A stretch of 35,058 nucleotides of DNA. Source: Methanobrevibacter sp. (GTDB lineage: Archaea; Methanobacteriota; Methanobacteria; Methanobacteriales; Methanobacteriaceae). The stretch is from assembly GCF_030539875.1 (NCBI RefSeq), contig NZ_JAUNXI010000019.1:1-35058 (forward strand), read 5' to 3'. Under the pieces are notes generated by a model. That model made no database searches. It was not told the DNA's origin and worked only from the letters and a program-made list of their open reading frames with translations. Below are positions 1-35,058 of this stretch, piece by piece; positions within the stretch are counted from its first letter, which is position 1, and every line of letters begins with the position of its first letter. The position numbers were made by a program, and so were the translations under genes.

Positions 1-2135
1 ATTTTATAAAAACCAATTCTGATTTAGAATATAACATATTTTTTGTTAATAAATTGTTGTCTGACAAGTTTAAATATGGAATTTTAAAACATCCAAGCTC
101 ATATATTAATTATCTTAAATCTTATGAGGATTACTTAGGATTAAATCAGGAATATTATGATAAAACATTCTTTTTTAATAAATTAGATTTTTTTAGTAAT
201 TTTATGTCATATTTTTCCAGTGAAGATGACTGTCCATTATTTATTAAATATACAGCATTATATTTAGTTCAATTTCTAATTAAAATTCCTGAAATTTTCA
301 TTGAAGATGAAAAAGAATATTTCTGGAGTTATTTCGGGGAACTTTTAAATGTATTTGATGATGACCTGCTAAGGAACAGTAAAGATATTTTAGAAAAAAA
401 TGTTCAGAAATTTATTCTGTTTATAAAATATGGATCCAATACAAAAAAAACATATAATGATGTTATTTTAAAAACCGGAAATAATGAGTTCACTATCGAT
501 AAATATTCAAAACATAATATCTGGTTTCAAATTATCGAGATTAAAAACAATAATCTTATCTGCTCAGGTTTTTATACTAGCATCCTTCCACACGACAATA
601 TTTATATAGAGGCAGTTAAGGATTTTAAAGGTGAAACTGAAATTTTTAAATCACAGTTCGTTAAATATAGCGATAAAAAAACAGTGAAGTTTTTATCCCA
701 TTTATGGAATTGGTATTACTCATTTGATTTTAAAATCCCTATTAAAGAAGCGATTTCATATTTAAATACTGATGAATTGAAAGTTTCTTTTAGATTAGTT
801 TATGAAGATAACCTTGATAAAATTCAAATTTACCCTAAATTTAACTTTTCTAAACAGTCAAATTTATCTAAATATAGCCATTATTCTATTTTAGATGACT
901 GCTTGATTTTATTTAAATTAAATGCAATTATTATTACCAATAACTCTTTTAGTAAAATACTTAAAAATGAGTTTTTCGATTTGAAAAAAATCATTTCAGA
1001 TAGGCCTCAGTATTGGATTAAAGGCATACTATTTAGATTTTCATATCTGATTTTATTTATTTTCATGAAAAATAAAAGAATATGGATTTTCATGGACCGT
1101 AAAAATCTAGCGGATGATAATGCGGAACATCTTTTTAAATACTCCCTTAATCAAAAAGAAGATATTGAATATTATTTTGTTGTAAATAAAGACAGTGTGG
1201 ATTATAATCGTTTATTAAAAATTAATAAGAATGTTTTAGCTTTTGGTTCTATTAAACATAAAATTATTTATTTATTTGCTGAAAAGGTTATTTCATCACA
1301 CCCTGGAGATTCTGACTTCAATCCATTTTGGAATAAAAACAATCGTCTTTTAAGCGGTTTATTCACACTTAAAAAGTATTATTTAAGACATGGTGTTTCT
1401 AAAGACAATATGTCAAGATGGCTTAAAAAGGACAGTAAAAATCTCTCTTTAATTTTAGCGTCATCCGTTCTTGAAAAGAATTCTCTTTTAGAAGACGGAT
1501 ACAATTATGATGAATCAATTATCCAGGCTTTAGGCCTTCCAAGATATGATAATTTAAATAATAATCATGTTAAAAAGCAAATTGTAATTATGCCATCTTG
1601 GAGAAATTATATTAAATCTGAAATTGAGTTAGTTAACTCAGAGTATTTTAAAAGGTGGAACAATTTAATCAATAACAGGAATCTAATTGATTTTGCTGAA
1701 AAAAACAATTATCAAATCATATTCAAACCGCATCCTAATTTGTATAAGTTCATTGATGTTTTTGATGAAAACGAATATGTCATTATTGATTATGAAAAAA
1801 AATATCAGGAAATTTTTAATGAGTCATCTATCTTAATCACAGATTATTCTTCTATTTTCTTTGATTTTGCCTATCTAAAAAAACCTTTGATTTATTATCA
1901 TTACGGTTCTGATTATCATTTTGATTCGGAAAACGGATATTTCAAATATGATACTATGGGTTTTGGAGATGTGATAAAAGAGGAAAATGATTTGGTCAAT
2001 AAAATTAAATTTTATATAGCTAACAATTGCGAGATGGAAGACAAATACAAATCACGCGTTGATGATTTTTTCATGTATACTGATACTGATAATTGTAAAA
2101 GAGTTTATGAATGGATTTTATCTGATGAAAATTAG
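1..2135 (+). CDS. CDP-glycerol glycerophosphotransferase family protein, 5' end outside window
   Basis: The reading frame is open from base 1 through the TTG codons near 54, so the gene begins upstream of the window and only about 710 residues are visible. The C-terminal third is the CDP-glycerol:poly(glycerophosphate) glycerophosphotransferase (TagF/TarF-like) fold: an RHGVSKDN motif near residue 445 of the 54-start numbering, IFKPHPN, and the family signature ITDYSSIFFDFAYLKKPLIYY region near residue 600, ending in a DSENGYF..DTMGFGDV segment. The upstream 300 residues look like the linker and accessory domain usually following an N-terminal GT2 domain, which would lie off the left edge. 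These enzymes add glycerol phosphate (or ribitol phosphate) units from CDP-activated donors to a wall polymer at the inner face of the membrane. It is followed 30 bp later by a co-directional hydrolase gene. Exact substrate is not readable from sequence. Confidence 0.85.
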   Translation, partial: FIKTNSDLEYNIFFVNKLLSDKFKYGILKHPSSYINYLKSYEDYLGLNQEYYDKTFFFNKLDFFSNFMSYFSSEDDCPLFIKYTALYLVQFLIKIPEIFIEDEKEYFWSYFGELLNVFDDDLLRNSKDILEKNVQKFILFIKYGSNTKKTYNDVILKTGNNEFTIDKYSKHNIWFQIIEIKNNNLICSGFYTSILPHDNIYIEAVKDFKGETEIFKSQFVKYSDKKTVKFLSHLWNWYYSFDFKIPIKEAISYLNTDELKVSFRLVYEDNLDKIQIYPKFNFSKQSNLSKYSHYSILDDCLILFKLNAIIITNNSFSKILKNEFFDLKKIISDRPQYWIKGILFRFSYLILFIFMKNKRIWIFMDRKNLADDNAEHLFKYSLNQKEDIEYYFVVNKDSVDYNRLLKINKNVLAFGSIKHKIIYLFAEKVISSHPGDSDFNPFWNKNNRLLSGLFTLKKYYLRHGVSKDNMSRWLKKDSKNLSLILASSVLEKNSLLEDGYNYDESIIQALGLPRYDNLNNNHVKKQIVIMPSWRNYIKSEIELVNSEYFKRWNNLINNRNLIDFAEKNNYQIIFKPHPNLYKFIDVFDENEYVIIDYEKKYQEIFNESSILITDYSSIFFDFAYLKKPLIYYHYGSDYHFDSENGYFKYDTMGFGDVIKEENDLVNKIKFYIANNCEMEDKYKSRVDDFFMYTDTDNCKRVYEWILSDEN

Positions 2136-2165
2136 TTATTTTTAATTAATAATAGGAGTTATTTT

Positions 2166-3209
2166 ATGAATCAATTGACAGACAATATTATTCAAATTAA
2201 CTTTGATGATATTTCCAAAGCAGATTTACCTTACAACGAGTCTTTTGGATTAATTACCTTTATTAATGATGTTAAGTATGAATTTTTTATGAATTTAAAA
2301 GAAAATAGTCAAAAATTAATTGTTCAAGCAAGTGGAGCTATACCATCCAATAAACCTATTGATAGGACTCGTCCTTATCTTAATAGATGGTCATGGTGTA
2401 AAGATGTTAAAGATTCTATGATTTGTTTTAATGATCCTACAAATTATATTAATGATGATATTTATTGCGGATATGGTGTGGGAACCAAGGAGGATTATTA
2501 TTTAGAAAAAATTAGAGATATTTCTCTTGCTATTGCTGAAAATTTAGGATTAAAAAATGATAATATTCTGTTCTATGGATCTTCTGCAGGAGGATACACT
2601 TCACTTCTTTTATCTACCATGGTTAAAGGTTCCACAGCAATCTGTGACATTCCTCAATTTTATTTAAATGAACTTTGGTTTAACTATTGGGAAAGCTTTA
2701 AAAAATATATTTTTATAAATATGGATGATGATGAAATCATCAATAAATATGGATACAGAATTAATGCTATTGAAATGATGAAAAAAGAAAAATATATTCC
2801 CAATGCCATTTTAATTTTAGATTGTAGTGTTGAAAGAGATTTTAATATGCAATATCTGCATTTTTTATCAGATTTATCTAATCTGCCTTTTGAAGGCAAT
2901 GCAAATAATATTAAAATATATATTACTGGTCAAAATAAGGGGCACATTCCATTAAATTTTTCTTCTTCAATGTTTGTTCTTAATGAATCAGATATGCTTG
3001 GAAATAATTTAAGTTACGATTCTCTATCCAATTTTGATAATCATATTTTAGAATGTGAACAGTTAAGAGCAACTAATAATTCATTAAGAAATGCAAATAA
3101 CTCTCTTAAAAAAGAAATTAAATCATTGAAAAAATTTAAAAAAGATGTTCTCTCTTCTAGAAGTTGGAAAATTACTAAATATTTAAGATTAATAGGCAAT
3201 AAATTTTAA
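2166..3209 (+). CDS. Putative alpha/beta-hydrolase-like protein with glycosyltransferase-type C-terminal tail
   Basis: The 347-residue protein carries a clear nucleophile elbow, FYGSSAGGY, with Ser140 as candidate nucleophile, and a late GHIPLNF segment that could supply the catalytic His, so a serine hydrolase or acyl/sugar esterase of the surface-polymer type is likely. No signal peptide or membrane helix is visible, so it probably acts in the cytoplasm at the membrane. The last 55 residues change character: a coiled-coil-like repeat rich in Asn, Ser, Leu and Lys, then SSRSWKITKYLRLIG, a tail I associate with family-2 glycosyltransferases of surface loci; the neighbour downstream has the same tail. 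The start at 2166 is supported by ATAGGAG 9 bases upstream. It lies between two polymer-assembly genes, so modification of the glycerol-phosphate polymer or its sugar substituents is plausible. The true substrate is unknown. Confidence 0.6.
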   Translation: MNQLTDNIIQINFDDISKADLPYNESFGLITFINDVKYEFFMNLKENSQKLIVQASGAIPSNKPIDRTRPYLNRWSWCKDVKDSMICFNDPTNYINDDIYCGYGVGTKEDYYLEKIRDISLAIAENLGLKNDNILFYGSSAGGYTSLLLSTMVKGSTAICDIPQFYLNELWFNYWESFKKYIFINMDDDEIINKYGYRINAIEMMKKEKYIPNAILILDCSVERDFNMQYLHFLSDLSNLPFEGNANNIKIYITGQNKGHIPLNFSSSMFVLNESDMLGNNLSYDSLSNFDNHILECEQLRATNNSLRNANNSLKKEIKSLKKFKKDVLSSRSWKITKYLRLIGNKF

Positions 3210-3234
3210 TATAAATAATTATCAGGTGAAATTC

Positions 3235-4302
3235 ATGATTAAGGTTTCCGTAATTATCCCGGTGTATAACGGTGAAGAATATTTGGAGGAGTGCTTAGAT
3301 AGCATCATTAATCAAACATTAAAAGACATTGAAATAATCTGTATAAATGACGGTTCAACAGACTCTTCATTAGAAATTCTAAGTGAGTATAATAGAAAAG
3401 ATCCTCGTTTTACAATATTTTCTCAAGAAAATAAAGGACAGGGCGCTGCTAGAAATAAAGGGTTGGATTTATCACAGGGTGAATTCATTTACTTTATGGA
3501 TGCAGATGATATCTTAAAACCCGGTGCGCTTGAAGCCCTCTACAATAATGCGGCTGATAAATCATTAGATGTTGTAATGTTTAAAATGATAAATTATGAT
3601 GATGAAAGCAATGAATACTTTAAATCCCCTAACTATGATTTAAAAAAGTTATCCAAATTTAAAAATGGAGTCGTATTTAATCATGAAGATATGGGTAATT
3701 TAATTTTTTCAACAGCCAGATCACCGGTTAATAAATTTTATAGTCATGAATTCATTAGAGATAACTCCATTAAATTCCCGGAAGGAGTTATTTTTGAAGA
3801 TAATATTTTCTTCTGGAAAGTTATTCTCAGTGCCAAAAGAATGTATATTTATCCTGAATATTTATATATCCGCAGGAGACATTCGAATTCAACAACCACA
3901 TTAGGCAATTATAAGTATATGGACATTATAGAAATAACTGATCTTACCTGGGATGTATTTAAAGAATGTAACCGTTTTGAACAATATAAACATAAACTGT
4001 ACAACAGCAAAGTTAGTGAATGTTTTTTATGGTTTTCAAAAACTGAAGAGGAATATAAATCAGAATTCTTTAATAAAATAAAGGAACATTTTTTATATTT
4101 TAAAAACAATAAGATTTATAACGAGTTTTTTAATTCATTAACCTATAAAAATAAAGTTAATTTTGAATCTTTCACATCTTCAACTTCATATGATAACTTT
4201 AATTTAAATTATATTAAGGTTCAAAACAAATATTTAATAGAAGAAAATAATAGTCTTAACAGGGAAATTAAAGATTTAGAAAAAGAAAATAAAAAAAAAT
4301 AA
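3235..4302 (+). CDS. Family 2 glycosyltransferase, C-terminal tail cut off by a frameshift
   Basis: The N-terminal 220 residues are a GT-A glycosyltransferase: VSVIIPVYNGEEYLEECLDS, INDGSTD, GQGAARNKGLD and the metal-binding MDADD near residue 90. It should transfer a sugar from a nucleotide donor to a surface glycan on the cytosolic side. ATG 3235 is preferred over GTG 3226, because that GTG is part of the Shine-Dalgarno AGGTGA. The frame ends at 4302 directly after a run of nine A (4291-4299) in a Lys/Glu/Asn-rich coiled-coil segment. In the +1 frame the sequence continues to 4387 as QILSSKSWKLTKPLRFI..., the same tail as in the previous gene, so one extra A in the run has probably truncated about 28 residues. 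Whether this is decay, slippage-based variation or a sequencing error cannot be told here. The catalytic domain is intact. Confidence 0.85.
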   Translation: MIKVSVIIPVYNGEEYLEECLDSIINQTLKDIEIICINDGSTDSSLEILSEYNRKDPRFTIFSQENKGQGAARNKGLDLSQGEFIYFMDADDILKPGALEALYNNAADKSLDVVMFKMINYDDESNEYFKSPNYDLKKLSKFKNGVVFNHEDMGNLIFSTARSPVNKFYSHEFIRDNSIKFPEGVIFEDNIFFWKVILSAKRMYIYPEYLYIRRRHSNSTTTLGNYKYMDIIEITDLTWDVFKECNRFEQYKHKLYNSKVSECFLWFSKTEEEYKSEFFNKIKEHFLYFKNNKIYNEFFNSLTYKNKVNFESFTSSTSYDNFNLNYIKVQNKYLIEENNSLNREIKDLEKENKKK

Positions 4303-4426
4303 AAATAAAATAAATCAGATTTTGTCTTCAAAAAGCTGGAAATTAACAAAGCCATTGAGATTTATTAAAAGATTAATAAACAGATAAATTTAATAATTCA
4401 ATATTCTATGTAAAGGAATGATAAGT

Positions 4427-5749
4427 ATGAGATTAACTGTTGTTGGAACTGGATATGTGGGGCTTGTAACTGGAGCATGTTTTGCAAAAATGGGTAATAA
4501 GGTATATTGTGTCGATATTGATAATGAAAAAATTAAAGGTCTGAAAAACAATATCATGCCTATTTTTGAACCTAACCTTGAAACTCTTGTAAAAAACAGC
4601 CAGGAAACCGGAGATCTTATATTCACTACGGATATTAAAGAAGCACTAGATGATTCTGATATTGTTTTTATTGCAGTAGGCACACCAATGGCAGAAGATG
4701 GTAGTTGCAATTTAAATTATATCTTTTCAGCAGTTAATGATGTTGCAAATAACATCACAAAAGACACTTTGATTGTTATTAAATCAACAGTTCCTGTCGG
4801 AACTGGTTTTAAAGTAAAAGAGATGATGAATGATATTCTTAAAGAAAGGAAATCTTATGTTAAAATTGAAGTAGCTTCCAATCCTGAATTTTTAAAGGAA
4901 GGTCATGCAATTGAGGATTGCTTACATCCAGATAGGATTGTTATTGGTGCTGAAAAAGAAGAAGTGTTCGAGATACTTAAAGAATTATATGCTCCATTCG
5001 TATTAAATCATGACCGTTTTGTTTTAATGGATGTTAAAAGTTCTGAAATGACTAAATATGTAGCTAATGCAATGCTTGCCACTAAAATATCATTTATGAA
5101 TGAAATAGCCAATATTTGTGAAGTTACCGGAGCAAATGTTAAAAATGTCCGTTTAGGTATCGGCAGTGATAAACGTATTGGTTATGATTTTATTTATGCA
5201 GGATGCGGATATGGGGGAAGCTGTTTTCCAAAAGATGTTCAAGCACTTATAAATACATCAAAGGATAACGGTTATACACCACGTATTTTATCAAATGTTG
5301 AATTGGTTAATGAAAATCAGAAGAAAGTTTTAGCAAACAAAGTAACTGATAGATTTGGAAATGATTTATCAGACCTTACCTTTTGTATCTGGGGACTTTC
5401 ATTTAAACCAGGAACAGATGACGTAAGGGAAGCCACATCACGTGTTGTCTGTAAGGAAATCATTAATAAAGGCGGAAAAATAAAAGCATATGATCCGCAA
5501 GCAACAGAAGAATTTATAAAATCAATGCCTAATGAATATCTGGACAATATTGAGTTTTTTAACTCACGTTATGATGCATTAAATAATGCGGACGGTTTAA
5601 TTCTCATTACTGAATGGAAAGAATTTAGAAACCTTGATTTAATCGAACTTGAAGAAAGAATGAATCAGAAAATTATCTTTGATGGAAGAAACATTTATGA
5701 TAAAAAAATTGTTGAAAATGGATTTGAATTATATCAAATTGGATGTTAA
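4427..5749 (+). CDS. UDP-glucose 6-dehydrogenase
   Basis: The enzyme oxidises UDP-glucose to UDP-glucuronate with two NAD+, supplying uronic acid for surface glycans. Seen in the sequence: the N-terminal NAD-binding VVGTGYVGLVTG, the GTPMAEDGS segment, STVPVGTG, NPEFLKEG, and the catalytic cysteine in GYGGSCFPKD near residue 266, followed by the C-terminal UDP-binding domain with GLSFKPGTDDVREA. Length (440 residues) is normal. ATG 4427 is chosen because ATG 4418 abuts the GGA ribosome site, whereas 4427 gives good spacing and the family-typical MRLTVVGTGYVG start. UDP-N-acetylmannosamine dehydrogenase is a related alternative, but the motifs fit UDP-glucose dehydrogenase (Ugd/TuaD/UGDH) better. 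It is the last + strand gene of the surface locus. Confidence 0.9.
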   Translation: MRLTVVGTGYVGLVTGACFAKMGNKVYCVDIDNEKIKGLKNNIMPIFEPNLETLVKNSQETGDLIFTTDIKEALDDSDIVFIAVGTPMAEDGSCNLNYIFSAVNDVANNITKDTLIVIKSTVPVGTGFKVKEMMNDILKERKSYVKIEVASNPEFLKEGHAIEDCLHPDRIVIGAEKEEVFEILKELYAPFVLNHDRFVLMDVKSSEMTKYVANAMLATKISFMNEIANICEVTGANVKNVRLGIGSDKRIGYDFIYAGCGYGGSCFPKDVQALINTSKDNGYTPRILSNVELVNENQKKVLANKVTDRFGNDLSDLTFCIWGLSFKPGTDDVREATSRVVCKEIINKGGKIKAYDPQATEEFIKSMPNEYLDNIEFFNSRYDALNNADGLILITEWKEFRNLDLIELEERMNQKIIFDGRNIYDKKIVENGFELYQIGC

Positions 5750-5856
5750 TCAGTTCAATAAACAATTTTTAAGTATTATCTGTTTTTTACAATTTATATG
5801 AACTTTCAGATAATTAAGCAATATTAAATCAAAAATTAAAAAGAATAATGGAAATA
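5750..5856. terminator. Convergent intergenic region with T-runs in both directions
   Basis: The 107 bp between two converging genes hold a T6 run on the + strand (5783-5788) downstream of the dehydrogenase and, read on the minus strand, a CTTTTTAATTTTT stretch downstream of the small membrane-protein gene. Archaeal transcription often ends at such T-rich tracts without a strong hairpin. This is positional inference only. Confidence 0.35.
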
Positions 5857-6243
5857 TTATGAATATCCATCATCAATTGAAAAAGCAAAGTTTTGATGGG
5901 ATTCCCTTAAAAATAAAGTTCCATTATAATTTGCATGTATTGTGTAGTTTCCGTTATCGAATCCTAAAACCTGAATACTGCCCTGGCCTGATTCATCAGT
6001 AGTCACATTATACTTATGAGCCCAACCTGAATCATCTAAGATTTTTAAATCAATCATTTGGCCGGAAATTTCTTTTTTATATACATCCTTAAGTTGAACA
6101 GTGATGTTATCTCCGTTTTGTATTGTACTGTTTGATATAAAACTAATTTTTGTATCATGTGTATTTGCTGAGATGTATACAAAAATACCTCCAAGTATTA
6201 AAACTATTGCAACTGCAATGATAACAATATTTTTTATATCCAT
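5857..6243 (-). CDS. Small membrane-anchored protein with extracellular beta-sandwich-like domain
   Basis: The 128-residue protein starts with MDIKNIVIIAVAIVLILGG, one hydrophobic helix (residues 5-25) that probably anchors it in the membrane with the rest outside. The exported part has alternating hydrophobic residues and the pattern NGDNITVQLKD ... GQMIDLKILDD ... TDESGQGSIQVLGFDNGNYTIHANYNGT, resembling the Ig-like/carboxypeptidase-regulatory-type repeats common in adhesin-like proteins of Methanobrevibacter. Several NxS/T sequons occur in the exported part. No catalytic motif is seen. It ends 9 bases before the stress-protein gene in the transcription direction, so the two may be co-transcribed. 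Function is unknown. Confidence 0.7.
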   Translation of the reverse strand: MDIKNIVIIAVAIVLILGGIFVYISANTHDTKISFISNSTIQNGDNITVQLKDVYKKEISGQMIDLKILDDSGWAHKYNVTTDESGQGSIQVLGFDNGNYTIHANYNGTLFLRESHQNFAFSIDDGYS

Positions 6244-6252
6244 GTTTTCCCC

Positions 6253-6681
6253 TTAATCAGTATTGTGAACTAACAAAACATCTCGTTCAGCAGTCTTTAA
6301 GACTTTTTCAGCTACGCTGCCTATTATAAACTTGTGAAGACCGCTTTTTCCTGAAGATGAGATAACGATTAATTCAACCCCTTCTTTTTCAGCGACTTCG
6401 TTAATTGTCTCAGCCGGAAAACCTGTTTTAACAATAGTTTTGATATTGTATCCTTCAGGGAACTTTTTCTTCATTTTTGCCACAATTCCCTTAGCTTCAT
6501 TTAACATTCCTGCATTAACCTTTTGAACATGTTTTCTGCTTTGAAAAGCGCTTGAAGTTAATTTTCCAGCAACTGATAATATTATTATTTCACCGTCACA
6601 GTCTATCAATTTAGTTACTCTATCGATTTCTTGATCAGCATATCCTGACCCGTCAGTTGGGAGTAAAATTTTATTATACAT
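6253..6681 (-). CDS. Universal stress protein (UspA family)
   Basis: A single Usp domain of 142 residues. It begins MYNKILLPTDGSG, with the conserved Asp for nucleotide binding, and ends with VISSSGKSGLHKFIIGSVAEKV, which fits the ATP-binding G-2x-G-9x-G(S/T) pattern, then DVLLVH. Such proteins bind ATP and respond to starvation or other stress by poorly defined means; they are soluble and usually dimeric. The GTG at 6690 is not the start: it belongs to the AGGTG ribosome site, and ATG 6681 follows at normal spacing. The gene lies between a membrane-protein gene and the glycerophosphotransferase run and shows no functional tie to polymer synthesis. Confidence 0.9.
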   Translation of the reverse strand: MYNKILLPTDGSGYADQEIDRVTKLIDCDGEIIILSVAGKLTSSAFQSRKHVQKVNAGMLNEAKGIVAKMKKKFPEGYNIKTIVKTGFPAETINEVAEKEGVELIVISSSGKSGLHKFIIGSVAEKVLKTAERDVLLVHNTD

Positions 6682-6718
6682 TATTAACACCTTTAATATT
6701 ATATTTGATTTTAATTGT

Positions 6719-8905
6719 TTATATATTCTCTTTCCAAACTATTTCAGCAATCCTTTTTGATGCGTTTCCATCATCGATACTGCAGAACCTTTCGTAAAAT
6801 TCATCGTATTTTTCGCTGTATTCATCTTTAATGGATTCGATGTTTTTAATACTGTCAATTATTTCTTCTGTAGTGAACAGTAACGGACCCGGGACGTCTT
6901 TTCGAATATCTATGTAGAATCCTCTAAGCACACCTTCATATTTATCCAAATCATAGGTATAATATAAAATTGGCCTTTTAAGATTTGCAAAGTCAAAAAA
7001 CACACTTGAATAGTCGGTGATTAGCATATCACTGATTAAATACAATTCTGCAATATCATTGTATTGACTAACATCAAAAGCAAAACCTTCAAATTCTGAC
7101 AAATCAAGATTATTGGAAATAAAATAATGAGTTCTTACTAGAATAATGTATTCATCACTTATAGCTTCTTTTAACTTATCCAATTCCAGTTTTAAAGTAA
7201 ATTTTATGGAACCTGATTCATAAAACTCATCGTCTCTCCATGTTGGAGCGTAAAGAATAATTTTCTTATCATCAGGCAAATTCAAATTTTTCTTAATCTG
7301 ACTAATCTGGCTTTCATCTGCATTATATAAAATATCATTTCTCGGATAGCCTGTTTCCAGAATATCTCCTGAGTATGCAAAAGAACTTTTTAAAATATTT
7401 GATGTGTATCTGTTTGGTGAAATCAGATAATCCCATTCCACACCGTGCTTAATATAAGATTGTTTGATTTTAGGGTTTTTACTGTAAATGTCTCCAATAT
7501 CCAATCCGAGTTTTTTAAGGGGAGTGCCGTGCCATGTGGATATAATAACCTGTTCGTCTCTTTTATTCAGTCTGTCAGAATGTCTTCCATTGGTTACCCA
7601 ATATTTGGATCTGGCAACCTCTTTGTAGTATTGACGTGTGAATCTTTTTACCTTTTTGGGATTTCCTGGAATCTCAATTGATGTATCATTAACAACCCAG
7701 ACAAAATCAAATCTGTCATTATAATGTTCATATAAATATTCATAGAGGTATTTCGGACTATCTGAGTAGTATTTGCCCCCAAAACTAATGAATATTATCT
7801 GATTGTCTTTAATCTCTTTTTTATTATAAATTCCATAGTATAATGTGGAATTAAATCTATTGTGATTTTCCATTATTCTTTTAAGATTCACATATATGTA
7901 ACGGGATTGAACAAGTCTTTTAAATGTTTTGGCATTTCCTGACTGCAGTGCATTTATTTCATATCTGGATTTCCAGTTTATATCTTCGGGATTGAAATAT
8001 TTAGATATTTTACCCATTTCATTAAAATACTCATTTCTCCATTTCTCGTCTTTATCAGTGATGTATTTAAGTGCAAAGTCATGATAGTAAAAATCATACA
8101 TTGTGCGGGAAACTTCTGAATTTAAAATCTGAAATTTCACATCCTTTTTATTTTTTAAAATGCCTTTAATTTCAGAAAACTGTTTTAAATGAATCAGAAG
8201 ACTGTCATCCTCAATTTCCTGATTGAGTGATGTGATATTTACAGGATCATCCCTTATTCTTTTTGCATAGACGGCATCCTCAACGCCATAAAAGCTAGTG
8301 ATGTTTTCCAAAGCATCAATCATAAAGTAATAATCTGCAAAGTATCTTTGTTTTTCGTCGAATCTGGTATCTGAAATTTTCTCTCTTTTAATCAAAGAGT
8401 GCAGACAGGACATTAATTCATATCTGTCTGTTTTTTCTCCGACAAGAAGTCTGATTGAATATTTCATATCACTCAGATTGCCTTTTTCAAGGGGGACAAT
8501 ATGGGGTTTTTCTAATTCTTCATTAAAACGATTGCGGATGTAATATGTATTTATACGTTCACCGTTTATTAAATCGGCGCCGGTTTTTTTAGCCGCGTCA
8601 ATGAGTTTGTTTAATGAATCCTTATTTAAATAATCATCACTGTCTATAAAGTACACATATTCTCCGCAGGCATTTTCCAATCCGATGTTACGTGCCTTTG
8701 CAACACCAATCCTATTATCGAATGAGATTGTTTTTATTTTTAAATCACTGTAATCATTTAAAAATTCATAAATCGAATCATCAGCATTATTTAATATTAA
8801 AATAATTTCAGCATCACTTATATTTTCTTCACTGATGCTGTCTAAGCAGTCTTTCAGGTATCTCTCTTCTTTATTAAATGGAATAATTATGCTTACAAAT
8901 GTCAT
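6719..8905 (-). CDS. Bifunctional GT2 glycosyltransferase / CDP-glycerol glycerophosphotransferase
   Basis: The 728-residue protein joins two domains. Residues 1-230 are a GT2 domain with VSIIIPFNKEERYLKDCLDS, GVAKARNIGLENACG and the metal-binding IDSDD near residue 93. From about residue 370 to the end lies a TagF-like glycerophosphotransferase domain: FISFGGKYYSDSPK, STWHGTPLKKLG with its putative base His, YAPTWRDDEF, and ITDYSSVFFDFANLKRPILYY, then YEGVLRGFYID. This fusion is typical of polymerases that both prime and extend poly(glycerol phosphate) chains in teichoic acid and capsule loci. The start is backed by GGTGAG. It overlaps the preceding gene by 4 bp, so translation is probably coupled. 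It is the last gene of the gpsA run. Donor CDP-glycerol is inferred from family and neighbours. Confidence 0.88.
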   Translation of the reverse strand: MTFVSIIIPFNKEERYLKDCLDSISEENISDAEIILILNNADDSIYEFLNDYSDLKIKTISFDNRIGVAKARNIGLENACGEYVYFIDSDDYLNKDSLNKLIDAAKKTGADLINGERINTYYIRNRFNEELEKPHIVPLEKGNLSDMKYSIRLLVGEKTDRYELMSCLHSLIKREKISDTRFDEKQRYFADYYFMIDALENITSFYGVEDAVYAKRIRDDPVNITSLNQEIEDDSLLIHLKQFSEIKGILKNKKDVKFQILNSEVSRTMYDFYYHDFALKYITDKDEKWRNEYFNEMGKISKYFNPEDINWKSRYEINALQSGNAKTFKRLVQSRYIYVNLKRIMENHNRFNSTLYYGIYNKKEIKDNQIIFISFGGKYYSDSPKYLYEYLYEHYNDRFDFVWVVNDTSIEIPGNPKKVKRFTRQYYKEVARSKYWVTNGRHSDRLNKRDEQVIISTWHGTPLKKLGLDIGDIYSKNPKIKQSYIKHGVEWDYLISPNRYTSNILKSSFAYSGDILETGYPRNDILYNADESQISQIKKNLNLPDDKKIILYAPTWRDDEFYESGSIKFTLKLELDKLKEAISDEYIILVRTHYFISNNLDLSEFEGFAFDVSQYNDIAELYLISDMLITDYSSVFFDFANLKRPILYYTYDLDKYEGVLRGFYIDIRKDVPGPLLFTTEEIIDSIKNIESIKDEYSEKYDEFYERFCSIDDGNASKRIAEIVWKENI

Positions 8906-10584
8906 CTGTCCTCACCAATGATTTTTTCTAAATCAATATCTGATATACTATAGATTTTATTGAACTGACTGGAGATTTTAGACTGTGTGCTTTCATCAGT
9001 TACAATTGCATTGTCAAGTCCTGAATGTGCAAATATCAATGATTCAAGGTCGTTGCTTGCAAAATCTATTACTAAATCAAATTTAAAATTACCGTACTGT
9101 CTTTTATAAGACCGGTTGAATAACTTTATCAAGTTCTCATTTAATTCCGTGCCTTTAATGAACTTTATCAAGTCTATTTTTTCCTTAAATGTCGGGGCGA
9201 TATTATGACTTAACGGCAAAAATTCAACGTTTTTGGGAATGTCATCAAATAGCGTCATGTAATTTTCATTTATGTTTTTATCCCATTGTTTGTATGAAAG
9301 AAAAACATTCACATTTTCCATCTCTTCGAGCATTTGAATAAGTTTATTTTTCACTTCACTATTATCCATAGACCCGACATAAAATAGAATATTCTTATTC
9401 GGATTTTCAATTTGTCCATATTTACAGACAATATCGCCGCCAATCACACTACTGCATATACGTTTCACGCTGTCTTTTGAGTCATATCTGCAAAATTCCT
9501 TGACAAATTTCTCATCGTCATAATTTTTCAATCCATTGAGTTCATCAATCAGCTCATCTGTATTTTGAACTTTTGGAAAAGGAAGGGACTCTAAAGGAAT
9601 ATATAATCCTCTGTCCTTTAAATATTCCTCCTCGTCATAATTAAAAATAACAATCTTTTTTCCGCTATTTGCAAAATCAAAAAACACACTGGAGTAATCA
9701 GTAACCAGAACATCGGCAATGTTTAAAATATCATAATTTTCAAAGCCGTCAGGAAAAGCTTTAATATGACCATATCTTGAAAAATCGATTTTTGATTGAT
9801 TGTACGGGTGGAATTTGACAAATAAAATCTGATGGTCAGAAAACCTGGAATTTATTTTATCAAGAAATTTCTCAACATCCTCTTTTTGCTTTTCATCTTT
9901 TCTTTTGCTTAAAATTCCCTTATATGTAGGCAGATATGCATAAACAGTTTTATCGCCAAGACCGAGCCTGTCTTTAATGTTTGTTTTATCCAGAAATACA
10001 CTGTTTCTTGGATATCCTTCAAGAAGCATTTTTCCCCGGAAAATTTTATCAATCATATATGCATGAGTCATCTTCTCCATCATATAGTCATTAGGATATA
10101 ACAGGTAATCGCTGAAAAAGAAAGACCTCTGTATTATTCCGATGCTTGTCCTCTCAGCAGGATTGTCAAATCCCATTAACTTCAACGGTGTGCCGTGCCA
10201 GGTGTTGATGAAAATCTGACCCTGTTTTTTAATGTATTTGTTTCGAATCCCCGAGTCGGTGAAAATATATTTTGCTTTATGTAATATTTCAGTTGCCTTT
10301 TTATCATCTGTGATGATTTCGGTTATGTTTAGATTATAATTTTTCCCGAAGAGATCAATTTTGGATTTAACTTCCTTTGATGCATAAACATATATTCTGA
10401 AATCACCATATTCACCGGTTGATAGCTCCTGTGTTATTCTAAAAATGTTTCCTGTGAAATCCTTACCGTTTCTTGACTCCAAATAGACAATATCATCACA
10501 AACTGCATCGTTATAATACCCATCATAAATGCTTCTGTTGTCCAAACATTCTTTTAAATTTCTAATTTTATCTTTTAGAGCCAA
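8902..10584 (-). CDS. CDP-glycerol glycerophosphotransferase family protein
   Basis: A TagB/TagF-like glycerophosphotransferase without the N-terminal GT2 domain. Motifs run from NTWHGTPLKLMG (about residue 130) through LLEGYPRNSVF, AYLPTYKG, FVKFHPYN and VTDYSSVFFDFANSGKKIVIF to KDRGLYIPLE near residue 330. The last 170 residues (from NKNILFYVGSMDNSEVKN) form a separate Rossmann-like region that resembles the receptor half of GT4 glycosyltransferases, so it may be a second transferase module of unknown activity. A GTG at 10593 gives 563 residues, but the AGTGAT around it is better read as the ribosome site for the TTG at 10584 (MALKDKIRNLK); the start is therefore tentative. It overlaps the next gene by 4 bp. 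It likely adds the first or further glycerol phosphate units. Confidence 0.82.
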   Translation of the reverse strand: MALKDKIRNLKECLDNRSIYDGYYNDAVCDDIVYLESRNGKDFTGNIFRITQELSTGEYGDFRIYVYASKEVKSKIDLFGKNYNLNITEIITDDKKATEILHKAKYIFTDSGIRNKYIKKQGQIFINTWHGTPLKLMGFDNPAERTSIGIIQRSFFFSDYLLYPNDYMMEKMTHAYMIDKIFRGKMLLEGYPRNSVFLDKTNIKDRLGLGDKTVYAYLPTYKGILSKRKDEKQKEDVEKFLDKINSRFSDHQILFVKFHPYNQSKIDFSRYGHIKAFPDGFENYDILNIADVLVTDYSSVFFDFANSGKKIVIFNYDEEEYLKDRGLYIPLESLPFPKVQNTDELIDELNGLKNYDDEKFVKEFCRYDSKDSVKRICSSVIGGDIVCKYGQIENPNKNILFYVGSMDNSEVKNKLIQMLEEMENVNVFLSYKQWDKNINENYMTLFDDIPKNVEFLPLSHNIAPTFKEKIDLIKFIKGTELNENLIKLFNRSYKRQYGNFKFDLVIDFASNDLESLIFAHSGLDNAIVTDESTQSKISSQFNKIYSISDIDLEKIIGEDR

Positions 10585-10611
10585 TATAATCACTAACTTA
10601 AGAGCTGAAAA

Positions 10612-11379
10612 TCAGTTTTCAAATTCGTCAACTAACTTGTTTGCAGTTTCCCAGTCATTATGATCGTCGATTTCAGTCCATTTAAGGCCATTTGTTAAAA
10701 CATAATCGATTTTAGTGTCACAGGAAAGTGTCTTATATGCAAAATCATAATAATTCTGTCTGTCTTCACTAATCAGGTCGGTTAATATTTCATTAAAACG
10801 GGCAACATCCTCTTTTATGACCTTTGAAACACCGATAAATTCTCCGGTTGATGAGGATATGTCGATTTCCTTTCCGATTTGTGAAATGGTCCCATTAGCT
10901 ATTGAGCCGTCACCACTGGTTTTTACATCACTTAAAATCAACTTAAAGGATTCTTCATTTAAATCCTTAAAATTATCAACTATAAGGCTTGTGTTGCCGG
11001 TTTCAGCTATTCTTTCAATGATTTCAGGATCAACCACATTATCCCCATTAATCAGTATAAAGTCATCAGGATTTTCCTTTTCAATAAATGAACTTGCAAG
11101 ATAAGTCGATACCGAGGTATTTGTTATGTCATATTCTGTATTTTCTATAATCCTAATTGATATATCCAGCTTTTCTTCAAGTACAGGAGCAATATCATAT
11201 ACCTTTTCCTTATTATATCCAACAATCAATATAAATTCCATTATTCCTGCATTCATACAGTTTTTAATCATTCTTTCAAGTAATGTCACATTATTAATTT
11301 TAAGTAGTGGTTTGGGAATTTCTTTAGTAAGGGGCATTAGCCTTGTTCCCATTCCTGCTGATAAAATCACACCTATCAT
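10612..11379 (-). CDS. Nucleotidyltransferase, probably CDP-glycerol- (or other CDP-alcohol-) forming
   Basis: The N-terminus MIGVILSAGMGTRLMPLT..IPKPLL is the NTP-transferase signature with GxGTR loop and the catalytic Lys; ILINGDNVV supplies the metal-binding Asp and TEIDDHNDW near the C-terminus the second acidic site. The 255-residue length and C-terminal pattern fit small sugar/choline/glycerol-phosphate nucleotidyltransferases (LicC-like) rather than long glucose-1-phosphate enzymes. Lying directly after gpsA and before two CDP-glycerol-using transferases, it most likely makes CDP-glycerol from CTP and glycerol-3-phosphate. It is not of the TagD/GCT (HxGH) cytidylyltransferase fold, so the assignment rests on context. 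ATG 11379 is preferred over GTG 11388, which is part of AGGTGAG overlapping the gpsA stop codon. Confidence 0.75.
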   Translation of the reverse strand: MIGVILSAGMGTRLMPLTKEIPKPLLKINNVTLLERMIKNCMNAGIMEFILIVGYNKEKVYDIAPVLEEKLDISIRIIENTEYDITNTSVSTYLASSFIEKENPDDFILINGDNVVDPEIIERIAETGNTSLIVDNFKDLNEESFKLILSDVKTSGDGSIANGTISQIGKEIDISSSTGEFIGVSKVIKEDVARFNEILTDLISEDRQNYYDFAYKTLSCDTKIDYVLTNGLKWTEIDDHNDWETANKLVDEFEN

Positions 11380-11388
11380 TATTCTCAC

Positions 11389-12360
11389 CTATTCTATATT
11401 TTCCCATAATTTATTAAACGCCTTTGTAGGAATTGTCTTTTTAATTATTACTTCAAATACGAAGTTTACAATATCACTGTGAACTTCATTGTCTAGACAA
11501 ATATCTTTAATTGCCCTGATTGAATTTTTACCTTCAAATACAATACCGCTTGCCTGCTCATCAATAATCAGTCGCTGACCATACAATATTCCAAGAGTAT
11601 GGTTTCTGCTTTCATAGGATGTTGAAGTCAATATCAAATCCCCGAATCCGCAGTACTCATGAACAGTTTCGGATTTTCCTCCGATTGCTTCGATAATCAT
11701 GATTGTGTCTTTAAAACCTTTGGTTAAAATTCCGAATCTTGCATTTTCATTAACGTTCATTCCTTCACAGATACCGTTAGCTATTGCATTTATGTTTTTT
11801 AAAACGCCGCAAATCTCGATTCCCTTAACATCATCAATAATTTTCACCTTAAGCTGTTTGGTTGTCAGCACCTGTTTAACCTTAAGTGAGTTTTCATAGC
11901 TTCTAGAAGCAATATTCGTTACTGTCGGCAGGTCAAGCATTATTTCAGATGCAAAATTAGGTCCTGACACTGCAACGTAATTTTCATCAAAATACTCTTC
12001 AATGAGATTTCCCATTGTTTTAAGTGAAGGATATTCAATTCCCTTAGCGGTTGTGACAATAACTGCATCATTTTTAACAACCGGTTGAAGATCCCTTAAT
12101 GTCTGTCTGAATGCAGAAGAGGGTATGGCCAGAAATATAATGTCACAGTCCGATAAATCATCAATATCAACACTTGCCCTAATATTGTCATTTAACCTGG
12201 AATTAGGATAGTATTGAGTATTGTATCCTAAATTGTTGATATCATCACACAGGTCCCTGTTTCTTAAAAACAATATTAGCTGAGATACATTTTTACTTAT
12301 CTGCTGAGATATGGCCGTACCCAATGCACCGGCTCCAATTACACCTACTTTCAAATCCAT
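11389..12360 (-). CDS. gpsA: NAD(P)-dependent glycerol-3-phosphate dehydrogenase
   Basis: The enzyme reduces DHAP to sn-glycerol-3-phosphate. Seen: N-terminal VGVIGAGALGTA dinucleotide-binding loop, IIFLAIPSSAFR, VTTAKGIE, VSGPNFASEI, then the catalytic-domain segment EICGVLKNINAIANGICEGM with the conserved Lys, and CGFGDLILTSTSYESRNHTLG with the substrate-binding RN pair. Length (323) is typical of GpsA. This is the bacterial-type G3P enzyme, not the archaeal G1P dehydrogenase used for ether lipids, so in this organism its product probably feeds CDP-glycerol and the wall polymer. AGGTGT stands in front of ATG 12360. It leads the run gpsA - nucleotidyltransferase - two transferases, preceded by a TATA-like box. 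Confidence 0.92.
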   Translation of the reverse strand: MDLKVGVIGAGALGTAISQQISKNVSQLILFLRNRDLCDDINNLGYNTQYYPNSRLNDNIRASVDIDDLSDCDIIFLAIPSSAFRQTLRDLQPVVKNDAVIVTTAKGIEYPSLKTMGNLIEEYFDENYVAVSGPNFASEIMLDLPTVTNIASRSYENSLKVKQVLTTKQLKVKIIDDVKGIEICGVLKNINAIANGICEGMNVNENARFGILTKGFKDTIMIIEAIGGKSETVHEYCGFGDLILTSTSYESRNHTLGILYGQRLIIDEQASGIVFEGKNSIRAIKDICLDNEVHSDIVNFVFEVIIKKTIPTKAFNKLWENIE

Positions 12361-12405
12361 AATACACCTATTAAAAATTTGTATATTATTAATATATTTT
12401 TTTAA

Positions 12406-12415
12406 TTAAATATAA
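12406..12415 (-). promoter_or_regulatory. Candidate TATA box for the gpsA run
   Basis: Read on the minus strand, TTATATTTAA lies about 46 bases before the gpsA ATG, leaving room for a start site some 25 bases downstream and a short leader with AGGTGT. The position fits archaeal promoters; no BRE was confirmed. Confidence 0.4.
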
Positions 12416-12468
12416 TGTTTTGTTTTAAAAGAAATTTAAGCAGTAACTTCAAAACGAAAAAATAAATC

Positions 12469-12482
12469 TTTATATTAATATA
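12469..12482 (+). promoter_or_regulatory. Candidate TATA box for the small exported-protein gene
   Basis: TTTATATTAATATA sits 36-49 bases before ATG 12518, preceded by an A-rich stretch as expected for a BRE/TATA pair. An AAGGTG ribosome site follows at 12506-12511. The region 12361-12517 is thus a divergent promoter region. Confidence 0.45.
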
Positions 12483-12517
12483 CCAGTTCATTTAAATAAT
12501 TAATCAAGGTGTAGATT

Positions 12518-12844
12518 ATGAAAACCAAAAACATAATTCTAATTGCAATTGCAATTATTGTTGTTGCATTAATAGCCGCAGGTATTTACAGCGTTTATAA
12601 TGGAGACAACATTTTAAACCCGAATACCGATGATTCAAACACCGGTGACGTTAATAATACAACTGTTGTGGGAGACAATTCTCCTCGTACCAATTTAACT
12701 ATTAACAATACAACATATAAGGTATATAATCCTCAATCAGATTCCTATGTGCCTGTTATCGGCGAGAAATATGATGAAGAGGTAAACAGATGGTATACCT
12801 ATGATGAAGACGGTGTAAGATATTATAATACAAGAATTAATTAA
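12518..12844 (+). CDS. Small single-helix exported protein, unknown function
   Basis: The 108-residue protein has an N-terminal hydrophobic helix (residues 5-27, IILIAIAIIVVALIAAGIY) after a Lys-rich start, so it is membrane-anchored or secreted. The outer part is low-complexity, Asn/Asp/Thr-rich with several NxT sequons (NNTTVV, NLTINNTTY), followed by a Tyr-rich end with VPVIGEKYDEEVNRWYTYDEDGVRYYNTR. No known domain is recognised. AAGGTG 7 bases upstream and a TATA-like box support expression. It is the only + strand gene between 5750 and the scar zone and stands divergent to gpsA. Confidence 0.7.
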   Translation: MKTKNIILIAIAIIVVALIAAGIYSVYNGDNILNPNTDDSNTGDVNNTTVVGDNSPRTNLTINNTTYKVYNPQSDSYVPVIGEKYDEEVNRWYTYDEDGVRYYNTRIN

Positions 12845-12866
12845 TCATTAATTCTTTTACTTTTTT

Positions 12867-13160
12867 TTAATCGAAAAAGACGGCATTTATTAGATTATCC
12901 CTATAAGCCGTTTCGTCCTTTAACCCTTCGATGTGATGGATGACATTCAGCTTTAAATCCTCCAATTTAATACGGGTTTCAAGGTCATTGAAGTCAAGCT
13001 GAAATTTGAAAATGAATTTTATCTCCATATCATAGCCGAATATTAACCAGTTCGGCCCGTTGATATCCAAAAGTTGAATTGACCATCTTGACATGATGCT
13101 GTTTATTCTGGATGTGATTTCATCCACATCAAAATCCCTGCTGACTGTTATTTCTTTCAT
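12867..13160 (-). CDS. Hypothetical protein, about 97 residues
   Basis: A soluble small protein beginning MKEITVSRDFDVDEITSRIN with alternating beta/alpha character (IQLLDINGPNWLIFGYDMEIKFIFKFQLDF). No family recognised. ATG 13160 is preferred to GTG 13166, since GAGGG lies nine bases before it. It converges on the small exported-protein gene with only 22 bp between stops. The pattern of amphipathic beta-strands could suit a ligand-binding or steroidogenic-type fold, but that is only a guess. Confidence 0.55.
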   Translation of the reverse strand: MKEITVSRDFDVDEITSRINSIMSRWSIQLLDINGPNWLIFGYDMEIKFIFKFQLDFNDLETRIKLEDLKLNVIHHIEGLKDETAYRDNLINAVFFD

Positions 13161-13239
13161 TTGCACAAGCCCTCTGATTCTGTTTGAAATAAATTAAATT
13201 AAATGTTTGCCCTGTAAAATAACATCTGCGTTTTGCCGT

Positions 13240-13578
13240 TTACATAAACCTGATCTGTGCTAAAAATGATAAAAAGGTTATGAAAAAAGACACTGCAATA
13301 ACGTATTTTCCGTGACGTTTAGCAGTATCAGAATCCTTTCTGCTCACCAAATAAATACCGATTATTATGCCGAAAATGGGAATTAAAAAAGCGCATATAT
13401 ATCCTGCAATCAATGCTAAATTATGGCTTTTTTTGATTTGAGGAGGATTATAACCTTGAGTAGGGTTAATCCTGTTATCCTCTTTAAAGGTATTTACTTC
13501 AAGCTTTTCACCGCAGTTTTTACAAAACTTGGCACTTTCCACCAGTTCCTCGCCGCAGAAAGGGCAAAACTTAGACAT
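13240..13578 (-). CDS. Zinc-ribbon membrane protein
   Basis: Begins MSKFCPFCGEELVESAKFCKNCGEKL, a double CxxC zinc ribbon (residues 5-23), followed by a polar linker and two hydrophobic segments: NLALIAGYICAFLIPIFGIIIGIYLVS (about 52-78) and KYVIAVSFFITFLSFLAQI near the C-terminus. So the ribbon is cytoplasmic with the rest in the membrane. GTG 13587 is not the start: it sits in AGGTGATT, the ribosome site for ATG 13578. It is the last gene of a minus-strand group starting at the AAA+ ATPase gene. Such zinc_ribbon_2 membrane proteins are common in this order and mostly uncharacterised. Confidence 0.75.
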   Translation of the reverse strand: MSKFCPFCGEELVESAKFCKNCGEKLEVNTFKEDNRINPTQGYNPPQIKKSHNLALIAGYICAFLIPIFGIIIGIYLVSRKDSDTAKRHGKYVIAVSFFITFLSFLAQIRFM

Positions 13579-13587
13579 CAAAATCAC

Positions 13588-14184
13588 CTATCCGAATAAT
13601 TTTTCAATCAGATTCTCATTATTTTTATAAAAATCAAACTTTAATATGTCCATCAGTGACTGGGGCGCTCCAACCAGTTGTGCAGATGCAAAAAGAGGCA
13701 TGTAAACCTTTTTGGCGCCCTGCTCCACACAAATCCTTAAAGTTTCAGGCAGATTTTCACACTGACTGCTGCTCAGTATTACTGTACCGTCATCCAGTGC
13801 AGCGCTATTTTCAACTGATTTGCAGGCTATTGATTCCTGCAGGGAAAACTCATCAGCCTGAGCTGCAGAGGTCAGATTATCGATTAGGGTTTCACCATCC
13901 TTAACTGACAAGCAGAAGATATCTCCGTCCTCAATAAAGTATACCTCACCTACATCAATGGAGGTGTCAAGCAGGGATCCGATCTGCAAGGTGTTTTCAA
14001 CCTCACCTCTTTCTTCAACCTCAAAAGTTCCATCATTTGATAAATACAGCTCCCCCAAATCAATAACAGGATTTTGCTGAGGTTTATCTTCCTCATCAGC
14101 TATTTTTTTTAGAAGGCTGATAATTTCTGCATTCTGCTTTTCAATGTTTTTGGCAATTTCAATTAGTTGTGATAATTCAGACAT
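13588..14184 (-). CDS. Protein with BrxL/Lon-like C-terminal domain, unknown function
   Basis: The 198-residue protein has a predicted N-terminal coiled coil (residues 1-31, LSQLIEIAKNIEKQNAEIIS), a beta-rich acidic middle (40-110) and a C-terminal segment (142-198) that lines up with the end of the BrxL protein of this same window: NLPETLRICVEQGAKKVYMP against NLADALQVCLDAGAKKVLIP, about 17 identities over 55 positions by eye. That region in BrxL is the Lon-protease-like domain; here the position of the Lon catalytic Lys is Pro, so proteolysis is unlikely. It has an AGGTTAT ribosome site and lies 9 bp after the SseB-like gene. No ATPase domain is present, so it may be a binding module partnering the nearby AAA+ protein. 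Function unknown. Confidence 0.6.
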   Translation of the reverse strand: MSELSQLIEIAKNIEKQNAEIISLLKKIADEEDKPQQNPVIDLGELYLSNDGTFEVEERGEVENTLQIGSLLDTSIDVGEVYFIEDGDIFCLSVKDGETLIDNLTSAAQADEFSLQESIACKSVENSAALDDGTVILSSSQCENLPETLRICVEQGAKKVYMPLFASAQLVGAPQSLMDILKFDFYKNNENLIEKLFG

Positions 14185-14193
14185 AATTATAAC

Positions 14194-15090
14194 CTATATT
14201 TTTTCACTATTAAATATGTAATACATGGCTTCAGACAGCCTTTCATCATTACAATATTTTTCAAAACCAAGGGAGTATCTCAAAAGTGTCATTCTCGGAA
14301 TCAGGACATTGCTGCTTTGAGGATTGATGATAAGACCGTCCATGTCCTCAGACAGGATAAAATTAACCAGAGTTGCAAGATTAATCAGCTGTGAATATTT
14401 ATTCTTATCTGTCCTGACTGCATCCATTTTGCTCTCAGAGGTAAATAGAGTTGCATAAACCCCTCCGACTTTATCTGTATACATATAAGCTATCGGACCT
14501 GTTTTTTTAAGTGAAATCATCTCCCTTGGGATGTTTAAATCAGACAGCATCAGACATAGAAGCTGGGAATTGGCCATATGCTCAAACAATCCTTCAAAAT
14601 CTCCAATATTATTTTTATTTTCAATGAAATCTTCCAAAGCAGTGTTGCTGACTGATTTTTTCAAACTTAACAGTTCCTCTTCGCTGTAAGGGTTTGTTGT
14701 ATAGAAATTTGTTTTTGGAATGTTGTCAATGGCTAAAATAAATTCCTTTTTAAAGAGATACTTCTCACAGGCAGGATTTAAGATATAACCTTCAATATCT
14801 GAGGTTTTAAGAATATTCTGATATAATTCAAAGGGGTTTTGGAGAACTTCAACATCATCATCTGGGAAGAACTTCCGAAATTCATCTAAATCAGTGAATA
14901 ATGGAGTGATTTTAGAGCCATCATCTTCATATATTATGAAATTCAGAGTGTTGTTTTCTCTTTTAGATGGAATGTACAAATTAGAATATCTGAATTCATT
15001 AATCAGTCTAAAAGCAAGCTCTTCGGTCAGTTTATTGTCATTTGAATATATATCTTCAATTACTTTTCGCAGGTGTTTATGGCTAGTCAT
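14194..15090 (-). CDS. SseB-like protein with two SseB-type domains
   Basis: Two similar halves. Residues 40-125 contain NLYIPSKRENNTLNFIIYEDDGSKITPLFTDLDEF, a typical SseB N-terminal-domain pattern (basic loop, then a strand leading to the (P)LFTs motif), with EGYILNPACE after it. Residues 195-290 repeat it: IAYMYTDKVGGVYATLFTSESKMD, then MDGLIINPQSSNVLIPR. SseB domains are found in type III-secretion enhancers and in many bacterial proteins of unknown role; no enzymatic residue is known. ATG 15090 (TGAT four bases before) is chosen over ATG 15099. It lies between a zinc-ribbon membrane protein and the BrxL-like protein, all likely one transcript. Confidence 0.65.
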   Translation of the reverse strand: MTSHKHLRKVIEDIYSNDNKLTEELAFRLINEFRYSNLYIPSKRENNTLNFIIYEDDGSKITPLFTDLDEFRKFFPDDDVEVLQNPFELYQNILKTSDIEGYILNPACEKYLFKKEFILAIDNIPKTNFYTTNPYSEEELLSLKKSVSNTALEDFIENKNNIGDFEGLFEHMANSQLLCLMLSDLNIPREMISLKKTGPIAYMYTDKVGGVYATLFTSESKMDAVRTDKNKYSQLINLATLVNFILSEDMDGLIINPQSSNVLIPRMTLLRYSLGFEKYCNDERLSEAMYYIFNSEKI

Positions 15091-15121
15091 TAATATCATG
15101 GTTTGTTGATTATATTATTTA

Positions 15122-16186
15122 TCAGTAACTTTTTACAGAATCAATCAAGTCATCAAGTTCATTGATTAAATTGGTCGGATCTCCTTCTTTTTCATCATCA
15201 TTCAGACTTAAGACAAGCTCATCGATCAGCTCATCCATCTTTTTTAAAAGGGTTTTGAGAATATCCAACCTGTCGTTAAGCTCATGGTCTATTTTTTCGC
15301 TGTCCTGAGATGCCATGTCAATAATATTTAAAATAACCTCAGAGTGAATATTGAACATCTTGGTTGAATTGTCAACAGATGAGATAAACTTGTCATAAGT
15401 CAGCTGCGGAGGTGTGAAACGCTTTTCAATTAAGTCACGGGCATTTCTCTCTTTTATTTCATACATCATCTTTATCTCGTTTAATTCCCGCCTGTACCTG
15501 CTGAAGTGATAAACTTCACTTTTAGGTTTGATTTTAATTTCTGTTTTTGGTTCAGCCTCTTTTTTATGGATAACAGGCTGGCTTTTCTCAACCACCTTCT
15601 TAACAGGTTTTGATGAAGTCAGTCTGTGAACTGCATATCCGATTATAAATATCGGAAATGCAATAATCAGAGCAGCAGTTATATTTACGAAAAAGGGAAA
15701 CTCGCCGGTTTTAGGACTAATCAGAAAAACCAGTGCAAACATCAAAAAAGAAATCATTTTTGTCTTTGAAAATTCATGTTCGCCTGTTTTTTTATCCTGC
15801 CAGTAGAAAAGCAAATGCTTTAAATCTGTGAGCAGTCCGTAGTCATTATTTTCAAGAACCCCAGGTGAGACTTTGAGATTTGTCAATTTGTGAACTGAAA
15901 GACCGATTAAATATGCAATAACGGAAAATATAAAAGCTGAGATAATCCTGGTCGGCAGTATGAAATTTGTGGTTAGAAATATTAAAAACACAAAAAGTGC
16001 ACCGACCTTGGACTTTGATAGAATATAGTGATTGCGTTCATCATAATAAAACAGCTTATGAACCAGGGTGTTTTTAGGTTTTGAAATCTCATTTATGTTT
16101 CTAAATGACTGCGACCTGCACATCGGGCAGAATTTTACGTCGCCGCTTACTTTATTTCCGCATTTGCTACAAATTTTTTCACTCAT
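15122..16186 (-). CDS. Zinc-ribbon membrane protein with C-terminal helical domain shared with the 19.7-kb gene
   Basis: Starts MSEKICSKCGNKVSGDVKFCPMCRS, a double CxxC ribbon, then two pairs of hydrophobic segments (about residues 62-95 and 140-185) repeated around the similar phrases VHKLFYYDERNHYILSKSKVG and LKHLLFYWQDKKTGEHEFSKTK, so the membrane part seems internally duplicated. Residues 235-354 form a charged helical domain (RARDLIEKRF..PQLTYDKFISSVDNS ... LKKMDELIDELV ... LDDLIDSVKSY) that recurs in the small zinc-ribbon gene at 19688-20194. ATG 16186 is preferred over ATG 16195; it overlaps the end of the AAA+ gene by 8 bp, which ties the two together. Function is unknown; a membrane anchor or adaptor for the ATPase is an inference. 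Confidence 0.7.
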   Translation of the reverse strand: MSEKICSKCGNKVSGDVKFCPMCRSQSFRNINEISKPKNTLVHKLFYYDERNHYILSKSKVGALFVFLIFLTTNFILPTRIISAFIFSVIAYLIGLSVHKLTNLKVSPGVLENNDYGLLTDLKHLLFYWQDKKTGEHEFSKTKMISFLMFALVFLISPKTGEFPFFVNITAALIIAFPIFIIGYAVHRLTSSKPVKKVVEKSQPVIHKKEAEPKTEIKIKPKSEVYHFSRYRRELNEIKMMYEIKERNARDLIEKRFTPPQLTYDKFISSVDNSTKMFNIHSEVILNIIDMASQDSEKIDHELNDRLDILKTLLKKMDELIDELVLSLNDDEKEGDPTNLINELDDLIDSVKSY

Positions 16187-17624
16187 TTTCATCAACTAAA
16201 AAATCTTCATAAGTCAAGGTATTTAATTCTTCATCGGTTATGTTGTCTTTGGGAGCCAATCTGTTGGCCTGATTTGTTATTACTTCTTCAAAGAGATTTC
16301 TAACTGCCCTTCCATTGGCAAAGTTTGCAGATCTGTTTTCATATAATTTTTTGAAATATTCCCTAATATACTTATCACCGGGTTCGTCCAGGGCAAGGTT
16401 TGAATCTTCACACATCAGCAGGAATATTTCATACAATTGCCCTGCATCATAATCTTCAAAACAGATGAATTTGTTAAATCTGGACTCAAGACCCGGATTT
16501 GAATATAAAAACTTCTCCATCAGCGCAGGATATCCTGCAACAATCACTATCAAATCCCCACGGTTGTCTTCCATTGCTTTTAAAAGTGTGTCGATGGCCT
16601 CCCCGCCATAGTCATTTTCACTTTTGGAAGTCAGGGAGTATGCCTCGTCAATAAATAGAATTCCTCCCAAAGCTGATTTTATAACTTCCTGGGTTTTAAT
16701 GGCGGTCTGTCCAACATAACCTCCAACAAGACCTGACCTGTCTGTTTCAACCAGATGGCCTTTTGAAAGCAAACCGATTTCATGATAAATCTTGGAGAGA
16801 AGTCTTGCAACAGTGGTTTTGCCGGTTCCGGGATTTCCCGAAAACACAAGATGAAGGCTCATGGATGGCTGGCTGATGCCTCTCTGTTCTCTCAGTTTTC
16901 TGATTTGGACCAGATTAATTAGTGAGTTGACATCCTTTTTAACTTTTTCAAGACCAACCAGTTTGTTTAATTCGCTTAAATAATCATCAAGACAATGTGT
17001 CTCTTGACAAATCTGCTCAGCCTCAATTCTAACTGGTTTTAAATCAGATTTCCCAATGTTTAATTTGGCCTCAAGACCACGTATATGGTCTGTGTAGAGT
17101 TTTAACACCTCCCCGTCCAGGGAGTCGTCAACGGTTATAAAGAATTTTCCAAACAACTTAAAGGAATTGAATAATTCAAGAGAAGCGTTTAGCCCATAAA
17201 TATCAAGGGATTTGCAGTATTCGTCTATTTCACCTAAAGCCTTAAATGACAGAGGCATATCACAGTTTAACTGCATATCAGTCAGGTTCACTATATCTCC
17301 TTTTGAAAAATTTGTGTTTAAAAGCGAATTTATAAATTCAAGCTCATTATCAGTTATTTTCCCGTCACCCAAACCAAGATATGAAAAGTACTTGAACAAA
17401 TCGTCAACAATCAAATTTTCAAGGCCGATGTTTTCCAAATCATTAACAGAAGGACAATAAGAAGTAAAAACATTTAATGTCTTTACAAGAAAACTTAAAT
17501 TAGATAACTGATTAGCCAAATAGTCCATATTAACTTTCATTACACTTTTATGACAGTCAGGACAAGTATTTTGAGAGCTATCTAAAATTTTACCGCAGTT
17601 ATTACAAACAGTCCACTTCAACAT
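16179..17624 (-). CDS. CbbX/SpoVK-type AAA+ ATPase with zinc ribbon and TerB-like segment
   Basis: Domains in order: zinc ribbon CNNCGKILDSSQNTCPDCHKS (7-27); a helical region with YLGLGDGKITDNELEFINSLL (82-102), the DGK-x-x-x-xE pattern of TerB-like domains; and a CbbX/SpoVK-family AAA+ module (220-475) with LVGLEKVKKDV, Walker A GNPGTGKT (263-270), the pore-loop region SGLVGGYVGQTA, Walker B GILFIDEAY (321-329), IVIVAGYP and sensor residues SRFNKFI. Such ATPases remodel protein substrates as hexamers (Rubisco activase CbbX, SpoVK, EccA of type VII secretion). No Rubisco or type VII core genes are here, so the substrate is likely one of the neighbours. GTGATT precedes the ATG. It is first in its transcription unit, with a TATA-like box upstream. 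Confidence 0.82.
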   Translation of the reverse strand: MLKWTVCNNCGKILDSSQNTCPDCHKSVMKVNMDYLANQLSNLSFLVKTLNVFTSYCPSVNDLENIGLENLIVDDLFKYFSYLGLGDGKITDNELEFINSLLNTNFSKGDIVNLTDMQLNCDMPLSFKALGEIDEYCKSLDIYGLNASLELFNSFKLFGKFFITVDDSLDGEVLKLYTDHIRGLEAKLNIGKSDLKPVRIEAEQICQETHCLDDYLSELNKLVGLEKVKKDVNSLINLVQIRKLREQRGISQPSMSLHLVFSGNPGTGKTTVARLLSKIYHEIGLLSKGHLVETDRSGLVGGYVGQTAIKTQEVIKSALGGILFIDEAYSLTSKSENDYGGEAIDTLLKAMEDNRGDLIVIVAGYPALMEKFLYSNPGLESRFNKFICFEDYDAGQLYEIFLLMCEDSNLALDEPGDKYIREYFKKLYENRSANFANGRAVRNLFEEVITNQANRLAPKDNITDEELNTLTYEDFLVDENE

Positions 17625-17660
17625 ATAATAATCACTATTAATTAATATGTATTTGAAAAG

Positions 17661-17670
17661 TTAATATAAG
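17661..17670 (-). promoter_or_regulatory. Candidate TATA box for the AAA+ ATPase unit
   Basis: On the minus strand CTTATATTAA lies 37-46 bases before ATG 17624, giving a start site near 17638 and a short leader holding GTGATT. It would drive the five genes down to the zinc-ribbon gene at 13240. Confidence 0.4.
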
Positions 17671-17729
17671 TTGTGTTTATTAGCTGCCGGCAGGCACTAT
17701 GATAAATCAGACAACATCACAAAAGCCGG

Positions 17730-19622
17730 TCAGATATAGCCCATATCGGAAAGTTCTTTTAATCTCTCATTAAAGTAATCCTGTTTTTCTGATTTAATGC
17801 CTGAATTTAAGAATCTGAAAATAATCTGAAGTTCATCTTCATATAATTCCGTCTCGCAATAGAGTTTTGAGAGATTAAAATAAGGATAAGCATCATTTAC
17901 AAACAAATCATTATCCAACAGTTCACTGAAGAATCTGATTGCCGGTTCATAGTCCCTGTCCTCAACATATCCCTCCCCCATTTCAATAAGTTTCTGCTTT
18001 TCTATTAAATCAACTTCAAAGCCTCTGATTGATGATTTAAATGAATCCGGAAGGAAACTGTCAGGAAGAATGCCTCGAACATAACTTTTAAATCGATTGT
18101 CAATAAAATAGCTTATGCAGTAATCCCCATCATATCTCATTCCCCTTCCGTGAATCTGAACAAGACTAAGGCACGTTTTATAATCATACCATTCCCTATC
18201 AATGCTTGTTCTCTGATTAATCTGCCTGTCTCCCCAATCTGGAAATGGAAGCTTATACATAATCTGAAAACGGCACAAATCACCTGGCAAGTCAACCCCT
18301 TCACCCATTGAAGGAGATATTAAAACTAAAGGCTCATCCGATGAGATGAACTCCTCAAGTATTTCACTGCGGTTATCACTGTCATGGGCTATTAGTCTGG
18401 AACTGTCCAGGTTGTCCATTAAAAAATCCCTGCATTTCCCGCTGACCGTGTGAATAATTCCCTTTTCATTTTCATGCCTATTTAAGATTTCATTTATAGT
18501 TTTAATGGTTTTTGGAGCATTTGCATTTATAAAATTTCTTGAGAGATTATAATCATCAAAAGCCATTATGGGATTATTTTTAATATCAAAAGGACTTTCC
18601 CGCCTGATTGCGTAAATTTCACTTTGGGATATTCCAAGCCACTGGGCAAACAGCCTATAGTCAAGAATCGTTCCGCTCATAAACAGACAGACATCGGCAA
18701 AGTCAAAGAGGGTGGCCTTTGCATAGTTGTCAATTTTTAAAGGCTTAAACTGTGCGGTCTGGCTTTCTTCATCCCAGTCGAAAATCCATATTTCAGGGTC
18801 CCTTGCAATATGGTCAATAAAACGGTTGGAGTCATTGATCTGATGTCTTATAAATGCTATTTTTTCTAAAAGCTCATCTCTGTTTAAGCTTATGAGACGG
18901 TTTAACTCCTCCTGATACATTTCTTTAATCTCGCTAATAAAACCAATCCAATTTGAGCAGCCATAAGCGTTTAACTCTTCGATTTTTTCATCTGTCAGAT
19001 TGAAATTAAGGTATTCCTTCAAATCACTTTTTGAAAACTCCAAAGTCAGCTCATCCATTAATGCAGACTCCAAATTATGGGCCTCGTCAAAAATCAGCAA
19101 ATTCCTTTTCTGAAAGTCCCCCACATAATTAAGCTCCAAAAACATGTAATAATAGTTTGAAATGACTGTTCTGGCATTTAATGCAAGGTATTTCTGATAG
19201 TAATACGGGCACGTGTTGTCAGGACGTATTTCATCCTTCCTGTTTTTAAGTGAGAACCTGCACTCAAAACCTTCGGCTATGCATTTTCCCTCGCCGCAAG
19301 ACTTATTTAAATAATGCAGACACTTAAAGTTCATGCGGCCCTTGACAAGTGAAATATCATTAAAGTCCCTCAGATACTGGTCCTGCAGCTGCTTGGTGAT
19401 GGTTAAAATGTATGATGAGTCTGACATGCCGGCCAATGCGGCAGCTATTGCTGATTTGCCGGTTCCTGTTCCGGCTTCAAGTACAATGTATTTATATCCC
19501 TGATTTACAGCGTCAGCTATTTCAGAAACTGTTTCAAGCTGATCTTTTCTTGGATTTTCAAAAGGAAAGTGCTTTTTAACCTCAGGGTTAATTTTTGAAT
19601 AACTGCTGTATTGCCATGACAT
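17730..19622 (-). CDS. DinG/XPD-type Fe-S DNA helicase
   Basis: A superfamily-2 5'-3' helicase of the XPD/DinG group. Seen: ENPRKDQLE Q-motif-like start, Walker A EAGTGTGKS (50-57), cysteines 101, 109, 114 and 121 (plus 138) spaced as in an Fe-S cluster, TVISNYYYM, DEAH box LIFDEAHNLE (179-182), and C-terminal motifs MSGTILD, SPSMGEGVDLPG, and QIHGRGMRYDGDY. After residue 545 there is an extra helical end (EGYVEDRDYEPAIRFFSELLDND ...FNLSKLYCETELYEDELQ) resembling TPR repeats, which is not part of the core helicase. It would unwind DNA, such as repair intermediates or flaps. It stands between the zinc-ribbon gene and the AAA+ unit in the same direction. A role in defence or repair is open. Confidence 0.85.
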   Translation of the reverse strand: MSWQYSSYSKINPEVKKHFPFENPRKDQLETVSEIADAVNQGYKYIVLEAGTGTGKSAIAAALAGMSDSSYILTITKQLQDQYLRDFNDISLVKGRMNFKCLHYLNKSCGEGKCIAEGFECRFSLKNRKDEIRPDNTCPYYYQKYLALNARTVISNYYYMFLELNYVGDFQKRNLLIFDEAHNLESALMDELTLEFSKSDLKEYLNFNLTDEKIEELNAYGCSNWIGFISEIKEMYQEELNRLISLNRDELLEKIAFIRHQINDSNRFIDHIARDPEIWIFDWDEESQTAQFKPLKIDNYAKATLFDFADVCLFMSGTILDYRLFAQWLGISQSEIYAIRRESPFDIKNNPIMAFDDYNLSRNFINANAPKTIKTINEILNRHENEKGIIHTVSGKCRDFLMDNLDSSRLIAHDSDNRSEILEEFISSDEPLVLISPSMGEGVDLPGDLCRFQIMYKLPFPDWGDRQINQRTSIDREWYDYKTCLSLVQIHGRGMRYDGDYCISYFIDNRFKSYVRGILPDSFLPDSFKSSIRGFEVDLIEKQKLIEMGEGYVEDRDYEPAIRFFSELLDNDLFVNDAYPYFNLSKLYCETELYEDELQIIFRFLNSGIKSEKQDYFNERLKELSDMGYI

Positions 19623-19687
19623 CTAAAAAATATATCTTAATTTATTTAAATAAAAAGAATTGCCGAGAGCATTTGAAAAATAATTTA

Positions 19688-20194
19688 TCAGTAATCCTTA
19701 ACCGAATCTATTAAATCGTCCATATCACTGAAAAGATTATGAACAGCATCAATATCACTTTTATTGGAGCTTAAATGAATCACCATCTCATCGATTAAAT
19801 CTTCCATTTTGTCAATAAACATTTCCAATGTTAGGATCTTTTTGTCAATTTCGGCATTGACAAGCTCATCATCACTGTCAACTTCAATCATCTTTTTTGT
19901 AACATCAAGCTGACCTGCAAACAATTCATTGGATTTGTTGATTGAGGATAAAAACTTATTATAAGTCATGTGGGCCGGATCAAAAAGCTTGTCAATCAGC
20001 TCCTTTGCCCTGCTCTGCTTTAGATTATAGTCCTCTTCTATTTCAGCTATTTTCTTATCATACTTTGATATGACAACTTTTGGAGGGTTTTTTCGATAAA
20101 CCTCCCTTCCGCACTGAATACAAAATTTCTGGTCAAACTCCAGTTCGGCACCGCAGTAAATGCAAAAGTGATTATGATCATCGTTAACAGTCAT
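19688..20194 (-). CDS. Small zinc-ribbon protein with the shared C-terminal helical domain
   Basis: The 168-residue protein begins with FCIYCGAELEFDQKFCIQCGRE, a double CxxC ribbon (11-32). Unlike the related gene at 15122 it has no membrane segment. Residues 45-168 match the C-terminal domain of that protein: RAKELIDKLFDPAHMTYNKF against RARDLIEKRFTPPQLTYDKF (with ARDLIEKRF visible there), then FIDKMEDLIDEMV and MDDLIDSVKDY at the very end in both. This points to duplication of one domain as a soluble and a membrane-bound partner. No catalytic motif is evident. It lies 65 bp upstream of the helicase start in the same direction. Function unknown. Confidence 0.65.
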   Translation of the reverse strand: MTVNDDHNHFCIYCGAELEFDQKFCIQCGREVYRKNPPKVVISKYDKKIAEIEEDYNLKQSRAKELIDKLFDPAHMTYNKFLSSINKSNELFAGQLDVTKKMIEVDSDDELVNAEIDKKILTLEMFIDKMEDLIDEMVIHLSSNKSDIDAVHNLFSDMDDLIDSVKDY

Positions 20195-20531
20195 AGGCTC
20201 ATCAAATCCTCAAGGCTTCTGTATTTAATATTTAGATTTAATAGATTTAATATTTTTCTAAAATACAAGGCAACTGCACAAAATTAGAATATTTAAAAAC
20301 AGGTCTTGTGATAATAAATGGCAATTTTTAAAATCTTAAAGATTTCAAATTACCAGGTTTTACACAGAACCTAAAACAGGCATGTTTAAATCACTATCAA
20401 ACATGACATGATCTTCTCAGTCGCAATTGTCAAATAGTTCAAAAATCAAGGCTCTTTTGATATATAAAACAATTAACCCCACTATCTTTATTTTTCAAAC
20501 TTATCATATTCCAGATTTAAATCAGATACTG
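20195..20531. other. Gene-free stretch with three small inverted repeats
   Basis: No convincing coding frame is seen in these 337 bp on either strand. Three perfect short inverted repeats follow each other: AAATCTT/AAGATTT at 20331-20345 (1-base loop), AGGTT/AACCT at 20355-20372, and CATGTTT/AAACATG at 20381-20405 (11-base loop). They might be transcript ends or a structured RNA, but AT-rich DNA gives such repeats by chance. No CRISPR repeats are present. Confidence 0.3.
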
Positions 20532-20898
20532 TTAAGCAACAATCTGTGATTGATAAAAACCGTCATCAGGATTTTCATTTTGCAATTCAACAATCTCTTC
20601 ATCACTTAAAACTTTTGCTATAACCGCATCAGAAGAAACAAATTTTACCTCACAAAAACTAATGTCATTGATTTTATCATAAATCCTTCCGGCACTCATA
20701 GTTCCTTTAGTTACAGTACGAGTGCTGTTAGCAATATAACCCGTTTTTCCAATATATTTAATCTCACAGGCTATTGCCTCCATATCATAATCATTATCCG
20801 GCTCTTTAACTAATTTCACTAGATCCGATTTTAAAAACTTTGCTTCCTTCATAATTTTTTAATCCAACAATTGTTGTATATAACTCCTGACCGGCCAT
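20532..20898 (-). pseudogene. HIRAN-domain protein gene, frameshifted
   Basis: The frame 20532-20852 encodes LVKLVKEPDNDYDMEAIACE ... GKTGYIANSTRTV and GTMSAGRIYDKI, the core of a HIRAN domain, a small DNA-end binding module also found alone in bacteria and archaea. Its first residues do not fit the family. In another frame upstream, from ATG 20898 with GGTGAT before it, the sequence MAGQELYTTIVGLKNYEGSK VFK reads as the missing N-terminal strand. So one gene is split by a small indel somewhere in 20820-20837, a T/A-rich tract. This could be real decay or a sequencing error. It is divergent from the cas6 remnant. The 106-residue frame alone would lack the first strands of the fold. Confidence 0.7.
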
Positions 20899-21021
20899 AA
20901 CATCACCCATAATTTTTGTTTATATTGTTATTATATTTTTTATCAATAAATATAATATATAAACATTTATATTAACTTGTTATTAAGCTGTTACAGATAA
21001 TTCTATTTAAAATGTGATGTT
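20899..21021. promoter_or_regulatory. Divergent promoter region between HIRAN and cas6 genes
   Basis: Very AT-rich. On the + strand TTTATATTAA (20966-20975) is suitably placed for the cas6 ATG at 21022. On the minus strand TTTATATATTATATTT (20963-20948) and a second TATA-like box (20940-20931) could serve the HIRAN gene. Assignment is by position only. Confidence 0.4.
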
Positions 21022-21072
21022 ATGAGACTCAAAGTTAACCTTAAATCAAAAAACAACTTCAAAATTCCTTTT
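21022..21072 (+). pseudogene. cas6: cas6 5' remnant
   Basis: From ATG 21022 the frame reads MRLKVNLKSKNNFKIPF, the standard first beta-strand of Cas6 CRISPR-RNA endonucleases (usually followed by NYNYLL), and then runs into the terminal repeat of the insertion element. GTGAT precedes the start. Only about 17 codons remain; the matching 3' part lies beyond the element at 22449-22699. Cas6 cleaves CRISPR repeat RNA into guides; this copy cannot make a working enzyme. The assignment of this short piece depends on the downstream part. Confidence 0.6.
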
Positions 21073-21093
21073 ATAGTTAATTACCAAACTTTT
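21069..21093 (+). repeat. Left terminal inverted repeat of the IS630-family element
   Basis: The 25 bp around AGTTAATTACCAAAC are a perfect reverse complement of 22427-22451. The outermost bases may be flank, since a TA target duplication (TATA at both ends) is expected for this family. The transposase stop codon (21081-21083) lies inside this repeat. Confidence 0.9.
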
Positions 21094-22446
21094 GGTATAA
21101 CTGTTTCGAGCCATTTGTCATAAACTTTTGTTCCCGAAATTGATTCTTCATATGTTTTTATTGTTAATTCCTGTAAAAATTCTTTTGATTTAAGATAATA
21201 ATGTTTTATTTCTCTTTTCATTTGTCTCCATATTTGTTCTATTGGATTTAAGTGAGGCGAGTACGGAGGAAGGTATATTAATGTAATATTGAGATATAAT
21301 GCTATTTTTTTGATAAATGCGGATTTGTGGATGCTGTAATTATCTAATATTAAACATATTCTTTGTTCGGTTTGTGTTTTTAGTAATATGTTTTCTTTTT
21401 CTAATAGATTTAAGGTTATTTTTCTTCTTATTTCTCTTCTTTTTTTTCACATTTTTGAGTGATTCTCGATTGCAGTGTTTTCCAATTATTCTGGCGATTG
21501 TTGAGGTTGTATCGTCTTTATATTTTTCTATTGTTTTTAAAATTTTTTCTGTGAAAACTTTATTATTTTCGTTGTTTTCTATTAAAATTTCGTCTATTTC
21601 TTCATCAGTTAAGTTTACTTCATTTATGATTTTGTTTAATATTTTTACAGTATTTTTATTCTTTGTGTTTGCACATCTTAGTTCTAAGAGTGCTATTGCA
21701 ATTTCGGGGTGCTGTTGAGGAGTTTGTGATTGTGATGGTTGAATTTCCATTTATTGCTAATGATCCTGTGGCGTTTATTTTGAATTTATATGGATTTATA
21801 GTTTGTGTGTGTTTTGTTCCTTTTTTATAGAGTGATTTTTGTGTATATGGTTCGTTTTGAAATGATGCTTCGTCAAATAAGGCTATAATATCGTTTGAAT
21901 TTACATTATATTCTTCTAAGTTTTTTTTAACTGTTTTTCAGCATCTTCAGGAGATTTTGAAAATTTGGGATATGCCTTGCTGTAATTGTATCCTAATTTT
22001 TTCACAATTTTTCCTATTTGCTTTAAACTATAATCTACATTGAATTTTTCATTAACAAGAAGATGTACGTCTTTCATTGACATATTAGGTGTTTCTTCAA
22101 TGATTTTATCTAATTCAATTAGTTGATCATATGTCAATTTTGAAGGTCTTCCACCACCAAATGAGGGTTTTAAACCTTCCAAACCTTCACTTTCACATGT
22201 TTTAGCCCATCGATGAACTGTTTGATATGATTTTCCAATTATTCTTGCAGCTTCCGCAATGCTATGACCTTCACTGATTATTCTAATTGCAATTAATCGT
22301 TGATAATACCTGTGGTAGGCAACATATTTTGCGATTTCTTCATCAAGGGCTGTTTTTTTCACATTTTTTAAAACATCAACCTTGGATTTTCCTGACATAA
22401 TTTATTATTTGTCAGTCATCTATAATAAAAGTTTGGTAATTAACTA
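21074..22446 (-). mobile_element. IS630/Tc1-mariner-family insertion sequence, about 1.37 kb
   Basis: The element is bounded by perfect inverted repeats (TAGTTAATTACCAAAC... on the left) and flanked by TA on both sides, the target duplication of this superfamily. It carries one transposase with winged-helix DNA-binding and DDE domains on the minus strand, broken by three frame changes. It has landed in cas6. The missing middle of cas6 shows that insertion was accompanied or followed by a deletion. Exact ends are uncertain by two bases because of the TATA at each side. Confidence 0.85.
21081..22398 (-). pseudogene. IS630-family transposase, three frame changes
   Basis: The first 160 codons (22398-21916) encode a helix-turn-helix domain: GHSIAEAARIIGKSYQTVHRW, GGGRPSKLTYDQL, and YSLKQIGKIVKKLGYNYSKAYPK. 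The catalytic domain follows in other frames: ALFDEASFQNEPYTQKSLYKKG (first Asp), then ICLILDNYSIHKS (second Asp) and LIYLPPYSPHLNPIEQIW (Glu), ending VIPKVW inside the left terminal repeat. Frame changes fall at an A8 run (21921-21928, needs a -1 shift), a C4 run (21706-21709, +1) and another A8 run (21440-21447, +1). The first lies at TTA-AAA-AAA-AC, a plausible programmed -1 site, though the other two suggest decay or base-calling errors. DDE residues are all present. Confidence 0.85.
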
Positions 22447-22451
22447 TAAAA
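22427..22451 (-). repeat. Right terminal inverted repeat of the IS630-family element
   Basis: Perfect 25-bp reverse complement of 21069-21093, containing GTTTGGTAATTAACTA, 28 bases upstream of the transposase ATG. The transposase promoter probably overlaps this end. Confidence 0.9.
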
Positions 22452-22699
22452 AATATTGTGTTTTTAATGGAATTAAAAGCACTGATAAAAAAATTAAAGT
22501 CTGCTCCGAAATGGCTAATGTTAAAAGAAAAAGAATAACAATCCCCAAAGGTCCCCATACAACTTAGCACAGAGCATATATGATGGATTTAATTCTTGAA
22601 GGAGATATCGATTTAATTGAATTTGCCTATGATGTAGGCCTTGGAGAAAAGAATTCTATGGGCTTTGGCATGATTAGATATATTGAACCTAACGATTAA
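22449..22699 (+). pseudogene. cas6: cas6 3' remnant with in-frame amber codon
   Basis: The frame KKYCVFNGIKSTDKKIKV ... VKRKRITIPKGPHTT[23 protein letters not shown] continues to [19 protein letters not shown], the Gly-rich C-terminal hallmark of Cas6 endonucleases. TAG at 22565-22567 stands where CAG (Gln) would fit, so it is a point nonsense change. About 80 codons remain; with the 17-codon 5' piece at 21022, roughly 130-150 central codons expected for a 220-250-residue Cas6 are absent, including the catalytic His region. No other cas gene and no repeat array occur in the window. It ends 11 bp inside the DUF2075-like stub on the opposite strand. Confidence 0.8.
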
Positions 22700-22829
22700 T
22701 CATTTCAAGCCGTTTTTTAATATAACCCTGAAGCAGCATGTCTTCACAGTAAATATAACATCCCTTCATTCCACGTATCATCAGTGTGCGATAAGTGTTT
22801 TTGATTATTTCTTCATCATCTATTGGCAT
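22689..22829 (-). pseudogene. C-terminal stub of a DUF2075-like (helicase/AAA) protein
   Basis: From ATG 22829 the frame reads MPIDDEEIIKNTYRTLMIRG then [26 protein letters not shown]. The phrase NTYRTLM.RGMKGCYIYC is the conserved end of DUF2075 proteins, P-loop NTPases of the Schlafen/helicase group found in defence islands. Only about 46 residues remain, so this is a remnant whose main body is lost, presumably displaced where the BREX operon now ends (brxL stops 6 bp upstream). Alternatively, it is translated as a small peptide after brxL, but no ribosome site is evident. Confidence 0.6.
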
Positions 22830-22834
22830 TACTC

Positions 22835-24880
22835 TTATTCCACTCCTAAAGCCTTCATTACTGCTTCTTCCGGATTATTATATGGAATCATTGTAAATTT
22901 AGATAATAATTCTGGAGGAACTAAACCAAAATCAGCATATGAACTCATTGGAATTAAAACTTTTTTAGCTCCCGCATCAAGACAAACTTGTAGTGCATCA
23001 GCTAGGTTTTGTACTTTTTCAACAGTTCCACCTAAAGAGAAGTTACCTAATATGGCTGTTGCAGGAATAACTTGACGATTTATTGCAACACTACATAATG
23101 CTATAAAGGTTGCCAAAGTTAATTGCTTTGTCATTCCAACTCCATGTAAATCTTTAACCTGCATCACATAATCTTTATCTTTATATGAAATATTCCCACT
23201 AACTGAGTTTGCGTTTGACTTGAAATATTGATAAGCTATTTTTACAGATTCTGTAATTGGTTTTTTAGAACCTATGCCACTTGGTGTGAATTTTCCAGAT
23301 CCATTCATCATTTCTGTTTCAAATTTGAAAACACCTAGTTTTCCATTTTCGGATTCACCAATTGAATATAAATGTCCTGGTTTTAAATCTCCGTCCGGAA
23401 TTAGAGTGCTACTTGATTGTTCTTGTACTCCAACATAATTTTCATGGTTTTCTTCTAAATCAATATATGAAAAGTTTACATCATAAAATTCCATTCCACC
23501 AATCTTTTTAAGTTGTTCTTTAACTCTTCTTCTTGATTCAAGAGCCAATTCTAGGATTTCACGAATCTCCTCCTTATCAAAAATACCATCCGGATAAACT
23601 AATTTTACAAGACCTGAAACCATACGGTTAACTGCCATTACATCTCTTTGGTTTAAGTCAAACCCAAGTTTAAAATAATCTTGATACGCATCATTAAATG
23701 ACCGTTTACGCATTTCACGGAAGAATTCTGATAAAAAATCAGTTATGAATCCAAAATCATCAGTAAAGAATTCCGGTCTGTATTTTGGTATTTCCCAACC
23801 TGGAATATAACAATGCATCCTATCAAAAAATGCTGTATCAGTTCCCATTTCATTTGGGAATGGATCAAATAAACTGGATGTTTTTAGTAATGATTCAACA
23901 CTTTGATTGATGTTTCCAACAAATACCATTGATGCATTTGCATTTTTTTCTTCTTTTCCCCTGGAAAATGAACCTGAAGCCATAAAATCTTTCATAATAG
24001 CTATTCCATCTTGGTCTTTAAATTTGATTCCAGCCACTTCATCAAAGGCAACACAGTCCCATAATCCTACAAGACCAATTTGTCTAGTAGCCATATTATA
24101 AAATAAATTAGCAACAGTAGTTTGACCACCTGAAACTAAAATTGAATTTGGAGAGATTTCTTTATAAATATGTGATTTACCTGTTCCTCTAGGGCCTAGT
24201 TCGCATAAATTAAAGTTATTTTCAACAAGTGGAATTAATCTAGCTATTAATAACCACTTTACCCTTTCATCAAATTGGGTGGGTTCCATACCGCATGATT
24301 TTAAAATTACATCAATCCATTCATCTTTAGTGAAATTTTTCCTATTGATTAATATTTCATCCAAATTAATATTCGGGAGCTGAATAGGTTGCAAATCTTT
24401 AATTTTAATTGTATTAGCTCTAAAGTCAGATTCATCGAAATCATATTCTAAGTTTACCATACACCATAAATTACCGCCTAAAAGTCTTTCATATCTTTTT
24501 GGAAACTCAGGATTGATAGGAATATCTTTAAGACCTAAATTTGAGAAAGTTGCCAAATAAGTATCAAATTTATATTCTAACCGAACAGTTACAACATCAA
24601 TGATTGAATAAGAACCATACTCTCTTAATTTTGATAATATTTTTTGAGCTTCATCAGGCCTTACATAATTATTTGCAAGAATATTTTTAACTGTTTGAAC
24701 ACCTTGTTCAACTAAAGCATCATCTTGAGAACAATATTTACCCAGCAGATATTCTAAAACATAAACTGGAACATTTGCTCCCTCCTTAACTCTTTTTGTT
24801 AAATCTTTTCTTACAATTTTACCATCAAAATATTGTTTCAATTTTTCATTTAAATCATCTTGTAAATCATGTCCACCCAT
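22835..24880 (-). CDS. brxL: BREX protein BrxL, AAA+/Lon-like
   Basis: Type 1 BREX end-gene. BrxL forms AAA+ ring complexes that bind DNA and is needed for phage exclusion in some systems. Seen: Walker A LGPRGTGKSHIYKE near residue 230, Walker B WDCVAFDEVAG near 280, then conserved SASMVFVGNI-like segment (ANASMVFVGNINQS), and a C-terminal Lon-like domain from about 560 (GVGMTKQLTLATFIAL, ILGNFSLGGTVEKV, NLADALQVCLDAGAKKVLIP). The Lon serine motif (PSAG) reads MTKQ here and the catalytic Lys position reads Ala, so peptidase activity is doubtful. GGGGAG fits ATG 24880 better than ATG 24886. About 680 residues, normal for the family. It lies 11 bp after pglZ. Confidence 0.93.
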   Translation of the reverse strand: MGGHDLQDDLNEKLKQYFDGKIVRKDLTKRVKEGANVPVYVLEYLLGKYCSQDDALVEQGVQTVKNILANNYVRPDEAQKILSKLREYGSYSIIDVVTVRLEYKFDTYLATFSNLGLKDIPINPEFPKRYERLLGGNLWCMVNLEYDFDESDFRANTIKIKDLQPIQLPNINLDEILINRKNFTKDEWIDVILKSCGMEPTQFDERVKWLLIARLIPLVENNFNLCELGPRGTGKSHIYKEISPNSILVSGGQTTVANLFYNMATRQIGLVGLWDCVAFDEVAGIKFKDQDGIAIMKDFMASGSFSRGKEEKNANASMVFVGNINQSVESLLKTSSLFDPFPNEMGTDTAFFDRMHCYIPGWEIPKYRPEFFTDDFGFITDFLSEFFREMRKRSFNDAYQDYFKLGFDLNQRDVMAVNRMVSGLVKLVYPDGIFDKEEIREILELALESRRRVKEQLKKIGGMEFYDVNFSYIDLEENHENYVGVQEQSSSTLIPDGDLKPGHLYSIGESENGKLGVFKFETEMMNGSGKFTPSGIGSKKPITESVKIAYQYFKSNANSVSGNISYKDKDYVMQVKDLHGVGMTKQLTLATFIALCSVAINRQVIPATAILGNFSLGGTVEKVQNLADALQVCLDAGAKKVLIPMSSYADFGLVPPELLSKFTMIPYNNPEEAVMKALGVE

Positions 24881-24891
24881 GAGCATCTCCC

Positions 24892-27396
24892 CTAAAAGAA
24901 GTCAAAACCATCTTGAAAAGCCAAATCTATTGTAAATGGAATCCTATTAACTTCAATATCTTCTTTTAAATCCCTAATAATTAAATAATAATTTTTAGAT
25001 TTATCATATTGTTTTTGCAGTAATCTGAAACGTTCTTTAAATTCCCTATCTTCTGCCGAATCCGAATTCTTATCTGCAAAGATTATTTGTTCACCAGATA
25101 TTTTATTATTATCCTCATCAACAAAATAAACTGAAGCTTCCAATGGTAAAACATCCTGTGAAATGTTTTCTTTTTGGAAAAATGTTAACATTACATCATA
25201 ATTTGTAATCTTATTTTTAGTTGAAATTAATTGAAGTTCTACAGTCCTTTGGTTTTTAGCACCTTTTTCTGCTTTAACTTCAAGTAATGGAACAATACAT
25301 TCTTCTAAACTAGCTCCACCATGAACAAAATTAAGTCCAGCACCTTGTGCTTTAAATACATCTGCACCTATCGGAACATTAACATACCTATCCATGTTTA
25401 GATATTCCATAGATAAAGAAACTGCACCATCTATTTTTAAAGGTTTTTCAGATAAAATAAAACGTTTATGTTTTTTTTCTGGGAATTTATCTAAATTAAC
25501 TTTATCATGCTCTTTTAATTTGTCACGTTTATAAATAAATCCATGGTCTGCAGTAATAAAAATTTTAGCAAAATTACCTTGATCTCTTAATCTTTTAATT
25601 AATACTTCTAAATCTCCAATTGTTTCTTGAGCAGCATTAAACACTTCATTTTCAGAAGGAGCATGGTCTCCTCTAGCATCAATTTTATTATGGTAAATAT
25701 AAATTAAGTTTAATCCTTTTGTTAATTCTTTAAATTCCTTAGATTTTAATTTATCCACATCTTCGTAAGATATGGCAATTACTTCATTAACATTTGAACT
25801 TAAAATGTTATTCCTCTCATCAGTTGACCTGCAATTCATTCCATCAACTAATATTGTATCGCCTTCGTAAACAATTTCTTTATTAGGTAAAATTGAGGCC
25901 ATACCTAATGCAGTATATGATGGAATAGTAGATAACATTGGTTTAATCTCCGGAGTTCTTGTTGGATCTTTTTCAAGCTCTGCGAATAATTCAACTGCAC
26001 AGCCATATCTAAATGCATCTGAAATAATAACTGCAGTTTTATGTTTCCTAATTGAAGTTGGAATATGTTGTTTGAAGAACTTCCATTGTTTTGGAATGTC
26101 TAACTCAGAAATTGGTTTTTCAGCTAATTTTTTAGTGAATTTAGGATTAATTACACTTAAAAAACGGTTTACATATAAGTTTTCAACTAATTGCCTTAAA
26201 TCTTCAAGATACTCAGTATCATCTAATTTATCATAGAAGTAATAGAATTTCCTATAATATGAATCTAAGTAAACCCATTTTTCAGAATATTCTTTAATAA
26301 TTTCTTCAGGTTTTTCTGGAAGTTCACTTCGCATAAACTCATTAATTAAGGAAATAAATAAATTTGCATATTTTAAAACTTCATAATTATCCTCATATTT
26401 TAGATAAAAATGAGTTTTCTTTCTGTTTTCTAAAATCTCTTTAAATTCAGCACCTAAGTCCACTTTAGTTTCAAATAATAATTCAGTGTAATGATTAATT
26501 ATATTTTCATCGAATCTTTCAAATGAATCGCAATTTATGTAAGAATCAATGTTTGTTTTACTTAAGCTTGTAATATTAAGTTTTGATTCTAATTCTCTAG
26601 CTATTCTATCATAATATTCAGAATAATTTGCATTATCCATAAATTCACTAATAAATATAAAAGCATTGTTTTTATCAGAAACTAAATATTCATCCCATGA
26701 TTTTGGAGTTGGTCCTTGATATAAATGTGCAGTATAATTTAAAATTAAGAATCTGACCAGTCTTTTCACAGATGGATTGTCTTCTGAGTATTTAAATTTC
26801 CTTGAAATTAACTCCCAGAAATCTTCTAAGATATTATATTTTTCAAAGTTTTTTATAATTTCATTTTCTTCATTAAAATTATTGATAATCACTTCACGAA
26901 CAATATAATCAAAATTTAAAGTTTTCTGATTAGACAAAACTGCTAAAATAGCTTGTTTAATATTTAATTCAGTAAAAGAAACATTCAAATCTTTAAATGC
27001 ATTAACTCTTGATTTAGCATTCCAAAATAAAGAATACTTCTTAAGCAAATGATAAAACTCAGGAGAAATCCCTAATTCTTGTCCAATCATTTCAATCTTA
27101 TCAGCAGAAAATGGAACTGCATAATGGGTTAAATCTGCTAAATAATTTTCATTATCATCAGGTTGGGAGAATGGGGCATAAACAAGATAATTAGAATTTT
27201 TATCTTCAAATTCGATTTGATATTTAGTTTTAATCAAATTATTGTCTTTCAAGATATGTAGCTTAGCATTATTTAATTGAATATTATTAATATCTTCTAT
27301 AAATTCCTGATTTTCATCATACCAAAAGACAATTTGGCGATGATAAGCCTCATCAATAATTGAATTTATCCGGTTTTCAATTTCCTCAAGATTCAT
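24892..27396 (-). CDS. pglZ: BREX protein PglZ, alkaline-phosphatase-fold
   Basis: The defining BREX gene. The 834-residue PglZ (type A) has an N-terminal PglZ-specific region and an alkaline-phosphatase superfamily core: TAVIISDAFRYGCAVELFAEL (455-473) with the metal Asp, TIPSYTALGMASILP (490-504) with the nucleophile-region Thr/Ser, KIDARGDHAPSENEVF, and FITADHGFIYKRDKL (613-627) with metal-binding DHG. The C-terminal region has HGGASLEECIVPLL, again typical. Its catalytic role in BREX is not settled; it is required for defence and methylation in studied systems. Stop of the DUF1802 gene is directly adjacent to its ATG, GGGATTTAA being the ribosome region. Confidence 0.95.
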   Translation of the reverse strand: MNLEEIENRINSIIDEAYHRQIVFWYDENQEFIEDINNIQLNNAKLHILKDNNLIKTKYQIEFEDKNSNYLVYAPFSQPDDNENYLADLTHYAVPFSADKIEMIGQELGISPEFYHLLKKYSLFWNAKSRVNAFKDLNVSFTELNIKQAILAVLSNQKTLNFDYIVREVIINNFNEENEIIKNFEKYNILEDFWELISRKFKYSEDNPSVKRLVRFLILNYTAHLYQGPTPKSWDEYLVSDKNNAFIFISEFMDNANYSEYYDRIARELESKLNITSLSKTNIDSYINCDSFERFDENIINHYTELLFETKVDLGAEFKEILENRKKTHFYLKYEDNYEVLKYANLFISLINEFMRSELPEKPEEIIKEYSEKWVYLDSYYRKFYYFYDKLDDTEYLEDLRQLVENLYVNRFLSVINPKFTKKLAEKPISELDIPKQWKFFKQHIPTSIRKHKTAVIISDAFRYGCAVELFAELEKDPTRTPEIKPMLSTIPSYTALGMASILPNKEIVYEGDTILVDGMNCRSTDERNNILSSNVNEVIAISYEDVDKLKSKEFKELTKGLNLIYIYHNKIDARGDHAPSENEVFNAAQETIGDLEVLIKRLRDQGNFAKIFITADHGFIYKRDKLKEHDKVNLDKFPEKKHKRFILSEKPLKIDGAVSLSMEYLNMDRYVNVPIGADVFKAQGAGLNFVHGGASLEECIVPLLEVKAEKGAKNQRTVELQLISTKNKITNYDVMLTFFQKENISQDVLPLEASVYFVDEDNNKISGEQIIFADKNSDSAEDREFKERFRLLQKQYDKSKNYYLIIRDLKEDIEVNRIPFTIDLAFQDGFDFF

Positions 27397-27912
27397 TTAA
27401 ATCCCTTTTAAAATACTTTCAAATTCACTATCAGACAATACAGGTTTTAAATTATCCAATTTAACTTCCATATCTACATTAGCATATCTCATTCCACGGG
27501 TTCTGTTTAAATATTGGGGACTTTCAAGTTCATATACTCTTAAAATCCAAACTTGTGCCTTTGAATTACCTAAGTATGATTTTACATGGTCTCTTGTCCA
27601 GATATGATAATTATTTAAAGAACCAATTCTAGTTGAGGGTTTTTCCACAACCTTTTCAACTTTTGCATAATATTTTACTTCAAATTTAGAATCCTTTTTA
27701 TTTGGAAGTGCATTTTCTCTAACAAAATCTTTATAATCTTCTTGGAAACTGTCTAAATAATTATCTTTAAGGGCATAACTTACTGTTGGAAATAAAAGAA
27801 AGTCATCAACATTTGTACCATATTTTCTAATTAAAATTGATTGTTTTCCTTGACCTAATGCTTCAATTGTTGCATTCCATTCATTTAAACATTTAGTTAT
27901 TGATTCTGACAT
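27397..27912 (-). CDS. DUF1802-family protein inside the BREX operon
   Basis: The 171-residue protein reads CLNEWNATIEALGQGKQSIL then IRKYGTNVDDFLLFPTVSYAL, the start of DUF1802 proteins (W-x-A-x-x-x-L-x-x-G-x-Q-x-x-x-x-RK, then FLLFPT). The rest has YHIWTRDHVKSYLGNSKAQVWILRVYEL and a charged end. No biochemical function is known for this family. It has a GAGGTTAT ribosome site, begins 10 bp after brxC and directly abuts pglZ, so it is co-transcribed and translated with the BREX core. The canonical type 1 set (brxA, brxB, brxC, pglX, pglZ, brxL) lacks this gene, so it is an addition to this operon. Confidence 0.8.
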   Translation of the reverse strand: MSESITKCLNEWNATIEALGQGKQSILIRKYGTNVDDFLLFPTVSYALKDNYLDSFQEDYKDFVRENALPNKKDSKFEVKYYAKVEKVVEKPSTRIGSLNNYHIWTRDHVKSYLGNSKAQVWILRVYELESPQYLNRTRGMRYANVDMEVKLDNLKPVLSDSEFESILKGI

Positions 27913-27922
27913 TTAAATAACC

Positions 27923-30900
27923 TCATAGTTTTAAATTAATAATATCTGCATTTTCTAATTTATTTTTAAGTTCTGTTTTTACTTTTTGTAAGAATTCATC
28001 AATTTGATCTTCAGATTCAATTTTAACCTTAGGTGATAATGTTATTGTTTTAATGTCCACATCCACTTCCACAGGAATATTAATTGGTTGTTGTGGAGAT
28101 ACTGGTTTATTTATTGCACTTTCTGGAGGATCATTAGAAGTTATAGAATTAATAAATGAATCAATTTCATGGATGCAATTGTTTTTAAGATTTTCTGATT
28201 CCATTGTGATTCCATCAATAATAGCAATATTTTTTTCTGAATCCAATTTATTTTTAAGTGAATCAAATTTAGATATAACTTTATTTTCAAATTTAGCTTT
28301 CAACTCATCAGTATTTAGTCTTAATTTGATACTTTCATAATCTTCCTTTACTCCATTTAAAATAATTGTTTTTTTATCTTCCAATATTTCATCAAAATGT
28401 GTAGTGAATTTATTGTTTAATTCAGGTAGTTTTCTAATATTTGAATAAGGGTTTGGCATTGAAATAATTCTTTCAATTTCAGATGCAACATATGATAAAT
28501 CAGAATCATTGATTAAGTTAATATTTTCTTCATAAACTTTATATACTTCACAGGATTCATCAAAAATAGCTTTTTGACTTCCATTAAAGAATGCTAAAAC
28601 AGGATCTAAATCTTCAGCCAAATCCAAAAATTCTTCATCATTATCAGACACGTAGTTATAGAATTGCAATGTGTTTTTCTTATTGTTAGCATCATTAAAT
28701 AATTCTTTTGACTCTTCCAATATTGATTTGCCAGGATATTTATTTGATATTCTAAATTCTAAAAGACATTTATCAATTTCTTCAATTTTAGATGCATTAA
28801 CACGTTTAAATTCATCCATGATTCTTTCATCATTATCATGAGTTAAATTCAAACTGTAAACCTCTTTTAAAACTTCTTTAACTTTCCTAATTTTACTACT
28901 ATCAATAACTTCTTTTTCAGATACCAATAGTTTTTCTAAGTATTCATTTTTTGTTAAATAATCTAAAATTTTGGAGGCATCAGTATTTCTTAAAGAAATT
29001 TCATCACTATTAATTGTTAAGACAATTCTTTTTTGTGCAAATAATGAAGCAAGTAACCATTGCACATCCAAATTGACAAACCCATAAGGAGCTTTTGAAT
29101 ATCTGTTTAGTAGACTTTTTAGTGTAAGAGTATTATGTAGTTTTGACTGATCTGAAATATAATTGTCCATATCATTTACTGCATTCATAGCTTTTGTTTC
29201 ACTAGCTATCAGTGTCTGCTGATATTCATTTGTTAATTCTTTTTTAATATCACTTTTATCAGGTGCAAAGTCCATATAACTTAATTTATTATAAACTTTA
29301 TCAACTAACTTGCCCATTGATTCATCAAGTCTTGATTCAACATTTTTTTCAGCAATATCTACTTTATCTCCTTTAATATAAATTATTGCATCTTTAATAG
29401 AAGATTCAAGGAATAATTTGATTCTTTCTATTTTATCATTATATTCCTCTTGTTTTCTGCTTCTGAGTTCAACCTTCATTTCAGCACTTTTTTTAGTTAA
29501 ATATTTTTGAATTTGCAGTGCTTCTTTTATTTCATCAAATACTGTTAAATCAGAAAGTAAATGTACAACAACTTCATTGTTAGATTCTGATAATCCTTTT
29601 AAAATATTATGCATATTACTTTCTTCAAAAGTAGTTTGAGAGCAATCACTTAAATCTGATGTATAAAACGGAGTAATTATTCTCATTCCAATATCAAATT
29701 CTCTATTATTAATCTTTTTATTATCAATTGATTGATTAAATTGGAAATTATATCTATTGCTATAACGATATTTGTTTTTAGGGTAAATTTCTTGGAAAAT
29801 CCTATTTGCAGCATTATCTAAAACTTCACCATTATCAACTATTTGATTTTTAATTTCACGATTAATGTCTTGTTCTTCATTTGTTAAAAATGAATAAACC
29901 TCCCCATTTTTTTGGATTAAAGTTTGTTCAAGTAATCTGGATAATGATTTATCAACTTTATTTTGCAAATCAAGCCTATCTTCATTAATGTTAGAAATTA
30001 ATAATGTTGTTAAATTTTTAGATGTGGCTTTAATTTCTTTTACATACTTAATCATGAAAAGTACTTTTAAAACTTCTACATCAAAAGAGTATAATTCATT
30101 GTTATTCCTTGCTTTATTTATCACTTGACTGTTAGTATGATCTATGAATTGTTCAATAGCATTGTAAAAAATGTTAAATGGAACTAAATCACCATCAGAC
30201 TTATCTTTAATTTCAATTGCAGACTCTTGGAAAAGTGCAAGCATTGAACGTTCACCATCAGCCATGTGTTTTCCTGATGATGAATGTTCTCTTATTGATG
30301 TTAAAACATCCTGAACACGATTGAATTGATAAGGAACAAAAGGATAAATATTCGCAAAATCTCTTGCATCTTCATATGTTTTCATTTCAGCAGATTTTTC
30401 AAAAGTTAAAATATTTTTTAAAATGGGTTCAAAACTTGGATATTCTGCTTCTAAAGTTTTTTGGGCAACATCAGTTTTTGCTAGAATCCGTCTTCTAATT
30501 ACTTCATCTACATTTGAAGATGATAGAGATAAACGTGTTTTAAATCTTCCTTGAATTTTAGAAAAATCCATTCCTTTTATATCTCTGGCGATATCATCAA
30601 TGTTTTGTTGGCTCGTAACAACAACCCAAGATTTTCCATGACATTTAATTCCTAATTCTTCAACTATAGTTTGTAAGTTTAGCATTAATTTAGTATCATC
30701 TGCTATATATTGTCCAACTTCATCTACTAAAAATATTACATGATGATTATTTCCTTTATTGATACAGTATTCTTTCACTTCATTTGCAAAATCTTCAATT
30801 GAATACTTAAAGTTGTCTTCTGCTTTTGAAGCCCAATTATTAGCTTCGTTTTCACTCATAAATCCAATATTTACAACACTTTGTATAATATCATCACTTA

Positions 30901-31516
30901 TAAAGTAGAATTCATCTCTTGATTCTTCCCAATTCATTCCGGTGATATTTTCAAATTCTGTTTTAAACTCTTCAAATTTATTTTTTGCATCTAATTTTTT
31001 TTCAAAATCTGCTAAAAAGGGCATTCCCCCGCAATAGCCCTGCATTTCATTAAAAACTTTTACAAATACATTTAAAATATCATCTTTATTTGAACTTGAT
31101 TGTGATGATGATTTAGAATCTATATTAAATAAAACTACATCAGAACTAACATTTGTTGCAGCTTCCATATCTCCAATAACCATTGAATCTTTGATTTTTC
31201 CATCTTCCTTGAAAAAATCAATTGGTCTTCTTCCATGAACTTTAAGATTACTATCTAGAATATATGATAAAATTTTTAAAAAGTGAGATTTACCGCTTCC
31301 AAAGAACCCTGAAATCCAAACACCAATATCATCAGTAGGACTTTGTATTCCCTTATTATAACTTGAAAAAAACTTAGTAAAATGTTTCAATAGTTCATTT
31401 GTAACAACATATTCATCCAGTTCCTGATAAATATTTTCATCATCATTTTGACCGACTTTAATTACTCCTTTGATATCCCTGTCGATATCCTTTTCAAACA
31501 TGTTTTTTATTTGCAT
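27923..31516 (-). CDS. brxC: BREX P-loop ATPase BrxC
   Basis: A 1197-residue BrxC/PglY-type ATPase. Walker A is WISGFFGSGKSHFLKIL (67-83), Walker B VIFLVDEVGQY (260-270), followed by VVTSQQNIDDIARD as sensor region, and a GRFKTRLSLSSSNVDEVI segment. The C-terminal two thirds are long helical, Lys/Glu-rich stretches (about 640-1100), with a last domain IKTITLSPKVKIESEDQIDEFLQKV. It is the large motor-like core of BREX. AGGTGA stands before ATG 31516. It begins 4 bp after the brxB stop. No frame break is seen. Precise role (DNA tracking, complex assembly) is not known from sequence. Confidence 0.95.
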   Translation of the reverse strand: MQIKNMFEKDIDRDIKGVIKVGQNDDENIYQELDEYVVTNELLKHFTKFFSSYNKGIQSPTDDIGVWISGFFGSGKSHFLKILSYILDSNLKVHGRRPIDFFKEDGKIKDSMVIGDMEAATNVSSDVVLFNIDSKSSSQSSSNKDDILNVFVKVFNEMQGYCGGMPFLADFEKKLDAKNKFEEFKTEFENITGMNWEESRDEFYFISDDIIQSVVNIGFMSENEANNWASKAEDNFKYSIEDFANEVKEYCINKGNNHHVIFLVDEVGQYIADDTKLMLNLQTIVEELGIKCHGKSWVVVTSQQNIDDIARDIKGMDFSKIQGRFKTRLSLSSSNVDEVIRRRILAKTDVAQKTLEAEYPSFEPILKNILTFEKSAEMKTYEDARDFANIYPFVPYQFNRVQDVLTSIREHSSSGKHMADGERSMLALFQESAIEIKDKSDGDLVPFNIFYNAIEQFIDHTNSQVINKARNNNELYSFDVEVLKVLFMIKYVKEIKATSKNLTTLLISNINEDRLDLQNKVDKSLSRLLEQTLIQKNGEVYSFLTNEEQDINREIKNQIVDNGEVLDNAANRIFQEIYPKNKYRYSNRYNFQFNQSIDNKKINNREFDIGMRIITPFYTSDLSDCSQTTFEESNMHNILKGLSESNNEVVVHLLSDLTVFDEIKEALQIQKYLTKKSAEMKVELRSRKQEEYNDKIERIKLFLESSIKDAIIYIKGDKVDIAEKNVESRLDESMGKLVDKVYNKLSYMDFAPDKSDIKKELTNEYQQTLIASETKAMNAVNDMDNYISDQSKLHNTLTLKSLLNRYSKAPYGFVNLDVQWLLASLFAQKRIVLTINSDEISLRNTDASKILDYLTKNEYLEKLLVSEKEVIDSSKIRKVKEVLKEVYSLNLTHDNDERIMDEFKRVNASKIEEIDKCLLEFRISNKYPGKSILEESKELFNDANNKKNTLQFYNYVSDNDEEFLDLAEDLDPVLAFFNGSQKAIFDESCEVYKVYEENINLINDSDLSYVASEIERIISMPNPYSNIRKLPELNNKFTTHFDEILEDKKTIILNGVKEDYESIKLRLNTDELKAKFENKVISKFDSLKNKLDSEKNIAIIDGITMESENLKNNCIHEIDSFINSITSNDPPESAINKPVSPQQPINIPVEVDVDIKTITLSPKVKIESEDQIDEFLQKVKTELKNKLENADIINLKL

Positions 31517-31520
31517 ATGT

Positions 31521-32099
31521 TCACCTAATCAATGGAAATGCTCGATAATAGTTACTTCCTTCAATAGTATTAAATAAAACTAATTCTCTGCCAGAATATT
31601 GTCCTGGGAAAAATAAAACAACTGGAACTTCGTCTAACTTTTGATGTAAGTTATTTAAAACATTATGTGATCTTAATATTGGATAAGCCTTTCCAACACC
31701 AGTTAAAAATACAACACAGTTATCTGGAGTTCTCTCTAAAATATAGTTTACAATAACATTATTATTATCTGAATTTAATTTTAAAAGACTGATAATTGCT
31801 TTAGTTGTAAATTCTATCCCTTTTTTTTCTTCAAAATTAAAAACTTTTTCTAAATAACCTCTTTCATTTAAAATATCAATGATAATTTCATATAAATCAA
31901 ATTCTTTAATAGTAAATGCATAACTTGAATTATTGATTTTATTTTTAATCCTTGAAACTTCTTCACGAACTTTAAGTTCATATTTCGGATCATAATCAAA
32001 AATATAATAACCTACTTCATTACTTAAACCTTTATTCTCAAGAAATGAAGGCTCTTTAATTTTTGGTTCAATTTTACTAAGCTTCTCATCAATATTCAT
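31521..32099 (-). CDS. brxB: BREX protein BrxB (DUF1788)
   Basis: The 192-residue protein has the DUF1788 pattern: FDYDPKYELKVREEVSRIKN near residue 33, then the C-terminal core VVFLTGVGKAYPILRSHNVL, VPVVLFFPGQYSG and LVLFNTIEGSNYYRAFPLI. BrxB is a core type 1 BREX component with no established enzymatic activity, thought to act within the BREX complex. Its ATG overlaps the brxA stop by one base (TGATG), so translation is coupled. Confidence 0.92.
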   Translation of the reverse strand: MNIDEKLSKIEPKIKEPSFLENKGLSNEVGYYIFDYDPKYELKVREEVSRIKNKINNSSYAFTIKEFDLYEIIIDILNERGYLEKVFNFEEKKGIEFTTKAIISLLKLNSDNNNVIVNYILERTPDNCVVFLTGVGKAYPILRSHNVLNNLHQKLDEVPVVLFFPGQYSGRELVLFNTIEGSNYYRAFPLIR

Positions 32100-32692
32100 C
32101 AGATTCCTCCAGTTATGGCATTTAAAAATGGTGTTAAATTATTTTGAGTTAATAATTCTTTTAATTTAAAATCTACAAATGGTAAAATAATTTTATAATC
32201 CTCTTCTTCTTTTTCTAAAAGGCCTGCTTCAATTAAAAAATTTTTATAATTAGTTTTAACCTTTCGAAGAGTTGTATCTTTCCAATTTTCAATTACTTCA
32301 CTTTGGTTAGATTTATTCATGAAAAAAATATCTAAATCTGAATCTTTTATAATGTAATTTCCTAAAATAATATGCTCTCTGAAGACTTCATGCATAAACT
32401 CAAAAAATAATTTATCATTTCTTAAAATTGAAATTAAAACTAATAATCTACCTGAATTTTGATCACAAGTTGATAAATATATTAATAAATCATTAGAAAA
32501 TCCATTTAATCGACGATAACATACATTAGTCAATTCACGTGCTCTACGTTCACTATCCACCTGATAAATATTTTCAGTTAAAGATAACTCCATTAACTCT
32601 TTTTTTGAAATATCTTCAGCTAGATATTCAGCAGTGTTTTTTGTTTCAAGATACCAAAATGAATGACTCATAATTCCAGCACTATACTTCAT
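32099..32692 (-). CDS. brxA: BREX protein BrxA (DUF1819)
   Basis: The 197-residue protein matches BrxA/DUF1819: SAGIMSHSFWYLETKNTAEY near the start, then DSERRARELTNVCYRRLNGF, LLVLISILRNDKLFFEFMHEV and a C-terminal wing WKDTTLRKVKTNYKNFLIEAGLL. BrxA is a small helical DNA-binding protein in studied type 1 systems. AGTGAT lies before ATG 32692. It is preceded by a 73-bp gap after pglX that could hold an internal promoter, and followed by overlapping brxB. Confidence 0.9.
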   Translation of the reverse strand: MKYSAGIMSHSFWYLETKNTAEYLAEDISKKELMELSLTENIYQVDSERRARELTNVCYRRLNGFSNDLLIYLSTCDQNSGRLLVLISILRNDKLFFEFMHEVFREHIILGNYIIKDSDLDIFFMNKSNQSEVIENWKDTTLRKVKTNYKNFLIEAGLLEKEEEDYKIILPFVDFKLKELLTQNNLTPFLNAITGGI

Positions 32693-32765
32693 AATATAAT
32701 CACTGTTATTAGTATGTGTTGAATTAATAATAAAAGTTTTGAAGTATTGCCCGGAAAATGTAAAA
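32693..32765 (-). promoter_or_regulatory. Short gap between pglX and brxA
   Basis: The only gap above about 11 bp within the BREX operon. Read on the minus strand it contains AACTTTTATTATTAATTC, a weak TATA-like tract some 45 bases before brxA, so a separate promoter for brxA-brxL is possible but not convincing. Confidence 0.25.
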
Positions 32766-35058
32766 TTAAAGTTTCTTTAGAAGGTTAATTTTTTTAGATT
32801 TTTTACCTTCCTTTGAAACTTGGACATTTTGGAATTTTGCGTAATTAACTTTAACACCATCATCTAGGTCAATTTCTATATTTTGATTAGCTATGTGAGA
32901 TAGTGCTTCATCATATTCTTGTGTTTCTTTTAATTGTTTTTGAAGTTTAGCTTTATCTTTAGTTGCTTTTACAACTTCTTGTTTTGATGATGAGTGATTA
33001 ATTATATTGTCACAGTTAGCTATTGCTTGTTCGATAGCTTTTTGAGTTTTATGCAAGTAATCTGTTCTAATTCTTGCAACTAAACTTGGTTCATATCTGT
33101 GCATATAAATTAGACAGTTGAAACCATTTTCTTTGCCGCTTGAAAATTGCCAGTAAATTGGGCATTTTTTGTATGTTTTTTTGTGATCATTGAAAAAGTT
33201 TTTAAGGAGATAATCTCTGATTTTTTCTCTTGAAGGTTTTTTATTTTTAGCTAGTGCATTAGCTATAAAATCAAGGTTTTCTTCTAAGGTTTCTTTGCCA
33301 AAGCATGTTTTTACAAATTCTACAAAACGATTAACAATATCATCTTCAAAATACTCGGAATCTAAAATTGGGATAATATTATCATCATCTGGAATGAATT
33401 TATGATAATTATTTATATTAAATTTACCTCCTGCAAATTGTAAACCTTCATTATCCAAACTATAACGACCAAACATACAACCAACAGCATAAGAAATAAA
33501 TGATTTAATATCCTTACTCAATATAGGGCAATATAATGTAATATCTTCTTTAACAATATTGTTAGAAATTTCTGACTGTAAATTATAAATTTTAATAAAT
33601 ATATCATTAAGTTTAAATTCATTTTCAAAAATCAGATTAATGAATTCATTTTGTTGTTTTGACCATTGTTGGAAATTATTAAAAATTAAATCACTATTAA
33701 ATTTTAAAAATGGATGTTTTATGAAATTCCAGCTAGTTTCAAAAGAATCCCAATCTAATTTAGAAATATCAATATTCTGAGTAACTAATTTATCTACTTC
33801 CTGTTTGAATGATTCATTATAAATAATAGGAACTTGAAGAATATTTTCTACTTGAAAATTTAATGTAGGATTGATAATCTTTAAAAAAGTAATTCCAACT
33901 TTACTAGTTAATAATGCTTGTAAATATTTTATAAAATCTCCTTTATCAAACATCCCAGAACCTGCAACATCCCACAAAAAACCATTTGGAAAATAACGTG
34001 TTGATAATGTTGACGAAGTAATATATGACCATGAAACATACTCTTTTAAATAAAAATCTGAAAATGATGCTTTCCCTCTTGTTTTATCTTTTGAACCATA
34101 TTTCCAATAAACAATATATTCTTGATTCCCATACCATTTTCTAAATTTTCCACCTTTATTATAAGGAATCCAATATTTACTATTCAAATCTATTTCATTG
34201 AACGAATTTTTATCAAATGCTATCTTATCTATTGATACTTCATGCCAAAATCTTAAAAATTTATCATTATTTCCAGTTATTATTCCCTGAAAAGAATCAA
34301 TGTATCTGGTAATATCTTCACCCTTTTCAAAATCATTTATAATCTCATTTGTTGCCCAGTATGCTATTGGAGATCCAGGAATTTTTTCAAAATTAGATTG
34401 ATTAAAAATTAAAGTATTTTCATCATTATGAAACTCTTCTTCTTTTCTGCTTTCTGAATTAAACTCAGTTAATCTGTGGAATGTTGATTTGTAATTTTTA
34501 ATTAAATTATTTCTATTAACAAAAGTTGTTGCTTGTACAACTTCACCACCAATTTCTTCAAATGCATGAGCTCCTAAATGAGCCATATTAATTATCGTGT
34601 GATTATTAATTAATTCAACCCTTAATTTTTCAAATGTTGATAAAAACATGAATGATTGCTGAGTAATCATTGCAACAAAACCTTTTTCATTACAGAAATC
34701 ATGACATCTTTCAATAAATACTGCAAACAAATCCGATTTTGAATTTAGATAATTTTTTTTCAAATAATCTTTTAAATTGGAATTCATACCACTATTTCCC
34801 ATGTATGGGGGATTTGTAGTAACAATATCATAGTTTTTAGCAAGTAATTTGGACTGACTAATAATAGTTTTCATTAATCGAAATTCGTTTTGGTATTTAT
34901 ATTTATTTAAATTATTCTCATTTAATTCATAATTGCATATAGCTTCAAATAGTTCATCAAAATTAATATTTTCAATATCTAAAATACTACCATATTCTTT
35001 TGCATTTTTAAATACATTATATAAATAATTCCAATTTTTTTCATTGGTTTTGTCTTGT
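32766..35058 (-). CDS. pglX: BREX adenine-specific DNA methyltransferase PglX, 5' end outside window
   Basis: PglX methylates adenine in a non-palindromic site to mark host DNA and is the specificity factor of BREX. The frame is open to the right edge: upstream of the internal ATG 34874 it continues as YGSILDIENINFDELFEAI ... YKYQNEFRL, so the annotated start at that ATG would be wrong. The visible 763 residues contain the methyltransferase motif IV DIVTTNPPYMGNSGMN, the FVAMITQQSFMFLSTFEKLR segment, the GGEVVQATTFV region, and downstream target-recognition and helical parts to the end. Full PglX is near 1200 residues, so roughly 400 N-terminal residues with the SAM-binding motif I lie beyond 35058. 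Here it precedes brxA, unlike the usual position after brxC. Confidence 0.93.
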   Translation of the reverse strand, partial: QDKTNEKNWNYLYNVFKNAKEYGSILDIENINFDELFEAICNYELNENNLNKYKYQNEFRLMKTIISQSKLLAKNYDIVTTNPPYMGNSGMNSNLKDYLKKNYLNSKSDLFAVFIERCHDFCNEKGFVAMITQQSFMFLSTFEKLRVELINNHTIINMAHLGAHAFEEIGGEVVQATTFVNRNNLIKNYKSTFHRLTEFNSESRKEEEFHNDENTLIFNQSNFEKIPGSPIAYWATNEIINDFEKGEDITRYIDSFQGIITGNNDKFLRFWHEVSIDKIAFDKNSFNEIDLNSKYWIPYNKGGKFRKWYGNQEYIVYWKYGSKDKTRGKASFSDFYLKEYVSWSYITSSTLSTRYFPNGFLWDVAGSGMFDKGDFIKYLQALLTSKVGITFLKIINPTLNFQVENILQVPIIYNESFKQEVDKLVTQNIDISKLDWDSFETSWNFIKHPFLKFNSDLIFNNFQQWSKQQNEFINLIFENEFKLNDIFIKIYNLQSEISNNIVKEDITLYCPILSKDIKSFISYAVGCMFGRYSLDNEGLQFAGGKFNINNYHKFIPDDDNIIPILDSEYFEDDIVNRFVEFVKTCFGKETLEENLDFIANALAKNKKPSREKIRDYLLKNFFNDHKKTYKKCPIYWQFSSGKENGFNCLIYMHRYEPSLVARIRTDYLHKTQKAIEQAIANCDNIINHSSSKQEVVKATKDKAKLQKQLKETQEYDEALSHIANQNIEIDLDDGVKVNYAKFQNVQVSKEGKKSKKINLLKKL

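Follow-up and report, generated by a model that had tools for sequence, protein, structure and literature searches.

Turnover of defence islands, in which CRISPR-Cas systems decay or are replaced, is a known process, and the locus described here resembles it in combining variable defence genes, gene scars and an apparently horizontally acquired BREX system at one site. Its central element, a remnant of a cas6 gene, is comparable at both ends to the Cas6 endoribonuclease of the Cst subtype of type I-B systems (TIGR01877, encoded with Cas8b1/Cst1, Cas7/Cst2 and Cas5t), and its 3' piece is 89-67% identical to Methanobrevibacter-like cas6 genes of this subtype. Unlike these genes, the remnant lacks the central part with a conserved histidine, contains an amber codon and an insertion element, and has no operon around it. 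The interruption is similar to an insertion of an IS630/Tc1-mariner element with an adjacent deletion, as judged by the TA target duplication, the DDE_3 transposase and a deletion bounded by the element; it differs in that the element itself is dead. A literature search found no paper on this locus.

Here we report an analysis of this locus in the window, the whole contig C19 (35,058 bp) of a Methanobrevibacter genome of 1.82 Mb in 40 contigs, and of the corresponding site in related genomes. We propose, with a probability of roughly 85%, that this defence island formerly included a second CRISPR-Cas locus, of a Cst-like I-B type, and that the remnant is its dead cas6 gene.

Structure and origin of the cas6 remnant

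The remnant consists of two pieces on the plus strand separated by an insertion element:

21022..21072, plus strand, cas6 5' piece, codons 1-17 (MRLKVNLKSKNNFKIPF), assigned by 80% DNA identity to the start of cas6 in genome G033
21072..22448, minus strand, IS630-type element with a 1373-bp core (21074-22446) flanked by TA repeats (21072-21073, 22447-22448)
22448..22699, plus strand, cas6 3' piece, comprising the final 83 codons plus the stop, with an amber codon at 22565-22567, assigned by PF01881 and identity to Cas6 of genome G018

An earlier note, made from the sequence of this stretch, had described a cas6 gene cut by an IS630 element, with its first 17 codons on the left, its last 80 codons on the right on the same strand, some 130-150 central codons gone and an amber codon in the 3' part. 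This description proved accurate, except that the right-hand piece, which is indeed the 3' end of a Cas6, is 83 codons long. The similarity of the 5' piece to the G033 cas6 start extends over 51 bp (E 2.5e-7), and 38 of its 51 nucleotides are identical in G018. The 3' piece alone matches PF01881 at 22568-22696 (E 2.2e-13), the TIGR01877 match at 22421-22678 covers profile positions 113-200 of 200 with one TAG within, and the encoded amino acids are 89%, 72% and 67% identical to the intact Cas6 proteins of G018, G033 and G020, respectively. Both pieces thus match the ends of the same genes in G018 and G033, and an origin from two different protein families, the outcome that would have overturned the earlier description, is rejected by these matches and by the profiles. 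Among named records, the nearest cas6 relatives are from Methanobrevibacter.

The reading frame of the 5' piece runs on into the 3' piece once one of the two TA repeats is counted, and the 142 codons that correspond to 18-159 in G018 are absent. The C-terminal glycine-rich motif (GxGxxxxxGFG), by which TIGR01877 and PF01881 proteins are recognised, is present in the remnant. The lost middle includes the H41 column, a histidine shared by all intact relatives in the alignment and, as for Cas6 proteins in general, probably the catalytic one. As the N-terminal region with the conserved histidine is missing, the remnant is filed as a pseudogene and not as a family member, and it has no function today. 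Differences between the 3' piece and its homologues at codon positions 1, 2 and 3 number 6/4/32 for G018 and 7/4/28 for G069; this pattern indicates that most of the divergence arose under selection and that the loss of cas6 is recent. Judging from these substitutions, the gene stayed under selection until recently.

The IS630-type element and the central deletion

The element between the cas6 pieces has perfect terminal repeats and a TA dinucleotide at either side, the inverted repeats and target duplication expected of the IS630 family, and HTH and DDE_3 domains on the minus strand. Full-length copies with the same TA-bounded ends were found in G009, G026, G070, G079 and other genomes, with identities of up to 92% (in G009). 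The first open reading frame (~161 aa) is also the longest frame in several other copies, and the frame change that follows it may therefore be normal for this element. The second transposase ORF, which is a single 280-aa frame in the G013 copy, is split here over three frames by two frameshifts; the copy in cas6 is thus dead, and no intact DDE transposase, a usual mark of IS630 membership, is encoded.

The element meets cas6 at two TA dinucleotides, in codons 17/18 on the left and in codons 159/160 on the right, and intact cas6 relatives carry a TA at both positions. Since each junction lies at a TA also found in intact genes, the deletion was likely mediated by the element. The 426-bp loss from cas6 could have been caused by IS630 in either of two ways, by two insertions at these TA sites followed by recombination, or by a single insertion plus an adjacent deletion. 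The main alternative, which concerns only this mechanism and is compatible with the origin of the remnant proposed above, is that a spontaneous in-frame deletion of the 142 codons came first and the element inserted later by chance at the joint. Collapsing one TA does join codons 17 and 160 in frame, as this order of events would require; however, the element would then need to have landed exactly on the deletion junction, and each junction, taken singly, resembles a plain TA insertion, so that we consider a prior deletion possible but doubtful. We also considered a deletion between copies of TTTAATTA, a short direct repeat close to either edge, and rejected it, as the observed joint would require a further loss of 4 bp.

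Insertion elements are a frequent cause of misassembly, and the two cas6 pieces might in principle have been joined artificially through collapsed copies of the element. The only other copy in this genome is 74% identical, too different to collapse, and the same site is broken in other ways in G028, G009 and G015, which leaves an assembly artefact hardly credible.

The same junction in related genomes

The following genes define the site around the remnant:

17730..19622, minus strand, DinG-like helicase forming the left core flank, with orthologues in G009 (74%) and G028 (69%)
20532..20852, minus strand, HIRAN-like ORF (106 aa), PF08797 E 0.0085, below the cut-off
22689..22814, minus strand, remaining 3' stump, ~41 codons, of a helicase of Schlafen group 3 (DUF2075), in convergent orientation to cas6

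The helicase stump matches only positions 328-354 of the 354 in PF09848 (E 5.1e-8), a fragment of the domain that a complete Schlafen group 3 helicase carries, and it is 83% identical in amino acids to the full-length helicase of G028. DNA similarity continues unbroken across the ends of cas6 and the helicase, at 22654-22814 with G009 (85%, 161 bp) and at 22510-22814 with G028 (75%, ~305 bp). On the other side, the block with the DinG-like helicase flanks the site in the same order in the window, G009, G028 and G015. The small HIRAN-like ORF lies directly upstream of the cas6 scar and is weakly similar to larger G028 proteins; by position, compared with G018 and G033, it now lies where a divergent cas8b gene would be expected.

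The full helicase was found in nine genomes, four of which have cas6 in the convergent position. In G069, cas6 has an open frame for 126 residues up to the contig edge; in G028, it is heavily decayed; and in G009 and G015, it is reduced to scars of 10-14 codons (MGFGMIKYIESKN, including FGMIKYIESK, and FGMLKYVETK, respectively). Of 20,000 random stretches of 70 nt, taken from sequence in which cas6 genes are themselves included, no more than 3 (0.015%) scored as high as these two scars. No cas6 scar was detected at the helicase junction in the other five genomes (G001, G002, G013, G064 and G066). These states bear out the suggestion of the earlier note that defence systems have turned over at this site. 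Unlike the usual cases of such turnover, the series at this one junction is unusually complete, with an open frame, a fresh remnant, a decayed gene and short scars. At a second site, in G010 (locus L033, 9472-9576), a 34-codon cas6 scar lies beside a surface-protein gene that flanks the intact I-B locus in G033.

The recurrence of scars at one junction (in the window, G009, G015 and G028), and again at another site in G010 as compared with G033, would also be expected if the 3' end of cas6 were selectively kept, the convergent ends of cas6 and the helicase holding a terminator or antisense element needed by the neighbour. We regard such retention as very improbable.

Probable association with a type I-B locus

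Among the six relatives with cas6 genes at least 60% identical, five (G018, G078, G084, G033 and G020) have I-B genes beside cas6, and the lost gene was thus most likely part of a Cst-type I-B operon. In G018, the neighbours of cas6 are genes resembling Cas7/Cst2 and Cas5 together with a large ORF at the place of cas8, and in the other four genomes cas6 lies within Cst-type I-B operons, for which the G033 operon (cas8b1-cas7-cas5-cas3-cas4-cas1-cas2) served as the reference. In addition, a leader of ~60 bp upstream of the remnant start aligns with the G018 intergenic region between cas6 and the gene in the cas8 position.

At the site itself, cas8b, cas7, cas5 and cas3 are absent from the neighbourhood of cas6 in the window, G028 and G009. 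A search for remnants of cas8, cas7, cas5, cas3, cas4, cas1 and cas2 in the window, G028, G009, G010, C31 and C29 yielded none at the site; its sole match was the separate cas1 gene on contig C29. No orphan array with the Cst-type repeat of G033 and G020 was detected, a single match with two mismatches on contig C1 being the only hit, and neither CRISPR-like repeats nor Rfam families were found in the window. No other cas trace is left at the site; the whole operon was presumably lost, the genes other than cas6 by deletion.

The same absence of other cas remnants would also fit the main rival to an operon origin, namely that the remnant derives from a solitary cas6 gene, a stand-alone crRNA endonuclease lost without any CRISPR locus. 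Such genes are found in G085, whose cas6 (62% identical to that of G018) is without cas neighbours, and in G016, where a more distant cas6 (42%) lies among non-cas genes. A solitary origin is nevertheless unlikely, given that five of the six cas6 genes most similar to the remnant have I-B neighbours and that the leader still aligns with the G018 intergenic region. The solitary Cst-clade gene of G085 (L206, 9677-10417) lies beside small ORFs, possibly a toxin-antitoxin pair. We retain the origin from a Cst-like I-B locus, in agreement with the earlier note, which had called the remnant a fossil of a lost CRISPR locus.

The BREX block and the present defence island

The region to the right of the helicase stump is occupied by BREX genes:

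22815..22829, junction between the helicase stump and the BREX block; homology to G009 and G028 stops at 22814, and homology to the G033 BREX block starts at 22830
22835..24886, minus strand, brxL, TIGR02653/PF13337
24892..27396, minus strand, pglZ, BREX-1 type A, TIGR02687 (615 bits)
27397..27912, minus strand, DUF1802 protein inside the BREX operon, PF08819 E 4e-31, 99% amino acid identity in the G033 operon
27923..31516, minus strand, brxC, NF033441 (1182 bits)
31521..32692, minus strand, brxB and brxA, PF08747 and PF08849
32766..35057, minus strand, pglX, running off the contig end, PF07669; an alternative pglX copy lies on contig C31

The set of brxA, brxB, brxC, pglX, type A pglZ and brxL corresponds to a type 1 BREX system. 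The earlier note had called the operon intact, which holds for all of these genes except pglX, cut by the contig end. The helicase cut and the BREX block are separated by at most 15 bp. The block is 94.2% identical in DNA over 10.8 kb to that of G033, another species, and its homology stops where brxL ends, which leaves the size of the transferred unit uncertain. Within 22830-33625, compared with locus L081 of G033, DNA identity is 94% overall, yet the brxL proteins are 88% and the brxB proteins 100% identical. The BREX system appears to be a recent acquisition, which would have come by horizontal transfer and taken the place of the helicase body. The order of the insertion, the deletion and the arrival of BREX is not readable from one genome.

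Several alternative, partly inverted pglX copies lie alongside a recombinase-like ORF, at 32766-35057 in the window, at 159-2090 and 2087-3124 on C31 (L085), and in G033 (L086), which suggests a phase-variable methyltransferase specificity.

Contig C22 terminates in a complete Csh-type I-B operon that includes Cas1 and Cas2 and is accompanied by an array of at least 14 repeats. The genes cas6-cas8b-cas7-cas5-cas3-cas4-cas1-cas2 followed by the array were assigned to type I-B by TIGR01877, TIGR02591, TIGR02590, TIGR02592, TIGR01587, TIGR03641, TIGR01573 and the 14 repeats, with cas4 placed by position and ORF only. Its Cas6 is only ~27% identical to the lost type. A genome without CRISPR is thus ruled out, and the loss envisaged in the earlier note applies to the old locus at this site, while a different I-B operon, complete and with its array, is kept elsewhere in the genome. 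Another cas2-cas1 pair, whose Cas1 is not closely related to that of the I-B type, lies near one end of contig C29 (L039, 12849-14118), a contig on which neither an array nor further cas genes are present.

At one end of C31 there are 15 further array repeats; onward lie a gene whose G009 relative adjoins a MazG-helicase pair, a recombinase-like gene and the alternative pglX copy. A single contig of G009 carries, in this order, the core genes of C22, the helicase next to its cas6 scar and the core genes of the window. From this order and the content of C31, we infer that C22, C31 and C19, separate in the assembly, form one island in which BREX lies between the new I-B system and the old cas6 scar, these two marking its ends. 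The different I-B system of C22 would thus now occupy the opposite end of the island from the remnant. The locus is an instance of defence swapping rather than of CRISPR loss, clear-cut and of a type already known.

Discussion

The locus is a well-resolved but ordinary pseudogene within a defence island, and what stands out most is the succession of cas6 scars at a single junction. As a whole, it is a tidy but ordinary record of the replacement of one defence system by another. For the methanogen, it gives a base-resolved view of defence turnover, in which an old I-B system decayed and BREX and a different I-B system are now found in the same interval. With cas6 scars at a fixed junction, losses of CRISPR can be counted from genome to genome, and such counts would be useful for estimates of loss rates that gene presence or absence alone misses.
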